Shown: positions 1 to 64,000 of the stretch, in pieces
Layout of the letters: every line of letters begins with the position of its first letter
Numbering within the stretch: the first letter of the stretch is position 1
Source of the DNA: an uncultured Pelagibacteraceae bacterium
Lineage (GTDB): Bacteria > Pseudomonadota > Alphaproteobacteria > Pelagibacterales > Pelagibacteraceae
DNA length: 64,000 nt
Direction of reading: 5' to 3'
Assembly (NCBI GenBank): GCA_902618485.1
Contig: CACNAR010000004.1
Coordinates: forward strand, 62,001-126,000
Made by a program: the position numbers and the translations under genes
Notes under the pieces: generated by a model
Database searches by the model: none
Seen by the model: the letters and a program-made list of their open reading frames with translations, nothing else
Told to the model about the DNA's origin: nothing

Positions 1-755
1 TTTACCCAAAGTTTTCTCTCTTGTTTTAATCTCCATTTTTGGAGCAAACTGAAATTTTTTGCTTTTAAATAAATTAAACAATTCAATTGGGAATATAATT
101 TTTTATATTTTGATTTCAATTGGTCGTTAACATATTTTCTCCAGATCTGTTTTTGATCCTTTGCCTTCTCCATTGAATTGATTGTTTTCTTTAATGAGCT
201 ATTTTTTTCAGATTTCGCTCCGACACACCATCCCTCAAATATAATTACATCTGGTCTGTCCTTTAAATCGTACCAGTATTTTTTATTAAATCTGTCATCT
301 ATGGCTTTATTAAATGTTGGTAATTTTAGTCTTTTAAATTTATTGCTTTTTGCTTTTTTAAAGAAATTTAAAATCATATCAATGTCATGAGTTCCTGGAA
401 CTCCTCTTGTTAAAAGCATAGAATGAACTCTTTTTGATAAATTTTTACGTTCTTTTCTTGTTTTATAAAAGTCATCTATTGAAATTCTAAAAACATTTAA
501 TTTAAAGTATTTTGTTAAGATAATTCTTATTAAAGAACTAATTGTAGTTTTACCTGTTCCTTGACCCCCTGCTAAACCCACAAAATAAGGTTTTTTCTTT
601 TCGGCTTTTTTACTTATCCAAAAACATAATGGAATTAAGAACAATTTAATCATTCTTTCTTTATTCTTAAATTTGTCAGCTTTTGTCTCTTGAGATTTGA
701 TAAACTTTAGACAGTCTTTTTTTACCTTACCAAAGCATAAGCTAAATTGTTGCAT
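1..755 (-). CDS. Glycerate-kinase-like P-loop kinase (GLYK/Tda10-type), 3' end beyond window
   Basis: An open frame starts with ATG at 755 and runs off the left edge without a stop, giving 251 visible codons. It has a Walker A loop GGQGTGKT at about residues 63-70, a SIDDFY motif about 30 residues later, a GVPGTHD stretch, a FEGWCVGA segment and a WRLKQE motif near the cut. This order matches the kinase family of plant D-glycerate 3-kinase and yeast Tda10, related to uridine kinase and phosphoribulokinase. The inferred role is phosphorylation of glycerate or a similar small hydroxy-acid. The substrate cannot be told from sequence, and the C-terminus is missing because of the window edge, not because the gene is broken. 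Confidence 0.75.
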   Translation of the reverse strand, partial: MQQFSLCFGKVKKDCLKFIKSQETKADKFKNKERMIKLFLIPLCFWISKKAEKKKPYFVGLAGGQGTGKTTISSLIRIILTKYFKLNVFRISIDDFYKTRKERKNLSKRVHSMLLTRGVPGTHDIDMILNFFKKAKSNKFKRLKLPTFNKAIDDRFNKKYWYDLKDRPDVIIFEGWCVGAKSEKNSSLKKTINSMEKAKDQKQIWRKYVNDQLKSKYKKLYSQLNCLIYLKAKNFSLLQKWRLKQERKLWV

Positions 756-760
756 GAAAA

Positions 761-1123
761 TTATTTTTTATCTAATGGGTGATTTTGACCATCGTTTACC
801 GTAACATCCTTCATTTCAAAAGTGTTTATTTCATCAATACATCCAACATTAAATCCTGTCATAGCTGGATTAATTCTTGGATTATGATGAGTATAAATTC
901 CACACTCAGAACAAAAATAATGTTTAGCAACTTTTGAATGGAACTGATAGAGTTTTAATTTACCTTCACCTTTAGTAATTTTAAAATCCTCATTTTTTAC
1001 CATCGACATGATTGCACCTTTTCTTTTACAAATAGAACAATTACATTTTATTACTTTAGCTAAATCTCCGTCTAAATTTATTTCTGCTTCAACAGCTCCA
1101 CAATGGCATACAAGTTTTTTCAC
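761..1123 (-). CDS. GFA/CENP-V family zinc protein
   Basis: This protein of about 120 residues has the cysteine pattern of the GFA (glutathione-dependent formaldehyde-activating) family: CHCG at the N-terminus, CNCSICKRKG about 20 residues on, and CSECGIY in the middle. These bind two zinc ions in the family. Many members have no proven formaldehyde role, so the function is only 'zinc-binding GFA fold'. I take the GTG at 1123 as the start because it overlaps the stop of the upstream cupin gene (TAGTG) and follows a strong GGGGAG ribosome site. An in-frame ATG at 1135 inside the cupin gene is the alternative. It is likely co-transcribed with the cupin gene. Confidence 0.75.
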   Translation of the reverse strand: MKKLVCHCGAVEAEINLDGDLAKVIKCNCSICKRKGAIMSMVKNEDFKITKGEGKLKLYQFHSKVAKHYFCSECGIYTHHNPRINPAMTGFNVGCIDEINTFEMKDVTVNDGQNHPLDKK

Positions 1124-1473
1124 TATTCTCCCCATTTTCCATGAAACTCATAAACTACCGCAGGTTTATCACCTACCACCCAGCCATCATGACCTGGTTC
1201 AATTGAATATGCATCGCCAGCTTTATAAGTTAATTCAGTTCCATCATCATGTTTTGCGCAAACTGCTCCTGAAACAATTACACCTAGATGTTTTGCTTTA
1301 CAGCTATCTGTGCCTACTGTTGGTTTGATATCTTGTGACCATTTCCAACCTGGTTGTAAAACTAATCTCATAACTCTTTGATCTCCTACTCTCACAATAT
1401 CTATTTTGGCATTTTTAAAACTTGTGTTACTTTCGTCTGGATTATCAAAAGTTTTGACTTCAATTGAGCTCAT
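1123..1473 (-). CDS. Small single-domain cupin protein
   Basis: A 116-residue protein with a single cupin core: an LQPGWKWSQ entry strand, HLGVIVSGAV as the first motif, then YKAGDAYSIEPGHDGWVVG and VVYEF. Cupins of this size are often metal-binding enzymes or sensors of small acids. The usual double-histidine first motif is reduced here, so metal binding is uncertain. An upstream purine-rich ribosome site precedes the ATG. It overlaps the GFA gene by one base, which suggests translational coupling and a two-gene operon. No substrate can be named. Confidence 0.75.
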   Translation of the reverse strand: MSSIEVKTFDNPDESNTSFKNAKIDIVRVGDQRVMRLVLQPGWKWSQDIKPTVGTDSCKAKHLGVIVSGAVCAKHDDGTELTYKAGDAYSIEPGHDGWVVGDKPAVVYEFHGKWGE

Positions 1474-1557
1474 TTTTTTTCTCCTTTTTATAATTAAATC
1501 AGAATTTAAAACTATCCTTGGTTGAAGTTATCCACAAGCATACAAAATATAGTTTTG

Positions 1558-1587
1558 ATGTTCACGTTTTGATTCACTTTTGATTCA
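1558..1587 (+). promoter_or_regulatory. Candidate operator upstream of umuDC
   Basis: Bases 1558-1576 read ATGTTCACGTTTTGATTCA, and the same 19 bases occur in reverse at 49851-49869 in front of mraZ. Here the last ten bases (TTTTGATTCA, 1567-1576) are repeated one base later at 1578-1587, an 11-base period. A TATAGT hexamer at 1548-1553 lies just upstream, so the element would overlap a transcription start. A repressor site such as LexA is the obvious guess for umuDC. The canonical alphaproteobacterial GTTC-N7-GTTC is only approached. GATTC is also a GANTC (CcrM) site. Confidence 0.5.
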
Positions 1588-1628
1588 ATTACAGACTCAA
1601 AATACAACCTCTTGCGTGCATTGTATAA

Positions 1629-2054
1629 ATGGGCTATAAATTAGAACAAAACAAGAACATGAAACTAACTATTCCCTATTATCTGCATAAAGCTGGCGCT
1701 GGTTTCCCATCACCTGCCACTGATTATATCGAAGAAGATATCGATCTAAACATGCATCTAATCAAAAACGTTCCAGCTACTTTTATTATCAGAGTACAGG
1801 GAAAATCCATGGTGGATGTTGGGATCAATGATGGAGACTTATTGGTTGTCGATAAAAGTTTAAAACCAAAAAACTTTTCAACTGTTATTGCAAATGTTCA
1901 TGATGAGCTTGTGGTTAAAACTTTAGTTCAAGAAAGAGATAAAAAATTTCTATCATCTGGGTCTAAAGATTTTTCTAATAGAATTTTAATTAATGAAGAA
2001 GAAGATGTTTTTATCTGGGGGGTTGTGACTTATGTCATCCATTCAACGTACTAA
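1629..2054 (+). CDS. umuD: UmuD, self-cleaving subunit of DNA polymerase V
   Basis: A 141-residue S24-family (LexA-like) protein. The cleavage bond is Ala24-Gly25, in GAGFPSPATDY. The catalytic serine is Ser60 in GKSM and the lysine is Lys97 in VVKTL. All three positions equal the E. coli UmuD numbering, which supports the ATG at 1629. E. coli has Cys-Gly at the cleavage site; Ala-Gly is the LexA form. After RecA-stimulated cleavage, UmuD' joins UmuC for translesion synthesis. The gene overlaps umuC by 23 bases, so the two are one operon. The upstream shared element at 1558-1587 is the candidate control site. Confidence 0.93.
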   Translation: MGYKLEQNKNMKLTIPYYLHKAGAGFPSPATDYIEEDIDLNMHLIKNVPATFIIRVQGKSMVDVGINDGDLLVVDKSLKPKNFSTVIANVHDELVVKTLVQERDKKFLSSGSKDFSNRILINEEEDVFIWGVVTYVIHSTY

Positions 2055-3312
2055 AAAAATAGGCTTAGTTGATTGTAATTCTTTCTATGTTTCTTGTGAA
2101 AGATTATTTAATCCAAAAATAAGAAGAAAACCAGTTGTCGTATTATCTAATAATGATGGTTGTATCATTTCTAGATCCAATGAAGCAAAAGCGTTGGGGA
2201 TCAAGATGGGTGAACCTTATTTTAAAGCAAAAGATATTATTGTTAAAAATAAAGTTGAAGTTTTTTCGTCAAATTATTCGTTATACGGAGATTTATCTAG
2301 AAGAGTAATGAGAACTCTTAAAAGATTTAATACTGAAATCGAAGTTTATTCAATTGATGAGGCATTTATAGATTTATCCAATTTTCCAGACTCAGAGGTT
2401 GAAAAAGTTGGAAGAGAAATTAGAGAAACAGTTTTACAGTGGACAGGTATTCCAACAAGTATCGGTATCGCTAAAACCAAAACATTGAGTAAAGTTGCAA
2501 ATCATATCGCAAAGAAAAAACAATCAGGAGTAACGAGTTTGATTGGTATAGAAAATTTAGATCCAATTTTAGAAAAAGTTGAAATTAATGATGTATGGGG
2601 TGTTGGTAGACAACTTACAAAATTTTATCAAAAGAATGGCATCTATAATGCCAAACAACTTAAAAATAAGTCTAACACTTGGATTAAAAAATGTTCTAAT
2701 GTTTTAAGCTCAAGAACTGCAATGGAACTTAGAGGAGTTCCTTGTATTGACTTAGAGACTACACAAACAAAAAGGAAAAGTTGTGTCGTTTCAAGATCAT
2801 TCGGTAAAAGAATAGAAAGTTTTCAAGAATTAAAGGAAGCAGTTGCTAATTATTGTTTGAACGCTTCTGAAAAAATTAGATCAGAATCATTAGTTGCAAA
2901 AGCGATTACTGTATTTGTTAGAACTAGTCCGTTTCAAAGAGATTATGGTTATTATTCAAATTCAAAAACTGTCGACTTTCCAATTGCAACAAACAATAGT
3001 CTTGAGACTGTTAAAACTGCAATCGCAATACTTGAGAGTATATTTAGGAACGGCTGTCGTTATCAAAAAGCAGGAGTTATGCTTACAGGGTTACGAGATG
3101 ATGATGGTAGGAAAAATTTATTCTCATCAGAAAAAGATGAAAAAATAAAAACTTTGATGCAATCAATTGATAATACTAATTATAGATATGGTAGATCAAC
3201 CTTAAGTCTTGCAAGTGCTGGAGTTCATAAAAAATGGAATATGAGAAGACAATATTCTTCTAAAATAGATACCGCTGATTTTTATTGTTTGCCAACAATC
3301 AAAGCTATTTAA
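2032..3312 (+). CDS. umuC: UmuC, Y-family translesion DNA polymerase V subunit
   Basis: A 426-residue Y-family polymerase. The palm begins with GLVDCNSFYVSCERLF, which holds the first metal ligand. SNNDGCIISRS follows, and the catalytic pair is in YSIDEAFIDL near residue 105. The helix-hairpin-helix thumb (GVGRQLTKFYQKNGI) and a little-finger region with SRSFGKRI complete the family layout. The length is close to E. coli UmuC (422). The start inside umuD gives a 23-base overlap and tight coupling. The 3' end overlaps the convergent lyase-like gene by 8 bases, leaving no room for a separate terminator. Confidence 0.93.
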   Translation: MSSIQRTKKIGLVDCNSFYVSCERLFNPKIRRKPVVVLSNNDGCIISRSNEAKALGIKMGEPYFKAKDIIVKNKVEVFSSNYSLYGDLSRRVMRTLKRFNTEIEVYSIDEAFIDLSNFPDSEVEKVGREIRETVLQWTGIPTSIGIAKTKTLSKVANHIAKKKQSGVTSLIGIENLDPILEKVEINDVWGVGRQLTKFYQKNGIYNAKQLKNKSNTWIKKCSNVLSSRTAMELRGVPCIDLETTQTKRKSCVVSRSFGKRIESFQELKEAVANYCLNASEKIRSESLVAKAITVFVRTSPFQRDYGYYSNSKTVDFPIATNNSLETVKTAIAILESIFRNGCRYQKAGVMLTGLRDDDGRKNLFSSEKDEKIKTLMQSIDNTNYRYGRSTLSLASAGVHKKWNMRRQYSSKIDTADFYCLPTIKAI

Positions 3313-4498
3313 TAAAATGGCAATTTGGTTCAACAACTGTCCATGATGAAGTACCAAATTTTCTTTTTGAAATATTTTCAAAATTCAAAACTATCTTAGC
3401 TTGGTAACTGTTAAGATTGCTACTATCTGACGACCATTGCTGAAGTCTTTTGATATTTTCATGATCTGGAAACCGAGTTGCATAAGCATAAAGCCAGCCC
3501 CAATTACTCCCTTGTCTTCCATCAAGATCTTGCATTTTATAATTTTTTGCAGGTCCAGGTGCTTTCATTTCTTTGGCGTATTTAAAGACTATTTCGTTAT
3601 TTTCAGTAAAATCGATGAAAAACTTAACAATATTATGAAAGTTTTTGCCTTTATATTCATAGTCCCAAATATTATAGCCCTGGTTTTCCGCAATAATTGC
3701 AATGACTGTTAAAGCATTCATTGCTCTTGCTTGGTAAAACATTGCTCTACCACCTCTTCTAGTTTCAATAGGTAAACTACCATCTTTTCTTTGATACCGA
3801 ATTGTGGCTTCATAATTTTTAAAAGCTTTTTTAAAAAGCTTATTATCATTTAGCAGGACACCCAACTGCATATGACTTATTGCAGATGACAGTGCATGGT
3901 TATGAGCTCTTTTAGGAACGCCTCTTGCTTGAGTACCATCTTTGTAGGTCATGTCATACATAAGATGTTTGTTTTTCTTTACTATCTTTTTAAACCAATC
4001 TTTAATTATCTTATCCTCATTAGTTGGGATATCTATCACTTGTTTTACAAAAGAATAACCAGCCATCATGGGTGAAGCCACCCATAAATTTACGGTTAGA
4101 GTATCATTCCAATGTCTACCCTCATGATCTGATGGACCGGTTCTTTTTGCTGCATCTGCTTTAGCCCATTCCAAAATAATCTTTTTTACATTTTCACACG
4201 CTTCAACACTACCCCCACCACATGGACGTTTAAAATTTTCAAATCTTTGTAACGCTCTATTAAACCTATTATCTAATCCATAACCTTTAGGAGCTTTAAC
4301 TTCTGGAATAGGTGTAACTGGATTAGTCATGGGATTGGAATACATTTTCGTCATACATCTATTTGGATTTTTTGAAACTGGAAAAATAATTTCAGGATTA
4401 TTTATTTTTGCTTTTTTCTTAATTTCTTTAAAATTCGAAAAAGACGGTGTACAAAATAACAAATAAACTAATGTTGCAGAAATTATCCTAAACATCAT
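3305..4498 (-). CDS. Secreted alginate-lyase-like (PL5-type) protein
   Basis: A 397-residue protein with a signal peptide (about residues 1-21, cut after SFS). The helical core resembles AlgL-type lyases: HNHALSS near residue 208 lines up with the NNH active-site segment, followed by a DGSLPIETRRGGRAMFYQARAMNAL helix pair and NWGWLYAYATRFP late in the protein. It would act in the periplasm on an acidic polysaccharide or related glycan. Substrate and activity are inferred only from the fold-level pattern. The start overlaps the end of the PEP carboxylase gene (GGATGATG), so it is the last gene of a minus-strand chain of glycosyltransferases and ppc. Confidence 0.65.
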   Translation of the reverse strand: MMFRIISATLVYLLFCTPSFSNFKEIKKKAKINNPEIIFPVSKNPNRCMTKMYSNPMTNPVTPIPEVKAPKGYGLDNRFNRALQRFENFKRPCGGGSVEACENVKKIILEWAKADAAKRTGPSDHEGRHWNDTLTVNLWVASPMMAGYSFVKQVIDIPTNEDKIIKDWFKKIVKKNKHLMYDMTYKDGTQARGVPKRAHNHALSSAISHMQLGVLLNDNKLFKKAFKNYEATIRYQRKDGSLPIETRRGGRAMFYQARAMNALTVIAIIAENQGYNIWDYEYKGKNFHNIVKFFIDFTENNEIVFKYAKEMKAPGPAKNYKMQDLDGRQGSNWGWLYAYATRFPDHENIKRLQQWSSDSSNLNSYQAKIVLNFENISKRKFGTSSWTVVEPNCHFIK

Positions 4499-7182
4499 CC
4501 AGTATTTTTCATTGCTGCAGCAATTCCTGCTATTGAAGTCAACAAAGTATCATTCAAATATTCTTTATCTTTTTTATTTTTAATAGTCTTAATTTTTTTT
4601 ATTGCGATAGGCTGAACTATATTCAAAACTTCAGAATAAATATTTCTCACACCTATTGATGTTCTAAATTGTTTTCTTGCAGCAATTATTTCTTTAGGCG
4701 TAATTTTTTTATTTAGTTTTTTAATAACATCAAATTGAAATCTAAGTTTTTTTCCAACTCTCTTTAAACTTTCATCTGCTAAATGCTCTTCGTAAATTTT
4801 TGATATTTCAGGATCTGCTTTAGTAATCACCATGTCTAATATATCAAGCATTGAATTAAAAAATGGCCAATTTCTCTCCATATCAAATAAAGTTTTTCTG
4901 AATTGTTTTATGTATGAATATCTTAAAGCTTCTGCACTTCCAAGCCATGCAGGCAGCATAAGTCTAATTTGTGTCCAAGCAAACACCCATGGGATTGCTC
5001 TTAAACTTTTTATAGTATCAATGTTTTTTCTTTTTGAGGGCCTTGAACCTATTGAAAGTTTACCAAGAGCTTTGTGAGGTGTAACATTTTCAAAGTATTT
5101 TATAAAATCAGAACTTTGATTAATATTTTTTCTATAAGAATTTTTTGATATCTCTGACATTTTTTCAATTAACGATCTCCAACTAGCTTTTGGAACGGGT
5201 GATGGTTTTAGGGTGGCTTCAGTTACTGCACCTATGTAACTACATAAATTATATTTTGCTAAAGGCTCATAACCATACTTTTGTTGAATTACTTCACCTT
5301 GGTCGGTAATTCTTATTTTTCCTCTAACAGAGTTTGGAGGTTGCGATCTTAAAGTTGATTGTATCGGGCCACCTCCTCGTCCAGGAGATCCACCTCTTCC
5401 GTGAAAAAAAGTTACATTAATATTATATTTTTTACTCAATTTAATTATTTCCTCTTGAGCTTTATACTGATGCCAACTTGCACAAATTTTACCTGCGTCT
5501 TTACTTGAATCTGAATAACCAATCATGACTTCCTGCTCATTTTTGATAACTTTTCTGTACCATGATTGAGAAAACAATTTTTCCATTATTTCTTTAGCAT
5601 TAATTAAATCATCTAAAGTCTCAAATAATGGGACTACTCTTAACTTGTTTTCAATATTAGCCTCTTTTTGTAAAAATATTACAGATAACAAATCTGAAGC
5701 TGAATTAGTCATTGATATTACATAAGCTCCGAGACATTCACTAGGTTCATTGGCCAAAATTTTAAAGGTTGACCAAACTTCTTTATTTTCTCTATTTGAA
5801 AATTGAAATTTATTTAATTGATTTTTTTTAGAGAGTATTTGTTTCTTTAAAAATTCAATTTTTTCGTTTTCACTAAATTTTAAATAATTTTTTTTATATT
5901 TCTTTTTAACAAATTCATTAATTACCTGACTGTGTCTTGAGGACTCTTGTCTTATATCTAATCTTGCAAGATTAATACCAAAACACTTTGCTCTTCGCAT
6001 TAAGTCTAATAATTCGCCACTAGCAAGATTTTCATTTTGATTTTGTTCTAAAGATTCTCTTACAACTCTTAAAGGCTTTAATATCTCCTCTCGAGAACTC
6101 AATAAATTATTGTGATCTAAAGGTTTTTTATAAACGAGATGTTGTTCTATCGATCTATGAGTAATCCTCATTTTATCTCTTAGAGGCCTTAAAAAAACTC
6201 TATAGGGCTCAAAAGATGTGCCTACACTTTTAAGAATTTTTTTTGAACATTTTTCCATAGAATAAGATCTTATTATTTTGGTAAGTGCTTTCTCGTACAA
6301 CTTTGCAGCTTCCCACCTTGATAGTAAAATTACTTTTCTAGTGACATCAGCTGTAACATTAGGGTTACCATCGCGGTCTCCTCCCATCCAAGATCCAAAT
6401 TCAATAGGATTAAAATTTTTTGGCAAACCTTTATTCATATTCTGTACAAAAATTGAATTTAATCTTCTATAAACTTTTGGAATTGTATCCCACAAACTAT
6501 CCTCAATTATTGCAAGTCCCCATCTTGCTTCATCGAATGGAGATGGTTTAATTCTTTTTAAATCATCCGTATTCCAAATAATAGTTAGCTCATCAAAAAG
6601 TTTTTTTTCCAAAACTACTAATTTTGATGGAAAATTTTTAAGCAAATCTCTTTGTTCAAGAATTTCAATAATATTATGATATTTTTGAATAAGAGTTCTT
6701 CTCTTTACTTCAGTCGGGTGTGCAGTTAATACAATTCCAATTTTTAGGTTTTTAGCGGTATTGTATATTTTTGTTTCTGAAATTTTTTTATTTCTAAAGA
6801 GATCCTCAAATATTTCCTCTATAAATATGTTGTTGTTTGAAGTTTTCTTATTACTATTTTCATATTCATTAAGCTTTCTAGAAGCATCAATTAAATCAGC
6901 CAAATTTATAAAATTCATAAAATGTGTGAATGCTCTTGTTAATTTAAATGAATTTTTTGGGCTCAGTTTTTTAATTGCTTTAATAACTTTTTGATTAGTT
7001 TGATTATTTTTAGAAGTTATTTTGTTAGCTTTTGATAATTTTCTAACTTTTTCAACTAATTCAAAAAACTTTTGACCTTCTTGTTCTTTGATAACTCTAC
7101 CTAAAATATTACCCAGATATTTAACATTTTCCCTGAAAAATCTAGTTGGTATACGCTCATAATATAGATCTCTTTTTTTCAT
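4495..7182 (-). CDS. ppc: Phosphoenolpyruvate carboxylase
   Basis: An 895-residue enzyme that makes oxaloacetate from PEP and bicarbonate, feeding the TCA cycle. It shows the catalytic histidine segment LTAHPTEVKRRT at about residue 155, MGGDRDGNPNVT, the glycine-rich loop HGRGGSPGRGGGP, and the diagnostic C-terminal NTG. Full family length is present. It overlaps the upstream GT2 gene by ATGA and the downstream lyase-like gene by 4 bases, so the genes are probably transcribed together even though their functions differ. In SAR11-like metabolism this is the main anaplerotic step; that last point is general knowledge, not seen here. Confidence 0.96.
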   Translation of the reverse strand: MKKRDLYYERIPTRFFRENVKYLGNILGRVIKEQEGQKFFELVEKVRKLSKANKITSKNNQTNQKVIKAIKKLSPKNSFKLTRAFTHFMNFINLADLIDASRKLNEYENSNKKTSNNNIFIEEIFEDLFRNKKISETKIYNTAKNLKIGIVLTAHPTEVKRRTLIQKYHNIIEILEQRDLLKNFPSKLVVLEKKLFDELTIIWNTDDLKRIKPSPFDEARWGLAIIEDSLWDTIPKVYRRLNSIFVQNMNKGLPKNFNPIEFGSWMGGDRDGNPNVTADVTRKVILLSRWEAAKLYEKALTKIIRSYSMEKCSKKILKSVGTSFEPYRVFLRPLRDKMRITHRSIEQHLVYKKPLDHNNLLSSREEILKPLRVVRESLEQNQNENLASGELLDLMRRAKCFGINLARLDIRQESSRHSQVINEFVKKKYKKNYLKFSENEKIEFLKKQILSKKNQLNKFQFSNRENKEVWSTFKILANEPSECLGAYVISMTNSASDLLSVIFLQKEANIENKLRVVPLFETLDDLINAKEIMEKLFSQSWYRKVIKNEQEVMIGYSDSSKDAGKICASWHQYKAQEEIIKLSKKYNINVTFFHGRGGSPGRGGGPIQSTLRSQPPNSVRGKIRITDQGEVIQQKYGYEPLAKYNLCSYIGAVTEATLKPSPVPKASWRSLIEKMSEISKNSYRKNINQSSDFIKYFENVTPHKALGKLSIGSRPSKRKNIDTIKSLRAIPWVFAWTQIRLMLPAWLGSAEALRYSYIKQFRKTLFDMERNWPFFNSMLDILDMVITKADPEISKIYEEHLADESLKRVGKKLRFQFDVIKKLNKKITPKEIIAARKQFRTSIGVRNIYSEVLNIVQPIAIKKIKTIKNKKDKEYLNDTLLTSIAGIAAAMKNTG

Positions 7183-8048
7183 TTAATATTATCTATGCTC
7201 TCTATTTGGCTTAAAGAATTTTTAAATTCATCCATATTTTCTCTCAATGCTAAATTTGATACAGCATAAACTGCTATTAATAAGAGTAGCAAAGGTAATG
7301 CTGTTATCACAGAGGCATTACTTTTAATAAGTAAAATATACAAAATTATAAATAATGCAGAACGTATCAAAAAAGTTTTTTTAAAAACACTGATGATAGA
7401 TAAAGAATGTTTTATCAGATTTAAAAAACTCATTTTAGATGGTCCAAAATATCTAGTTCCTCTGATCGATGGTACTTTTATGAAATTTTTTTCTACTTTA
7501 GATAAAGAGCCAGAAAAACTATTCCAAGTGGCTTTTTCATTAATCATATTTTCGACTGTCTTTTTTGGTAAACAAGTAAAGTTTCCAAATTTTATTGATT
7601 TGCCAGTAAAAGTTAAAGTTACCAACTTATGTAACTGATAACAAATTTTAAATAATAAGCTCTCTGATCTTTTTACTCTCTCTCCCACAACCGTAACACT
7701 ATCTGTATCTTTAATTTGATCTAAAAAATTTTTTATTTCCTCTGGTCTGTCTTCACCGTCTCCATCCATTGGTATTGCATAGTCAAATTCCTCTTTATCC
7801 AAAATATATTTCAGTCCAGTCGCTATACATCTTGCATGTCCTTGATTTTTTTTCATATTTATAATTTTTACAGATTGAATATTGTCAAAATTGATTTCTT
7901 CATTTGGTCGATCGTGATTTGAAGCATCGTTAATAACAATAATGGATATCTCAAAATTTTTATCAATTTTCAAATTATTGATTTCTTCAAAAAGTTTGAA
8001 CACTGACTGCCAATCGTTATAAATAGGGATTATAATTTTTACTTTCAT
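7179..8048 (-). CDS. Family 2 glycosyltransferase with C-terminal membrane anchor
   Basis: A 289-residue GT2 (GT-A fold) enzyme. IIIPIYNDWQSV opens the nucleotide-binding fold, VINDAS follows, and the metal motif sits in AIPMDGDGEDRPEEI near residue 95. Two hydrophobic stretches at about residues 225-270 anchor it in the inner membrane, with a cytoplasmic catalytic head. This is the layout of dolichyl/undecaprenyl-phosphate sugar synthases. Its neighbour, an ArnT-like GT-C protein 6 bases upstream, would be a natural consumer of a polyprenyl-phosphate sugar. The donor sugar cannot be told. Confidence 0.8.
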   Translation of the reverse strand: MKVKIIIPIYNDWQSVFKLFEEINNLKIDKNFEISIIVINDASNHDRPNEEINFDNIQSVKIINMKKNQGHARCIATGLKYILDKEEFDYAIPMDGDGEDRPEEIKNFLDQIKDTDSVTVVGERVKRSESLLFKICYQLHKLVTLTFTGKSIKFGNFTCLPKKTVENMINEKATWNSFSGSLSKVEKNFIKVPSIRGTRYFGPSKMSFLNLIKHSLSIISVFKKTFLIRSALFIILYILLIKSNASVITALPLLLLLIAVYAVSNLALRENMDEFKNSLSQIESIDNIK

Positions 8049-8054
8049 AGTTTT

Positions 8055-9374
8055 TTAATATCTCCCTAAACAAATATCATCTAAACAAATAAATTGACTT
8101 GATTTATTTAAAATTTCTTTTTTAGTAAACCCTTCCCACCTAGGTCGTGATTTTAAGTGATATGATAAATTGCCTGCCTTCCACTCATCTCCTGTGACAA
8201 ACTCAATTTCTTTTTCAAAATCTTGTTCCCAAGTAAATTGAACCTTGGCTGCGATCTCTTTGCCTGGATAATCAGTTCTTTTATCAGTTTTTGTTATAGA
8301 AATATATGTGTATAGGCTTGGGGATAAAAAAAACAAAAATAAAAACCCAACTAAAAAAGAATTTATTTTTTTAAGATTGATTTGAGACCTAAATAAATAG
8401 ACAGAGAATATTCCAATAGGCAAATAAAAAGGTGTCATCCACATTGTTCTAATTTTAGATCCTGTAATAACTGAAGTAATAAATATTAAAAAGATAGGTA
8501 AAATACTAACAGATAATAAAAAAAGAAACTTCCTATCATTAAAATTTAACTTAATTTCAATTTTTTTTATCAATAACCACATTAAGAGGAAAAATGGTAT
8601 TAGTATTCCAAGTTGTTTAAATAAAAAAATAATTGGATATTTTATATGATTAAGAATTTCTGTTTCCTCAAGTCCTGATCTTTTCAAGCCATATAAAACA
8701 GTTATAAAATCATTATCAAGCAACCAAATTAAATGTGGAACTAAGAGAACTAAAAAAATTTCAACTATAATCAAATATTTAAAATCAAAGTTTTTAAATT
8801 TTTTATAAATGACATAAAAAAATAATAAACTAATTGATAATAATAAATAAATGAACAAATATTTAGAAAGAAAACCAATTGCAGCAAATAATCCGATTAG
8901 AAAACAATCATAAAACTGTATTTCTTTTGCATCATATATCTTCCATGAATAATAAATAACCAATGACCAAAATGGTAACTGACAAACATTTACATTAAAC
9001 TCTGGAGTTGTGAAATTAAAGAAATAAATAGCCTCTAACAATAAAACTGAAATTAAACTTAATTTGATATTTCCTAGAATTTCAAAAGCAAGTTTGAATA
9101 TAAAATAGAATGATATAACTACAAAAATTTGACTTAAAAGATAATAAGCCCAATCTTGGGAACCGAATATATTGAAGAACACCTCTGAAAAAAAAGCACT
9201 CATTGGTGGATGTTTGTTGAAACCCCAATCTAAATTGCTTCCCCAAGCTAGCGCTTCTATTGTATCAAGAGGCAAATTTGAATTTGTTAATGAGGGAATC
9301 ATTGTCCAAATTATTAAATGTGTAATAGCAAAAATAAAAAATATGTTATTAATATTCTTGTTTAAAACATTCAT
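8055..9374 (-). CDS. GT-C family (ArnT/PMT-like) membrane glycosyltransferase
   Basis: About 439 residues with a dozen hydrophobic segments. The first periplasmic loop carries LPLDTIEALAWGSNLDWGFNKHPP, the acidic loop plus HPP typical of ArnT and other GT-C enzymes that use polyprenyl-phosphate sugars. It probably moves a sugar to lipid A, another lipid or a protein on the periplasmic side. I chose ATG 9374 (MNVLNKN) rather than an upstream in-frame start at 9440, because the shorter form begins just before the first membrane helix and leaves the dksA promoter free. The next gene is the membrane-anchored GT2, a likely partner. Confidence 0.7.
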   Translation of the reverse strand: MNVLNKNINNIFFIFAITHLIIWTMIPSLTNSNLPLDTIEALAWGSNLDWGFNKHPPMSAFFSEVFFNIFGSQDWAYYLLSQIFVVISFYFIFKLAFEILGNIKLSLISVLLLEAIYFFNFTTPEFNVNVCQLPFWSLVIYYSWKIYDAKEIQFYDCFLIGLFAAIGFLSKYLFIYLLLSISLLFFYVIYKKFKNFDFKYLIIVEIFLVLLVPHLIWLLDNDFITVLYGLKRSGLEETEILNHIKYPIIFLFKQLGILIPFFLLMWLLIKKIEIKLNFNDRKFLFLLSVSILPIFLIFITSVITGSKIRTMWMTPFYLPIGIFSVYLFRSQINLKKINSFLVGFLFLFFLSPSLYTYISITKTDKRTDYPGKEIAAKVQFTWEQDFEKEIEFVTGDEWKAGNLSYHLKSRPRWEGFTKKEILNKSSQFICLDDICLGRY

Positions 9375-9403
9375 AAGTAAATATTTACAATAATTAAGGT
9401 TGC

Positions 9404-9431
9404 TTGACACCCATATTTTGCTGAATATACT
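9404..9431 (+). promoter_or_regulatory. Sigma-70 type promoter of dksA
   Basis: A consensus TTGACA at 9404-9409 and TATACT at 9426-9431 are separated by 16 bases, and the dksA ATG lies about 20 bases after the -10. This is one of the best promoter matches in the window. A short leader with little room for other signals is implied. Confidence 0.7.
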
Positions 9432-9452
9432 CCCTCGCATTCAAATTTAGAC

Positions 9453-9977
9453 ATGCCAAAGATAGCTAAAGCAAAAAAAAAGGTTACTAAAACTAAAGCA
9501 AAGAATGTTTCTAAACCAAAAACAAAAGTGGTTAGTAAAACAAAAGAAGTCAAAAAAGGACCTATAAAAATATCAAAAACCTACATTCCTAAAGATACAG
9601 AAAAATATATGTGTGAAAAACACAAAGTGTTTTTCAGAATTAAATTACAAGAATGGAAAAAAGAGCTTGTAAAATCAAACAATGAAGCTCTATACAACGG
9701 CTCTATGGATGATAATAGTATTTCTGCAGATATTGTCGATCAAGCAAGTTCATATACCGATAAAAATGTAGAAATGAAAGCAATCAATAGACAAATAAAA
9801 CTTATCTCAGAAATTGATAAAGCTTTAGCAAGAATAAGAGAAGATACTTATGGATACTGCCTTGATACAGCAGAACCGATTGGGCTAAAAAGACTCATGG
9901 CGAGACCAGTTGCAAAATATACAATTGCTGCTCAAGAGAAACATGAAAAGGATGAAAAGGTTCACGCAGATGACTAA
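9453..9977 (+). CDS. dksA: DksA-family RNA polymerase-binding regulator
   Basis: A 174-residue protein with a lysine-rich N-terminal tail of about 45 residues (KKVTKTKAKNVSK), a long coiled-coil hairpin, and the C-terminal globule YGYCLDTAEPIGLKRLMARPV. DksA enters the RNA polymerase secondary channel and, with ppGpp, adjusts rRNA and amino-acid promoters. Only one of the four zinc-finger cysteines remains, which is a common form in alphaproteobacteria, so it is not a sign of decay. It is preceded by a strong promoter and followed by two coupled micro-ORFs. The extended basic tail could contact nucleic acid; that is inference. Confidence 0.9.
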   Translation: MPKIAKAKKKVTKTKAKNVSKPKTKVVSKTKEVKKGPIKISKTYIPKDTEKYMCEKHKVFFRIKLQEWKKELVKSNNEALYNGSMDDNSISADIVDQASSYTDKNVEMKAINRQIKLISEIDKALARIREDTYGYCLDTAEPIGLKRLMARPVAKYTIAAQEKHEKDEKVHADD

Positions 9978-10098
9978 GAAAAAGAAAAAAACAAAAAAAG
10001 TGCACAATCCAGTTACTTATAATTTTACTAAAAAATATATTTACTATTATTATGCTCTGTTCTGGATAATTCTAATATTTTTTGTCTTTAGTAGATGA
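9970..10098 (+). CDS. Micro-ORF 1 after dksA: 42-residue basic single-pass membrane protein
   Basis: The ATG at 9970 lies inside the last codons of dksA (ATGACTAA overlap). It encodes 42 residues: a lysine block (MTKKKKKTKKVHNP), a tyrosine-rich stretch, and one hydrophobic helix (YALFWIILIFFVF) ending in SR. The lysine-rich N-terminus predicts an N-in, C-out inner-membrane topology. I recognise no family. The support for a real gene is its overlap with dksA on one side and an ATGA overlap with another short ORF on the other. It could still be chance in AT-rich DNA. Confidence 0.5.
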   Translation: MTKKKKKTKKVHNPVTYNFTKKYIYYYYALFWIILIFFVFSR

Positions 10099-10199
10099 AT
10101 CCAAAATTAATTTTAATTATTTTAGTAATACTTGCGATCGAGGCATCAGGTCATGGTATTTTTGCCTCATTATTTAGATTTCTTAACTCGATAAATTAA
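10095..10199 (+). CDS. Micro-ORF 2 after dksA: 34-residue hydrophobic peptide
   Basis: The ATG at 10095 overlaps the TGA of the preceding micro-ORF (ATGA). The 34-residue product starts MNPKLILIILVILAI and has a small polar tail (EASGHGIFASLFRFLNSIN), so it looks like a single membrane helix or a short secreted peptide. It stops at 10199, exactly abutting the stop of the convergent glutathione-transferase gene. No family is recognised. Two consecutive ATGA-type junctions after dksA are the main evidence. Confidence 0.45.
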   Translation: MNPKLILIILVILAIEASGHGIFASLFRFLNSIN

Positions 10200-10826
10200 T
10201 CATGGCTTAGGTGGAAATTCATTTTTATCCATAAAAGCGAAACCTTTTTTAACGCCGTCTCTATCAGAGATATTCTCGTACCATCTAGTTAAATTTTTAA
10301 ATTTTTTTAAACCAATGTCATGCCACTCATGCCTTGCAATCCATGGAAATGTTCCGATATCTGCGATTGTATAATTTTCTCCTGACAAAAATTTTGATTT
10401 TGATAGTCTTTCATCTAACTCTTTGTATATTCTCTCAGAAATCTTAAAATATCTATCTTCACCAAATTTACTTTTCCCCGGATTATAATGATGGAACTGA
10501 TGATGTTGACCTAACATTGGACCAACGTAGCCCATTTGGGCCATAAGCCATTGATTAATTTCTAATCTTTCATCAAAATTATAAAATTTTCCACTTAATT
10601 CAGCTAAGTAAATTAAAATTGCTCCAGACTCAAAAACTGTTTTTTTATTTTTATGATCAATAATTACAGGAATTTTACTTAATGGACTAATCTTTTTAAA
10701 ATCTTGTTTAAATTGTTCACCATTATCTAAATCAATTTTAGTTACTTTGTAGTCAAATTTGATCTCTTCGAGCATAATACTAATTTTTTTTCCATTAGGA
10801 GTATTAGCTGAAAAAAGCTCAATCAC
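10200..10826 (-). CDS. Glutathione S-transferase, YfcG/YghU (Nu) type
   Basis: A 208-residue GST. The thioredoxin-like N-domain opens with MIELFSANTPNGKKI and has SPLSKIPVI and FESGAILIYLAE (glutathione-binding SNAIL-like segment). The helical C-domain contains GPMLGQHHQFHHYNP and GENYTIADI. These match E. coli YfcG, a disulfide-bond oxidoreductase that uses glutathione. The GTG start overlaps the reductase stop (GTGA). As the last gene of the ferredoxin-reductase-GST run behind proteorhodopsin, it may link the redox chain to thiol or peroxide repair; that is inference. Confidence 0.88.
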   Translation of the reverse strand: MIELFSANTPNGKKISIMLEEIKFDYKVTKIDLDNGEQFKQDFKKISPLSKIPVIIDHKNKKTVFESGAILIYLAELSGKFYNFDERLEINQWLMAQMGYVGPMLGQHHQFHHYNPGKSKFGEDRYFKISERIYKELDERLSKSKFLSGENYTIADIGTFPWIARHEWHDIGLKKFKNLTRWYENISDRDGVKKGFAFMDKNEFPPKP

Positions 10827-11839
10827 TCTTTTTTACCGAGTCTTTTTAACAAATTTGATGAGGTAGTTGTAAATTCAAATCTATATTTTTCATTGGGTCT
10901 TGCAAGTTTAAAACATGCTCTGGCAGCTAAAGCGCCCTCATGGAAACCAGAAAGAATAAGTTTTAATTTACCAGGATAGTTACATATATCTCCAACGGCA
11001 TAAATACCTTTTTGATTTGTCTCAAACCTTTCTGTATCGACCTCAATAGTTTTTTTATTTAAATTAAGGCCCCAATTAGCTATTGGTCCTAATTGCATAA
11101 TTAGACCAAAAAAACCAAGCACATAATCAGACTTAAGGTTCTTAATTTCATTGTTGTCGTGCTTTATATCAATACTTTCTAATTTTTGATCTCCATAGAC
11201 ATTTGCTAATTGATACTTTGTAAATAAGTTTATTTTTCCAGATTTTACGAGCTCCTGCATTTTATCTACTGTTGCTTGTGCTCCTCTAAATTCATCTCGT
11301 CTATGTATTAAATTAATTTTACAATTTTTTGATAACTCTATAGCCCAATCTAATGCACTATCTCCACCTCCAAAAATTGATACTATTTTACCATTAAATA
11401 TATTTTTATCTTTTACAGAATAAAACAATGATTTATTTTCGTATTTTTCACATTCCTTTGGTGCAAATTTTCTAGGTTCGAATGAACCAACTCCTCCAGC
11501 AATAATAACATTTGGTGTTAAAAAGGAGTTACCACTACTAGTTTTAACTAACCAGTTAGTATCTTCTTTCTTAACCTCTTCAACTCTCTCACTTAAATGA
11601 AATTTAATATCAAAAGGCTTTAATTGACTAATCAAATTATTTGTTAGTTCCTCACCTGTACACTCTGGTACTGCAGGAATATCATAAATTGGTTTATCAG
11701 GATAAAGTTCTATACATTGGCCGCCTATTTTATCTAAATTATCAACTATTTCGCAATCGAGCCCAATTAGTTTTAATTGATGTGCCGTAAATAATCCTGT
11801 AGGGCCTGCTCCAATAATTAGTGCATCGGTTTTATTCAT
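10823..11839 (-). CDS. Ferredoxin--NADP+ reductase, thioredoxin-reductase-like (YumC type)
   Basis: A 338-residue flavoprotein with two dinucleotide folds: the FAD loop GAGPTG at residues 10-15 and the NADP loop FGGGDSALDWA at about 156-166. The FAD-side GGQCIELYPDKPIYDIPA is typical of YumC-type reductases, and the CxxC redox pair of true thioredoxin reductase is absent. It exchanges electrons between NADPH and a ferredoxin. The ferredoxin gene lies directly upstream (stop and start adjacent, TAAATG), so the two are an obvious pair. Annotations as thioredoxin reductase would be wrong for this protein. Confidence 0.88.
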   Translation of the reverse strand: MNKTDALIIGAGPTGLFTAHQLKLIGLDCEIVDNLDKIGGQCIELYPDKPIYDIPAVPECTGEELTNNLISQLKPFDIKFHLSERVEEVKKEDTNWLVKTSSGNSFLTPNVIIAGGVGSFEPRKFAPKECEKYENKSLFYSVKDKNIFNGKIVSIFGGGDSALDWAIELSKNCKINLIHRRDEFRGAQATVDKMQELVKSGKINLFTKYQLANVYGDQKLESIDIKHDNNEIKNLKSDYVLGFFGLIMQLGPIANWGLNLNKKTIEVDTERFETNQKGIYAVGDICNYPGKLKLILSGFHEGALAARACFKLARPNEKYRFEFTTTSSNLLKRLGKKE

Positions 11840-12160
11840 TTAAGCCTGTTTAGATGGTATGTTTACCTCGAGACCATCTATTTCATCTGAAACAATAATT
11901 TGGCAACTTAGTCTGCTATTTGCTTTTGGTTCAAATGCCATGTCCAGCATATCATCTTCTCCGTCTTCTTTTTTTAGTAACTTATTAAACCAGTCCTCTT
12001 TGACATAAACATGGCAAGTTGCACATGCCATTCCCCCACCACAATCTGCATCTATCCCAGGTATGTCGTTTTGAACTGCACCCTCCATAACGGTTAAGCC
12101 ATTTTGAACTTCTATTGTATGCTTTTCATTTTCGTGAGTAATGTAAGTGATTTTGGCCAT
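11840..12160 (-). CDS. fdx: Adrenodoxin-type [2Fe-2S] ferredoxin
   Basis: A 106-residue ferredoxin with cluster cysteines at 40, 46 and 49 ([10 protein letters not shown], the C-x5-C-x2-C pattern) and Cys86. The start is set at ATG 12160 ([10 protein letters not shown]), the normal N-terminus. A longer frame to 12208 would add a hydrophobic leader that lies across the terminator hairpin after proteorhodopsin, so I reject it. It is the likely electron partner of the reductase encoded next. It is separated from proteorhodopsin by a strong terminator, so it probably has partial read-through or its own weak promoter. Confidence 0.9.
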
Positions 12161-12178
12161 TGATATAAATATAGGTGT

Positions 12179-12218
12179 AAAAAAAAATAGGGCAAGTATG
12201 TAAAACATACTCGCCCTA
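12179..12218 (-). terminator. Rho-independent terminator after proteorhodopsin
   Basis: On the minus strand a 14-bp stem (12188-12201 with 12205-12218, one G-U pair) closes a 3-base loop, and it is followed by nine T's (12179-12187). The stem holds GGGC/GCCC at its base, which is rich for this genome. It begins 23 bases after the proteorhodopsin stop. This is the clearest terminator in the window and implies that most proteorhodopsin mRNA is monocistronic. Confidence 0.88.
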
Positions 12219-12241
12219 TAAATTATTAGTTTAAAGCGTAA

Positions 12242-13018
12242 TTATCTTGCTCTTGCGCCAGCTCCAGAACTCATTGCAGCAGCCCAGATTACTAGACCAA
12301 ATGCAATTTTGTTAATGAAGTCAGCTAAGTTGTAAACTACGTTTAATGTGTCAGCATCTACTCCACCAGTTAGGTAACCAAATACATAACCTAATGGATA
12401 AATTGCCCAACCTACAGTTACAATCATTCTCATTGCACCGAACGCAGTTACAAGAGCTTTGTTTCCGCTCTTAGCAGCAGCTTTACCTGCTTCACCTGAG
12501 AATACTTCATAAAGAATGTATACCCAACCTGCCATACCGATAATGAAACCAAGTGTAGCGTTGATGTATCCAGCTTCTCCTAAGTATCCACCGATTAACA
12601 TTACCAATGAACCGATTAACAATCTCCAGAACATTCCAGAGTTTGCTTTTCTTACAGCTACTAGAATTAAATAAAATTCTACCATCTGTAATGGTACAGT
12701 AATTAACCAGTCAATATATCTATATACTGTTGGTGAGTCTCCTGTAGCAACCCATACTTCTCTCATGTACATGTAGTGAATGAAAGCAATACCAGTTACT
12801 AGACCAGCAACAGTTACTGATGTTTTCCACGCAGGGTTAACAGTACCTCTCTCCATGAAGAAGAAAGCTGTAGCCGCTAACATACCCATTGAAATAATCC
12901 AAAATGATATTCCAACGAAGTCATCCTGAGCTAACATCGTAGCGCTTGCTGCATTAGCAATTCCTGTTAAACCTGTTAAGGCAACAGCTGCTAGAGCAAA
13001 CAGTTTAAGTTTTTTCAT
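12242..13018 (-). CDS. Proteorhodopsin, blue-tuned light-driven proton pump
   Basis: A 258-residue seven-helix retinal protein with a signal peptide (cut near ANA at residue 23). Key residues by count: Asp103 proton acceptor in RYIDW, Glu114 donor in MVEFY, His81, and retinal lysine Lys237 in FINKIAF. The spectral tuning position is Gln111 (VPLQMVEF), where green forms have Leu, so blue absorption is predicted. All sit six residues beyond the usual green-proteorhodopsin numbering. It pumps protons out of the inner membrane in light. No retinal synthesis genes are in the window. The RBS is GAGGGAG, the leader holds nested palindromes, and a strong terminator follows. Confidence 0.97.
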   Translation of the reverse strand: MKKLKLFALAAVALTGLTGIANAASATMLAQDDFVGISFWIISMGMLAATAFFFMERGTVNPAWKTSVTVAGLVTGIAFIHYMYMREVWVATGDSPTVYRYIDWLITVPLQMVEFYLILVAVRKANSGMFWRLLIGSLVMLIGGYLGEAGYINATLGFIIGMAGWVYILYEVFSGEAGKAAAKSGNKALVTAFGAMRMIVTVGWAIYPLGYVFGYLTGGVDADTLNVVYNLADFINKIAFGLVIWAAAMSSGAGARAR

Positions 13019-13049
13019 AAAAAACTCCCTCTTTAGTTAGTTTTTACTT

Positions 13050-13085
13050 TTAGTTTATATAAACTAAGCTTAGGCTTCCCTAAGC
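13050..13085 (-). promoter_or_regulatory. Adjacent palindrome and hairpin in the proteorhodopsin leader
   Basis: Bases 13050-13067 form a perfect 18-base palindrome, TTAGTTTATATAAACTAA. Directly adjoining, 13068-13085 is a perfect 7-bp stem (GCTTAGG/CCTAAGC) with a 4-base loop. A further 10-base palindrome CTAAGCTTAG spans the joint (13064-13073). The block ends about 30 bases before the ATG, between it and any promoter. It could be a double operator or a 5' UTR structure affecting RNA stability. Confidence 0.55.
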
Positions 13086-13230
13086 AAAGATTTGGGTTAA
13101 ATAGCAAATAAAAACAGTTTATTGAAGACTAAAGTGTCATTTATTTACGTTGATTTTACTGACTTTTTGAAATTAAATACAATTTATAATTTAAAAATCA
13201 AAAAAAAAGCACTATCGAATCAAAAATCAG

Positions 13231-15123
13231 ATGTCTAAGAAATTCAATGAAATATACCAACAATCTATAAATAATCCTGAAAACTTTTGGAGACAAGCAT
13301 CAGAAAACATCTTCTGGTTTAAGAAACCAAGCAAAATTTTAAACAAATCAAATCCTCCTTTCTATAAATGGTATGAAGATGGTGTCACTAACACGTGTTA
13401 TAACGCATTGGATTTTCACATTGATCAAGGAAAAGGAAGCAAAACCGCGTTAATTTACGACAGTCCTATTACTGGAAATAAAAGCAAGTTCACTTATGAG
13501 GAATTAAGATCAAAAGTATCAAAATTTGCAGGAGCACTTAAAAATCAAGGGGTCAATAAAGGTGATCGAGTGATAATTTATATGCCCATGATACCAGAGG
13601 CTGTTATAGCAATGCTTGCTTGTGCAAGAATTGGAGCTATTCACTCGGTTGTTTTTGGTGGATTTGCCTCGAACGAACTTGCAAGCAGAATAGACGACAG
13701 TAAGGCAAAACTTTTAGTAACTGCCTCATGTGGTTTTGAGCCTGGAAGGACTGTTGAATACAAGCCTCTAGTAGATGAGGCAATAAAACTTGCTAATCAC
13801 AAAATTAGTAAAATGATTTTGTTTCAAAGAAAGGGTCATGAGGTCAAATTAAATGCTCCAGTAGAGATCAGCTGGGATGAAGCCCATGCTAACGCAAAGG
13901 ACACAGATTGTGTGGAAATGAATTCAAACGAATTTGCTTATATTCTTTACACATCAGGCACTACCGGAACTCCAAAGGGTATCGTTAGAGATATCGGGGG
14001 TCACATCGTTGCTTTAAAATGGACTATGAAGAATATTTATAACATCGATGAAGATGATATTTGGTGGTCAGCTAGTGATATTGGTTGGATAGTGGGTCAC
14101 TCATATATTGTCTACGCTCCATTATTTAAAGGATGCACAACTGTGCTGTTTGAGGGTAAGCCTGTCGGTACACCTGATGCAGGTGCTTTCTGGAAAATCA
14201 TTTCAGACTATAAAGTTAAATCATTATTCACCGCACCAACAGCTTTTAGAGCAATTAAAAAAGAAGATCCTGATGGCAAGTTTTTCTCAAAATATGACTT
14301 AAGTAAATTTGAAAGTCTTTTTCTTGCAGGAGAGCGCGCAGATCCTGATACAATTAAGTGGGCTGAAAATTTATTAAAAGTTCCAGTAATAGATCATTGG
14401 TGGCAAACAGAAACTAGCTGGGCGATCAGTTCAAACTGTACTGGAATTGAAATGATGAAAACTAAGTATGGCTCAGCATGTAAAGCAGTACCTGGCTATG
14501 ATGTGAAAATTATTAAATCAGATCAAACTTTAGCTAAACCAAATGAAATGGGAGATATAGTTGTAAAACTTCCATTACCCCCAGGTACATTTCCTACTCT
14601 TTGGAATGCTGATCAAAGATATAAAGAAAACTATATGTCAAATTATGATGGTTATTATCAAACTTATGATGCAGGTCATATTGATGAAGATGGATATATA
14701 TGGATCATGTCTAGAACAGACGACATAATTAATGTTGCGGGTCACAGATTATCAACGGGAGCAATTGAAGAAGTTTTATCTGAACATCAATCAGTAGCTG
14801 AATGTGCTGTTCTTGGAATTGCCGACAAACTAAAAGGACAATTGCCTATTGGCTTAGTTGTTTTGAAAGCAGGTGTTGATAAAAGTCACGAAGATATCTC
14901 AAAAGAGTGCATCCAAATGGTCAGAGAGAAAATAGGTCCAGTTGCTGCATTTAAAATTGCTATAGTAATCAAAAGATTACCCAAAACTAGATCAGGTAAA
15001 ATTTTAAGAGGAACAATTAGAAAAATTGCTGATAAAGAAGAATATAAAATGCCTCCAACCATTGATGATCCAGCAATTTTAGATGAGATAAAAGCTGATC
15101 TAAAAAATAATAATATTCTTTAA
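13231..15123 (+). CDS. prpE: Propionyl-CoA synthetase (PrpE-type acyl-CoA synthetase)
   Basis: A 630-residue AMP-forming ligase. It has the acetyl-CoA-synthetase N-domain (NPENFWRQASENIFW), the P-loop-like YTSGTTGTPKGIVRDIGGH, SDIGWIVGHSYIVYAPL, DHWWQTETSW, and the C-terminal catalytic lysine motif RLPKTRSGKILRGTIRKIAD. The RDIGGH and KTRSGKILR forms favour PrpE over acetyl-CoA synthetase, where VVH and MPKTRSGKIMRR are usual. It would activate propionate or related short acids. It is transcribed divergently from proteorhodopsin. A TATAAT at 13185-13190 is a possible -10. An SMR gene follows after 2 bases. Confidence 0.87.
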   Translation: MSKKFNEIYQQSINNPENFWRQASENIFWFKKPSKILNKSNPPFYKWYEDGVTNTCYNALDFHIDQGKGSKTALIYDSPITGNKSKFTYEELRSKVSKFAGALKNQGVNKGDRVIIYMPMIPEAVIAMLACARIGAIHSVVFGGFASNELASRIDDSKAKLLVTASCGFEPGRTVEYKPLVDEAIKLANHKISKMILFQRKGHEVKLNAPVEISWDEAHANAKDTDCVEMNSNEFAYILYTSGTTGTPKGIVRDIGGHIVALKWTMKNIYNIDEDDIWWSASDIGWIVGHSYIVYAPLFKGCTTVLFEGKPVGTPDAGAFWKIISDYKVKSLFTAPTAFRAIKKEDPDGKFFSKYDLSKFESLFLAGERADPDTIKWAENLLKVPVIDHWWQTETSWAISSNCTGIEMMKTKYGSACKAVPGYDVKIIKSDQTLAKPNEMGDIVVKLPLPPGTFPTLWNADQRYKENYMSNYDGYYQTYDAGHIDEDGYIWIMSRTDDIINVAGHRLSTGAIEEVLSEHQSVAECAVLGIADKLKGQLPIGLVVLKAGVDKSHEDISKECIQMVREKIGPVAAFKIAIVIKRLPKTRSGKILRGTIRKIADKEEYKMPPTIDDPAILDEIKADLKNNNIL

Positions 15124-15125
15124 TA

Positions 15126-15458
15126 GTGTTAAAAACATATTTATTCCTAATTGGAGCAATTTTTTGTGAAGTTGCTGGGACAATGTTATTGCCAGTATCA
15201 CAAAATTTTACAAAGTTTTTACCAACTTTTGCTTTAGCTGCATTTTATTTAACTGCATTTTATCTTCTAACTTTTGTTGTGAACAAATTGCCAATTGCAA
15301 TTGTTTATGCCACTTGGAGCGGTCTTGGTATATTTACTATTGCGATACTAGGCTATATCTTTTTTAAACAAACCTTAGCTTGGCAGGCAATTGTTGGCTT
15401 ATTCTTAATTGTGATTGGTGTAATATTAGTTAATAGTTTTACTGGAAAGATTAGCTAA
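15126..15458 (+). CDS. Small multidrug resistance (SMR) family transporter
   Basis: A 110-residue protein with four hydrophobic helices. The essential membrane glutamate is Glu15 in FCEVAGT, and helix 3 carries IVYATWSGLGI, closely like EmrE (AYAIWSGVGI). SMR proteins work as antiparallel dimers exchanging protons for cations; some export guanidinium or polyamines. The start is GTG, two bases after the prpE stop, so the genes are coupled. The 3' end overlaps the convergent dihydroorotase-like gene by 8 bases. Confidence 0.88.
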   Translation: MLKTYLFLIGAIFCEVAGTMLLPVSQNFTKFLPTFALAAFYLTAFYLLTFVVNKLPIAIVYATWSGLGIFTIAILGYIFFKQTLAWQAIVGLFLIVIGVILVNSFTGKIS

Positions 15459-16758
15459 ACACTAAAGGATTTCCCTCAGGTTCACCTAAAATTTTACCAT
15501 CTTTCATTTTTATTTTTCCAGCTATAATAGTTGCCATTGGCTTACCCTTGAATTCAAATCCATTGAAAGGTGACCATCCACATTTACTCTCAATATTTTC
15601 ATTTTTAATTTGAATCGTTCTATTCATATCCACCACACTAAAATCAGCATCATAACCTTCTTTAATAAATCCTTTGTTCTTTATACCAAAAATTTTAACT
15701 GGATTTTCACAAACAAGATTAATTAATTGAGTTAATGATAATTTTCCATTATTGACATGATCCAACATTACAGGCATCAAAGTTTGTACACCGGGCATTC
15801 CTGAGGGTGAATTGGGATATTCTTTTTCTTTATTAACTTTTAGATGTGGAGCATGATCTGAACCAATTGTATCGTTTAAATTATTTTTCACTGCGTACCA
15901 AAATCTTTCATAATGAGATTTATCCCTTATAGGGGGATTCATTTGAGCATATGTTCCAAGCTTGTCATAACAGTCTGGCGCATAAATCGTTAAATGTTGG
16001 GGCGTAATTTCAAAAGTAATGTTTCCTTTATGTTGAGATAAAAAATCAATTTCTTGCTTTGTTGATATATGAAGTACGTGAGCTTTTTTGTTATATTTTT
16101 TTGCAATTCTTACAATTCTTCTTGTTGATGACATGGCACATTCTTCACTCCTCCAAACTGGATGAGAATGAACATCTCCATTTTTAATTAATTTCTTATT
16201 TACCTCTAAAATTGCCTCATCCTCTGAATGAACTGCTACAACTTTTGAGCTATTTTGAAAAACTTTATCAATATCTTTTTCATCAGCCACTAAAAGATTT
16301 CCAGTCGACGAACCAGCAAATAGTTTTATACCACAGCACCCTTCTAAATTTTTTAATTCTGCTAATTGGTTGACATTGTCAGCAGTTGCTCCAAAATAAA
16401 AAGCGTAATTGCAGTACATTCTATTTTTTGCAAGATCTAACTTTCTTTGAAATTCTTTTATGTTTGATGTTGGAGGGTTGGTATTCGGCATTTCAAAAAC
16501 AGCTGTTATACCGCCTGCAACCGCGGCCCTACTTCCTGAATTTAGATCTTCAGTATCAGTTGAACCCGGTTCTCTAAAATGTGTTTGGGTATCTATGCAA
16601 CCAGGTAAAACAGTTTGGTTTTTTGCATCATATGATTCTTTTGCGTCTTCAGAAATATCGCCAATCTTTAAAATTTTACCATCTTTTACCGCAATATCCT
16701 TATTTTCTAATTGTCCGTTGATATAACATTGTCCATTTTTGATTATTAGATCTAACAT
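15451..16758 (-). CDS. pyrC: Dihydroorotase-family amidohydrolase with Gln in first metal site
   Basis: A 435-residue class I dihydroorotase-like amidohydrolase. Motifs: DTQTHFREPGSTDTED (residues 56-71), MPNTNPPT, GIKLFAG with candidate carboxylated Lys145, VAVHSED (His177), HVLHIST (His230) and GSDHAPH (Asp301). The first motif is normally DxHxHxR; here Gln58 replaces the first metal histidine while His60 and Arg62 remain. Similar QxH forms are known to me among annotated bacterial dihydroorotases, so activity is plausible. The role would be ring closure of carbamoyl-aspartate in pyrimidine synthesis, fitting carAB in this window. A hydantoinase-like function is the alternative. Confidence 0.75.
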   Translation of the reverse strand: MLDLIIKNGQCYINGQLENKDIAVKDGKILKIGDISEDAKESYDAKNQTVLPGCIDTQTHFREPGSTDTEDLNSGSRAAVAGGITAVFEMPNTNPPTSNIKEFQRKLDLAKNRMYCNYAFYFGATADNVNQLAELKNLEGCCGIKLFAGSSTGNLLVADEKDIDKVFQNSSKVVAVHSEDEAILEVNKKLIKNGDVHSHPVWRSEECAMSSTRRIVRIAKKYNKKAHVLHISTKQEIDFLSQHKGNITFEITPQHLTIYAPDCYDKLGTYAQMNPPIRDKSHYERFWYAVKNNLNDTIGSDHAPHLKVNKEKEYPNSPSGMPGVQTLMPVMLDHVNNGKLSLTQLINLVCENPVKIFGIKNKGFIKEGYDADFSVVDMNRTIQIKNENIESKCGWSPFNGFEFKGKPMATIIAGKIKMKDGKILGEPEGNPLVFS

Positions 16759-16801
16759 TTATGAAAAAAGTTATTATATTAAAAATAGCTATCAATCAAA
16801 C

Positions 16802-17695
16802 ATGAATAACAGTGTTTTTATATTAAAAGACAGATCCATACTCTACGTTAATGGCTTAGATGCTAAAAATTTTCTTCAAAATTTAATAAGTAATGACATC
16901 AATAAAGTAAATGATAGTTCTAGTTGTTTTGCGTCTTTATTAACACCTCAGGGTAAATTTCTTTATGAATTTATAATTCTAAAACATAAATTAGGTTTTT
17001 TTATTGATTGTGAAAAAACTCAATCAGAAGCGATATTTAAACAACTAAACATGTATAAACTTAGATCAAAAGTGGAGATATTAGATTTAAGTAACGAATT
17101 TGTTGTAGCAAGTTTTGGTTACGAAAAATATTTGTCGATTGAAGGATCAAAAGACATATTGGGTTTTACTTTTAAATATAGGGAAGATCCTATCATTCTA
17201 GATCCTCGAAATAAGAATTTAGGTGCACGCTTAATAATCAACTTGGAAAAACTTTACTTATCATTAAAAAAACTTGATTTAAAAGATGATAACATCGAAA
17301 AATACTACGCTCAAAGTCACAAATTAGGAGTTGTTCCGAAATATTTGAATAAGCTACAAAATAAATTATTTGGTATTGAATGTAATTATGCTGAACTAAA
17401 TGGAATTGATTTTAAAAAAGGATGTTTTGTAGGTCAGGAAAATACAGCAAGAATAAATTTAAAAAACAAACTATCAAAAAGATTATTGCCTATTGAAATA
17501 ATTGAGGGAAATTTATCAGAAGATGAAAAAGTTTTTAATAATGATGTAGAGATTGGTAAAGTATTAATTAATGACAATTACCCTTTTGCCCTAATAAAGT
17601 TTTTAGATAAAAATTTTGACAAAAATCAAGTATTTAAAAGTAAAAATGGAACTTTTAAAATTTTGGTGCCTGAGTGGCTAAATATTAATAATTAA
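16802..17695 (+). CDS. ygfZ: YgfZ/GcvT-like folate-binding protein
   Basis: About 297 residues with the YgfZ signature KGCFVGQE (residues 206-213), including the conserved cysteine. The N-terminal half has the GcvT-like fold (LTPQGKFLYEFII). YgfZ helps build or repair certain Fe-S clusters together with tetrahydrofolate. I start at ATG 16802 (MNNSVFIL); an in-frame ATG at 16739 would overlap the divergent dihydroorotase start and adds a non-conserved leader. It overlaps the surface-protein gene by 4 bases at the 3' end. Confidence 0.83.
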   Translation: MNNSVFILKDRSILYVNGLDAKNFLQNLISNDINKVNDSSSCFASLLTPQGKFLYEFIILKHKLGFFIDCEKTQSEAIFKQLNMYKLRSKVEILDLSNEFVVASFGYEKYLSIEGSKDILGFTFKYREDPIILDPRNKNLGARLIINLEKLYLSLKKLDLKDDNIEKYYAQSHKLGVVPKYLNKLQNKLFGIECNYAELNGIDFKKGCFVGQENTARINLKNKLSKRLLPIEIIEGNLSEDEKVFNNDVEIGKVLINDNYPFALIKFLDKNFDKNQVFKSKNGTFKILVPEWLNINN

Positions 17696-19812
17696 TTTTT
17701 ATTTGATAGTTTAATAAATAATCCATAATCAGGATCTTTATTGAAGAGTTCATAGTGACTATCTAAATTAATTTGAAAATTATCTAATTCTTTATTGTGA
17801 GATAGTTTCGCTAAAGAGTCTTGAAATGTCATTGAGTAAAGTGATCTTTGTGAATTTTTATAATCAAGTGCTATCACAAAATTATCATTTTTACTGTCTT
17901 TAGCCTGATCCCTAGTATATTTTGTCATTAAAGTTAAACCGTTATTAGAAATTAAATCAAATCCAATTCCACCAATTATATTATGTGTAGCATTATTTAT
18001 ATTTTTAAAAGTATAAGCACTACCATCTGACTCGTATGAAAATTTTTGCTGAGATGACGGACTCATATCAGCATAATATTCAAAATCAAAATATGGTATC
18101 AAACTTCCAACTTTTAATTCATAAGTATTGTCCAAACTTGCACCTATTGAGGAAGTAAAATTTCCAATATATTGATCTTCAAATTTTAAATTCAATCCAG
18201 CTGCTCCTGTTTCTGTATATTCACCAAAATGTGTTATCCCATAATTTATTTTTATTTTTGGAGTAAAATTCAATTTATTTTTTGAAAAAGTATCTCTTAA
18301 ACTTAAGGATCCATATAATTGCTCACCATATCTTTCGCCGTCAGTTGATGTTGAACCGCTATTATTTAATAAATCAGAATTTATAAAACTTAATCCTAAT
18401 AAGTGATCTGTAAATCTCTCTCCTCCTTTCGGTTTGCTCTCATAAAAAGTTAAACTAAATGAACTCATATCAAGCGCACTTCCAAGATCCCCCACATCAA
18501 CATCGTCACTACCAAATCTTAATGCTATTCCTCTCATAATATTATCTTCACTTCTTTTGTCGGCTCCAAAAGTAATTGCTGAAGTATTAATATCTTTTGA
18601 GGAAGAATTAGAAGTATCTCCAATTTTACCAATACTAATTGTACCTTCGCTCCAAAAAGACCAGCTAGAATTTTGATTTAAATCGGAGGAATTATTATTA
18701 GAAAAATAAAGAGGAATTAATTCCTCTGTAAGAGAATTTAAAATTTCATTATTAAATTGGAACTTAATATTTTGGTTTGTTAAATTTAATCTATTGGTGT
18801 TACGTCTTAACCATTCCATACGATTTAATACTGGATAGGTTGTATGTTGAATTAATTTTTTTGCTGCCTCTGATTGGGATTCTGCCGATGCAACATCATC
18901 TTTATTTGCTGTTGGATCAATACATTTAACTACCCCGAAACCACATGATAGATTATATTCGTGTACATCAGATGATTTATCTGTGTCATAATCCATAATA
19001 AACATTTTGGATCCATCAGTGTTAAACGTTATACCCCATACCTGAGTAAGTTCTTCAGACGTATTATATGAACCTACATAAGTAACGGTACCAGCTAAAT
19101 TAAACGGAGTAGATAAAGAATACTCATTTATTGTATCTCCTTCACCAGTTGTTATATACATTTTGGATCCATCAGAACTAAATTTTATACCCCGAACATC
19201 ACCACCATTAGCAATTAAACCACCGCCACTTGGTGAAAAATTTTTTACTAAAGTTTCGTTAGATAAATCATACGGGCTTGAAAGTGAATATTGAAAGACA
19301 TGCCCATTACTTGCTCTATCAAGGAGATAGATATTTTTACCGTCATTACTAAAAGTTATTGCTCTTAAATTTGGAGAGCTGTCTAAAGTGAAACTTTTGT
19401 TACCTTGGCTTACACAAGTTGAAATATCATAAGCAGTTGTTAATGAGTATATTTCTACATCATCGTCTCCCATGTCAGTTAAAAAAAATTTTGTTCCATC
19501 AGAGTTAAATTCGATATTAGTGCCATCTAATGCCTCACCTCCGATATTACAAAAGGAGTTAGTTAAAAAAGTTGCTTCTGAAATATCAAAAGGAGTACTT
19601 AATGTATATTGGATCACTCTATTAGCAGAAAAACCGGCAATGAACATTCTGGTACCATCCGGGTTAAAAGTAATACCTGAGGGTGAGTTCTGGCCTTTGT
19701 CACTATTTTTTGGAACATCGATATCGTCAACAAATGACGAAACTGCTCCAAAAGCTTTAAAGCTCGTGAGAAAAAAGATTAATAATAAACTTATAAATTT
19801 TAGCAATTTCAC
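17692..19812 (-). CDS. Large surface protein: beta-propeller passenger plus autotransporter-like barrel
   Basis: A 706-residue protein with a signal peptide (cut near residue 22). Residues about 30-290 hold five or six repeats of the type GITFNPDGTRMFI...YTLSTPFDIS, which suggests a beta-propeller. A helical linker (about 305-365, LNRMEWLRRNTNRLNLTNQN) follows. From about 385 a glycine/serine/aromatic-rich alternating pattern (SFWSEGTISIGKIGDTS, ITFGADK) to the C-terminus looks like an outer-membrane autotransporter barrel, although the extreme C-terminus is not a classic Phe ending. The passenger would sit at the cell surface; ligand unknown. It is paralogous to the gene at the right edge. 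Confidence 0.72.
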   Translation of the reverse strand: MKLLKFISLLLIFFLTSFKAFGAVSSFVDDIDVPKNSDKGQNSPSGITFNPDGTRMFIAGFSANRVIQYTLSTPFDISEATFLTNSFCNIGGEALDGTNIEFNSDGTKFFLTDMGDDDVEIYSLTTAYDISTCVSQGNKSFTLDSSPNLRAITFSNDGKNIYLLDRASNGHVFQYSLSSPYDLSNETLVKNFSPSGGGLIANGGDVRGIKFSSDGSKMYITTGEGDTINEYSLSTPFNLAGTVTYVGSYNTSEELTQVWGITFNTDGSKMFIMDYDTDKSSDVHEYNLSCGFGVVKCIDPTANKDDVASAESQSEAAKKLIQHTTYPVLNRMEWLRRNTNRLNLTNQNIKFQFNNEILNSLTEELIPLYFSNNNSSDLNQNSSWSFWSEGTISIGKIGDTSNSSSKDINTSAITFGADKRSEDNIMRGIALRFGSDDVDVGDLGSALDMSSFSLTFYESKPKGGERFTDHLLGLSFINSDLLNNSGSTSTDGERYGEQLYGSLSLRDTFSKNKLNFTPKIKINYGITHFGEYTETGAAGLNLKFEDQYIGNFTSSIGASLDNTYELKVGSLIPYFDFEYYADMSPSSQQKFSYESDGSAYTFKNINNATHNIIGGIGFDLISNNGLTLMTKYTRDQAKDSKNDNFVIALDYKNSQRSLYSMTFQDSLAKLSHNKELDNFQINLDSHYELFNKDPDYGLFIKLSNKN

Positions 19813-19885
19813 GAGCTATTTTTAAACCAAAAAAATATTTTATGCATCCGAGAATATAGATGATTGATGTTGAAAAAGTTACATT

Positions 19886-19971
19886 TGGTGCGGCCAGAGA
19901 GACTCGAACTCTCATGGACTAGGTCCACACGGCCCTCAACCGTGCCTGTCTACCAATTTCAGCATGGCCGC
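19886..19971 (-). tRNA. tRNA-Leu (anticodon GAG)
   Basis: An 86-base tRNA including an encoded CCA. The acceptor stem is GCGGCCA/TGGCCGC. The anticodon stem CACGG/CCGTG closes loop TTGAGGG, with anticodon GAG. The long variable arm is typical of leucine, and the T-arm is normal (GAGAGTTCGAGTCTCTC). Confidence 0.96.
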
Positions 19972-20028
19972 AAATATGACCCACATTAAATCAATGACAA
20001 GCAGGTTTCAAATTGATAAATTTTTATT

Positions 20029-21018
20029 ATGGAATTTAACCAAGAAGTAAAGCAAGCAACTGACCCTATTTACAAAAAAATATCTAAGGTAATGCCTGAA
20101 ATTGAATGGTCTGTGCACGCGCCTTATATTCACAAAATTAATAAACTTAAAAAAGAAAAAAATGCAGTTATTCTTGCTCATAACTATCAAACTCCAGAAA
20201 TTTACCACGGCATAGCAGATTTTTCAGCTGACTCTCTGGCGTTAGCTGTCGAGGCATCAAAAACTTCTGCAGATATAATTGTAATGGCGGGTGTTCACTT
20301 TATGGCTGAAACTGCAAAGTTAATGAGTCCAAATAAAAAAGTTTTGTTACCAGACATGAAAGCAGGATGCTCATTATCTTCTTCAATTACTGGTAAAGAT
20401 GTAAGATTACTCAAAGAAAAGTATCCAGGTGTACCTGTTGTTTCATACGTAAATACATCTGCAGATGTTAAAGCTGAAACAGATGTATGTTGCACATCTG
20501 CCAATGCAGTTAAAATTGTAAAATCACTAGGTGTTAAAAAAGTTATTTTTCTTCCTGATGATTATTTGGCAAAATATGTTGCTTCACAAACAGACGTTGA
20601 AATAATTTCTTGGAAAGGAATTTGTATTGTGCATGATCAGTTTAATGAGAAGGAAATTATCAACATTCGAAAAAATAATCCAGGGATAAAAATTATTGCA
20701 CACCCAGAATGTCCTCCTGAAGTAATTAAAGCAAGTGATTTTGCAGGATCAACATCTGGCATGATTAATTATGTGAAAGATAACCAGCCTAAAAAAGTAA
20801 TGATGGTTACTGAATGTTCTATGAGTGATAATATTCAAGTCGAGAATCCAAATGTAGAGTTTATAAGACCATGCAATATGTGCCCACATATGAAAAAAAT
20901 AACTCTACCAAAAATACTTGACTGCTTAGAAAATGAAACTGGTGAAATTATTATGGATCAAGAGACAATTGATAAAGCTAGATTGTCTGTAGAGAAAATG
21001 GTTGCTATCGGTAGATAA
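20029..21018 (+). CDS. nadA: Quinolinate synthase
   Basis: A 329-residue enzyme that condenses iminoaspartate with dihydroxyacetone phosphate to quinolinate, using a [4Fe-4S] cluster. AILAHNYQTPEI (about 48-59), DMKAGCSLSSS with Cys114, HPECPPEV with Cys228 and CNMCPHM with Cys285 supply the cluster ligands. The length suits the family. nadC follows after 6 bases. No aspartate oxidase (nadB) is in the window, so the iminoaspartate source lies elsewhere or is a different enzyme. Confidence 0.96.
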   Translation: MEFNQEVKQATDPIYKKISKVMPEIEWSVHAPYIHKINKLKKEKNAVILAHNYQTPEIYHGIADFSADSLALAVEASKTSADIIVMAGVHFMAETAKLMSPNKKVLLPDMKAGCSLSSSITGKDVRLLKEKYPGVPVVSYVNTSADVKAETDVCCTSANAVKIVKSLGVKKVIFLPDDYLAKYVASQTDVEIISWKGICIVHDQFNEKEIINIRKNNPGIKIIAHPECPPEVIKASDFAGSTSGMINYVKDNQPKKVMMVTECSMSDNIQVENPNVEFIRPCNMCPHMKKITLPKILDCLENETGEIIMDQETIDKARLSVEKMVAIGR

Positions 21019-21024
21019 CTTTTT

Positions 21025-21858
21025 GTGTCTCGAATAAAACTAAGTGAAAATTTTATTAAAAACACTGTCAAGCTCGCACTAAACGAGGATTTGTATCCCT
21101 CAGGAGATATTACTTCAAGTCTTGTTAAAAATAATAAAATAATCAAAGCAAAATTAATAGCTAATGAAGATGCAATAATTGGAGGATTGTTATTTGCAAA
21201 AAGTGCATTTTCTCTTATTGATAAAAAAATTAAATTTATTGTAAAAAAAAAAGATGGGTCCTCTGTTAAGAAAAAAACACTCGTTGCAGTAATTCAAGGT
21301 AATGTTCAGAATATATTAATTGCGGAAAGAGTAGCTTTAAATTTTTTATCTCATATTTCAGGTGTTGCGACAAAAACAAATAAGTTTGTAAAACTAGCTG
21401 GGAAAAAGTGTAAAATATGTTGCACAAGAAAAACTATACCAAGTTTAAGAGTTATTCAAAAATATGCTGTCAAATTAGGTGGTGGAATTAATCACAGATT
21501 TAATCTTAGTGATGAGTTTCTTATAAAAGATAATCATGTTGCAAGTTCAAATATTAAAAAATTAGTTTCTTCAGCTATTAAAAATAAAAAAGGAAGGAAA
21601 ATTACCGTTGAAGTGGATAATCTCAATCAACTTAAACAAATTATTGGTTTAAAATTTGATAGGGTTTTATTTGATAATATGAATAATAAAAACTTAAAAC
21701 TTGGAGTTAAACTTGCAAAAAGAAATTATGAAACCGAGGCTTCTGGAAATATTAGTCTTAAAACAATTAAATCTGTCGCTGCAACTGGGGTCAATAGAGT
21801 TTCAGTTGGAAGTATAACACACAGCGCTCCAGCAATAGATTTTAAACTTGAATTTTAA
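21025..21858 (+). CDS. nadC: Quinolinate phosphoribosyltransferase
   Basis: A 277-residue enzyme that turns quinolinate and PRPP into nicotinate mononucleotide. It shows LNEDLYPSGDITS at the N-terminus, ERVALNFLSHISGVATKT, CTRKTIPSLRVIQKYAVKLGGG (the basic active-site loop) and EASGNISLKTI near the end. The start is GTG at 21025, six bases after the nadA stop. The two genes form a short NAD synthesis operon. The 3' end overlaps the convergent MazG-like gene by 4 bases. Confidence 0.95.
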   Translation: MSRIKLSENFIKNTVKLALNEDLYPSGDITSSLVKNNKIIKAKLIANEDAIIGGLLFAKSAFSLIDKKIKFIVKKKDGSSVKKKTLVAVIQGNVQNILIAERVALNFLSHISGVATKTNKFVKLAGKKCKICCTRKTIPSLRVIQKYAVKLGGGINHRFNLSDEFLIKDNHVASSNIKKLVSSAIKNKKGRKITVEVDNLNQLKQIIGLKFDRVLFDNMNNKNLKLGVKLAKRNYETEASGNISLKTIKSVAATGVNRVSVGSITHSAPAIDFKLEF

Positions 21859-22226
21859 TTGATAAATTTTTTCAAGTCTGGCTTAAAATAATTTGGCCCC
21901 TTCATTACTTTGCCATGCTCATTATAGATTGGTTTTCCATTGTCATCTAATTTGCTCATATTTGAGTTTTGAACCTCCTCAAAACACTTATCTAAATTAA
22001 TACCAAATGCATGACCTGCACCATAAGTAACATAAAGTATGTCCGTTAAAGCATCGGCAACCTCTAATAAATCTTTATTATTCATTGCCTCTGTAAGTTC
22101 GTTCAATTCTTCTTTTATAAGGTCTAGTCTTAATTTATTGATTTTATCTGTGCTAAATGAGGGTTTATCTTTGACTTCTTGTCCAAAAGTTTTCATGAAA
22201 ACTCCAACCTTAATAAAATTTGACAT
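21855..22226 (-). CDS. MazG-like / PRA-PH-type all-alpha NTP pyrophosphohydrolase
   Basis: A 123-residue all-alpha protein with the metal motif of the family: LIKEELNELTEA, then EVADALTDILYVTYGAGHAFG about 20 residues later. The C-terminal part has SKLDDNGKPIYNEHGKVMKGPNYFKPDL, also seen in relatives. Members cleave nucleoside triphosphates to monophosphate and pyrophosphate, often as house-cleaning. The substrate is unknown. An AGGAG ribosome site lies 4 bases before the ATG. Confidence 0.8.
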   Translation of the reverse strand: MSNFIKVGVFMKTFGQEVKDKPSFSTDKINKLRLDLIKEELNELTEAMNNKDLLEVADALTDILYVTYGAGHAFGINLDKCFEEVQNSNMSKLDDNGKPIYNEHGKVMKGPNYFKPDLKKFIN

Positions 22227-22292
22227 AATGCTCCTGTAAGTTTTTTAAAAATAATGTATATTCATAATAATTTATTAATTACTAATTAATCA

Positions 22293-23681
22293 ATGAAATT
22301 AAGAAAAGAATTTGACAGTATAGGATCTATTAATGTTCCTAATGATAAATATTGGGGCGCATCAACTCAGAGGTCAAAAAAATATTTTGATATTGGTGAA
22401 TTTCTAGTAAGACCAACACTAATAAAATCGATAGCTGTTATTAAAAAGGCAGCTGCAATAGTTCATGCAAAAGAAAAACAAATTTCACCTAATATTTCAA
22501 AAGCAATTATAAAAGCTTCAAATGAGGTAATTGCAGGTAAATTAGATAATCATTTTCCATTAAAAGTTTGGCAAACCGGTTCTGGCACTCAAACAAACAT
22601 GAATGTAAATGAGGTAATTGCAAATAGAGCTATTGAAATTTTGGGGGGGAAAAAAGGTTCAAAGAAACCTGTGCATCCTAACGATCATGTCAATAAATCT
22701 CAGTCAACTAATGATGTATTTCCAACTGCTATGCATATTGCTATAGCTTTAGAAACAAAAAAAAAGTTGTTACCTGCATTAGAATTATTAAATAAAGAGC
22801 TGAAAAAGAAAGCCTCTAAGTTCAGAAAAATAATTAAAGTAGGAAGAACTCACTTACAAGATGCTACACCTTTATCGCTCGGACAAGAATTTTCTGGTTA
22901 TCAATCACAACTTTATGACTGCATATCAAGGATCAAAAATGCATTAAACGAAATTTATTTCTTAGCTCAAGGTGGGACTGCTGTTGGAACAGGGATTAAT
23001 AGTAAAAAAGGTTTTGACAAAAAAATTATTAATCAAATTAAAAAAATTACAAAAATTCCTTTTAAACCAACTAAAAATAAATTTGCAGCATTAGCAGCTC
23101 ACGATGAAATAGTAAATTTTTCAGGAACATTGAACACCACTGCAGTATGTTTGATGAAAATTGCTAATGATATCAGATTTTTAGGATCTGGACCAAGAGC
23201 AGGATATGGGGAATTAATCTTACCAGCTAACGAGCCAGGTTCATCAATAATGCCAGGTAAAGTAAATCCTACTCAATCAGAAGCAGTAACAATGGTCTGT
23301 GTCAAAGTAATTGGCAATCACAATGGTATTACTATGGCCGGATCACATGGTCACTTTGAATTGAATGTATTTAAACCATTGATTGCCCACAATATTCTTC
23401 AATCCATTGATTTGTTATCTGATAGTTCAAAAAATTTTGCATTGTATTGCATTAAAGGTATTAAAGCCGACAAGGTTAAAATAAAACATTATCTTGAGAA
23501 TTCTCTTATGCTGGTCACCGCGCTCGCACCAAAAATTGGATATGATAAAGCTGCCAAAATTGCTAAATCGGCACTTAAAAATGGAACTACTTTAAAATCT
23601 GAAGCTTTAAAATCAGGTTTAATCGATGAAAAAGAATACGATAAAATTGTTGATCCAAAAAAAATGATCTATCCAACATAA
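22293..23681 (+). CDS. fumC: Fumarate hydratase, class II
   Basis: A 462-residue TCA-cycle enzyme that hydrates fumarate to malate without an Fe-S cluster. [56 protein letters not shown] and the superfamily signature [13 protein letters not shown] are all present. Family length is normal. It stands alone on the plus strand with a short upstream gap, and overlaps the convergent AsmA-like gene by 13 bases. Confidence 0.97.
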
Positions 23682-25156
23682 CTACTGAAAAAATTATTTA
23701 CAAAATTTTTGAAGGAAATCTTATTAAAAAACTTTTTTTCAATTGAATTAAAGTCATCAAGAAATTCATTAAGCTTATCATTAGATTTATTATCAATTTT
23801 TACATTATCAAAATTAAATTTATTCTTATTAAAATTATATACAAAATCTAATTCAAGCTTATTTATTTTTTTTCGGTGAATTTTTTTTATTTGAAATGAT
23901 TTATAAAAATTATCAATATTATTCGCGTTAATAATAAGTTTTCCTATTAGAAAAATTTCATTTTGGTCATAATTAAGGACTCCCTCTTTTAAATTAATCT
24001 CTAGATCATCCTTCCACATTATTCTCGATTTTGAAAAAGTTATGTTTCCTTGGTCTAAATTGAGCTTTAATTTTAAATCGTTCAAATAATCAATGTTTGT
24101 AAGGTTCTTTACATTTAAATCAATGTTTACATTTAAATTTCTATTATTGAGAATTTCAGATTTAAGTATTTCAATTAATAATGAGTCACTTTTTAGAATA
24201 TCTTTTGTGCTTATGCCATCATAATTAAAAGACGCTTTCAAATAAAAAGGTTTAAAATCTAAATATCCATCAAAACTTTTTTTATCAATAGACGAAAAAT
24301 TTAGAGATTTCTTATCAATTTCGTAAAAAAGAGATTCATCTTTATTAACAAACAATAAATCTAATTTACCTTTTTTTATTAAGTCGTTGTAATTTGTATT
24401 ACTCTCAACATTCAGACCTATCTTTTTAGAATTAAACTTTATTGAAAAATTTTTCTGAAATTTATTATTTTTAAATGTGACAATATAGGGAATATTAAAT
24501 ATCTCATTTTTTAAAATAAGGACATTTTCTAAATTATACGAGTCGAAATAAAATTTACTATCATTTATCTTATTTATAAATAATAATTCTTCATTCAAGT
24601 TTTTGAAAAAAATGTTACTTCTTTTAATAATTATTTTATTCTCATTCGGCTCCATTTTGAGAAACTTTTCAAAAAAAAGTAAATCGTTTTTATTTAAATC
24701 AAAATCTGTTTTGTTTAAAACTAGGTCATTAATCTCGAAGTTATCCATAGAAAAAAAGTTTCCAAAATCAATGAATACTTTAAAATTTTGGACCACACCT
24801 ATTTCTCTTTTATTATTTAGAATTGACAAATTTTTGCTTACGAAATGAGGCTTTGGAAGTAGGCCATATCTAATTTTTTCATTAAATTTTATATCAAAAT
24901 TATAATTCTTTAAAATTTGATTCTTTATTTCAACTTGAGCTATATCTTTATTATATAAAGTTGGTAATAAAAAATAGCTCAGTGTCAAAATGATAATTGC
25001 TGATAAACCAAAAAAGACTTTATTATTAGCGAGAATATTGTTTTTTTTTGAATATTTTTTTAGGAGATTTAGTTTACTAAAATAGCTTTCTAATAAGTTA
25101 TTTATTGATAAAAATCTTTGCTTAAGTTTTTTTGGAATTAAATTAATTTTATTCAT
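23669..25156 (-). CDS. AsmA-like inner-membrane protein with large periplasmic region
   Basis: A 495-residue protein. A cytoplasmic N-terminus of about 45 residues is followed by one membrane helix ([21 protein letters not shown]) and a long beta-rich region with alternating hydrophobic residues and repeated N/K/D-rich strands. The segment [32 protein letters not shown] resembles the start of AsmA domains. AsmA-type proteins act in phospholipid transfer or outer-membrane assembly. Family assignment rests on pattern only. It is divergent from uvrD with a 34-base gap. Confidence 0.55.
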
Positions 25157-25190
25157 TATTTTTGGATCAACTTATAATAAATTATATTAA

Positions 25191-27230
25191 ATGGTAAACT
25201 CTGATTATTTAAAAAATCTCAATAAAGCTCAAAAAGAGGCTGTTACACATCTCGACGGACCCCTGCTAATTGTTGCAGGTGCAGGATCAGGTAAAACTAA
25301 GGTGCTCACAACGAGAATTGCAAATATTATTAGAGAGAAAAAGGCTTTTCCAAATGAAATCCTGGCAGTTACTTTTACAAATAAAGCTGCCAAGGAGATG
25401 CAAAATCGAGTAAGTCAAATTTTAGGTTCTTCTGCAGTTGGATTGTCTTGGTTAGGCACTTTTCACTCAATCTGTGCAAAATTGTTAAGAAAGCATGCTG
25501 CTGCAGTCAATCTAAATTCAAATTTTACGATTGTTGATACAGATGACCAGGCCAAATTAATCAAAAATATTTGTAAAGCCGAGAATGTGGATGTAAAAAA
25601 ATTGTCACCTAAATATATTTTGGCAATAATTGATAAATGGAAAAATAAAGGATTTTACCCTGATGAGGTAAATATTAACAAAAAGGATATTTACGAGAGA
25701 ACAATCTTACCAATATATAAAATTTATCAACAAAAACTTACTGATCTTAACTCATGTGATTTTGGTGATTTAATTTTGCATTCACTAAAAATTTTAGAAA
25801 AAAATGTTGATATTAAGGAGTTATATAAAAAAAATTTTAAATATATTTTGGTAGATGAGTACCAAGATACAAATTTTGTTCAAAGCAAATGGCTTAACCT
25901 CTTGGTAGGAAATAATCAAAACATTTGTTGTGTTGGTGATGATGATCAGTCAATTTATAGCTGGAGAGGAGCAGAAATAAAAAACTTTTTGGAATTTGAT
26001 AAAATTTATAAAAATACGAAAGTTATCAGGCTTGAGCAAAATTATAGATCTACACAAAATATTTTATCAGTAGCATCAGATTTAATTTCGAATAATGAAA
26101 ATCGTGTAGGAAAAACACTAGAAACAACTATGGAAGATGGCGACTTGGTAAATTTGAATTGTTTTAAAAGTGGTAAGGATGAAGCCATAGGAATTTCAGA
26201 TGAAATAGAAAAAATAAAAAAAAATTTTTCACTTAATAACATTGCTATACTAGTAAGAGCAATTTTTCAAACTAGAGAATTTGAAGAAAGATTTTTAAAG
26301 ATAGGAATGCCTTATAGAATACTTGGTGGAATAAAATTTTATGAAAGAGCTGAAATAAAGGACTGTATTGCTTATCTTCGTTTAATTTTCCAAGAAAAAG
26401 ATGATCTTGCTTTTGAAAGAATTGTTAATAATCCAAAAAGATCAATCGGTGAAACCACACTTAAAGAAATTCACAGTTTTTCAAAAAATAATGCACTTTG
26501 TTTAGAAATATCTTCAAAAAAAATGATTGATCAAAACTTAATAAAACCTAAAGCAAAGATTGGTTTAACAATTTTTTTAGATTTAATAGACAAATGGAGA
26601 AATGATTTTAAACTTAAAAATATTAATCATGTCAAATTACTTCAACTAGTTCTTGATGAGTCAGGATACTCTGCGATGCTTAAAAATAAAAAAGATTTAG
26701 AAAATGAGAATAGACTTGAAAATATTAAAGAACTTTTAAGTGCCATGAAAGAATTTGACAATTTAGAAAGTTTTTTAGAGCATGTTGCGCTAGCTACTTC
26801 AATTGATCAAAATTGGGATGGTGAAAAAATAAATATGATGACAATGCATGCAGCCAAAGGTTTAGAATTTGATGTTGTTTTTTTACCCGGTTGGGAAGAA
26901 GGTCTTTTTCCGCATCAAAAATCTATTGAAGAAAAAGGACAAAATGGTTTAGAGGAAGAAAGAAGGTTAGCTTATGTTGGAATAACTAGAGCTAGAAAAA
27001 AATTAAATATATCCTTCTCAATAAATAGATTTTATCAAGGTGACTGGATTGATAGTTTGGCATCTAGATTTGTTAGTGAACTTCCTGAAAAATTTATAGA
27101 AAAAAATTCTTTTTTTGATCGAGATAAAAATGAGATAGAGGACTTTGAATTCAACCAAGATGTAGATTTTAATGATAACGATAATATAAGAAGTCCAGGA
27201 TGGATTAGATACCAAAAAAAGTTAAAATGA
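25191..27230 (+). CDS. uvrD: UvrD/PcrA-type superfamily 1 DNA helicase
   Basis: A 679-residue SF1A helicase with all motifs: LNKAQKEAV (Q motif), VAGAGSGKT (I), TFTNKAAKEM (Ia), VDEYQDTN (II), GDDDQSIYSWRGA (III), LEQNYRS (IV), MTMHAAKGLEFDVVFLPGWEEGLFP (V) and RRLAYVGITRARKKL (VI). It unwinds DNA 3' to 5' in nucleotide-excision and mismatch repair. The C-terminal Tudor-like tail seen in long UvrD proteins is largely missing, so PcrA is an equal name. It ends in an ATGA overlap with pepP. Confidence 0.94.
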   Translation: MVNSDYLKNLNKAQKEAVTHLDGPLLIVAGAGSGKTKVLTTRIANIIREKKAFPNEILAVTFTNKAAKEMQNRVSQILGSSAVGLSWLGTFHSICAKLLRKHAAAVNLNSNFTIVDTDDQAKLIKNICKAENVDVKKLSPKYILAIIDKWKNKGFYPDEVNINKKDIYERTILPIYKIYQQKLTDLNSCDFGDLILHSLKILEKNVDIKELYKKNFKYILVDEYQDTNFVQSKWLNLLVGNNQNICCVGDDDQSIYSWRGAEIKNFLEFDKIYKNTKVIRLEQNYRSTQNILSVASDLISNNENRVGKTLETTMEDGDLVNLNCFKSGKDEAIGISDEIEKIKKNFSLNNIAILVRAIFQTREFEERFLKIGMPYRILGGIKFYERAEIKDCIAYLRLIFQEKDDLAFERIVNNPKRSIGETTLKEIHSFSKNNALCLEISSKKMIDQNLIKPKAKIGLTIFLDLIDKWRNDFKLKNINHVKLLQLVLDESGYSAMLKNKKDLENENRLENIKELLSAMKEFDNLESFLEHVALATSIDQNWDGEKINMMTMHAAKGLEFDVVFLPGWEEGLFPHQKSIEEKGQNGLEEERRLAYVGITRARKKLNISFSINRFYQGDWIDSLASRFVSELPEKFIEKNSFFDRDKNEIEDFEFNQDVDFNDNDNIRSPGWIRYQKKLK

Positions 27231-28927
27231 TTAAAAAAAGGTTAAGAATATTAAAAAAAAAATTTAATTCACTTGGTATAGATGGATATGTAGTACCCAA
27301 AAATGATGAGTTTTTTTCAGAATATTCTAACAGAAATAGGCTCGAAACAATTTCAAATTTTAGTGGTTCTGCAGGATATGCGGTAATCCTGAAAAACAAA
27401 AACTATCTATTTATTGATGGAAGATATTCTCTTCAAGCTCAAATAGAGTCGGGAAGTAATTTTGTTATTAAAAATTTAAATAAAATTTTAAATTGTAAAT
27501 TATTTAAGAATATCACACTTGGTATAGATCCTAAAGTATTTACAAATAACGAAATAAATAAGTTTTTTTTAAAATTTAACAAAGTAAAAGTTATTAGTCT
27601 CAACTTAGTTGATGAGATTTACAATAGATATACAAAAAAAATAAAGCCCTTTTATTCTATTAAACAAGAAATTGTGGGAGAAAGTCATTTGAAAAAACTA
27701 AATAAAGTCTCCAGTATCTTGAAAAAAAGTAAAATAGATTATTTGTTCCTAAGCGCACCAGAAAATGTCGCATGGCTTTTGAATATAAGAGGTCATGATA
27801 ATCCAACAAGTCCAATACCCAATTGTCGTCTACTTTTGTTTAAGAATAAAAAGTTTTTTATAATTTGTGAAAAAAAGAAATTATTAAGTTTAATTAAAGA
27901 AAAAAAGATTACTCACGACCAAATAATAAACCCAGGAGAATTGACAAGTTTTTTTAGTAAAATCAAAAAAGGGAAATTCATAATTGATAATAAAACATGT
28001 TCAATATTCTATAGAGACTCATTGATTAATAATAATCACAAAATTATAAGTGAAAATGACCCAGTATATTTAATGAAATCAATTAAAAACAAAAATGAAA
28101 TTAACAATATGATTAATACTCACATAGAAGATGGGGTAGCTTTAACAAAATTTTTATATTGGATCAAAGTACAAAATAAAAAAAAAATTACTGAAGTTGA
28201 CGCACAAAATAAACTAGAAAAATTTAGAAGGATAAATAAAAATTATTTATTTCCAAGTTTTAGTACAATTGCTGGTTCAGGAGCCAATGGAGCAATAATT
28301 CACTATAGGGCAACAAAGAAAAATACAAAAAAAATTAATAAAAAAGATCTATTTTTATTTGACTCGGGTGGTCAATACAAATATGGAACTACGGATGTGA
28401 CAAGAACAATATGTTTCTCTAAACCTACTCATTATGTAAAAAATATTTTTACAAAAGTTTTGAAAGGACATATCGCTGTTGTATCATCAAATTTTAAAAC
28501 TCATTATAATGGTAAGTTAATCGACAAAAGAGCTAGAGCTTTTCTCAAAACTAGTGGTCTTGATTACGAACACGGAACAGGTCATGGTGTTGGATTTTTC
28601 TCAAATGTTCACGAAGGCCCTCAAGCAATTTCAAAGTCTAATACAATAAAATTACAAGAAGGTATGATTTTGAGTAATGAGCCTGGATATTATAAAAGAG
28701 GCAAATTTGGTATAAGGTTAGAAAATTTATTATATATTAAAAAATATAATAAAAAATTATTTTTTGTAAATCTAACCTTAGCGCCTTTTGATAAGGATTT
28801 AATTAATTTCGAACTTCTCAATGAAAAAGAAAAAAATTATCTTTTTAATTATCACTTAAACATCTATTTGCAATTATCAAAATACCTCAATAAAAAAGAG
28901 AGAAAATGGTTAGCTAGTTTTATTTAA
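27227..28927 (+). CDS. pepP: Xaa-Pro aminopeptidase (M24B metallopeptidase)
   Basis: A 566-residue pita-bread peptidase. Two N-terminal creatinase-like domains (GSAGYAVI, FIDGRYSLQAQ; VAWLLNIRG) precede the catalytic domain. The metal ligands are the Asp pair in LFDSGGQYKYGTTDVTRT, His in EHGTGHGVGFF, and Glu in LSNEPGYY and RLENLLYI. It removes N-terminal residues before proline. The length fits the three-domain aminopeptidase P type. It is coupled to uvrD by ATGA, and overlaps convergent ligA by 18 bases. Confidence 0.92.
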   Translation: MIKKRLRILKKKFNSLGIDGYVVPKNDEFFSEYSNRNRLETISNFSGSAGYAVILKNKNYLFIDGRYSLQAQIESGSNFVIKNLNKILNCKLFKNITLGIDPKVFTNNEINKFFLKFNKVKVISLNLVDEIYNRYTKKIKPFYSIKQEIVGESHLKKLNKVSSILKKSKIDYLFLSAPENVAWLLNIRGHDNPTSPIPNCRLLLFKNKKFFIICEKKKLLSLIKEKKITHDQIINPGELTSFFSKIKKGKFIIDNKTCSIFYRDSLINNNHKIISENDPVYLMKSIKNKNEINNMINTHIEDGVALTKFLYWIKVQNKKKITEVDAQNKLEKFRRINKNYLFPSFSTIAGSGANGAIIHYRATKKNTKKINKKDLFLFDSGGQYKYGTTDVTRTICFSKPTHYVKNIFTKVLKGHIAVVSSNFKTHYNGKLIDKRARAFLKTSGLDYEHGTGHGVGFFSNVHEGPQAISKSNTIKLQEGMILSNEPGYYKRGKFGIRLENLLYIKKYNKKLFFVNLTLAPFDKDLINFELLNEKEKNYLFNYHLNIYLQLSKYLNKKERKWLASFI

Positions 28928-30940
28928 CATATTTAACCATTCATCCTGGGATAGTATTTTTACTTTAAAATCTTTAGCTAGGTCTATTTTTCTTTTTGTT
29001 GGTTTTTCTCCTATTATCAAATAGTCAAGTTTTTTTGAAACATTGCTAATAATTGATCCAGAATTTTCCTCTATTACAGATTTTGCTTCCGCTCTACTTA
29101 TACCCTCAAGCTTACCTGTAATCATAAAAGTTTTATTAGTAAATAAACCGTTACTTTTTGATAAAACAGCATCTTTAATATCTAATAATTCGTTTAATTC
29201 CTTTAACATTTTTAGATTAATATTATTTGAAAAAAAGTTTCTTATAGAATTGATTTGTGTTTCACCAATACCGTCTATATTAATTAAATCATTAAATTTT
29301 TTTGTTTTAGACAATAAAAGAAAATTTTTTATAGAGATTAGATTTTTTGAAATTAGCTTCGCATTCTCTAAACCTATATGTCTTATTCCTAAAGCAAAAA
29401 TAAATTTTTCAAACGGAATTGTTTTTTTTATATTTATTGAATATTTTAGATTAGAAACAGATTGTTTTCCCCATCCATCTAAATTTTCTATTACAGTAAA
29501 GTCTAATTTAAATATATCCTGAGGTAACCGAATTAAATTTAATTTCCAAAAATTTTCAACAATTTTTTTTCCAAAACCATCTATATTGAATGCTTCTTTT
29601 GACACAAAGTGCTTAATTTTTTCAATAGCAATCTTCTCACATTCAAAACCTTCACTGGTACACCGCCTTACTGCATCCTCTTTTTTTGTAATTGAATTAT
29701 ACTCTTTAATAGTTTTTGATCCACATGAAGGACAACTTATTGGGAAGACGAATTTTTTGGATTTATTATTTCTCTGCTTTAAATCTACTGAAATTACATG
29801 CGGTATTACATCGCCAGCTCTTTCAATCAAAACAGTATCACCAACTCTTATATCTTTACGGATTATTTCTTCTTCATTATGTAATGTTGCGTTAGAGACC
29901 ACTACTCCACCAATGTTAATTGGTCTAATTTTAGCCACTGGCGTTAATGCTCCTGTCCTGCCTACTTGAATTTCAATATTTTCTATTTTTGAAATTCCGT
30001 TATTTGCAGAAAATTTGTGTGCTATAGCCCATCTAGGTGCATTAGCAATGTTACCTAACCTTTTTTGTAATTGAAAATCATTAATTTTATAAACAATACC
30101 GTCTATGTCAAAATCTAGACTTCCTCTTCTGTTCTCGACCTCATGATAATTTTTCATCAAATTTTTAACACTTTTTATAGTTTTGTTTAAAGGATTTGTT
30201 TTAAAACCCCATTCTTTAAGTTTTTTTAAAAATTCGCTTTGTTTATTAATTTTTAGTCCTTTTTCATAACCAAAAGTATATGCAATGAATTTTAAGGGGA
30301 TTTTTTTTGTTTCAAGAGGATTTTTCTGTCTTAAAGAGCCTGAAGCAGCATTTCTTGGATTTGCAAATTTACCAGTTAATTTTTTAAAATCATTATTTTG
30401 TATAAATATTTCTCCTCTAATTTCTATATCTTCTGGAAAATCTTTTGATGAAATCTTTTGCGGAATATCATTTATAGTTTTTAAATTCTCAGTTATATCT
30501 TCTCCCTCTCTACCATCTCCTCTTGATAAACCAGTAATAAAATTTCCATCTTTGTAAGATAAAGAGGCTGAAATTCCATCGATTTTTGGTTCAGCGCTAT
30601 ATTCAATTTCTAATCGATTTTTTTGATTTAAATAATTCATAATTTTTTTTTCAAAATTATTCAAATCATTTTGATCAAAAGCATTAGCAAGTGAAAGCAT
30701 GGGCACTCTATGTGGAACTTTCCTAAAATTTTTGGAAGGTTTGAATCCTACAATTACAGAGGGAGAATTTTCGCTTTTAAGATAAGAATGTTCGCTCTCA
30801 AGTTTTAGAATACTCTTTTTAAGAATATCGTATTCTTTGTCATCGACTATTGGGTTATTTTTTTCATAATAAAATTTATTTAGTTTGGTTAGTTTTTTAA
30901 TTTTTTTGTAATACTCTTTCTCGATTTTTTTTCTTGTCAT
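28910..30940 (-). CDS. ligA: NAD+-dependent DNA ligase
   Basis: About 676 residues in the full LigA layout: Ia domain (YYEKNNPIVDDKEYD), adenylation lysine in AEPKIDGISASLSY, OB fold (VGRTGALTPVAKI), a four-cysteine zinc site (CPSCGSK...RRC...FEC), helix-hairpin-helix repeats, and a C-terminal BRCT domain (FMITGKLEGISRAEAK). It seals nicks in replication and repair. I choose ATG 30940, four bases after the bamD stop; an in-frame TTG at 30949 would overlap bamD. It is the last gene of the long minus-strand cluster. Confidence 0.95.
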   Translation of the reverse strand: MTRKKIEKEYYKKIKKLTKLNKFYYEKNNPIVDDKEYDILKKSILKLESEHSYLKSENSPSVIVGFKPSKNFRKVPHRVPMLSLANAFDQNDLNNFEKKIMNYLNQKNRLEIEYSAEPKIDGISASLSYKDGNFITGLSRGDGREGEDITENLKTINDIPQKISSKDFPEDIEIRGEIFIQNNDFKKLTGKFANPRNAASGSLRQKNPLETKKIPLKFIAYTFGYEKGLKINKQSEFLKKLKEWGFKTNPLNKTIKSVKNLMKNYHEVENRRGSLDFDIDGIVYKINDFQLQKRLGNIANAPRWAIAHKFSANNGISKIENIEIQVGRTGALTPVAKIRPINIGGVVVSNATLHNEEEIIRKDIRVGDTVLIERAGDVIPHVISVDLKQRNNKSKKFVFPISCPSCGSKTIKEYNSITKKEDAVRRCTSEGFECEKIAIEKIKHFVSKEAFNIDGFGKKIVENFWKLNLIRLPQDIFKLDFTVIENLDGWGKQSVSNLKYSINIKKTIPFEKFIFALGIRHIGLENAKLISKNLISIKNFLLLSKTKKFNDLINIDGIGETQINSIRNFFSNNINLKMLKELNELLDIKDAVLSKSNGLFTNKTFMITGKLEGISRAEAKSVIEENSGSIISNVSKKLDYLIIGEKPTKRKIDLAKDFKVKILSQDEWLNMLNKTS

Positions 30941-30941
30941 T

Positions 30942-31790
30942 TTACTCAAAAAGAGTTCTAAATTTTTTTAATGCTTTTTTGTTCTTTTTTTTTATCTCTT
31001 TAAATCTATTTTTTTTTCTTATTTTATAATCCTTATTAAACAAACTATAAGTATTTTGATACCATTCGGATGAGCCATAATTATAACCTAGAAGTTGCGC
31101 ATATTTTTCTGCTTCATCAGTTAGACCAATTTTATAATGAACTTCCACTAACCTATGTAAGGCCTCAGCAGTATATATTGTTGTATCATAGTCATCTACT
31201 ACAGTCCTAAAACGATTTATCGCCGATATCCATTTTTTTTTTTCAAAATAATATCTGCCAATATACATTTCTTTGGAGGCTAAAATATCATTAATCAAAT
31301 TAATTTTGAATTCTGCATCTAAAGCATATTCTGTATTATTATGTTCTTTTAAAACATAATTAAATTTTTTTTTGGCATTCTTAATTGATTGTAAATCTTT
31401 TTTTTCATCAACAATTTGCTCAAAGTAACATATACCCATTAGGTAATGTGCATAAGAAATGTTTTTATGATAAGGATAGATTTTTATAAACCTTTGTAAT
31501 TCAGCAATAGAATCACTGTAATAATCTTGTACATAATATGAGTAAGCTGCCATTAAGGCAGATTTAGGAGCCCATTCAGATTGTGGAAAAAGAGTTTCAA
31601 CTTCATTAAATTTTTTTGCTGCATATAAAACATCGCCACCTTCGAGTGCATCTTTACCAATGTCATAAGCTTCTAAAACTTGAAGCTCTAAACTTTTTTC
31701 TTTAATTGTTGAATTTTCAATATTATTTTTAGCGCAAGAAACTAGAAAAAATAAAAATAATAAAAAATAAAGCGCCCTAAAAATTAACAT
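30942..31790 (-). CDS. bamD: BamD outer-membrane assembly lipoprotein
   Basis: A 282-residue protein with a lipoprotein signal (FLLFLFFLVSCAKN, lipidated Cys19) and TPR-like helical repeats: LEGGDVLYAAKKFNEVETLFPQSEWAPKSALMAAYSYY and IAELQRFIKIYPYHKNISYAHYLMGICYFEQ. It is a core partner of BamA in inserting outer-membrane barrels. A lysine-rich C-terminal tail (KIRKKNRFKEIKKKNKKAL) is longer than I expect. It follows lpxC after a 46-base gap, the usual alphaproteobacterial order. Confidence 0.9.
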   Translation of the reverse strand: MLIFRALYFLLFLFFLVSCAKNNIENSTIKEKSLELQVLEAYDIGKDALEGGDVLYAAKKFNEVETLFPQSEWAPKSALMAAYSYYVQDYYSDSIAELQRFIKIYPYHKNISYAHYLMGICYFEQIVDEKKDLQSIKNAKKKFNYVLKEHNNTEYALDAEFKINLINDILASKEMYIGRYYFEKKKWISAINRFRTVVDDYDTTIYTAEALHRLVEVHYKIGLTDEAEKYAQLLGYNYGSSEWYQNTYSLFNKDYKIRKKNRFKEIKKKNKKALKKFRTLFE

Positions 31791-31836
31791 TTAACTTTTA
31801 TATAATTTAAAACATTAATTTAAAAGAACAATATAT

Positions 31837-32757
31837 TTAAGCTATAGATCTAAATAATCTTTTATTTATTAGTGAATGTGGAAGATTTCTCTCTTGAATT
31901 TCAATTATTGAAAAATTATCTTCATTTTCAAATACTTTTCTAAGTAATTGATTGGTCATAAAATGTCCACCTTGAGAACATTTTATGCTTGCTACCATTC
32001 TATAACCAGATGTGTATAAGTCTCCCACGCAATCAAGGATCTTATGATTAACAAATTCCAAAGAATTTCTTAAGCCATCTTTATTTAAAACTTTGTCGTC
32101 TTTAACAACAATGGCATTATCCAAACTACCACCTTTTGCAAGGCCTTTTTCTTTAATTTTTCCCACATCTTCGTATAAGCAAAAAGTTCTCGAGTTAAAA
32201 ATATCATCTAAATCATCCTCATAAATATTTACTTTATTTTTTTGTGTCCCAATAATTGGATTTTGATATTTTAATTCAAAATCAATTTCTAAGCTTAATT
32301 TAGATGGTTCAATTGATATAAATTTTTCATTGTCTCTATAAATTACTTTTTTATTAATTTTAATAATCTTGATAGGTGCTTCACTTTTTTCAAGTCCAGA
32401 TAACATTATCTTATTTATAAATTCTTTAGCTGAACCATCTAAAATTGGGACCTCCTCACTATCAATTTCTATTAAAACATTATCCACTCCTAGACCAAAC
32501 AAAGCTCCCATTAAATGTTCTATAGTAGAAACTTTAACACCATATTCATTAGAAATAGTAGTGTTAAGAACAGTATTATTGACATTAGAAAAATTTGGGA
32601 GAACTATATTGTTTATTTTTAGGTCAGTTCTTTTAAAAATTATTCCTGAGTTTGGTTCAGTTGGTTTTAAAGAGATATTTGAAATCTTTCCGCTGTGTAA
32701 ACCAACACCACTAAAATTTACAGGATTTTTTACAGTTTTTTGCGTAAGTAATTTCAC
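31837..32757 (-). CDS. lpxC: UDP-3-O-acyl-N-acetylglucosamine deacetylase
   Basis: A 306-residue zinc enzyme for the committed step of lipid A synthesis. VSTIEHLMGALFGLGVDNVLIEI carries a zinc histidine, SRTFCLYEDV the second-domain loop, and NHKILDCVGDLYTSGYRM the remaining zinc ligands. The length is normal. Its presence implies an LPS-bearing outer membrane. In many genomes ftsZ lies between ftsA and lpxC; here only 62 bases separate the mini-ftsA from lpxC. Confidence 0.95.
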   Translation of the reverse strand: MKLLTQKTVKNPVNFSGVGLHSGKISNISLKPTEPNSGIIFKRTDLKINNIVLPNFSNVNNTVLNTTISNEYGVKVSTIEHLMGALFGLGVDNVLIEIDSEEVPILDGSAKEFINKIMLSGLEKSEAPIKIIKINKKVIYRDNEKFISIEPSKLSLEIDFELKYQNPIIGTQKNKVNIYEDDLDDIFNSRTFCLYEDVGKIKEKGLAKGGSLDNAIVVKDDKVLNKDGLRNSLEFVNHKILDCVGDLYTSGYRMVASIKCSQGGHFMTNQLLRKVFENEDNFSIIEIQERNLPHSLINKRLFRSIA

Positions 32758-32819
32758 GCATTACTTTTATTATTGAGATGAAATAATTTGAATACAACAA
32801 ATGTTACCGGAAAATACGA

Positions 32820-33524
32820 TTAACTAAATAAATCAAAAAATTTTTCAAAAAAACCCTTATTTTTTGATATTTTATTAACTAACTTGACCTCATTTTTATT
32901 ATGCCCTCCAATAATTTTACTAGTCATCTCAAAAAAATTAATATCCCTATCATTCACATATTTATCAATATAACTTGCACTTAAAATTTGATTTACTGAT
33001 ATTTGAAATTTCTTTAAAGTTTTTTCTACGTGTTTAACTAGTTCATTGGGTAGACAAATAAAACTTATGTCCAAAGAAAAATTTTTACATTTTTGATTAG
33101 GCGGTAATTCTGCAAAATGATTATTATCAATAAGATAATTATCAATTAAAATATGAATTATTCTCATGTTCTGAATAGTCTTTTCACATTGATATTTGGC
33201 ACTTTTTATTAAATATAGAATTATACTTGAATTAATATTTTCATTATGATTATGCTTTTTCATAGAAATTTGTAAATTAAAAAAATCACTTGTTTCTATT
33301 ATTATATTTATTTTTTCAACAAAATTTCCTAAAATTTTTTCAACTTTGAAAATATTTTCATTAAGAAATGAATCTAATTTATTAAAGTTTAATTGAGAAG
33401 AAGTATTTTCGAAAAAAATTTCATCTTTAAAAATTATCTTAAAATCAGTTTTATGATTAACAGATAATATTATTTTTTCTGGACTGAAAAATAAGAAAAC
33501 TTCAAAGTTTAAATCATTTTCCAT
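32820..33524 (-). CDS. Mini-FtsA: truncated, ATPase-less FtsA-like division protein
   Basis: A 234-residue protein in the ftsA position, directly after ftsQ. Residues about 98-185 resemble the FtsA 1C region: YLIKSAKYQCEKTIQNMR, then RIIHILIDNYLIDN (E. coli RVLHVIPQEYAIDY), then LDISFICLPNELVKHVEKTL and ISVNQILSASY (E. coli KVDQLIFAGLAS). The phosphate loops and all of lobe 2 are absent; normal FtsA is over 400 residues. The C-terminus ends in KNKGFFEKFFDLFS, an amphipathic helix like the FtsA membrane-targeting tail. I infer a membrane tether or FtsQ/FtsN-facing adaptor for FtsZ. The start overlaps ftsQ by 11 bases. Confidence 0.65.
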   Translation of the reverse strand: MENDLNFEVFLFFSPEKIILSVNHKTDFKIIFKDEIFFENTSSQLNFNKLDSFLNENIFKVEKILGNFVEKINIIIETSDFFNLQISMKKHNHNENINSSIILYLIKSAKYQCEKTIQNMRIIHILIDNYLIDNNHFAELPPNQKCKNFSLDISFICLPNELVKHVEKTLKKFQISVNQILSASYIDKYVNDRDINFFEMTSKIIGGHNKNEVKLVNKISKNKGFFEKFFDLFS

Positions 33525-34188
33525 TTATTATGACCTGATTGTCTTGACGAAGATCTAAAATCTTAATTTTTTTGAATTTGTTATTACTAATTAAATCAAA
33601 TGATAAATTTAGTGAATTTTCTAAATTTTTTTTAGGTAGTTTAATAATCATATTATCAATAGTTTCTATATCCCATCTACCCGATTTAAAGAAATATAGG
33701 TTTTTGATTTCAAATAATTTAAAATTAGATTTTTTTATAGATTTTAGCAAACTAAAAAAAGAATCTTTATTATAATCCCCATAGATGTTTGGTAGATTAT
33801 TATTTTTATCAACAGTCTGAATTAATTTGCCGTTTGAACCCAATACAAAAGATTTTCCATCTTTAAAAACATTAGCTAAAAATTTAGTTTTATTAATTCT
33901 AATTTCTAATGACGAAGGATACTTCTTAAATACAGTATAATTATCAATTAACTCATTAGCTTCTAACTTTTTTATAAGTTTATATTTATTTAAAAAAAAA
34001 ATATTTTTTAAATTAAGTAATTCAAGATTATTTAATAGATCTCGCCTTTCTTCTCCTTCCAACCCTCTTATCGTAATTTTATCTATATTTTTAAACTTAA
34101 TTTTAGAAAAAAATTTATTATTAAGGGTACTCAAAAAAATAATCAAAAAAATATATAATAGTATTTTTTTATTTAATCTTAATTGCAT
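33514..34188 (-). CDS. ftsQ: FtsQ, divisome POTRA-domain protein
   Basis: A 224-residue bitopic protein with one N-terminal membrane helix (ILLYIFLIIFLSTL), a POTRA domain (KNIDKITIRGLEGEERRDLLNNLELLNLKNIFFL) and a beta domain containing YPSSLEIRINKTKFLANVFKDGKSFVLGSNGKLI. FtsQ links FtsA/FtsZ to FtsL and FtsB. It has a short cytoplasmic tail of about 8 residues. It overlaps ddl upstream by 20 bases and the mini-ftsA by 11. Confidence 0.87.
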   Translation of the reverse strand: MQLRLNKKILLYIFLIIFLSTLNNKFFSKIKFKNIDKITIRGLEGEERRDLLNNLELLNLKNIFFLNKYKLIKKLEANELIDNYTVFKKYPSSLEIRINKTKFLANVFKDGKSFVLGSNGKLIQTVDKNNNLPNIYGDYNKDSFFSLLKSIKKSNFKLFEIKNLYFFKSGRWDIETIDNMIIKLPKKNLENSLNLSFDLISNNKFKKIKILDLRQDNQVIINGK

Positions 34189-35083
34189 TTTTTAAGATTA
34201 ACTCAATTAATTTTATAAAACTGATTTTTTTAAATGCAGCTATTTCAGGTACTAAAGAAAGTTTTGTCATCCCTGGCTGGGTATTAATTTCTAAAAGATA
34301 AAACTTATTTTTAAAAAATTTAAAATCTGATCTGGTAACACCACTACAATCTAATATTTTATGTGCCTTTAAAGCTATATTCATTAATTGATCATATTTA
34401 TTTTTAGTTAGATCTACAGGGATCATGTGTTTAGTTTTTGCCTTAGGATTATATTTAGCTTGATAGTCATAAAATTTTCTTTTTGGCTTTAACTCAATGG
34501 CCCCCAGCTTATTCGATCCAATTATAGCTGCTTGAATTTCACGACCAGGTATAAACTTCTCAATAATAATTTTTTTATATTCTTTCAATAAATTCAATTT
34601 TTTATAAATGTTTGATTTATTGCATATAAAGACATTAACACTCGACCCTTCATTTATTGGTTTTATAACTACAGGAAATTTTATTTTTCTATCAATTTTT
34701 TTTATTAAGTTAGTTTTAGATAAGTTGAATGAGTAACAAAAATGTTTTGGTGTTAGTATATTGTTTTTTTTGAAGATTTTTTTGGATATTTCTTTGTCCA
34801 TAGCTAAAGCAGATGAGATTACTCCTGAGTGAGTATAGGGTATTCTGATACTTTCTAAAATTGTCTGAATATAACCATCTTCACCGAATTGACCATGCAA
34901 TGCATTAAAAATAATTTTTGGTTTAAAATATTTAATTGTTTTAAAGAGTTTGTAATTCGGTTCAGAAATTTTTACTTGATAATTATTTTTTTTCAGCTCC
35001 TTTGCTACTTGCTTTCCAGTATCAAGACTAATTGCTCTTTCTTTCGAAATACCTCCTGAAATTATTAATATCTTTTTTTTCAA
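34169..35083 (-). CDS. ddl: D-alanine--D-alanine ligase
   Basis: A 304-residue ATP-grasp ligase that makes the D-Ala-D-Ala end of the peptidoglycan peptide. ISGGISKERAISLDTG, HGQFGEDGYIQTIL, FPVVIKPINEGSSVNVFI and the C-terminal LLEINTQPGMTKLSLVPEIA are typical. The start is TTG at 35083, one base after the murB stop, with GGAG four bases before it, the sequence serving both as murB's end and ddl's ribosome site. Confidence 0.95.
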   Translation of the reverse strand: MKKKILIISGGISKERAISLDTGKQVAKELKKNNYQVKISEPNYKLFKTIKYFKPKIIFNALHGQFGEDGYIQTILESIRIPYTHSGVISSALAMDKEISKKIFKKNNILTPKHFCYSFNLSKTNLIKKIDRKIKFPVVIKPINEGSSVNVFICNKSNIYKKLNLLKEYKKIIIEKFIPGREIQAAIIGSNKLGAIELKPKRKFYDYQAKYNPKAKTKHMIPVDLTKNKYDQLMNIALKAHKILDCSGVTRSDFKFFKNKFYLLEINTQPGMTKLSLVPEIAAFKKISFIKLIELILKNAIKIK

Positions 35084-35084
35084 A

Positions 35085-35993
35085 TTACTCCAATATTTTA
35101 ATTTCTTTTTCTAAACTAATTCCAGTTTTTTTTAAAACTTTTTCAGATACATAATCTATTAATTTCTTCATATCCTTAAACTTCGCATTACCTTTATTTA
35201 CAAAAAAGTTGCAATGCTTTTCTGAAATACATGCATCGCCAAATGATTGGTTAAGTGGCACAGATTCTTTTATAAGCTCCCAAACCTTTTTATCAGTTTG
35301 AGATATTGGATTTTTGAATGTGCTTCCGCTAGTTTTAATTCTTGTGGGTTGATCTTTTTCTTTTTTAGATTTTAATTTATTTGTAGTGGCTTCAATTTCT
35401 TTTTGGTTTGACTTGATTCCTTTAAAAGAAGCGCTCAAAAAAATGTAATCTTCTGGTATATTATTTTTTCTATATTCAAATTTTATTTCTTTCGATGGAA
35501 TTGTCATTACTTTGCCAAATTTGTCAATTACCTGAACTGATACCAGTATATCTTTAAACTCTTTACCGAAACAACCAGCGTTCATTGATATGCCTCCACC
35601 AATCGTACCCGGTATGCACGATAGAAACTCGAAGCCACTTAAATGATTTTTAAAAGCAAAGTTAGACAAACTTTTGTCTAGTGCAGCACTACCTGCAATT
35701 ATAATATCCTCACCAAGTAATGTAATATTGCTAAAATTTTTACTTAATTTGATGACTACTCCATCAAATAAATCATCCGTTATCAAAATATTTGAGCCAG
35801 CACCAAGTACAAAGATTCTTTCTTGATTATTAAGAATTTTTAGAAAATTTGCTAGTTGACTCAGGTTATTTGCTTGAAAAAATACTTTTGATCTACCACC
35901 TATATTAAACCAATTTTTTTTTTTTAAATCATATTCGAAATGTAAATTTTCATCAAAACCGTAAAGAAGTTTTTTAAGTTGATTTATTTTCAT
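35085..35993 (-). CDS. murB: UDP-N-acetylenolpyruvoylglucosamine reductase
   Basis: A 302-residue FAD enzyme. FAD-binding elements: WFNIGGRSKVFFQ, VLGAGSNILITDDLFDGVVI and IPGTIGGGISMNAGCFGKE. The catalytic part has SGSTFKNP and SEKHCNFFVNKGNA. It reduces enolpyruvyl-UDP-GlcNAc to UDP-MurNAc with NADPH. It overlaps murC by 4 bases and is followed by ddl after one base. Confidence 0.95.
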   Translation of the reverse strand: MKINQLKKLLYGFDENLHFEYDLKKKNWFNIGGRSKVFFQANNLSQLANFLKILNNQERIFVLGAGSNILITDDLFDGVVIKLSKNFSNITLLGEDIIIAGSAALDKSLSNFAFKNHLSGFEFLSCIPGTIGGGISMNAGCFGKEFKDILVSVQVIDKFGKVMTIPSKEIKFEYRKNNIPEDYIFLSASFKGIKSNQKEIEATTNKLKSKKEKDQPTRIKTSGSTFKNPISQTDKKVWELIKESVPLNQSFGDACISEKHCNFFVNKGNAKFKDMKKLIDYVSEKVLKKTGISLEKEIKILE

Positions 35994-37387
35994 TTCATCA
36001 ACTCAGGAAGCTCTCTCATCCAATTTGAAATGGTTCCTGCGCCCATACCAATTACAATTTTTTTTCCATAAATATTTTTTTTAATAAATTTTGCTAATTG
36101 GATATTATCTTTTATTAAAAATAGTCTAACCTTAGAATTTTTTATAATTTCTTTTGCAAATTTCAAATAACTGAACCCTAATTTAATTTTCTCCCCTGCT
36201 AAATAGACAGGACACAATATAACTATGTCTGCATTTTGAAATGAAAATGAAAATTCTGTACGAAGATCTCTTAATCTTGAAATCCGGTGAGGCTGAAATA
36301 CACAAACTTTTTCATAATCTTCATAAACTTTTTTAACTCCATCTAGAGTCATTTTAATTTCAGTTGGATGATGAGCATAATCATCATAAAAATCTACACC
36401 ATTGAATGAAAATATTTTATTAAACCTTCTTTGAACACCATTAAATCTCAATAAACCATTTTTAATATCATTGGTAGTAATGCCAACTGTTAGAGCTACT
36501 GCTGCAGCTGCTACAGAGTTTCTTATATTGTGGATACCGATAAGTGGAATTTTGATATTCTTAATTATTTGTTTTTTTTTATTAGGTAAATTTACTATCA
36601 AATCAAATTTACTCATATCTTTTTTTTGAATTATATTTTTTATTAAAAAATTTGAATTTTTATTTTTGCCGTAAGTGTAAAAATTTTTACTTTTGATATT
36701 TTCAACTAGTTCTTTGTTGATTTTGTCATCAATACAAATAAAAGATTTTCCAAATGAAGGGACCTTTTTAATAAATTCAATAAAATATTTTTTTAAGTCA
36801 TCTATGGTTTTGTAAAAATCCATATGTTCTCTATCTATATTGGTTATAATTGAATATGTAGGAGGAATATGTACAAAGCTACCATCTGACTCATCAGCTT
36901 CCAAAATTGACCAATCACTTTTACCTAATTTCGCAGAGCTTTTTAGTGAGTTAATAACACCACCATTGATTATTGTTGGGTCTAATTTAGTTTTTTGAAA
37001 AATTGAGGCTACAAGTGAAGTGGTTGTGGTTTTACCATGAGATCCAGCCACTACTATATTTTTCGTTAAAGAAACAATATGTGCCAACATTCTTCCTCTT
37101 TTAATTATTGGTAAATTTTTTCTTTTTGCTTCGAGTAATTCTGGATTATTTTTTTTAATAGCTGAAGAAACAACAACGATTGTAGCATTTTTTATATGGT
37201 GTTTTTTATGACCTATAAAAATTTTTATTTTTTCTTTTTTTAATCTTTCTATATTTTTATTTAAAGTAATATCACTTCCTTGAACTTTAAATTCTTTTCC
37301 TTTCATAATAAGAGATAAACCACTCATTCCTATTCCACCTATTCCAATGAAGTGAATAATTTCGTTTTTTGCAAGCTCAATTTTCAT
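35990..37387 (-). CDS. murC: UDP-N-acetylmuramate--L-alanine ligase
   Basis: A 465-residue Mur ligase. The N-terminal fold opens with IHFIGIGGIGMSGLSLIM, the ATP loop is GSHGKTTTTSLVAS, then ILEADESDGSF, TNIDREHMDFY and DDYAHHPTEI. It adds L-Ala to UDP-MurNAc in the cytoplasm. The ATG lies inside the last codons of murG (11-base overlap), as expected for a tightly coupled cluster. Confidence 0.96.
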   Translation of the reverse strand: MKIELAKNEIIHFIGIGGIGMSGLSLIMKGKEFKVQGSDITLNKNIERLKKEKIKIFIGHKKHHIKNATIVVVSSAIKKNNPELLEAKRKNLPIIKRGRMLAHIVSLTKNIVVAGSHGKTTTTSLVASIFQKTKLDPTIINGGVINSLKSSAKLGKSDWSILEADESDGSFVHIPPTYSIITNIDREHMDFYKTIDDLKKYFIEFIKKVPSFGKSFICIDDKINKELVENIKSKNFYTYGKNKNSNFLIKNIIQKKDMSKFDLIVNLPNKKKQIIKNIKIPLIGIHNIRNSVAAAAVALTVGITTNDIKNGLLRFNGVQRRFNKIFSFNGVDFYDDYAHHPTEIKMTLDGVKKVYEDYEKVCVFQPHRISRLRDLRTEFSFSFQNADIVILCPVYLAGEKIKLGFSYLKFAKEIIKNSKVRLFLIKDNIQLAKFIKKNIYGKKIVIGMGAGTISNWMRELPELMK

Positions 37388-38447
37388 CTAAAACATTTAA
37401 TATTTTTTGATTAACATTTATCCAAGTATTTTGAAAATTTAAATTACTTAAATTTTGTATCTTTTTATTAATATTTGATTTATTTGACAAAATTTCTTCC
37501 ATCAATTGCTCTATTTTTTCCTCAAAAAGACCTTGGTCTAAAATCCAACAAGCATTATTTTCCACATAAAAATTTGCATTTTCAAATTGATGATTGTCTT
37601 TAGAATTTGGCAATGGCACTGCTATAAATGGCACATTAAGAATTGATAATTCAGCCAAGGTTGTTGCCCCTGCTCTTGTTATGCAAAGATCAGCGCCATC
37701 AACTTTATCTATAAAATTTTTATCATAATTAAAAACGTCACTCTCGACATTGTTTTTAGAATAGAATTCTTTAAGCAAAGGAATATTGTTTAGATGTGTT
37801 TGCTGAATAACTTTTATAGAAAATTTTTTTGATATATTAAGAATTGATTTCTTTAGCTTTTGATCAAATATACTCGCCCCTTGGCTCCCTCCGACAATTA
37901 ATAAACAAAATTTATTATTATTAATTTTACGAGTTTTTTTTTTGTAGAATTCTTTTCTTACAAGTGGATGTGTAATCACTTTTTTATTTATGTATTTTTT
38001 TGGAAAATTTTTTATTTGTTTTGTATAGCAGAAAATTTTTTCACAGGAGCTTAAAAAAAATTTGTTGGCTTTTCCTAATACTAAATTTGGCTCAAGCAGA
38101 TAAATTTTCAAATTTAAGAATTTTCCTGCTAGAATTAAAGGTAATGACATGTAACCACCTGTTGAAAATAATAGGTTTACTTTTTCCTTTTTAAGAAAAA
38201 GGATAGATTTTATCGTCAAAAATAAAATCTTAAAAAAATTTAGAGGTAATGATAATAAATTCAACTTTGGAGTATCAATTAAAAATATTTTATAAACATT
38301 TCCCTCTAAATATCTAAATCCTCTATTGTCTGTTGAAATTATAATATCGTTTTTTTCATAAAGATGTTCATGCAGAATAGTTGCGGGTATTACATGACCA
38401 CCTGAGCCGCCTGTAGAAATTAAAATTTTTTTTTTCACTTTAATCAA
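37377..38447 (-). CDS. murG: MurG, lipid II-forming GlcNAc transferase
   Basis: A 356-residue GT28 enzyme with STGGSGGHVIPA at the N-terminus, STGGYMSLPLILA in the first lobe, and the UDP-GlcNAc site GGSQGASIFD and RAGATTLAELSILNVPFIAVPLPNSKDNHQ in the second. It works at the inner membrane face. The start is TTG at 38447, overlapping the ftsW stop by 8 bases; an in-frame GTG nine bases on is equally possible. Confidence 0.95.
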   Translation of the reverse strand: MIKVKKKILISTGGSGGHVIPATILHEHLYEKNDIIISTDNRGFRYLEGNVYKIFLIDTPKLNLLSLPLNFFKILFLTIKSILFLKKEKVNLLFSTGGYMSLPLILAGKFLNLKIYLLEPNLVLGKANKFFLSSCEKIFCYTKQIKNFPKKYINKKVITHPLVRKEFYKKKTRKINNNKFCLLIVGGSQGASIFDQKLKKSILNISKKFSIKVIQQTHLNNIPLLKEFYSKNNVESDVFNYDKNFIDKVDGADLCITRAGATTLAELSILNVPFIAVPLPNSKDNHQFENANFYVENNACWILDQGLFEEKIEQLMEEILSNKSNINKKIQNLSNLNFQNTWINVNQKILNVLDEN

Positions 38448-39564
38448 TTTTTCTTTTTGTCAAATTAAGGATTATCCCTGAAAAAATAGACATTCCTACT
38501 ATAGAGGAACCACCATAGCTTATAAAAGGAAGTGTCATTCCTGTTGTGGGAAATAATCTTATATTTACGCCAACATGTATCATCACTTGCATCAAAATTA
38601 AACTTATACACCCTACTAAAATTAGTTTTGATCTATCATCATTTTCTAAATTTACTTTTTTAAAAACTGTATGAATAAAAACTAAAAACAAAAATAAAAT
38701 TAAAATTATGGCAACAATTCCAAATTCTTCCGAAATGACAGAAATAATATAATCTGTATGTGCTTCAGGTACCCTATTCTTTAGAGTTCCTTCTCCTATA
38801 CCTTTACCAAAAAAACCTCCACTTATTATTGACTCAATCGCTTTATCAGATTGAAAATTATGTGTTCCGGTATCTGAGTCAAAAAATGAAATTATTCTAC
38901 TTTTAACATAGCTAAATTTGGGAATAAATAATACTAAGTATGAAAAAGATAAAATTAATATAAAAAAAAGAGTAATTAAAAAAATAAAATTAATTCCTGA
39001 AATAAAAATTAATATTGACCATGCAAAGAGAATTAATAGAGTTTGACCAATATCTGGTTGTAAAATCAGAAAGAACACAATTCCTAATGTTGCTAAAAAA
39101 GAAAGAGAATATTTTAAATAAATATTAACGAACATTTGACTGCTTAAAAGCATACTTAAGAACACAATAAAAAAAGGTTTAACCAATTCAATTGGCTGAA
39201 ATCTTGGTAATAGGTAAAGATCAATCCACCTTTTAGATCCTTTGACTTCAACTCCAATTAGAGGAACCAATATTAAAAGTAATACAGATAAACTAAAACA
39301 AACTATAGAAATTTTAAAAAGATTTTCTTGATCCATTGACGAGAAAATAAAAATAAAAAAAACTCCAATACACAAAAAAATTAAATGTTTAAAAAAAAAG
39401 AGATAATCGTTTGTATTTAATTTATCAGATGCAATTAACGATGTTGAAACTAAAGAAAAAAATAAACCTACTAAGAATAACAAAATTATTAGTGCGAGTA
39501 TAAATTTATCAATATTTTTCCACCATTTATAATAAAGGTTTTGAAATGATAAAATATTAAACAT
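38440..39564 (-). CDS. ftsW: FtsW, SEDS septal peptidoglycan polymerase
   Basis: A 374-residue protein with about ten membrane helices. SEDS markers include GSKRWIDLYLLPRFQPIELVKP (short form: RWIDL...FQPIE), LQPDIGQTLLIL, PEAHTDYIISVISEEFG and the C-terminal FPTTGMTLPFISYGGSS. It polymerises lipid II together with FtsI. It overlaps murD (8 bases) and murG (8 bases). Confidence 0.95.
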   Translation of the reverse strand: MFNILSFQNLYYKWWKNIDKFILALIILLFLVGLFFSLVSTSLIASDKLNTNDYLFFFKHLIFLCIGVFFIFIFSSMDQENLFKISIVCFSLSVLLLILVPLIGVEVKGSKRWIDLYLLPRFQPIELVKPFFIVFLSMLLSSQMFVNIYLKYSLSFLATLGIVFFLILQPDIGQTLLILFAWSILIFISGINFIFLITLFFILILSFSYLVLFIPKFSYVKSRIISFFDSDTGTHNFQSDKAIESIISGGFFGKGIGEGTLKNRVPEAHTDYIISVISEEFGIVAIILILFLFLVFIHTVFKKVNLENDDRSKLILVGCISLILMQVMIHVGVNIRLFPTTGMTLPFISYGGSSIVGMSIFSGIILNLTKRKID

Positions 39565-40825
39565 TCAAATATTTTTTTATAAGTTTATTAAAATAACTTC
39601 CTCTATCCTCAAAATTCTTGAAACTATCAAAGGAAGCGGCTGAAGGGCTAAAAATTATAGTTTTTTTTGGAAATTTTTTTTTATCAATAATTGAAAATAC
39701 TCTTTTTAAAGCATGATTTAAATTATTAAAACTATTATACTGAATTTTTCCTTTTAATTGGTTGCTAAAAAACTTTTTATTTTTTCCATAGATGAATGCT
39801 TTAATATTATGATAATATTTTTTTTGTAACTTAAATTTATCACCTTTTTTAGGTGTTCCACCCAACAGCCAGTAAATATTTAATTTATTTTTTAAAATGG
39901 GTATCGATGAAGAAAAAGATGTGGATTTAGAGTCATTAATTATAGTAAGGAAAGAGTTTTTATATATTATTTGTTGACGATATTTTAATCCCCTAAATTT
40001 ATTTAAAGTTTCAAAAACAATTTTTTTTTTTAATCTTAATTTATTTGAAATTGACATTATGAATGACAAATTTTCCATATTTGCCTCGTTTGAAAAATAT
40101 TCATTTTTTATTTTTTCTTTTATATAATTTTTTGAATGTATATTAACTCTTAGTATTTTTCTTTTTATGTTTTGTTTTTTTAATTCTTTAGTTGTTAATA
40201 AATCCTTTTTATTAATAAAACCAAAATAATTTTTCGAATTATTATTTAAGATTTTAAACTTAGCTTTTGCATAATTATTAATAGTTTTGTGTCTCTCCAA
40301 ATGATCTGGCGATATATTTAATATTGCTGCATACTTAGATTGAAAAATTTGGCTATATTCAAGTTGATAAGATGAAGCCTCTATAACAAAAATGGTTTTA
40401 GATTTAATATTCTTTACAGACAATATTGGTCTTCCAATATTTCCAACTAATTTTACATCATATTTATGTTTTGATAATATTTCATACAAAAGTTGGCAAG
40501 TTGTGGATTTTCCATTTGTTCCTGTAATCGAAATACAATCATTTTTGTAAAAAGAGTAAAAAACGTCTAAATCGGTGTAAATTTTTTCTAAATTTTTTTT
40601 TAAATAATTAGTTAATTTGCATTTATTTAAATCTATTCCAGGACTAATTATAATGAAATCAAATTGATTTTTTAAAACAAATTTTTGACTAATTGGTTTA
40701 TTTGAATTTTTTTTAAAGTCGTCGTATAAAAAAACATCGCTTTTTTTTTTTAAAAATTCTAAAGTTGATAATCCACTCTTACCTGAACCATAAATTAATA
40801 TTTTTTTATTTAAAAAAATACTCAA
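39557..40825 (-). CDS. murD: UDP-N-acetylmuramoylalanine--D-glutamate ligase
   Basis: About 422 residues. KKILIYGSGKSGLSTLEF starts the UDP-binding domain, GTNGKSTTCQLLYEIL is the ATP loop, then LEYSQIF, NISPDHLERHKTINNYA and INDSKSTSFSSS. It adds D-Glu to UDP-MurNAc-L-Ala. I set the start at TTG 40825: it lies 11 bases after the mraY stop, with GGAG five bases before it, and gives a normal N-terminus. A longer frame from 40894 overlaps mraY by 58 bases and adds 23 odd residues. Confidence 0.9.
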   Translation of the reverse strand: MSIFLNKKILIYGSGKSGLSTLEFLKKKSDVFLYDDFKKNSNKPISQKFVLKNQFDFIIISPGIDLNKCKLTNYLKKNLEKIYTDLDVFYSFYKNDCISITGTNGKSTTCQLLYEILSKHKYDVKLVGNIGRPILSVKNIKSKTIFVIEASSYQLEYSQIFQSKYAAILNISPDHLERHKTINNYAKAKFKILNNNSKNYFGFINKKDLLTTKELKKQNIKRKILRVNIHSKNYIKEKIKNEYFSNEANMENLSFIMSISNKLRLKKKIVFETLNKFRGLKYRQQIIYKNSFLTIINDSKSTSFSSSIPILKNKLNIYWLLGGTPKKGDKFKLQKKYYHNIKAFIYGKNKKFFSNQLKGKIQYNSFNNLNHALKRVFSIIDKKKFPKKTIIFSPSAASFDSFKNFEDRGSYFNKLIKKYLNV

Positions 40826-40836
40826 ATAATTCTCCG

Positions 40837-41922
40837 TTATCTTAATTTGAGTGTTGCCAAACCAATCATAGCTAGAATTATTGAAATAATCCAAAATCTA
40901 ATAACAACTGTTGACTCTGGCCATCCTTTTTTTTCAAAGTGATGATGAATTGGTGCCATCTTGAAAATCCTTTTACCTGTCAGTTTAAAAGAAATTACCT
41001 GAACCATTACCGATACAGCCTCCAAAACAAAAAGGCCCCCTGTTATAGCTAATACAATCTCATGCTTAGTAATTATTCCTACAGCGCCCAAAGACCCTCC
41101 AAGAGATAAAGAGCCTGTATCTCCCATAAAAATTTTAGCTGGTGGTGCGTTAAACCATAAAAAACCAAGGCATGAACCTATGATTGCTCCACAAAAAATT
41201 GAAATTTCTCCCGTACCTTCTATATAAGGAATTTGTAAATAATCAGAAAATACTATATTTCCAGTTACATAACTTATAAATGCAAAACAAGCAGCTACCA
41301 ATATTACTGGAACAGTAGCCAAACCATCAAGACCATCTGTAAGATTTACAGCATTAGATGATCCAATTATTACGAAAACAGAAAAAGGAATAAAAAACCA
41401 TCCAAGATTTATTACAAGATTTTTAAAAAATGGGAAATATAAGTTGGACATATCTTGATAATCTACAAAGTAAACAAATAAACTTACCCCAACAACTGCT
41501 AACAAAATTTGTAAAATTATTTTTAGCTTAGAGGAAATTCCAGAGGAGTTACTGAACTTAATTTTTTTAAAGTCATCAAAAGCTCCAAGTAATCCAAAAG
41601 TAACAGCAATATAAATACAAAATAAAATATTTAAGTTCGATAAATCTGCCCAAAATAATACTGAAATTAATAACCCTAACAAAATGATTACTCCACCCAT
41701 TGTTGGGGTTCCTATTTTTTTTATAACATGATCCTCTGGGCCATCATCTCTAATTGGATTAAAAATTTTTTGGTTAGAGAAAAATTTGATAAATGGCCCT
41801 CCTATAATTAAAACAATCACCAAAGATGTAAACACAGATAGGCCAGTCCTAAACGTGAGATATTTAAACACATTCAAGAAACCGAATATATCAACAAAGT
41901 TTAATAAGAATTGGTATAACAT
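40837..41922 (-). CDS. mraY: MraY, lipid I-forming translocase
   Basis: A 361-residue protein with ten membrane helices. GTPTMGGVIILLG, GAFDDFKKIK, NLTDGLDGLA, FMGDTGSLSLGG and MAPIHHHFEKKGWPE are all diagnostic. It moves phospho-MurNAc-pentapeptide to undecaprenyl phosphate. The start overlaps the murEF stop by one base (TAATG), the classic coupled junction. Confidence 0.97.
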   Translation of the reverse strand: MLYQFLLNFVDIFGFLNVFKYLTFRTGLSVFTSLVIVLIIGGPFIKFFSNQKIFNPIRDDGPEDHVIKKIGTPTMGGVIILLGLLISVLFWADLSNLNILFCIYIAVTFGLLGAFDDFKKIKFSNSSGISSKLKIILQILLAVVGVSLFVYFVDYQDMSNLYFPFFKNLVINLGWFFIPFSVFVIIGSSNAVNLTDGLDGLATVPVILVAACFAFISYVTGNIVFSDYLQIPYIEGTGEISIFCGAIIGSCLGFLWFNAPPAKIFMGDTGSLSLGGSLGAVGIITKHEIVLAITGGLFVLEAVSVMVQVISFKLTGKRIFKMAPIHHHFEKKGWPESTVVIRFWIISIILAMIGLATLKLR

Positions 41923-44762
41923 TAATTAACACCTTTTAACTCTTTTATTATCTTATTGAAACCTGTCGCGTTTGAAGCCTTAACCATAAGACTATCATTA
42001 TTATTTAAATCATTTCTAATCAAATCAATAATTTGAGATTTATTGGATAAAACTCGACCCTTTTTTGAATCTGAGAGTTTTTCAAACATTAATTTCATAA
42101 AGCGACCTTTTATGAAAACTTTATCAATATTAGTTTTATTGATTGTGGCTGCGATTGACTGATGAAGTTTTTTTGAATGTTTTCCTAACTCTAACATATC
42201 CCCAAGCAAAAGATACTTTTTGAATTTTTTTGAAATAATCTTGTCATAATTCAAGATAGCAGATTTTAATGATAATGGATTTGAATTATAGCTTTCATCA
42301 ACTAAATTAATATTTTTATTAAAAATTTTAATTTTTGATAAATCTCCTCTACCTTGGGGTACTTTAAACTTAAAGAAAGTATTTTTATTTAATCGAAGAA
42401 TATTGATATAAATACTCATGATAGCTAGTGCAGCTAAAATATTATAAATATTATTTTGAAAATTATTTGTAACTAGAAAATATTTTTTTAATTTGTTAAC
42501 TTGAATATAAAGTTGAAAGTATTTACCTTTATTTTTGATATCTAAAAATTTTACACTTGAATTTTTATTTTTTATTCCAAAAGAAATAAGTCTGAGATTA
42601 TTCTTAATAGCTATTCTTTTATGTAAATTAAAAAAATTATCGTCAGCATTTAATACTACAAAACCACCTTGTTTAGTGTTTTGAATAATTTCAGATTTGG
42701 CAATTGCAATTTCCTTAATATTTTTAAAATTTTTAGCATGTGCAAAATTAATATTTGTAATTACACTAACGTTTGGTTGTATAACACTACTTAAATAATC
42801 TATTTCACCTTTTTTATCCATTCCAACTTCTAAAACACCAAAATCATCATTCTCTTTTAAGTTTAATAAACTTAAAGGAACTCCATATCTATTATTATAA
42901 GATTTTGGAGAAATACTTACTTTGGAGATTTTTCTTAAAGTTTCTCCTAATAATTCTTTAAGAGTTGTTTTTCCACAACTTCCAGTAATAGCTATTAAAT
43001 TTGTACTTATGTTTGTCCTAAAAATTTTTGAAACATTGGTTAAAAATTTTAATGTGTTCCTAACTTTTATTTGCCTATTAACTTGAAATTTTTTTTGAAT
43101 TCGATTCACTACAGCAATTGAGGCTTTATTTTTAAACGCATGATTTACAAATTTATTTCCATCGTTTTTTTTTCCTTTAATTGCAAAAAAAAAGTCATTT
43201 TTCTTAACCTCCTGTGAATTAATTCTAGCAAGATTCAAAGGCAACTTTGTGGGTAATTTTTTGTTGAGTGACAACTCTCTTATGATATTAAATTTTAGGT
43301 TATTAGATAAATTTAGATTTTTTTTTTTGATTGAATCTAAAATAACTTGTTTGTCTGAAAAATAAATTTTTTTACTACCAAAGTCTTGTGTTTTTTCGTG
43401 ACCTTTTCCTGCGATAAGTAATATTTCACCTGTATTTAAATTTTCAATCGCTTTAAATATCGCTTTAGACCTATCCGATATTTCAATAATTTTTTTGTTA
43501 TTTATTCCTTTTTTAATATCTCCCCGAATTTTTTTTGGATCTTCATATCTTGGATTATCATCTGTAAGATAAATTTCATCAGAATAGTTTGATGCGATCT
43601 TACCCATTTTAGATCTTTTATTTTGATCTCTATTTCCACCACATCCAAAAAGTAAAGAAATTTTTTTATTTTTAAATTGCTCTCTTAAATTTAGTAAACA
43701 AGTTTTCAAAGCCTCTGGGGTATGAGCATAATCAAGGATTACTTTTGAATTATTTTTAATTCTACCAATTTTTTCAGATCTGCCCTCAACTGGTATTATA
43801 CGTGGTAAAACTTGGAAAATTCTGTTTAGACTTAATTTGCTTTTTTTTGCTGCAATGATTGCCATCAAAATATTTTTTACTTGGATTTTACCAATTAGAT
43901 TAAGTTTTATAATTTTAATTGATCTTTTATATTTTATTTTTATTACTTGCATCTCTCCTTGATAAGAATGAGACAAAATTTTAAATGAATTATTACTATT
44001 TATTTTGTGAAGTTTAAGATTTTTTTTTAATGAAATTTTTTTAATATTATTAAACTCTGGTAATTTATCATCTGTTATAATATGACCAGATTTTTTGATA
44101 AGATTTTCAAATAAATAAAGTTTTGATTTAAGATAATTTCTTAAACTTTTATGGTAATCTAGGTGATCTTGAGAAAAATTTGTAAATATTCCCAAATTAA
44201 ATAACAAACCATCAAGTCTATTTTGTTTAAGACCATGACTTGAAGCCTCCATAATTACATTTTGAATTCCTCTTTTTTTCAATTTATTCAATATTTTTCC
44301 TAAACTGATTGGATCAATTGTGGTGTTAGGTAAATCAAAGTTAATACCGTCAGACTTAACTCCTAACGTTCCAATAGAGGCAACTTTTTTATTATTCAAT
44401 TTTAATATTTGATAGTAAAAATCAGAGACAGATGATTTTCCATTTGTTCCAGTAATTGCAATCAAATTTTTTGGTAGATTTTTATAAATTTTAAAAGAAA
44501 TTTCTGCCAATAATTTTCTAACATTTTTAGTGTAAATGAATAAAATTCCTTTGAATTTCTTTTTGATTTTTTTTTCAGTTATAATAATTCTAGAACCCTT
44601 TTTTATTGCAAGTGGTATAAAATCATTACCATCAAAATTATTTCCTTTTATTGCAAAAAAAATATAATTTTTTTTGATCTTTGAACTTTCAAAAGCAATA
44701 CCAGAGAAAAAGATTTTAGAATATTCTTTCTTAATTTCTGGAATATAATCTTCGAGCAGCAT
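41922..44762 (-). CDS. Fused MurE-MurF bifunctional Mur ligase
   Basis: One uninterrupted 946-residue frame holds two complete Mur ligases. Residues 1-475 are MurE: ATP loop GTNGKSS (105-111), HGLKQNRLDG, DYAHTPEAL and DNPRYEDP (402-409), the DNPR form that selects meso-diaminopimelate. Residues about 495-946 are MurF: LARINSQEVKKNDFFFAIKG, ATP loop GSCGKTT (594-600), SYNNRYGVPLSLL and YNSNPLSLKSA. The halves echo each other (FFAIKG...DGN; LIAITG). The fusion should channel UDP-MurNAc-dipeptide to pentapeptide. It replaces the separate murE and murF of this position. Confidence 0.93.
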   Translation of the reverse strand: MLLEDYIPEIKKEYSKIFFSGIAFESSKIKKNYIFFAIKGNNFDGNDFIPLAIKKGSRIIITEKKIKKKFKGILFIYTKNVRKLLAEISFKIYKNLPKNLIAITGTNGKSSVSDFYYQILKLNNKKVASIGTLGVKSDGINFDLPNTTIDPISLGKILNKLKKRGIQNVIMEASSHGLKQNRLDGLLFNLGIFTNFSQDHLDYHKSLRNYLKSKLYLFENLIKKSGHIITDDKLPEFNNIKKISLKKNLKLHKINSNNSFKILSHSYQGEMQVIKIKYKRSIKIIKLNLIGKIQVKNILMAIIAAKKSKLSLNRIFQVLPRIIPVEGRSEKIGRIKNNSKVILDYAHTPEALKTCLLNLREQFKNKKISLLFGCGGNRDQNKRSKMGKIASNYSDEIYLTDDNPRYEDPKKIRGDIKKGINNKKIIEISDRSKAIFKAIENLNTGEILLIAGKGHEKTQDFGSKKIYFSDKQVILDSIKKKNLNLSNNLKFNIIRELSLNKKLPTKLPLNLARINSQEVKKNDFFFAIKGKKNDGNKFVNHAFKNKASIAVVNRIQKKFQVNRQIKVRNTLKFLTNVSKIFRTNISTNLIAITGSCGKTTLKELLGETLRKISKVSISPKSYNNRYGVPLSLLNLKENDDFGVLEVGMDKKGEIDYLSSVIQPNVSVITNINFAHAKNFKNIKEIAIAKSEIIQNTKQGGFVVLNADDNFFNLHKRIAIKNNLRLISFGIKNKNSSVKFLDIKNKGKYFQLYIQVNKLKKYFLVTNNFQNNIYNILAALAIMSIYINILRLNKNTFFKFKVPQGRGDLSKIKIFNKNINLVDESYNSNPLSLKSAILNYDKIISKKFKKYLLLGDMLELGKHSKKLHQSIAATINKTNIDKVFIKGRFMKLMFEKLSDSKKGRVLSNKSQIIDLIRNDLNNNDSLMVKASNATGFNKIIKELKGVN

Positions 44763-44765
44763 AAA

Positions 44766-46454
44766 TTAATTAACATCACTATATTTTGTGGCTAAAATAG
44801 GCCCAATTTTTTCTACAATATGACCTGCTGCTTCCACACTGTTCCAACCAGCGGTATTTCTTGGGCTTCCTTTCAATTTAAAATTTGATCCATCTCTATA
44901 ATTATAAATGTAGTCACTATTTATTTTGGGTGCATCTAGCATGACTGCTAAAATAAACTTTGGTTTTTTTGTAGGAAAAACTGAAACAAAGGTATTAACT
45001 TTTTCATTTGAGTAGACGCCTTTAAGGCTTTTATTTGCAGTCCCTGTTTTGCCGCCAATATCGTACCCATAAATATCAGCCAATTTAGCTGTACCTTCAT
45101 TTGTAGAAACAATTTTTCTCAAAATTGGTAAAATTTTTATCGAAATATTCTCATCTATAACTTTTTTAGCTTTTATTTTTTTATTAATTTTAACGAGAGT
45201 TGGCTTTATATAATAACCTCCATTTACAATAATTGAGTATGCCTTAACCACTTGAAGTAATGTAGTTGTAATACCATGACCAAAAGAAGCAGTAGCTAAT
45301 GGACATTTTCCCCACTTAAAATCGATTGGCTTACCTACTTCTTCGATATCAAAGTCAATTTTTTTTAATAAACCAAGTTTTGATAAAAATAATTTAAATT
45401 TTTCTTCTCCAACTTTTTGGCCAATCCTAACAGATCCTATGTTTCCGGATCTAATTAAAATTTGTTCAGCTGTAAGATCTGATGGAATTTTGTTGTCATA
45501 CTCTCTGATTGGAAATCCCGAACATGTTAAAGATTTTGGTAAATTTGAGAATTTAGAATCTGGCTCAATAATTCTATGATTAAATGCTGCAGCAAGAGTG
45601 AATGTTTTAAAAACTGAGCCAAATTCGTAAACCCCTTTTGTTGCTCTATTAATATAATTTACATCTGTGATCTTTTCTCTTTTATTTGGGTTAAAGTCAG
45701 GTAAAGAAATTAAAGATAAAATTTCACCGCTATTGACATCCATCAAAATTGCTGCACTTCCTTTGGTATTGAAAATTTTATTGAACTTGATTAATTCGTT
45801 TCTTATTAGATATTGAATATCTTTATCTAAACTTAATACAATTGGCTCATTTGAAATTTTGAGTTTATCATCAAAGGATTTTTCTAAACCAGAAATACCT
45901 GTATTATTGTCATCAATTTGACCTATTATATGACTGAATAGATTTTTTTCGGGGTATATTCTTATTAGCCTATCCTCTGGTTGGATAGATTTATCACCCA
46001 GTTTCATTATTTTTTCATAATTTTCTTGTGATATTTTTTTTTCAAAATAGAAAAAATTCTTTTTTTCCATTTTTTTTCTGATCAAATCATAATCTTTATT
46101 TGGAAAAATGTATTTTAAATTTAAAATTAGTTTATCTTTATTAATAATTTTTTTTGAACTAATGCCAATATCAATAGAATTTACTGTTTTGACTAAATAT
46201 TTACCATTTCTATCAACTATATCTGCTCTATAAACTTTGTGAGTTGAACTTGGTAAATTTGAATTAGTTATTCTATTATCCTTTCTGGAACCTAGATGAA
46301 TTAGTTGAGTAGAATAAATGACCCAAATAATAAAAAAAATAAAAAAAATGAAACTTATTCTATTAAATGAAACATCTAAATTTGATTTATTTTTTTCATA
46401 CGAAAAATCGTTTTTTTGATCTTCTAAGATAATGTTTGAATTATTCTTTTTCAT
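44766..46454 (-). CDS. ftsI: FtsI (PBP3), septal peptidoglycan transpeptidase
   Basis: A 562-residue class B penicillin-binding protein: one N-terminal membrane helix (about 33-49), the pedestal RADIVDRNGKYLVK, and the transpeptidase domain with SVFK (Ser280), SGN (336-338) and KTGT (469-472). It cross-links septal peptidoglycan as partner of FtsW. A long polar N-terminal tail of about 30 residues faces the cytoplasm. It overlaps ftsL by 14 bases. Confidence 0.95.
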   Translation of the reverse strand: MKKNNSNIILEDQKNDFSYEKNKSNLDVSFNRISFIFFIFFIIWVIYSTQLIHLGSRKDNRITNSNLPSSTHKVYRADIVDRNGKYLVKTVNSIDIGISSKKIINKDKLILNLKYIFPNKDYDLIRKKMEKKNFFYFEKKISQENYEKIMKLGDKSIQPEDRLIRIYPEKNLFSHIIGQIDDNNTGISGLEKSFDDKLKISNEPIVLSLDKDIQYLIRNELIKFNKIFNTKGSAAILMDVNSGEILSLISLPDFNPNKREKITDVNYINRATKGVYEFGSVFKTFTLAAAFNHRIIEPDSKFSNLPKSLTCSGFPIREYDNKIPSDLTAEQILIRSGNIGSVRIGQKVGEEKFKLFLSKLGLLKKIDFDIEEVGKPIDFKWGKCPLATASFGHGITTTLLQVVKAYSIIVNGGYYIKPTLVKINKKIKAKKVIDENISIKILPILRKIVSTNEGTAKLADIYGYDIGGKTGTANKSLKGVYSNEKVNTFVSVFPTKKPKFILAVMLDAPKINSDYIYNYRDGSNFKLKGSPRNTAGWNSVEAAGHIVEKIGPILATKYSDVN

Positions 46455-46758
46455 TTATTTCAAAAGTATTTAGGTCACTAATAAATAAACCATTAGATTT
46501 TTTGATTAATGTTTTTATTGAATTTATATCTTTGTTAATTAGTTCCTTTTCGAAATACTTTAATTGATACTCAAGTAATTTTTCTGTTGAACTTAAATAT
46601 TCAAATTCTAATCTAGTATCACCTAGCTCATTTTCAGAAACTCTTAAACTTTCTTTTACTGCAAAAATTTCATCTTCAATTTTTTTTGTAGAATTTTTTA
46701 TTATTGCAGTAGAAAATATCAATAGAAATATGAAAATAATTACTAAAATTTTTTTCAT
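46441..46758 (-). CDS. ftsL: FtsL-like divisome protein
   Basis: A 105-residue bitopic protein: one membrane helix at the N-terminus ([17 protein letters not shown]), then a heptad-like helix (about 25-75) suited to a coiled coil with FtsB. Size, topology and the position between rsmH and ftsI identify it; the sequence itself diverges quickly in this family. It overlaps rsmH by 4 bases and ftsI by 14. Confidence 0.8.
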
Positions 46759-47765
46759 AATTTATTACTTATATTTTCTACTTCAATCAAAGATTTAAAT
46801 TTCTTAAATACATCAGTATCAAAATTATAAAAATTTTTTTTTTTTATAATAAATCTCAATTTTGCAGATCTAGATGATATATTTTCACTTAACTCTTTTT
46901 TACCTGGAACAATAGGCTTTCTCTGTTTTGTAAAAAACAAAGGTTCTGACTCAATTATTTTAGGTTGGTATCGTGAGATACTTTTATTTTCCGATAAACT
47001 CCTAAAAAAATATTTTACAATCTTATCCTCTAATGAGTGAAAACTAACTACTGCCAATATTCCATTCTTTTTTAGAATTTTGGTAGCATTTATTAATCCA
47101 TGAATTAATTCACTAATTTCTTTATTAACGAATATTCTAATTGCCTGAAAAACTTTCGTTGAACTATGAATTTTAGCATTATTTCTTCTTTTTACCGATT
47201 CGATAATATTCACTAAATTCTGTGTATCAATTTCTTGCTTTACTCTTTCATTCACTATTCTATTTGCAATCTTTTTTGCGTCTTTTTCTTCACCGAAATA
47301 TTTGAAAATTTTTTGTAAGTCATTAGACTCTAATTTATTGATCACCTCTTTTGCTGAAAAATCATTCAAGCCTAATTTCATATTTAGTTGACCTTGAGAA
47401 CTAAATGATAATCCTTTCTCATTATCTTTTATTTGATTTAAAGAATAACCCAAATCAAAGATTACTCCTTTAATATTTTCATTTTTTAACTTTAAATTAT
47501 TTAATTGACTAAATTTAATATTCTTAAAAAAAAACCTATCTTCAAAATTTCTGCTAATTTGGTCTGCTATTTTTTTACTCTTAACATCTCTATCAATACC
47601 TATTACTTTAGTATTTGGAAATTTAAGTATCTCTTTTGAATATCCGCCTTGACCAAAAGTACAATCAATAAATGTGCCACCATATTGAGGGGAAATAATG
47701 CTAATGATTTCTTCTAGCAATACTGGATAGTGATTTAATCTATCCAGTGCTATGGTGGCTTCCAT
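46755..47765 (-). CDS. rsmH: 16S rRNA m4C1402 methyltransferase RsmH (MraW)
   Basis: A 336-residue SAM-dependent enzyme: [13 protein letters not shown], then the SAM site [40 protein letters not shown] and [16 protein letters not shown]. It N4-methylates C1402 in the ribosomal P site. It is usually directly after mraZ, but here ftsZ is placed between them. Confidence 0.95.
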
Positions 47766-47783
47766 TTATTTTTTCGAAGACCA

Positions 47784-49259
47784 TTAATTTTTTTGTCTTC
47801 TTAAAAATGCGGGAATTTCAAGATCATCCTCTTCTTTTTCATCCTCTGAGGAGTCCTGGAGATCGTTTGGCTCTAAATTATTATTTTCAGAACTGAATAA
47901 ATCTGGCTCGTTAGTATCAACTCCAAATTCTCTAAGGTCATTTTGATTATCTTGTTTTTTTTCCGCAAAATCTGAAGTTTCATTGGAAAAATATGTCTCG
48001 TTACTCTCAGGAACAATATCATTTAATTTCTCAATTTCTTGGTTTTTTAAAAGTTCCTCATGATATTGGTTATTAACTTCATCGACAGATTGTGAATTGA
48101 TCGAATGACTCATATTTTCTGTAACAACTTCATTCTCAAGTTTTAAAGCATTAGCTCCATGGGAAACAGGTGCTGAATTGTTACCAGAAAAATGGAATGA
48201 TTGTGTTGGATTAACGTTTGAAAAATCTGAATAACCAGTATTTCTATTTTGAATTCGATGGACCATATTAATCACAGATTTTGATTCAGGCTGCTTTCCA
48301 TCTAAAGCAGTAGCAACAATTGAAACTCGGATTTTACCATCCAAAGATGGATCAATTATTGATCCATTTATTATTTCAGCTTCTACATCAACTTCAGATC
48401 TTATTTTATTTACAATTTCATCTACCTCAAAAAGTTTTAAATCTTCGCCGCCAGTAATATTTATTAATAGACCTTTTGCGCCTTTTAAAGAATACTCATC
48501 AATTAGTGGATTATTCAAAGCTAATTCAGTAGCTTTATCTGCTCTACCTTCGCCTTCAGCTTCCCCTGTTCCCATCATAGCTTTACCCATTGAGCTCATA
48601 ACAGTTTCAACATCAGCAAAATCTAAATTAACTAAACCATCCTTTACCATTAAATCTGTTACACTTTGAACTCCATGTCTTAAGATACTATTTGATAATT
48701 GAAAAGACTCTTTATATGTAGTTTGTTCGTTTGCAACTTTGAATAAGTTTTGATTAGGAATTACTATAATAGTATCCACATGTTTTCTCAGTTCCTCAAG
48801 GCCCTCGTGTGCTCTTCTCATTCGTGACGGTGCCTCATATAAGAATGGTAATGTTACTACGCCTACAGTAAGAATGTTTAATTCTTTAGCTGCTCTAGCA
48901 ATTACGTGTGCTGCTCCAGTACCAGTTCCACCTCCCATTCCAGCCGTAATAAAAACCATATTGGCACCTTTAAGAATATCAATTATATCATTTAAAGATT
49001 CATTAGCTGCTGCTAAACCTATCTCGTGTTTCGCTCCAGCACCTAAACCTTTTGTCAAATTAACCCCAAGTTGAATCCTTGTTTTTGATTTGCTTGTTTT
49101 TAAATCTTGTGCATCAGTGTTTACTGCAACAAATTCAACTCCTTCTACACCTGCATCAATCATTTCATTTATTGCATTACCTCCAGCTCCTCCAACTCCA
49201 AGAACTAATATTCTAGGTTTTAATTCTTTTATCTCCGGCACTTTAAAATTAATTGTCAT
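47784..49259 (-). CDS. ftsZ: FtsZ, tubulin-like division GTPase
   Basis: A 491-residue protein. The GTPase core (about 1-320) has [14 protein letters not shown], the tubulin loop GGGTGTG (109-115) and [21 protein letters not shown] long acidic linker (about 345-475, N/E/D/S rich) precedes the C-terminal peptide [12 protein letters not shown], which binds FtsA and other tethers. Its place directly after mraZ and before rsmH is unusual; in most dcw clusters it follows ftsA near the end. Being second after the promoter should give it high, MraZ-linked expression. Confidence 0.97.
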
Positions 49260-49277
49260 TTTATCCCCCTCTTTTTT

Positions 49278-49733
49278 CTATTTGTTAAATTGACTCTCCC
49301 ATTTAAGACTTGAACGATTTAAATTTGCTTTTTTTCTAGCGTTTGCCCTAAATTTTTCAAAAATTGTTGGTTCCCAAATTTGAAAAGTTTTTCCTTGACC
49401 AACAAAAATCATACTATTTTTTATTTTCGCATGTTTTAGTAATTTTGAAGTCAGTGAAATTCTACCTTCACTATCAAATTGTAAATTTGTACTCTCAGAT
49501 AAAATCGATGTTGCAAAAAAATCTCTTTTTTCTTCAAATGGACTTAATGTATCTATTGTGTTAGAAATTTTTTCTATTCTGTCTTGAGGCCATGCTTCTA
49601 TTGATTGATTATTGAAAGAGGGATAACAAATTATACCATTATAACCAAGACTAGATAAATATGATCTAAAACTTGCAGGCACAGACACCCTTCCTTTTTT
49701 GTCTAGTTTGTTTTCGTACGTCGATAAAAACAT
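49278..49733 (-). CDS. mraZ: MraZ, transcription regulator of the division cluster
   Basis: A 151-residue protein with two AbrB-like repeats: YENKLDKKGRVSVPASFRSYL near the N-terminus and LQFDSEGRISLTSKLLKHA from about residue 84. Both DxxGR motifs are present. MraZ forms a ring that binds repeats in its own promoter and usually represses the cluster. The expected three-repeat box lies upstream at 49764-49787. It is the first gene of the minus-strand cluster, with ftsZ 18 bases behind it. Confidence 0.94.
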   Translation of the reverse strand: MFLSTYENKLDKKGRVSVPASFRSYLSSLGYNGIICYPSFNNQSIEAWPQDRIEKISNTIDTLSPFEEKRDFFATSILSESTNLQFDSEGRISLTSKLLKHAKIKNSMIFVGQGKTFQIWEPTIFEKFRANARKKANLNRSSLKWESQFNK

Positions 49734-49763
49734 AAGCCATAAAATTCTTCATTCCCATAATTT

Positions 49764-49787
49764 TGGGAATTTATGGGATATTATGGG
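49764..49787 (-). promoter_or_regulatory. MraZ box: three TGGG repeats, 10-base period
   Basis: TGGG occurs at 49764-49767, 49774-49777 and 49784-49787, each followed by six bases, exactly one helical turn apart. Known MraZ operators are three TGGGN repeats with 5-base spacers, which is the same period. The repeats read on the plus strand, opposite to mraZ, and an inverted CCCA sits at 49754-49757. They lie 31-54 bases before the mraZ start, fitting autoregulation. Confidence 0.8.
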
Positions 49788-49850
49788 TTTTTAGTAGAGG
49801 AGTCAATACTTAGGTTAACTTAGAAAAAAAGTAAAAAGTTTGATTAGAAA

Positions 49851-49869
49851 TGAATCAAAACGTGAACAT
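49851..49869 (-). promoter_or_regulatory. 19-bp element shared with the umuDC promoter
   Basis: On the minus strand this reads ATGTTCACGTTTTGATTCA, identical to 1558-1576 and in the same orientation relative to its downstream gene. A TATAAA hexamer (49874-49869) abuts it, so the element would overlap the transcription start of the mraZ cluster. It lies 118 bases before the mraZ ATG and 27 bases after the end of the RNase P RNA. Confidence 0.55.
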
Positions 49870-49895
49870 TTATACTGATTAAGTTATTTTAAGTA

Positions 49896-50250
49896 AGCCA
49901 GATGAACTGTAAGCCGGGTTCTGTCATTTAAATTTATCATTTATCTAGGCTCAAAATCACTTTTGAGCTCAAGCAACTAACCCTGATGACTAGCCAAGAA
50001 TTGCTTTTAGTTTTTCAACATTGTCATCTCTACTTAGTTTTGCTCCCAGTGGGGTTTTCCAGCGTTCATTGTTACCAATAGAACCGGTGTGCTCTTACCA
50101 CACCTTTTCACCCTTGCCATGTTATGGCGGTTTATTTTCTGTGGCACTATCCCTAGGGTTGCCCCTGCCAGGAATTACCTGGCACTGTATTCTTGTAGAG
50201 TCCGGACTTTCCTCTTTAAAAAATTAAAGCGATAAATCGTTCATCTGGCT
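49896..50250 (-). ncRNA. rnpB: RNase P RNA
   Basis: A bacterial A-type RNase P RNA of about 355 bases. The ends pair perfectly as P1 (AGCCAGATGAAC at the 5' end with GTTCATCTGGCT at the 3' end, 12 bp). The universal blocks are GAGGAAAGTCCGGAC near the 5' end, GGTAAGAGCACACCGG in the middle, and ACAGAACCCGGCTTA near the 3' end. It trims tRNA 5' ends. It lies between the amidase gene and the mraZ promoter, on the same strand; a short open frame on the opposite strand inside it is not a gene. Confidence 0.97.
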
Positions 50251-50293
50251 ATAATAATCTATAATTATATCAAAAAATTTCAAGTTTAATTTT

Positions 50294-51022
50294 TTAGTGA
50301 GAGACAAGGTTTTTACTTATTATTAAACACTCTTGATCTATTTTACCATTGACTAAATCTTGTCTAAATCTCCTTTGAAAAGCTTTTGTAAGATAGTCTA
50401 TATTTTTGTCCAATTTTAAACCTTCTATCTTTTTATATCCAATTTTATAAAGATTTTTAAGAAAAATATTTTCCTCAAATTTAGATAAAAGTTTGACTTT
50501 TCTTAATTTTTTTATCTTTTTTGAATCTAAATTATGGCACCAAACTAACCCGTTTTTAGCAAGCTTTGCCCAAGGAAATTTTTCACCTGGATCTTTTTTT
50601 CGATCAGGAGATATATCAGAATGACCAAGTATATATTTTTTTTTGATTTTAAATTTTTTAATTAAAGATATTAAAAGTTTTTTTAATGAAGAAATTTGTT
50701 TCTGGGAAAAATTTTTGTAACCATGTTGATGACCGGGATTGGTAATTTCGATACCTATTGAGTTTTTATTTAAATATTTATGATTTTTCCAATTTGATAA
50801 ACCAGCATGCCAAGCTTCATAAAGATCAGGAACTAAAGTTAATATTTCGCCATTTTTTTTTATTAAATAATGTGAACTAACTTTGGACCTAGGACTCTGC
50901 AGTCTCTTGATTGAGTCAGATTCTTTTTTCATACCTGTGTAATGAATGATTATAAATTTAATTCTTTTTTTTGGCCTTTTTGGCAAGCTAAAATTAGGTG
51001 AATAATCATAAATTTTATCCAT
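50294..51022 (-). CDS. N-acetylmuramoyl-L-alanine amidase, AmpD/AmiD type
   Basis: A 242-residue zinc amidase (Amidase_2 fold): FIIIHYTGMK with a zinc His, SHYLIKKNGEI, AWHAGLSNWKN, NSIGIEITNPGHQHGY and GHSDISPDRKKDPGEKFPW with the second zinc His and catalytic residues. A C-terminal stretch of about 60 residues resembles a peptidoglycan-binding helix bundle, as in AmiD. No signal peptide or lipobox is seen, so a cytoplasmic role in muropeptide recycling (AmpD-like) is favoured. Its stop is 43 bases before rnpB. Confidence 0.85.
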   Translation of the reverse strand: MDKIYDYSPNFSLPKRPKKRIKFIIIHYTGMKKESDSIKRLQSPRSKVSSHYLIKKNGEILTLVPDLYEAWHAGLSNWKNHKYLNKNSIGIEITNPGHQHGYKNFSQKQISSLKKLLISLIKKFKIKKKYILGHSDISPDRKKDPGEKFPWAKLAKNGLVWCHNLDSKKIKKLRKVKLLSKFEENIFLKNLYKIGYKKIEGLKLDKNIDYLTKAFQRRFRQDLVNGKIDQECLIISKNLVSH

Positions 51023-51128
51023 TATTAATATTAATACAATTTTAGGCCATTTATAAACATTTTATGGACATTTTTTATTGTTAAATGTTAATTTACATAA
51101 TTAATAATAATATATAAAATAGACTTAT

Positions 51129-51923
51129 ATGTTAAAAAAATTACCAATAATTTTAATTTCAATTTTTTTATTAACATTGGAAGCAAATGCCGGTTCTGAT
51201 GGCGAATTAAAGATAGAAAAAGAACCAAAAAAAGTTAAAGATTGTTTTAAAAATTTAAATAGAGCAACTTTTGCGTTTAACCAAAGTCTCGACAAAGCTA
51301 TAATAAAACCTCTTGCTGAAAGTTATAGAAGTTTACCAGATCCTATCCAAAAAGGTACTCATAATTTTGTCACAAATTTATCAAGTTTGGTTACAATCCC
51401 AAATAATATTTTGCAGGGTGATATTAAGTTAGCAATAATCAATACGGCAAGGCTTGCGGTCAACTCAACTGTTGGGATATTAGGTACTATTGATGTTGCA
51501 AATCAAATGGGTTTTCCAAAATACGAAAAGGAGGATTATGGTCAAACTTTAGGTGCATGGGGAGTTGGACCAGGTTGTTACGTAGTTTTGCCAGTTTTGG
51601 GACCATCGACATTGAGAGATACAACTGGTTCTTTCATGAATGTATTGGGAGGCGATCCATATTACAACGCTTCAGTGCATGGAAATAACGAATATTTAAG
51701 TGAGGGTTTTTATATGGCAACAAAGGCTGTGGAAGGTATTGATTTTAGATCAAATAATATTGAGTCATTTGATAACCTAGAAATAAATTCCATTGATTTT
51801 TATGCCTCAGTAAAAAGTTTGTATTTGCAAGACAGAGAAAACAAAATTAGCAATATAAGAAAAGGAAATATCGAGATTTTCTACAAGAATGAGGAAGATT
51901 GGGAAGAAATAGATAATAATTAA
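51129..51923 (+). CDS. mlaA: MlaA (VacJ) outer-membrane lipid asymmetry protein
   Basis: A 264-residue protein with a signal peptide (cut after EANA, about residue 21). LNRATFAFNQSLDKAIIKPLAESYRSLPDPIQKG, NTARLAVNSTVGILGTIDVA, DYGQTLGAWGVGPGCYVVLPVLGPSTLRD and GGDPYYNAS are diagnostic. It extracts stray phospholipids from the outer leaflet and passes them to MlaC. No lipobox cysteine is visible, although E. coli MlaA is a lipoprotein. mlaC follows after 23 bases. Confidence 0.93.
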   Translation: MLKKLPIILISIFLLTLEANAGSDGELKIEKEPKKVKDCFKNLNRATFAFNQSLDKAIIKPLAESYRSLPDPIQKGTHNFVTNLSSLVTIPNNILQGDIKLAIINTARLAVNSTVGILGTIDVANQMGFPKYEKEDYGQTLGAWGVGPGCYVVLPVLGPSTLRDTTGSFMNVLGGDPYYNASVHGNNEYLSEGFYMATKAVEGIDFRSNNIESFDNLEINSIDFYASVKSLYLQDRENKISNIRKGNIEIFYKNEEDWEEIDNN

Positions 51924-51946
51924 GACTTTATCTAAATAACATAGAA

Positions 51947-52531
51947 ATGAAAAAATTTTTTTTAATTTTAATATTTTTAAATTTTAACTTTATTCATGTT
52001 TTTTCTGTTGAACCAGATGTATTTGTTCAATCAACAGTCAACAGAGCATCTGAAATATTAGCTAAAAATATTTCTCAAGAAGAAAAAATTAATAAATTGA
52101 AGATTATAGCTAAAGAAACTGTTGATATTGAGGGTGTGGGTTTTTATTCTCTTGGATCCGCAAGAAAAAACTTGGGTGAAGAGAAAAAAATTGAGTATTT
52201 ACAGTTATTTGAAGATTATTTTTTAAAAAGTTTTTCTAGTAGGTTGTCAGAATATACTAATCCAGAAATTGATGTTTTATCAAAAAAAGTTTTGAGTGAA
52301 AATTATACTATTGTGAATAGTGTTTTAAAAGAAACCTCTGAAAGACCTGAAGTAAAAATTGACTGGAGAATTTATACTAAAAATCAGGATAACCCACTGA
52401 TAAGAGACCTAATAATAGAAGGCTTAAGTTTAGCAAGAACGCAAAAGGAGGAATTTGCATCAATATTAAACTCCAATGATGGTGATATTGACTCCTTATT
52501 TAAAACATTAAAAGAATTTTCCTCGAAATAA
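51947..52531 (+). CDS. mlaC: MlaC periplasmic phospholipid carrier
   Basis: A 194-residue protein with a signal peptide (about residues 1-20, cut near VFS) and the MlaC/Ttg2D fold: VDIEGVGFYSLGSARKNLGEEKKIEYLQLFEDYFLKSFSSRLSEY is the most recognisable region (ARKNL...F..YF). It shuttles phospholipid between MlaA and the inner-membrane MlaFEDB transporter, whose genes are not in the window. It lies in an operon with mlaA. Confidence 0.87.
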   Translation: MKKFFLILIFLNFNFIHVFSVEPDVFVQSTVNRASEILAKNISQEEKINKLKIIAKETVDIEGVGFYSLGSARKNLGEEKKIEYLQLFEDYFLKSFSSRLSEYTNPEIDVLSKKVLSENYTIVNSVLKETSERPEVKIDWRIYTKNQDNPLIRDLIIEGLSLARTQKEEFASILNSNDGDIDSLFKTLKEFSSK

Positions 52532-52548
52532 TTCAATTATATATATGA

Positions 52549-52625
52549 TGGTGGGCCCGCCAGGACTCGAACCTGGGACCAATACATTATGAGTGTACTG
52601 CTCTAACCAACTGAGCTACAGGCCC
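52549..52625 (-). tRNA. tRNA with CAU anticodon (elongator Met, or Ile2)
   Basis: A 77-base tRNA with encoded CCA. The acceptor stem is GGGCCTG paired with CGGGCCC (one wobble), the D-arm is TAGCTCAGTTGGTTAGAGCA, the anticodon loop is CTCATAA, and the T-loop is normal (TTCGAGT). CAU can be elongator methionine or lysidine-modified Ile2. It is not the initiator, which lacks the first pair. I cannot decide between the two from sequence alone. Confidence 0.93.
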
Positions 52626-52713
52626 TTTATAATAAGCTTATACATTACTTGATCTAATTAACAAGATCTTACTGTTTTAATTTTCTATTAAGAATAATTC
52701 AAAAAAATATGAC

Positions 52714-53427
52714 TCAATCATTTTTTTCAAAAAATCCGTTATCTCCTATTGAATTTAAATATCTGTAACCAAATTCTTTTAAATGATTAATAAATTTTAA
52801 TTTGCTAACTTTATTTGTTTCATCATACATTTCAACACATATTAATTTAATCTTTATCTTCTGAAAGTCAATTCCTTGCAAAATTTCAAAATCATGCCCT
52901 TCAGCATCGATGTTCAGAAAATCTATATAATCTAACTCAATATCTTTGTTTCTTAAGAAATCTAAAAATTTAAAAGCTTTAATTTCTTTTTTAGTATGAT
53001 TGCCCTCTGAAAGGTTACTTGATGTTATTTCAAAAAAATTTTTATCAATGGAGTTAATTGGACTAAAATTATTGTCTATAAAAGAAATGACATCTTTATT
53101 TTTATTTGATATCGCAACACAATAATTTTTATCTCTCTTTCTGATCATATTAAATAAATCGATTGAAGTTCGATTAATATCAATATTAATACCTTTCCAA
53201 CCTTTATCGTAAAGCATTGCTGTATTCGAATACAATACTGGATGGAAACAACCTATATCTACATAAACTCCACGTTGTTTATTTTTAAAAAATGAATTGA
53301 TAAACAAATCCTCTCCCGATTGAGAATAGGTATCTCGTTTAATGAAACATTTATGATGAAAATATAAATTATAAAACAGATAAGGTTTGTATAAAAAATG
53401 ATCTCTACTTATCTTTTTTTTAAACAT
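52714..53427 (-). CDS. FkbM-family SAM-dependent methyltransferase
   Basis: A 237-residue protein. SQSGEDLFINSFFKNKQRGVYVDIGCFHPVLYSNT holds the SAM loop (DIGCFHP), followed by GWKGINIDINRTSIDLF, AISNKNKDVISF and FLNIDAEGHDFEILQGIDF, the FkbM hallmark. Family members O-methylate sugars or antibiotics. This gene sits alone between two tRNA genes, with no glycan operon beside it, and could be an accessory insertion. A surface-glycan substrate is the best guess. Confidence 0.83.
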   Translation of the reverse strand: MFKKKISRDHFLYKPYLFYNLYFHHKCFIKRDTYSQSGEDLFINSFFKNKQRGVYVDIGCFHPVLYSNTAMLYDKGWKGINIDINRTSIDLFNMIRKRDKNYCVAISNKNKDVISFIDNNFSPINSIDKNFFEITSSNLSEGNHTKKEIKAFKFLDFLRNKDIELDYIDFLNIDAEGHDFEILQGIDFQKIKIKLICVEMYDETNKVSKLKFINHLKEFGYRYLNSIGDNGFFEKND

Positions 53428-53446
53428 AATAAAAATAAATATTTTA

Positions 53447-53521
53447 TGGTGGGCCGTGTTGGTTACGCTCCAACTACCCCTGCAATGTCAATGCAGTACT
53501 CTACTATTGAGCTAACGGCCC
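53447..53521 (-). tRNA. tRNA-Val (anticodon GAC) with non-canonical T- and D-loops
   Basis: A 75-base tRNA with encoded CCA. The fold is perfect: acceptor GGGCCGT/ACGGCCC, D-stem GCTC/GAGT, anticodon stem CTGCA/TGCAG with loop TTGACAT, T-stem GTTGG/CCAAC. The T-loop is AGCGTAA instead of TTCRANN, and the D-loop is AATAGTA with A18 rather than G18. The other two tRNAs here are normal. It lies 32 bases after rpoD and is probably co-transcribed with it. Confidence 0.93.
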
Positions 53522-53553
53522 ATAAAACAAAATTAAAAATTTACTTTTTATAT

Positions 53554-55377
53554 TTAACTTTCTAAAAAACTTTTCAACTGTTTAGATCTGCTTGGATGCT
53601 TTAACTTTCTTAAGGCTTTAGCTTCTATTTGTCTTATTCTTTCTCTTGTAACTGAAAATTGTAATCCTACTTCTTCAAGAGTGTGATCTGTATTCATTCC
53701 AACTCCAAATCGCATTCTAAGCACTCTCTCTTCCCTTGGTGTTAAAGTAGATAAAATTTTCGTTGTAGCCTCACCTAAATTTGACTTGATCGCCTGCTCA
53801 AGAGGAGCGAGCGCTTTGGTATCTTCGATAAAGTCACCTAAACTGCTATCCTCTTCATCCCCAACTGGTTTTTCTAAGGAGACAGGCTCTTTTGAAATTT
53901 TAAGAACTTTTCTTACTTTATCTAAGGGCATTCTTAATTTTTTGGCTAATTCCTCTGGAGTTGCCTCTCTTCCAAATTCACTTAATATTAATCTTTGAGT
54001 TCTAACAATCTTATTTATAGTCTCAATCATATGAACCGGGATTCTTATTGTTCTTGCCTGATCTGCAATAGATCTTGTTATTGCTTGTCGTATCCACCAA
54101 GTAGCATAAGTAGAAAATTTATAACCTCTTCTATACTCAAATTTATCGACTGCTTTCATTAAACCTATATTTCCCTCTTGAATTAAGTCCAAAAATTGCA
54201 AACCTCTGTTTGTATATTTCTTAGCAATCGAAATAACTAGCCTCAAATTTGCTTCAACCATTTCTTTTTTCGCTATTCTAGACTCTTTCTCTCCTTTTTG
54301 TACTCTGCTAACTAACTTTTTATAGTCAGTTACCGACATTCCTAATCTATGACTTATTTCAACTAATCTATCTCTAATATTTTTGAATTCATTTTTATTT
54401 TTTGAGAAAAATTGCTTCCATAAAGAATTCGTATCTAAAAACTTTTTTAAATTAGGATTAATTTCATTACCTATATAAAACTTTATAAATTCGTTTCGAG
54501 AAATCTTATGATCTATAGCTAATCTGAGCAAATTTCCCTCTAAAGAAACAATTTTTTTATTCTCTACATAATGTTTTTGAACCAACTCCTCTAAAACAGA
54601 CGGTGACAATTGAAGTGATTTAATATTTTCTAGAATATCATTAACTATTTTATCGTGACCTTTTTCTTTTGCAGGCGAAAAGGTCTTAGAGTTTAATACA
54701 CAATCTAATTTTTCTTTTTGGTACTTAATTAACTTATTATATTCTTTAGTTAATAAATTAACTGTTTTTAAAACTTTAGGTTTTATCTCACTTTCCATTG
54801 CAGCGAGTGTGGGATTAAAATCTTCATCTTCCTCACTGGCACCTTCTTCTTTTTCTAATTCTCCAGAATTTTTTTGTTTTGCACTAGGTCCCGTTGATTC
54901 ATCTTCCATGTAATTTGTGTCAATATCAATAATTTCTCGAACTAAAATTTCATCTTTCTGAAGTTTTTCATTCCATTCAAAAAATTGTTGAGCTGTTATA
55001 GGGCTTTGAGACAACGCAATTAGCATTACATCTTTTCCAGCTTCAATCCTTTTAGCGATAGCTATTTCACCTTCTCTTGATAATAACTCAACACCACCCA
55101 TTTCTCTAAGATACATTCTAATAGGATCATCACTTTTCTCGATTGTTTTGCCCTCTTCCTTGGATGAACTGTCTTTTTTTCTTAAAACTTTAAAATCTGA
55201 TTTTTTTTCTACTAGAGTTACTTTTTCATCAAGAATATGTATAAATGCTTGAGCAAGATTTTCATCAGACAAATTTCTCTTTCCTAGAGATTTGCTTAAT
55301 TCTTCGTATGTAATGAATCCTCTATGGGTTCCACGACCCATTAATCTCGCGAATGATTTTGTAATAATTCTTTCCAC
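53554..55377 (-). CDS. rpoD: Primary sigma factor RpoD (sigma-70)
   Basis: A 607-residue sigma factor. Region 1.1 ([16 protein letters not shown]), region 1.2 ([31 protein letters not shown]), an acidic non-conserved region (about 155-190), regions 2.1-2.4 ([38 protein letters not shown]), region 3, and region 4.2 ([20 protein letters not shown]). It directs most transcription. It follows dnaG after 66 bases and precedes tRNA-Val, a version of the classic macromolecular-synthesis operon. Confidence 0.97.
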
Positions 55378-55443
55378 TGCAATAAATTTGAATGTTCTTA
55401 TATAATGTTAAATTTATAAAAATCCATTAATAAATAATGTAAA

Positions 55444-57222
55444 TTAATTGATATTTTGCTTTTTTTTGAGCTCTTTTAGCTCATTAAATGTCGTCTCACT
55501 AAGATCTTTAGAAAACTTCGATTCTAACTCCTGAATTCTAAGTTCGAGATTATAGCTATTCAGATCTCTATTAATGTCATCCAATAATCCAATTACCTCA
55601 TGTTCATTTTTATTTTTTTTACCTAGGATATATTTAATTGGTGCAAACTTATCAATTTTTTCAATTAATTGTTTATCAATTTCTAGATCTTTAAGTGTGA
55701 GTTTTTCATCAAGTTTAAGTTTTGATAAAATTTTTGAAAAAATTTGCTTATTGACTTCAGTAAATAAACTCACACTCTCAATTAAATGGAGATTTTCTCT
55801 CATTAATTCTAAATTGTTCATTAAAAGATAAAGAAATGAAAATTCTTTGAGCTCTATTGCTGATAAAGATTTACTTTCATTAAAATATTTTTTTGTCGTT
55901 TCAAGAGATTTAACTTTTTTTACATAATTGAATTTTTTATTTAAATTAGTATGTGGTGCTAACTCAGAAATCTTTTCCAAAAAATACTCTAAAACATATT
56001 TTTTAATATATTCATCCTTTATAGTGTTTGCTATCAACCTGAGTTTTTTATCGAAAATTGCCATAGATGATGGGTTATTCTGAGTTTGTTTTTTATAGTG
56101 TGCAAAAATAAATTGGTGTATCGATATTTTATTTTCTTTTACAAAATTTAAAAAATAGTCTTTGCCATTTTTATTCACAAAACTATCAGGATCCTCTTTG
56201 TCAGGTAAAAATAAAAATGAAATTTGTTTTTCTGGTTTTAAATAAACAATAGAATTTTCTGCTGCTCTTAAAGCCGCTTTATAACCACTCTCATCCCCAT
56301 CAAAGCAAATTATAATATCATCGAAAAATTGATTTAATGTTAAAATTTGTCTATCAGTAAGCGAAGTACCTAAGTTGGCAACCGCATTTTCGATACCATT
56401 TTTTGATAATCCAACAACATCCATATAACCCTCAACAAGAAAAATATGATCTAGCTTATTAGACAATTTTCTACTCTGATCTAAATTATATAGATTTGAA
56501 CCTTTTTTGAAAAAGGGAGTTTCAGGAGAATTTATATATTTAGCGAGGTAATCACTTTTTTCGATTATTCTTCCACCAAGTGCAATGGTTTGGCCAGAAA
56601 TATTTTTAATAGGAAAAACTAAACGCCCCTTAAATCTCTCTATGTAAATTTTTTTTTTTTCATCAAAATAAAATAGTCCAGTGCTTATTAAAACTTCTTC
56701 ACTGAAATCTTTTCTCAATTTCTCAAAAAAATTTGGATTATTCTCTACATATCCAATTTTAAATTTTTTAACTTGATCTTTATTAATATTTCTCTCTTTT
56801 AGATAATTTCTTGCATTGTCATGAGTTTCATTTTTAATTAATTCATCGTGATAAAATTCAACATATTGACTAAATATTAAACAATACTCTTTCCATTTTT
56901 TTTCTCTTTCTTCATCTTGTTTTGTAAACATATAAGGTTGCATGCCAGCCAAATTTGCAAGATACTTTGCAGCTTCACCAAATCTGAGATTTTGTGTTTT
57001 CATAACAAAATCAAAAATGTTGCCATGTTCAGATGTAGCAAAACAATGATAAAATTCTTTTTCATCGTTAACCGTAAAAGATGGTGTTTTTTCATTTTTA
57101 AAAGGTGAAAGACCTACAAATTCTTTTCCTCTTTTTTTAAGATTTACAAATTTAGATACGACTGTTGAAACCTTTAACCTAGTTTTTATTTCATCAAGAT
57201 ATTCTTTTGGATATTTCATCAT
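55444..57222 (-). CDS. dnaG: DNA primase
   Basis: A 592-residue primase. The N-terminal module VGLSPFKNEKTPSFTVNDEKEFYHCFATSEHG matches the CHC2 zinc domain, but three of the four zinc ligands are replaced; alphaproteobacterial primases commonly lack them. The TOPRIM core has LVEGYMDVVGL and IICFDGDESGYKAALRA. The C-terminal helicase-binding part is present. It makes RNA primers at the fork. It overlaps yqeY by 4 bases and precedes rpoD. Confidence 0.95.
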   Translation of the reverse strand: MMKYPKEYLDEIKTRLKVSTVVSKFVNLKKRGKEFVGLSPFKNEKTPSFTVNDEKEFYHCFATSEHGNIFDFVMKTQNLRFGEAAKYLANLAGMQPYMFTKQDEEREKKWKEYCLIFSQYVEFYHDELIKNETHDNARNYLKERNINKDQVKKFKIGYVENNPNFFEKLRKDFSEEVLISTGLFYFDEKKKIYIERFKGRLVFPIKNISGQTIALGGRIIEKSDYLAKYINSPETPFFKKGSNLYNLDQSRKLSNKLDHIFLVEGYMDVVGLSKNGIENAVANLGTSLTDRQILTLNQFFDDIIICFDGDESGYKAALRAAENSIVYLKPEKQISFLFLPDKEDPDSFVNKNGKDYFLNFVKENKISIHQFIFAHYKKQTQNNPSSMAIFDKKLRLIANTIKDEYIKKYVLEYFLEKISELAPHTNLNKKFNYVKKVKSLETTKKYFNESKSLSAIELKEFSFLYLLMNNLELMRENLHLIESVSLFTEVNKQIFSKILSKLKLDEKLTLKDLEIDKQLIEKIDKFAPIKYILGKKNKNEHEVIGLLDDINRDLNSYNLELRIQELESKFSKDLSETTFNELKELKKKQNIN

Positions 57223-57683
57223 GATTTATTTAAAAGTTCTTTGATAAGGGATCCTGCTTTAGCAAAATCAATTTTATCAGAATGCTCTTTTTTTAATTCA
57301 CCCATAACTTTGCCCATATCCTTGAGGGAGGAAGCGCCCAGTTTTTTTATAATTTCCTCACATATTTTTCTTGTTTCCTCGTCACCTAAAACTTTTGGTA
57401 AAAAACTTGATATAATTTCATACTCATTTTGTTCAACCTCTAACAAGTCCGTTCGATTATTTTTTTTGTAAATTTCAATTGATTCGGTTCTTTGTTTGAC
57501 CATCTTTTTAAATAACTTTTTTATGTCCTCATCATCTGTTTCTTTCTTGTTGGGACCCGATCTATTTTGAATATCTAAATCTTTTATAGATGATAAAATT
57601 AACCTATAAGTTGATATTTTTGTTTTATCTTTAGATTTTAAAGCGTTTTTGTATTCAGTTTCGATTGTTTCTTTTAAAGACAT
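57219..57683 (-). CDS. YqeY/GatB-like domain protein
   Basis: A 154-residue protein of the YqeY family, related to the tail of GatB: SLKETIETEYKNALKSKDKTKISTYRLILSSIKDL, then DDEDIKKLFKKMVKQRTESIEIYKKNNR and the C-terminal MGKVMGELKKEH...FAKAGSLIKELL. The family is often found beside dnaG or rpsU. A tRNA-related function is suspected but unproven. It is first in the dnaG-rpoD run, overlapping dnaG by ATGATG. Confidence 0.88.
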   Translation of the reverse strand: MSLKETIETEYKNALKSKDKTKISTYRLILSSIKDLDIQNRSGPNKKETDDEDIKKLFKKMVKQRTESIEIYKKNNRTDLLEVEQNEYEIISSFLPKVLGDEETRKICEEIIKKLGASSLKDMGKVMGELKKEHSDKIDFAKAGSLIKELLNKS

Positions 57684-57809
57684 AATTTTTTAATCTACTT
57701 TAAAGCAAAAAATTCTCAAAAGAAAAATTGTTTTTTTTCAATTTTATAATACATCTCTGTTGCGATAATAATCCAATTATTGTATTAACCTTTAACTTAT
57801 GAGTTGTAA

Positions 57810-59006
57810 TTGATCAAAAAAGCAAAAAAAACTAACTCAAAAAAAATCTCACATAAACAAACAGGTATTTTAGTTCTTGAAAATAGACAGGTTTTTAAAG
57901 GCATTGGTATTGGCTACCAAGGAACTGCCACTGGAGAGGTTTGCTTCAACACCTCTCTTACAGGTTATCAAGAAATAATTTCTGATCCTTCTTATGCTGG
58001 ACAAATAATCAATTTTACTTTTCCTCATATTGGTAATGTGGGTACCAATAGTGAAGATCATGAATCTGATAAAATTTGGACGAAAGGTGTTATATTTAAT
58101 TCAGAAATAACTTCACCATCAAATTATAGATCTTTTTTACACCTAGATGCTTGGTTGAAAAAAAATAAAATAGTTGGAATTACTGGATTAGACACTAGAA
58201 ATTTAACCAATCTTATAAGAGATAAAGGTGCACCAAAAGGCACAATATCAGTCTCAAAAACAGGCAAATTTAATATAAAAAAGATCATCAATCTAACTGC
58301 AAAATGGAGTGGATTAAATAACTTAGATCTTGCAAAAGAGGTTACGACAAAAAAAGATTATCTTTGGAAAGGTTTTAAAACTTGGAAAAAACAAACTGGA
58401 TATCAAAAAAATAAACAAAAATCTTTTCATGTTGTTGCTATAGATTATGGAATTAAAAAGAATATTTTAAGATATTTTTCTGATTTTAAATGTAAAGTTA
58501 CAGTGGTTCCATGTAACACTAGTTATGAAAAAATTTCATCACTAAAACCTGATGGAATATTTCTGTCAAATGGTCCTGGAGATCCTGCTGCAACTGGAAA
58601 ATATGCTATTGGAATAATAAGAAATCTTATCAAAAAAAATTTTCCAATATTTGGAATTTGTCTTGGTCACCAATTACTTGGATTAGCATTAGGAGCAAAA
58701 ACTAAAAAAATGAAGCTTGGACATCGTGGAGCCAATCATCCAGTAAAAAACTTTATTAATGATAGTGTTGAAATTACCAGTCAAAACCACGGTTTTGAAA
58801 TTGTTAAAGAAGGTTTACCAAGAAATCTAGAAATTACTCATAAATCTTTGTTTGATGGAGGAATAGAGGGAATTCGATTAAAAAATAAACCTGTGTTTTC
58901 TGTTCAATATCATCCAGAGTCAAATCCAGGACCACAGGATAGTGTTTACCTTTTTCAAGAATTTATAAACAACATTAAAAAAAATGCCAAAAAGAAAAGA
59001 TATTAA
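57810..59006 (+). CDS. carA: Carbamoyl-phosphate synthase, small (glutaminase) subunit
   Basis: A 398-residue subunit. The N-domain holds [36 protein letters not shown]. The C-domain is a class I glutamine amidotransferase with [15 protein letters not shown] (nucleophile Cys) and [11 protein letters not shown] (His-Glu). It supplies ammonia to CarB for arginine and pyrimidine synthesis. The only in-frame start upstream of the conserved region is TTG at 57810, giving a lysine-rich leader of about 18 residues. carB overlaps its end by 23 bases. Confidence 0.95.
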
Positions 59007-62000
59007 AAAAATTTTAGTCGTTGGAGCTGGCCCAATAATTATTGGTCAAGCTTGCGAATTTGATTATTCGGGAACCCAAGCATGTAAAGCATTAAAGGAT
59101 GAAGGCTATAAAGTAGTTTTAGTAAATTCAAATCCAGCAACAATAATGACTGACCCAGATGTTGCAGATAAAACTTATATAGAACCTATTACGTTAGAAA
59201 TTCTCGAGAAAATTTTAAAAAAAGAAAAACCCGATGCAATTTTACCAACCATGGGCGGCCAGACTGCGTTGAACTTGGCAATGGAAGCAGAAAAAAAGGG
59301 AGTTCTTAAAAAATACAAAATAGAACTTATTGGTGCTAATTCAAAAGCAATTTCTAATGCTGAGGATAGGAAAAAATTTAGAAAAAATATGATGGATATT
59401 GGTATAGATTTACCTAAATCAAAAGTTGTCAATAAATTCAATCAAGCCTCAAAAGTTTTAAAACAAATTGGTCTACCTGTAATTATTAGACCTGCTTTTA
59501 CACTCGGTGGTCTTGGCGGTGGAATAGCTAAAACAAAAAAAGACTTTTATAAAATAATTAAAAATGGATTACACGAGTCTCCAGTAAGCCAAGTTCTAGT
59601 TGAAGAATGTTTAGAGGGTTGGAAGGAATTTGAAATGGAGGTTGTAAGAGATAAGAAAGATAATTGTATCATTATTTGTTCAATAGAAAACATTGACCCA
59701 ATGGGAATTCACACAGGTGACTCTGTTACAATTGCACCAGCGTTGACACTTACTGATAAAGAATATCAAGTAATGAGAAACGCATCTATTGCATGCCTTA
59801 GAAAAATTGGTGTTGAAACAGGGGGATCTAATGTTCAGTTTGCAATAAATCCAAAAAATGGAAGAATGGTTATTATTGAGATGAATCCCAGAGTATCAAG
59901 ATCGTCTGCTTTAGCTTCTAAAGCAACAGGTTTTCCTATCGCTAAAATTGCTGCAAAACTTGCTGTTGGTTACACATTAGATGAATTAAAAAATGAGATA
60001 ACAAAAGTCACTCCTGCATCTTTTGAACCAACTATTGATTATGTTGTTACAAAAATTCCAAGATTTACCTTTGAGAAATTTTCGACTTCACCTGCAACTT
60101 TAGGCACATCAATGAAATCAGTTGGAGAGGCAATGGCGATAGGTCGAAATTTTAAAGAATCTTTACAAAAAGCACTGGTTTCTCTTGAAACAGGTTACTC
60201 AGGCCTAGATAGAGTTTTTAATATTAATAGAAAAGAAATAGAGAAAAAACTTAAAGAAAATATCCCTAATAAACTTTTACTTGTCGCAGAGGCATTTAGG
60301 AAAAAAATCAACATTAAAAGAATTCACAATTTATCGAAAATCGATCCATGGTTTTTAGAACAAATTAAAGAAATCGTAGATAACGAAAATAAACTTAAAA
60401 ACAAAGGTGTTCCAAGAGACTTTGTTGAATTCAATCGTATTAAATCTATTGGTTTTTCAGACAAAAAAATATCCGAATTAACCAAAATTCCTGAGAGTGT
60501 TGTAAGAAAAAGAAGAATGGCTTTAAAAGTATTACCTGTTTATAAAAAAGTAGATACTTGTGCTGCAGAATTTAAATCTTTTACACCTTATATGTACTCA
60601 AGTTATCAAAGAAATTTTTCACTCAACTCCGAGTGTGAAGCGGAACCAACTCAAAAGAAAAAAATCATTATCTTAGGAGGGGGTCCTAACAGGATTGGTC
60701 AGGGAATAGAATTTGATTATTGTTGTTGCCAAGCAAGTTTCGCTTTGAAAGATGCAGGTTTTGAAACGATTATGGTCAATTGTAATCCAGAAACTGTTTC
60801 AACAGATTATGATACAAGTGATCGATTGTATTTTGAACCTCTTAAAGAAGAGTATGTTTTCAATATAATTAAAAAAGAGCAAGAGAAAGGAAACTTGATT
60901 GGAGTAATAGCACAGTTTGGTGGCCAAACTCCTATAAAGTTGGCTGAATTTTTATATCAAAATAAACTTCCAATTTTAGGCACTCAATATACTTCGATTG
61001 ATCTTGCAGAAGATAGAGATCGATTTAGAAATCTTTTAAACAAATTAAAACTAAAACAAGCAGAAAGTGGCATTGCTAAAACTTACAAGCAAGCAATAAA
61101 AATTGCTGACAAAATTGGTTTACCTTTAATTGTAAGACCCTCTTACGTTTTAGGTGGAAGAGCCATGGAAATTGTATATGAGAAAAATGATTTAAAAAAG
61201 TTCGTTGAAGAAGCCTTTAAGGCTGCAGAGGATAATCCAATATTGATTGATAAATTTATTAATCAGGCAATGGAAGTTGATGTGGATGCATTATCTGATG
61301 GTAAAGATGTATTTGTTGCAGGTATCATGCAACATATTGAAGAGGCTGGTATTCATTCTGGAGACTCAGCGTGTAGTCTACCCCCTGTTTCTATCAAACC
61401 TTATTTAATTAAAGAAATAGAAAATCAAACAAGAAAATTAGCTTTAGCTTTAAAAGTTAAAGGATTTATGAATATCCAATTTGCAATTAAAAAAGATCAA
61501 ATCTATGTAATTGAAGTAAATCCAAGAGCAAGTAGAACTGTGCCTTTTGTATCAAAAGCAAAAGGTTTACCCCTTGCTAAAATTGCTTCAAGAATTATGG
61601 CTGGTGAAAGATTATCTAAATTTAATTTAAAAGATAAATCCAAAGGAATGTATGCTGTTAAAGAAGCTGTATTTCCATTTAATAAATTTCCAAATAGTGA
61701 CTTACTTTTAGGTCCTGAAATGAAATCAACTGGTGAGGTTATGGGTTTTGATAAAAATTTTGGTATGGCCTTTGCTAAAAGTCAGATTGCCTCTGCTAAT
61801 TCTTTACCAAAAGATGGTTTGGCTTTTATTTCATTAAAAGATGCACACAAAGATGAGGGAATTGATTTAGCAAAACAATTGATCAAGCTTAAATTTAAAT
61901 TATGCGCTACTAAAGGGACTGCTGAATATATTAGAAAATTTGGTATGAGATGTAAGAAGGTTAATAAAGTTAGTTCAGGCACTCCTCACATTGTTGATGT

Positions 62001-62208
62001 TTTAGATGCTAAAAAAATTGCTCTAGTAATTAATACTGGAGGCGGTAACAGTGAACATCGAGTTAGTGATGCTATAGCTTTAAGAAGAGCAACCTTAAAA
62101 AATAAAGTTCCTTATTGCACAAATATGTCAACCGCGTATGCTTGTTTAGAAGCGATAAAGTCACTAAAAACTAAAAAATTAGAAGTCACAGCTTTGCAAA
62201 ATATCTAG
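58984..62208 (+). CDS. carB: Carbamoyl-phosphate synthase, large subunit
   Basis: A 1074-residue protein of two homologous ATP-grasp halves: [20 protein letters not shown] with [14 protein letters not shown], and [19 protein letters not shown] with [14 protein letters not shown]. The C-terminal MGS-like allosteric domain ([19 protein letters not shown]) binds UMP or ornithine. It makes carbamoyl phosphate from bicarbonate, ammonia and two ATP. It overlaps carA by 23 bases. The stop is one base from the stop of the convergent surface-protein gene. Confidence 0.97.
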
Positions 62209-62209
62209 T

Positions 62210-64000
62210 TTAAAAAACTTTTCTTAAATTAAAAAAAGCTTGCTTAATATCACTTATATTAAAAGGGTCTTCATTTATTATCTTAAAATCTAGTTCAAAA
62301 TCATTAATGGTTTTGCTTAAGATATATTCTGATTTTAGATCATCAGATCCTTTAATATTAAAAGCATAATTTGTTTCTTTATTTGGCAGATATCCAATAG
62401 CAATATGAATTTTATCAGTATGTCCTAATCCTAGTGCTTGATTTCTTTCATATATTAAAAAAACACTAAAATTATCCTGAAGCACGATATCAATCCCAAT
62501 CTCACCATTAATACTGTGCAAGGCTCCAGAAGATAAACTATCATCAAAAGTTACACTGCTGTCACCTGTATATGTATATTTAAACTTTGAGGATTGATCC
62601 AAATCCATTATGTATTCAATTTTTCCGTGTCTTTTTATTGTATATTTTTCATTTAAGACATCTTCGACTGCAGCAAAACCTGCTCTAACTTTTTTCGTTC
62701 GAATGTGTTGATTTTCAACATCAATACCACCATTACCAGCTTCACTATAGGATCCTAAAATAGTGTGACCAATATCAAATCTTCCAGAAGGAATAATAGT
62801 CAAATTACCTTTTTTAATTTCATCTTTTATTCTTATTGTTCCATAAATCTGTTTTCCTTTTCTGTTAGCGGTTAAATTTTTACCATCTAGAACAGTTAAT
62901 AAATCAGACCTCAATCCTCCGACCCCAATAAAGGTATCAAGAAATTTAGTATCATCTTCTATTGGGGTTGTGGAATAATAGGTAATGTTAAATGTATCAG
63001 TGTCCAAATTGCTTCCAGAATTTCCAATATCAACATTATTTCTACCAACTCTAAATGCTAATCCTTTAATTCCATTTTCATCAGTAAATTTATCTACACC
63101 AAAGGTGATTGCATCTGTATCAATTTTCTTGGTAGATGAAATACTTGTATCTCCTATTCTTCCAACCGCAATACTTCCTTCGCTCCAATAAAATACATCT
63201 TCTTCTTTGACTTTTGCTTTTTTTTTAGCAGCAACATTTTTAACAATCTCGGTTAAAGAAGCTAATCTTTGATTAGTAAAATTAATATCAATATTTAAAT
63301 TAGTTAAATTTTGTTTATCTTTATTTCTTCTAATCCATTTTAATCGATTAAGTGCACTATCTGTTGAATGATCAATAGTTCTTTTGGCAATTTCTATTTG
63401 TGCTGATGCCATTCCAGTTCTATCTTTATTCTCAACAATTGAAGGGCATGTCTCAGAAAAAATAGTGAATGGACAAACTAAATTATATTCGAATATCTGA
63501 TCTATACCTCCATGACCGGGACCACTTCCAATGTATAATTTTAAACCACTAGGGTTGAATGCTACTCCTCTAGGTTGTGTATTTGATGGAGACGCAAAGT
63601 CAAATTTACCATCCAAAACAAATGATGAAGTATCGAATGCATTTGTAAGAGAAATCTGACTGATACCTGGGTTGCCTGAGTGACTAATAATAAAAATTCT
63701 TTTTCCATTAGCACTAAACCTAATTCCTGCTGAGTTGACTACATTAGTATTTGTACCTGTTCCCATATTAATTCCAGCTGTTGTTACAAGTTGAAGTGAG
63801 GTTATGTCGTATGGGGTTGAAAGAGTGTATTCTAATAATTTAGCAGAACTATCGTTCTGCCCAAACCAACTCAAAAATAATTTTGTACCTTTGTTGTTAA
63901 ATTCAAAACCTTGAAGCCTAATTTTACTGTGACTCGCGTAATCGTCTCCCACCAATGAAAAATTTCCAGCAGCACTGTCATTTAAATTATTTTTTGAATC
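62210..64000 (-). CDS. Second propeller-barrel surface protein, 5' end beyond window
   Basis: An open frame without a stop runs from 62210 to the right edge (about 596 visible codons), so its start is outside. It has the same three parts as the protein at 17692-19812: propeller-like repeats (LEYTLSTPYDITS, GVAFNPSGLKLYI), a helical linker with LNRLKWIRRNKDKQNLTNLN, and a C-terminal barrel starting near FYWSEGSIAVGRIGDTS and ending in VF, a typical outer-membrane terminus. It is a surface or outer-membrane protein of unknown ligand, a clear paralogue of the earlier gene. Confidence 0.72.
   Translation of the reverse strand, partial: DSKNNLNDSAAGNFSLVGDDYASHSKIRLQGFEFNNKGTKLFLSWFGQNDSSAKLLEYTLSTPYDITSLQLVTTAGINMGTGTNTNVVNSAGIRFSANGKRIFIISHSGNPGISQISLTNAFDTSSFVLDGKFDFASPSNTQPRGVAFNPSGLKLYIGSGPGHGGIDQIFEYNLVCPFTIFSETCPSIVENKDRTGMASAQIEIAKRTIDHSTDSALNRLKWIRRNKDKQNLTNLNIDINFTNQRLASLTEIVKNVAAKKKAKVKEEDVFYWSEGSIAVGRIGDTSISSTKKIDTDAITFGVDKFTDENGIKGLAFRVGRNNVDIGNSGSNLDTDTFNITYYSTTPIEDDTKFLDTFIGVGGLRSDLLTVLDGKNLTANRKGKQIYGTIRIKDEIKKGNLTIIPSGRFDIGHTILGSYSEAGNGGIDVENQHIRTKKVRAGFAAVEDVLNEKYTIKRHGKIEYIMDLDQSSKFKYTYTGDSSVTFDDSLSSGALHSINGEIGIDIVLQDNFSVFLIYERNQALGLGHTDKIHIAIGYLPNKETNYAFNIKGSDDLKSEYILSKTINDFELDFKIINEDPFNISDIKQAFFNLRKVF

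What the first reader, a model, noticed from the sequence alone, without database searches (positions are those of the whole stretch)
32820..33524. Mini-FtsA: an ATPase-less FtsA remnant with SHS2-like domain and amphipathic tail
Seen: the gene after ftsQ encodes 234 residues. RIIHILIDNYLIDN...LDISFICLPNELVKHVEKTL...ISVNQILSASY follows the order of the FtsA 1C region, no phosphate-binding loops are visible, and the C-terminus is an amphipathic KNKGFFEKFFDLFS helix. Known: normal FtsA has over 400 residues, polymerises through an actin-like ATPase and tethers FtsZ. Inference: this lineage kept the divisome-facing domain and membrane anchor but lost actin-like assembly, a possible minimal FtsZ tether.
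Basis: partly seen in the sequence, partly recalled or inferred. Interest (0 to 1): 0.72.

Follow-up and report, generated by a model that had tools for sequence, protein, structure and literature searches.

The report
FtsA stripped of its actin-like core
In many SAR11 ocean bacteria the cell-division protein FtsA has lost its nucleotide-binding, filament-forming half, keeping a partner-facing domain and a likely membrane tail, so these cells seem to divide with an FtsA that cannot work in the textbook way.

Summary
Window 32820-33524(-) encodes 234 aa between ftsQ and lpxC. It is FtsA with about 140 residues missing from the middle: the AF2 model (pLDDT 87.8) has FtsA chains as its first 19 Foldseek PDB hits and superposes on the N-terminal half of 1A, on 1C and on the last 1A helix. 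Subdomains 2A/2B and the phosphate-1 loop are gone; the amphipathic tail stays. Full-length FtsA sits in this slot in other members of the genus and in the listed members of nine other genera. Of 399 same-genus genomes, at least 136 carry a complete short form (220-246 aa), none of these 136 has the missing core elsewhere, and 104 of the 399 have the core. The short gene is under purifying selection (dN/dS 0.11-0.32, 16 pairs). 'Minimal FtsZ tether' is not supported by the anatomy: the known FtsZ-tail site lies in the deleted 2B, yet FtsZ keeps [10 protein letters not shown] in 21 of 21 short-form rows. Best reading: a nucleotide-free, non-filamentous membrane adaptor to the late divisome. What binds the FtsZ tail is open, and so is the number of deletions (1 plus recombination, or 2-4).

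The parts
32820..33524 (-). short ftsA gene, 234 aa, including the stop codon 32820-32822
33285..33524 (-). residues 1-80: N-terminal part of subdomain 1A (strands and one helix); phosphate-1 loop residues replaced
   Evidence: DSSP of the model; D and G of the loop present in 23/26 and 24/26 full-length but 0/24 and 4/24 short rows; boundaries approximate
33000..33284 (-). residues 81-175: subdomain 1C (SHS2)
   Evidence: PF02491 94-154, below its cut-off; PDB FtsA alignments; boundaries approximate
32955..32999 (-). residues 176-190: strand and helix of 1A after 1C
32937..32954 (-). junction where about 141 residues (rest of the 1A core, 2A, 2B) of the full-length protein are missing
   Evidence: Y-to-E span 27-29 residues in 24 short rows against 169-171 in 8 HTCC1062-type full rows
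32910..32936 (-). residues 197-205: last helix of 1A
32862..32909 (-). residues 206-221: linker with conserved N-x-x-E-V motif
   Evidence: E212 invariant in A1; shared with HTCC1062-type full-length FtsA
32823..32861 (-). residues 222-234: amphipathic tail NKGFFEKFFDLFS, probable membrane anchor
33514..34188 (-). ftsQ, upstream neighbour
31837..32757 (-). lpxC, downstream neighbour (used as anchor to find the slot in other genomes)
   Evidence: named by me from the sequence; alignment A4 and slot synteny
47784..49259 (-). ftsZ, 491 aa
47787..47822 (-). codons of the FtsZ C-terminal peptide [12 protein letters not shown], kept although the FtsA site for it is deleted

Best explanation
The gene is a trimmed FtsA. 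Shown by sequence and models: it keeps half of subdomain 1A, the whole of 1C, the last 1A helix and the amphipathic tail, and it lacks 2A, 2B and the nucleotide site. Inferred: it sits on the membrane by its tail and acts as a nucleotide-independent adaptor. It presents 1C, possibly paired laterally 1C to 1C, to late divisome proteins, and it cannot form FtsA protofilaments because the longitudinal IIA-IIB contact is gone. Inferred further: the FtsZ tail, still under constraint, is bound by some other protein in these lineages.
For: Anatomy. Selection and breadth. No core elsewhere: own genome (the other hits are a 348-aa and a 648-aa frame, which I take for MreB and DnaK) and 136 of 136 complete short-form genomes. 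Literature passages: the lateral filament contact is made almost only by IC, the longitudinal one by IIA-IIB, and FtsN binds the IA-IC cleft (PMC7613929); the FtsZ peptide site is in 2B (PMC9098913); a model in which freed 1C recruits late divisome proteins (PMC5508204). A second AF2 model, of the outlying G431 short form, has the same order of elements (pLDDT 87.6); its alignment holds 13 other short forms, so it is not independent.
Against: No binding partner was shown. No FtsN was found: the SPOR hits over the cut-off (4 of 10 genomes) are a lipoprotein-like protein. The adaptor role is read from work on E. coli and Vibrio FtsA. No alternative FtsZ tether was identified: SepF gave no hit over its cut-off in 10 genomes, ZipA no hit at E<=1 in 10. 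Both AF2 models rest on 12-14 sequences. Membrane binding is untested and the tail's moment is only moderate.
Confidence: 0.5

Rival explanations
1. Minimal FtsZ tether: the short protein still anchors FtsZ to the membrane, through a new site for the FtsZ tail on 1A/1C.
For: FtsZ keeps [10 protein letters not shown] in 21 of 21 short-form rows in which ftsZ was on the stretch, and the amphipathic tail is kept. ZipA and SepF were not found over their cut-offs in 10 genomes, so some tether is needed.
Against: The known site is in 2B, which is absent from the short forms. The FtsZ tail serves other partners too in other bacteria (recalled).
Confidence: 0.27
2. Repurposed remnant: the protein no longer serves division but does another membrane-adaptor job, as the FtsA-like proteins PilM and GspL do.
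For: PilM and GspL are the next structural matches after FtsA. The short forms differ much in sequence: 28-42% identity to the window protein in A1.
Against: It stays in the dcw cluster, overlapping ftsQ, with the same tail and several 1C positions as full-length relatives.
Confidence: 0.13
3. Decaying pseudogene left by genome reduction.
For: Intact relatives exist. Four of 103 loci carry a frame break: three short (G012, G164, G511) and one full-length (G010).
Against: At least 136 of 399 genomes have complete frames of 220-246 aa. dN/dS is 0.11-0.32 in 16 pairs, against 0.14 in each of 3 full-length pairs.
Confidence: 0.02
4. Split gene: the ATPase core is encoded elsewhere and the two parts work together.
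For: None found.
Against: Core profile A3 has no match at E<=0.001 in the own genome or in any of 136 complete short-form genomes, which include the single-contig genomes G106, G322 and G409.
Confidence: 0.02

Closest known systems
Full-length FtsA of the same genus (e.g. G427, whose contig size fits HTCC1062)
   Same: slot between ftsQ and lpxC, 1A N-part, 1C, last helix, 23-residue tail with E-V motif
   Different: has about 141 more residues (phosphate-2, 2A, 2B, adenosine motif; motif names recalled) and the D-x-G loop
E. coli / Vibrio / Xenorhabdus / Thermotoga FtsA (7q6d, 7q6f, 7q6i, 7q6g, 1e4f, 1e4g, 4a2a, 4a2b)
   Same: fold of the 1A half and 1C (Foldseek E 5e-13 to 8e-11; VIA Z 11.9-12.8)
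   Different: no nucleotide site, no longitudinal filament face, no FtsZ-tail site in the short form
Cytoplasmic domain of GspL/EpsL (4pht, 1yf5, 1w97) and PilM
   Same: FtsA-like fold used as an adaptor; GspL also falls short of a complete actin-like core (recalled); VIA Z 10.4-11.3 over 149-159 residues for GspL/EpsL
   Different: type II secretion and type IV pilus systems, different anchors, no ftsQ neighbourhood

Membership tests
FtsA (equivalog TIGR01174) | place in the dcw cluster after ftsQ | tested here: met
FtsA (equivalog TIGR01174) | subdomain 1C (SHS2) | tested here: met
   PF02491 is over its cut-off in the G431 short form and below it in the window protein; it is also below it in the full-length G427 protein
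FtsA (equivalog TIGR01174) | C-terminal amphipathic helix | tested here: met
   93 of 96 distinct sequences match a tail motif that I wrote after seeing the alignment; the other 3 differ in its first residue
FtsA (equivalog TIGR01174) | score over the curated cut-off | tested here: not met
   17.6 against 175.85 bits; 9 of 12 A1 members match at E<=0.1, best 2.1e-10; single members also match two unrelated families, best E=0.0012
FtsA (equivalog TIGR01174) | actin-like nucleotide-binding core (phosphate 1, phosphate 2, adenosine motifs; 2A, 2B) | tested here: not met
FtsA (equivalog TIGR01174) | binds the FtsZ C-terminal peptide through 2B | tested here: not met
   the subdomain is absent; site. 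Binding by another surface was not testable
FtsA (equivalog TIGR01174) | ATP binding, membrane binding, filaments | not testable with these tools
   needs biochemistry
GspL / PilM | neighbourhood of type II secretion or type IV pilus genes | tested here: not met
   the neighbouring genes examined are dcw and envelope genes; genes further out in the window were not identified

The most novel reading that the evidence does not exclude
A large part of the SAR11 genus runs FtsZ-based division with an FtsA that binds no nucleotide, forms no FtsA protofilament and has no known seat for the FtsZ tail. In these free-living cells FtsA polymerisation and ATP use would be dispensable, 1C plus a membrane tail would be the indispensable minimum, and an unidentified protein would hold the FtsZ tail. 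The same cut may have arisen more than once.
Probability: 0.45. Interest if true: 0.85.

Novelty: new variant of a known kind. Interest (0 to 1): 0.72.

Why it matters
Whether FtsA must polymerise or use ATP for division is a long-running question, argued mainly from mutants (recalled). Here is a natural, selected deletion of that whole half, spread over a genus of very abundant ocean bacteria, with full-length sisters in the same genus as controls. It also exposes a missing part: something must bind an FtsZ tail that has stayed unchanged.

Tried and rejected
Rejected: pseudogene; split gene; FtsN found through the SPOR domain: six frames were looked at (L315-L320), four of them over the cut-off, all lipoprotein-like and beside two cell-wall-enzyme-like frames, which fits RlpA (neighbours and name judged by eye). 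The weaker SPOR hits of G515 and the second one of G409 were not looked at. SepF and ZipA as replacement tethers in 10 genomes, 6 short and 4 full: SepF none over the cut-off (controls: rings in 10 of 14, over the cut-off in 7), ZipA none at E<=1 (controls: 3 of 14, over it in 1). SepF gave two sub-threshold hits, E 0.06 and 0.08, in 186-aa frames of G000 and G322; not followed.

Number of deletions: the tree of 7 neighbouring genes (41 rows, 2428 columns) needs 3 changes and does not put the short forms in one clade. On a 24-row subset the one-clade tree is rejected (lnL 194.9 lower; p-AU far under 1e-20; such small values are not exact), and so is one clade without G431 (lnL 104.2 lower). 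The free and all-short trees first used came from a search stopped by the time limit; repeats with the -fast search gave the same likelihoods. The other four constraints came from the -fast search only and were named after seeing the tree. The ftsA gene itself does not reject one clade: p-AU 0.32 on 50 rows and 0.24 on 38 of those rows. The junction length is nearly the same in all groups, 27-29 residues, which argues for one deletion followed by recombination as much as for repeated constrained cuts. I leave it open.

Dropped rows: of 105 fetched loci listed, 103 had an ftsA hit and 93 had enough of both lpxC and ddl for the first tree; duplicate loci of one genome were left out by hand. One search left out 12 of 50 rows for speed. 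Only part of the fetched loci went into each tree. Five of 58 genomes of at least 90% completeness showed neither form (G102, G104, G131, G142, G192). In four of these no lpxC was found either, and in G142 lpxC starts 119 bases from the contig end, so the slot is off the contig. I take these for assembly gaps. Nine listed genomes of genus g8 had no A2 match at E<=1e-8, and 10 more genomes without a match were not listed; I did not follow them. Four of 58 of the more complete genomes lack the FtsZ-tail DNA pattern (G080 and G165 short, G110 full, G102 neither); not followed.

Whether this is in print: searches, 87 of open-licence PMC papers; among the listed titles and abstract beginnings (lists were capped, e.g. 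20 of 945) I saw no paper on a shortened FtsA in SAR11. Subscription journals are mostly missing from that library.

Full report
WHAT IS THERE. The minus-strand frame 32820-33524 starts with ATG, overlaps the end of ftsQ by 11 bases, encodes 234 residues and is followed by lpxC. The genes around it are the dcw cluster: MraZ, FtsZ, RsmH, a small frame in the place of ftsL without a Pfam hit, FtsI, a Mur-ligase fusion (MurE-MurF by my reading), MraY, MurD, FtsW, MurG, MurC, MurB, Ddl, FtsQ. Tested against Pfam here are MraZ, FtsZ, the Mur-ligase fusion, the small frame, FtsQ and BamD/YfiO; the other names are my reading of the sequences. FtsZ is not next to ftsA but between mraZ and rsmH.

IT IS A CUT-DOWN FTSA. 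Alone, the protein hits the FtsA model weakly (TIGR01174 E=0.0015). In 61 genomes (own and relatives) a search with the protein gave a match at E<=1 in 26, mostly in open frames of either about 231-237 aa or 377-398 aa. Aligned, the short form equals the long one minus a block: both ends match. The profile of 12 short forms against the profile of 10 long ones gives hhalign probability 99.9 over residues 5-190. The profile of the long ones finds FtsA crystal structures (1e4f E=1.7e-13); that of the short ones finds them weakly (7q6d E=0.0005). AF2 with the 12-row alignment gives mean pLDDT 87.8, pTM 0.82. Foldseek against the PDB lists FtsA chains in ranks 1-19, then PilM and GspL. VIA aligns model residues 3-213 to FtsA chains from residues 2-8 to residues 376-392, with Z 11.9-15.2 over 194-204 residues, so the last helix is used and the middle is skipped.

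WHAT IS MISSING. From the conserved tyrosine after 1C (histidine in one row) to the conserved glutamate before the tail, 24 short rows have 27-29 residues and 8 HTCC1062-type long rows have 169-171; the other long rows have 173-200. The block holds most of the positions that are near-invariant in long forms; that these are phosphate-2, 2A/2B and adenosine motifs is recalled from FtsA structures. The D and G of the phosphate-1 loop, which lie in the retained part, are present in 23/26 and 24/26 long rows but 0/24 and 4/24 short rows, while E57 (23/24), H119 (22/24) and tail F362 and F366 (24/24 each) stay (numbering of the G427 open frame). D72 and K85 are kept in 12/24 each. The nucleotide site was abandoned; much of the 1C face and the tail were not.

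HOW COMMON. In 399 genomes of the genus (a sample of a larger group) the short profile matches in 275 and the core profile in 104; 100 genomes have both, because long forms match both. Among 58 genomes of at least 90% completeness: 18 have the core, 30 a complete short form, 5 a partial short match (G012 with a frame break; G180, G360 and G384 at contig ends; G165 not examined) and 5 neither. Long frames of the genus listed are mostly 370-406 aa. In a sample of 197 genomes of the order, the 46 listed rows from the nine other genera have frames of 378-420 aa (one with a stop inside) except one of 320 close to a contig end; rows further down were not listed. In 10 fetched stretches of other genera the long ftsA lies beside lpxC. 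I infer that the long form is ancestral. Eighty named loci from the LpxC scan all carry Pelagibacteraceae, Pelagibacterales or Ca. Pelagibacter ubique in their titles: 63 have a complete short form of 220-244 aa, 15 one cut by the contig end, 2 no slot, and none a core match. They were chosen by LpxC similarity to the window, so this is not a census.

ISOLATES. Contig lengths 1,308,759 (G427, long, 370 aa), 1,456,888 (G409, short, 233 aa), 1,343,202 (G012, short, one frame break), 1,284,727 (G515, long, 406 aa) and 1,237,371 (G425, long, 400 aa) agree with the sizes in a table of PMC3815206 for HTCC1062 (1309 kb), HTCC7211 (1457), HIMB5 (1343), IMCC9063 (1284) and HIMB114 (1237) (passage seen). 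The match is by size only.

SELECTION. Nei-Gojobori dN/dS for 16 pairs of short forms is 0.11-0.32; for 3 long pairs it is 0.14 each. ftsQ of the same pairs (18 of 19) is 0.08-0.28 with one of 0.44, and lpxC 0.04-0.15. Some loci occur in two pairs.

HISTORY. On the neighbour-gene tree the short forms fall in four places, with the HTCC1062-type long forms nested among them, and one short form (G431) next to a long one (G025), support 99/98. One clade is rejected by the neighbours but not by ftsA itself. One deletion with later recombination, or two to four deletions, remain possible.

MECHANISM. From the literature passages: FtsN binds the IA-IC cleft, IC makes the lateral filament contacts and IIA-IIB the longitudinal ones (PMC7613929, passages); the FtsZ peptide binds 2B (PMC9098913, passage); in one model freed 1C recruits late proteins (PMC5508204, passage). 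The short protein keeps the parts that carry the first two and loses those that carry the longitudinal contact and the FtsZ site. FtsZ of short-form genomes nevertheless keeps [10 protein letters not shown] (21 of 21 short rows with ftsZ on the stretch; 14 of 14 long rows have EIPAFLR[RK]Q; ftsZ was off the stretch in 6 of 41), and the DNA pattern for it is in 291 of 399 genomes and 54 of 58 of the more complete ones. So a receptor for the tail should remain, either the short FtsA by a new surface or another protein. ZipA gave no hit and SepF none over its cut-off in 10 genomes, and no FtsN-like SPOR protein was seen. I favour the adaptor reading, at 0.5, because the known tether site is absent.

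VERDICT. Real, conserved, functional by its selection pattern, and a new variant of FtsA rather than a new family. It fails the FtsA membership test on its core features while descending from FtsA.

Noticed in passing
window 41922-44762: Two Mur ligases in one 946-aa frame (two middle and two C-terminal Mur-ligase stretches), by my reading MurE-MurF.
   Followed up: partly
window 46755-49733: ftsZ lies between mraZ and rsmH instead of after ftsA. In 35 of 41 rows (40 fetched stretches and the window) ftsZ was within 20 kb of ftsA; its exact neighbours there were not checked.
   Followed up: partly
L025:1320-2019 (G012), L209 (G164), L272 (G511), L032 (G010): Frame breaks in ftsA: three short forms and one long form; real or sequencing error not known.
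   Followed up: partly
L316:1465-2205 and L315, L317-L320: A lipoprotein-like SPOR protein between two cell-wall-enzyme-like frames (looks like RlpA, by eye); no FtsN-like SPOR protein over the cut-off in 10 genomes.
   Followed up: partly
window 32886-32900 and L284: A conserved N-x-x-E-V motif sits before the tail in short forms; a similar x-x-x-E-V stands in HTCC1062-type long forms and a few others but not in most other long ones. Possible partner motif.
   Followed up: no
L325 (G000:C4:15382-15447) and L326 (G322:C1:928922-928984): Sub-threshold SepF-like match in a 186-aa frame of two short-form genomes (E 0.06 and 0.08).
   Followed up: no

Follow-up and report, generated by a model that had tools for sequence, protein, structure and literature searches.

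Few features of tRNAs are as strongly conserved as the contact between residues 18 and 55 and the pseudouridine at position 55 (psi55). In the normal elbow, residue 18 inserts between residues 57 and 58 and forms a single hydrogen bond to psi55. An alternative to G18-psi55, A18-G55, was reportedly recovered by the Steinberg laboratory in 2003-2004 among E. coli suppressor tRNAs obtained from libraries with randomised D- and T-loops. The canonical bacterial elbow consists of G18-psi55, G19-C56 and T54-A58 (PMC4810234, PMC7912444), and the T-loop of the eukaryotic initiator tRNA contains A54-A58 (PMC7912444). Reviews on T-loops and non-canonical tRNAs make no mention, in the passages searched, of A18/G55 or of phage elbows. 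The tRNA-Val(GAC) described here is encoded in a 64,000-nucleotide stretch of DNA (the window) from a Pelagibacteraceae bacterium of the SAR11 group. It shares with the canonical tRNAs the cloverleaf, the T-loop of seven nucleotides, G19-C56, a purine at position 57, G53-C61 and U8/A14, but differs from them in having A18/G55, A54/U58 and A15/A48, the last in place of the usual R15-Y48. A54 is also found in the eukaryotic initiator, whereas U58 and the altered 18/55 pair set the window tRNA apart from it; and while the suppressor tRNAs are products of laboratory selection, the SAR11 cases are natural chromosomal tRNAs. Among named phages, the tRNA-Met-CAT of Erwinia phage Cronus (AGTAGTA / TGCAACT) carries the same 18/55 swap but a normal U54-A58, and the tRNA-Val(UAC) of Pseudomonas phage Astolliot (AATCGGGA / AGGTA / ATCGTAA) shares A15/A48 and A54/U58 but keeps G18/U55. 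The combined A18/G55 and A54/U58 loop was found among viruses only in unnamed viral contigs.

The tRNA-Val(GAC) gene and its surroundings

The gene occupies positions 53447-53521 on the reverse strand. Its identity and position, as given in the preliminary description, were borne out by ARAGORN, which returned exactly these boundaries, and by the Rfam model RF00005, which scored it at 53.6 bits compared to 72.7 bits for the canonical neighbouring tRNA. No other GAC tRNA was seen in the window genome, and the gene specifies a cloverleaf, the anticodon GAC (53487-53489, from the sequence and the ARAGORN call), A73 and an encoded CCA. The acceptor stem is GGGCCGT/ACGGCCC, the D-arm GCTC-AATAGTA-GAGT, the anticodon arm CTGCA-TTGACAT-TGCAG and the T-arm GTTGG-AGCGTAA-CCAAC; all four stems, originally called perfect, are indeed paired, although 10-25 is a G.U wobble. 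Based on the sequence and on aligned relatives, the D-loop AATAGTA (53502-53508) places A15 at 53507, A18 at 53505 and G19 at 53504. The variable loop GGGTA (residues 44-48, 53475-53479) ends with A48 at 53475, opposite A15, and the T-loop AGCGTAA (53463-53469) comprises A54 (53469), G55 (53468), C56 (53467), G57 (53466), U58 (53465), A59 and A60, all on the reverse strand, so that each of the elbow residues first assigned at positions 15, 18, 19, 48 and 54 to 58 was confirmed. The tRNA thus retains G19-C56 and a purine at 57 and lacks the G18/U55 and U54-A58 of the canonical elbow; A18 with G55 and A54 with U58, the two marks of the alternative elbow of phage type, are both present.

The upstream neighbour, identified from the list of open reading frames and from tblastn synteny, is rpoD (53554-55377, reverse strand), and a canonical tRNA-Met(CAT)-type gene, which is not an initiator, lies at 52549-52625 on the same strand (ARAGORN, synteny). 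According to tblastn synteny, rpoD-tRNA-Val-tRNA-Met is the usual gene order in the window genus. This tRNA-Met and the tRNA-Leu(GAG) at 19886-19971 were both checked and are canonical, as had been stated for the other tRNAs of the window. The tRNA-Val and tRNA-Met genes are separated by a gene for an FkbM-type methyltransferase (52714-53427); the gap between them measures about 60 bases in many relatives and 1-2.6 kb in others, and with its variable spacing and the FkbM-type gene the site looks like an insertion spot. Elsewhere in the window, an SAR11_0636 sRNA (RF01827) was detected at 1520-1609 with 117 bits.

Residues 18 and 55 in viral and SAR11 tRNAs

Viral loci were fetched from IMG/VR mainly by patterns that fixed residue 55, or residues 54 and 58, and never residue 18, while a third, looser pattern for A18 with U55, which also matched TTAGAG after a normal GG, supplied control loci; the 18/55 states were then taken from every tRNA that ARAGORN delineated in these loci. 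The 2268 distinct class I viral tRNAs comprised 1941 with G18/U55, 166 with A18/G55, 12 with A18/U55 and 8 with G18/G55, these counts being derived from enriched samples and not estimating prevalence. Few viral tRNAs break the 18-55 rule, and seven of the eight with G18/G55 contain an AGG that can be read as A18 G19 G20. After clustering, the association between the two residues had an odds ratio of about 2600 (Fisher p about 1e-199). Similarly, residues 54 and 58 covary (U-A 1983, A-U 197, A-A 54, G-G 14). Of the tRNAs with A54/U58, most (179) have U55 and a minority (17) have G55, indicating that the 54-58 and 18-55 contacts are separable modules. A15/A48 does not strictly accompany the other elbow changes, and there is no support for it as an obligatory component of the elbow. 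Of 434 bystander tRNAs in the control loci, 5 had A18/G55 and 10 had A54/U58. Many phage tRNAs of many isotypes with A18/G55 or A54/U58 elbows are represented in IMG/VR loci L226-L580; a match of locus L072 to the GAC-specific pattern was rejected as a chance match within a coding region.

The same two residues change together within SAR11. The tRNA-Phe(GAA) of the window genome (G000:C5:114430-114504) has A18/G55 (AGGAGTA / TGCGAAT) with a normal U54-A58, and the tRNA-Thr(GGU) of a complete genome of the window genus, G012 (L596-L663, 1131481-1131555), likewise has A18/G55 (AGGTAGTA / TGCAAGT), unlike its canonical counterpart in the window genome. A18 accompanies every real G55 tRNA found in the Pelagibacterales, be it Val, Phe, His or Thr, and the 102 tRNA-Phe genes divide into 37 with A18/G55 and 65 with G18/U55, with none mixed. 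In three genomes (G081, G082 and G208; loci L211, L213 and L208) the tRNA-Val(GAC) at the same rpoD locus has G18 and a TTC T-loop. These restored tRNAs have a D-loop of eight nucleotides and one common T-arm, both loops having changed together each time. An RpoD tree, which is a quick tree with modest support, demands three separate changes, but the common T-arm makes it possible that one restored allele was spread by recombination. Judging from these sequence comparisons, the 18/55 change represents genuine covariation at the tertiary level.

Outside SAR11, the G55 pattern retrieved from 380 alphaproteobacterial genomes a single tRNA, a tRNA-Pro with G18 (G509), and the A54/U58 pattern retrieved from 298 genomes of other Pseudomonadota two likely tRNAs, both with U55, with both patterns detecting only AGCTC/GAG D-stems. 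When 85,000 species genomes were searched for the loop pattern of the window tRNA, the matches listed were from Pelagibacteraceae, mostly single-cell assemblies. The preliminary description had considered that the same loop might prove widespread and already described; within the window genus and among phages it is indeed widespread, but the searches of other Pseudomonadota showed it to be very rare there. Full-text searches of the open-licence literature returned no description of the altered elbow.

The viral data raise the question of whether a tRNA of phage type, or its elbow, replaced a resident canonical tRNA-Val(GAC). The combined T-loop (A54 G55 .. U58) occurs in 17 distinct viral tRNAs of the isotypes Val, Ile, Gly, Phe, Glu, Met, Thr and Trp, and one viral tRNA-Val(UAC) (L232) has D-, variable and T-loops identical to those of the window tRNA. 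The location of the gene also differs between lineages, which would allow for a capture: it resides between rpoD and tRNA-Met in the window genus but not there in G061, near tRNA-Leu(UAA) in some SAR11 lineages and near pntB in G190. However, a BLAST search of the window tRNA against 50,697 phage records (E 0.01) gave no match, metagenomic viruses being covered by the pattern search, and A18/G55 also arose in the Phe, Thr and His tRNAs of SAR11, with canonical Phe and Thr relatives in sister genomes. Moreover, the canonical tRNA-Val(GAC) of G061 and of family f2 shares with the window tRNA the D-loop of seven nucleotides and has a similar anticodon arm and variable loop, which favours a change in place. 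We regard a replacement from phages as unlikely.

T-loop modification enzymes and a possible route to the altered elbow

TruB is, to our knowledge, nearly universal in bacteria. The TruB_N domain (PF01509), which was matched in all 14 control genomes, is absent from three genera of the order (g1, g8 and g9), the window genus among them, and present in the other seven. In G061 and G190 the gene order is infB-rbfA-truB-rpsO-pnp, while in G012 rbfA and rpsO are only 28 bases apart, truB being cleanly deleted (1216434-1217040 vs L664 and L665), and the TruB queries from G061 and G190 found no tblastn match in this genome. For TrmFO, no match above the cut-off was obtained in any of 19 genomes chosen to span the order, and the weak matches sit in frames of 622-640 amino acids, as would fit the relative MnmG. 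With the Pfam model of TrmA, a single partial match exceeded the cut-off among the 19 sampled genomes (in a genome of family f2), which is possibly a TrmA-like protein; in the sampled genomes of the window genus there was no TrmA, and all TrmFO matches were below the cut-off. The window tRNA has no U at position 54 or 55 and does lack, as originally remarked, the targets for m5U54 and psi55. The remark is, however, mostly moot, since TruB is missing in the window genus and neither TrmA nor an over-cut-off TrmFO was seen in the sampled genomes of the family.

TruB is missing from almost every SAR11 genome in which the swap occurs. The A18/G55 form of tRNA-Phe is found in 37 of 52 genes from TruB-less genera as opposed to none of 50 from the others. 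A strict dependence on the loss of TruB is ruled out by lineages that possess the enzyme and nevertheless have A18/G55, in tRNA-His of genus g5 and in tRNA-Val of G190 (genus g7). Thus, the loss of TruB is best seen as permissive rather than required; neither is it sufficient, as 29 of the 32 tRNAs of the TruB-less G012 keep U55.

In the elbow that we propose, A18/G55 would replace the G18-psi55 contact and A54/U58 would replace U54-A58, reversed but still a pair. According to the predicted pairing geometry, A18 would enter the T-loop at the usual place of G18, its amino group forming a hydrogen bond to O6 of G55, such that the N6 donor of A18 and the O6 acceptor of G55 would stand in for N1/N2 of G18 and O4 of U55. 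Such a contact would require no modified base. As the exposed G19-C56 pair and the purine at 57 are kept, the outer face of the elbow, with which RNase P and the ribosome interact (PMC4810234), is likely intact. Once T-loop modification is dismantled, nothing would fix U54 and U55 for modification any longer, and SAR11 most likely drifted into the altered elbow during this dismantling, in which case the lost modification may have had a causal role. It might be speculated, as a tentative proposal to which we give somewhat less than even chances, that A18/G55, optionally with A54/U58, defines a second natural class of elbow that is independent of psi55 and T54, which phages use for bulk folding of their tRNAs without modification by the host and which SAR11 entered while discarding TrmA/TrmFO and TruB.

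Natural essential tRNAs in which both sides of the contact are swapped, occurring in one of the most abundant groups of ocean bacteria and in many phages, would offer a direct probe of the purpose of psi55 and m5U54. tRNA annotation and modification rules that are based on GG and TTC would overlook a working alternative elbow. Such an elbow also offers a new way to design tRNAs that are orthogonal or derived from phages.

Conservation, copy number and function of tRNA-Val(GAC)

The exact loop is present in 142 of the 159 genomes of the window genus in our sample of the order. Of the remaining 17, three differ by A57 only, three are canonical, one has an intermediate tRNA-Val (D-loop ATTAGTA, T-loop TGCAATC) and ten gave no match to the wider pattern. 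The tRNA-Val pattern needs an AGCTC D-stem, and a missing match in other genera thus does not equal loss of the gene; in G061, for example, the D-stem of the canonical tRNA-Val(GAC) reads AGTTC. Over 135 loci the tRNA of the main allele is 99.98% identical, as compared to 37-40% for the 60-base flanks (ungapped, anchored), and in other alleles the acceptor, anticodon and T stems carry compensatory pair changes (e.g. GGGACTG...CAGTCCC) around a fixed elbow. A sequencing error is ruled out by the identical 75 nucleotides in 136 fetched loci.

The complete genome G012 (1,343,202 bases) was read whole, and ARAGORN, run on the first 1.34 Mb, returned 32 tRNA genes, among them a single GAC tRNA, with the variant elbow, and a single tRNA-Phe. 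A18/G55 occurs in three of the 32, the Val, Phe and Thr tRNAs. The second, canonical GAC tRNA that had been suggested as a check was looked for in this genome and is absent, leaving no canonical isoacceptor with this anticodon there to take over the decoding. GUU and GUC account for 58% of the Val codons in G012; tRNA-Val(UAC), which is canonical in the window genome, could in principle read the rest alone. As tRNA-Phe is single-copy and not dispensable, its A18/G55 elbow must presumably support translation. Taken with the genus-wide conservation of the elbow against drifting flanks and stems, the sole GAC copy and the 18-55 covariation, these data agree with the initial interpretation of a coordinated change of the elbow as opposed to decay. 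The gene probably encodes a working elongator tRNA-Val(GAC) with alternative tertiary contacts between the D- and T-loops, which would be charged and take part in decoding.

In staphylococci, cell-wall synthesis makes use of certain glycine tRNAs whose elbows are altered, and altered D- and T-loops occur in tRNAs with such tasks. That the tRNA-Val(GAC) is specialised for a non-translational role is nevertheless highly improbable, given that it is the only tRNA available in G012 for so large a share of the Val codons and that the single-copy tRNA-Phe has A18/G55 too. Least probable of all is a decaying gene or pseudogene, for which only the Rfam score below that of the neighbours would speak and which is ruled out by near-identity across the genus next to diverged flanks, the compensatory stem changes, the encoded CCA and the lack of another copy. 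One genome contains, besides the gene itself, a further stretch that partially matches the 3' half of the tRNA-Val (G069:C1:397223-397251), perhaps a duplicate or the scar of an integration site.
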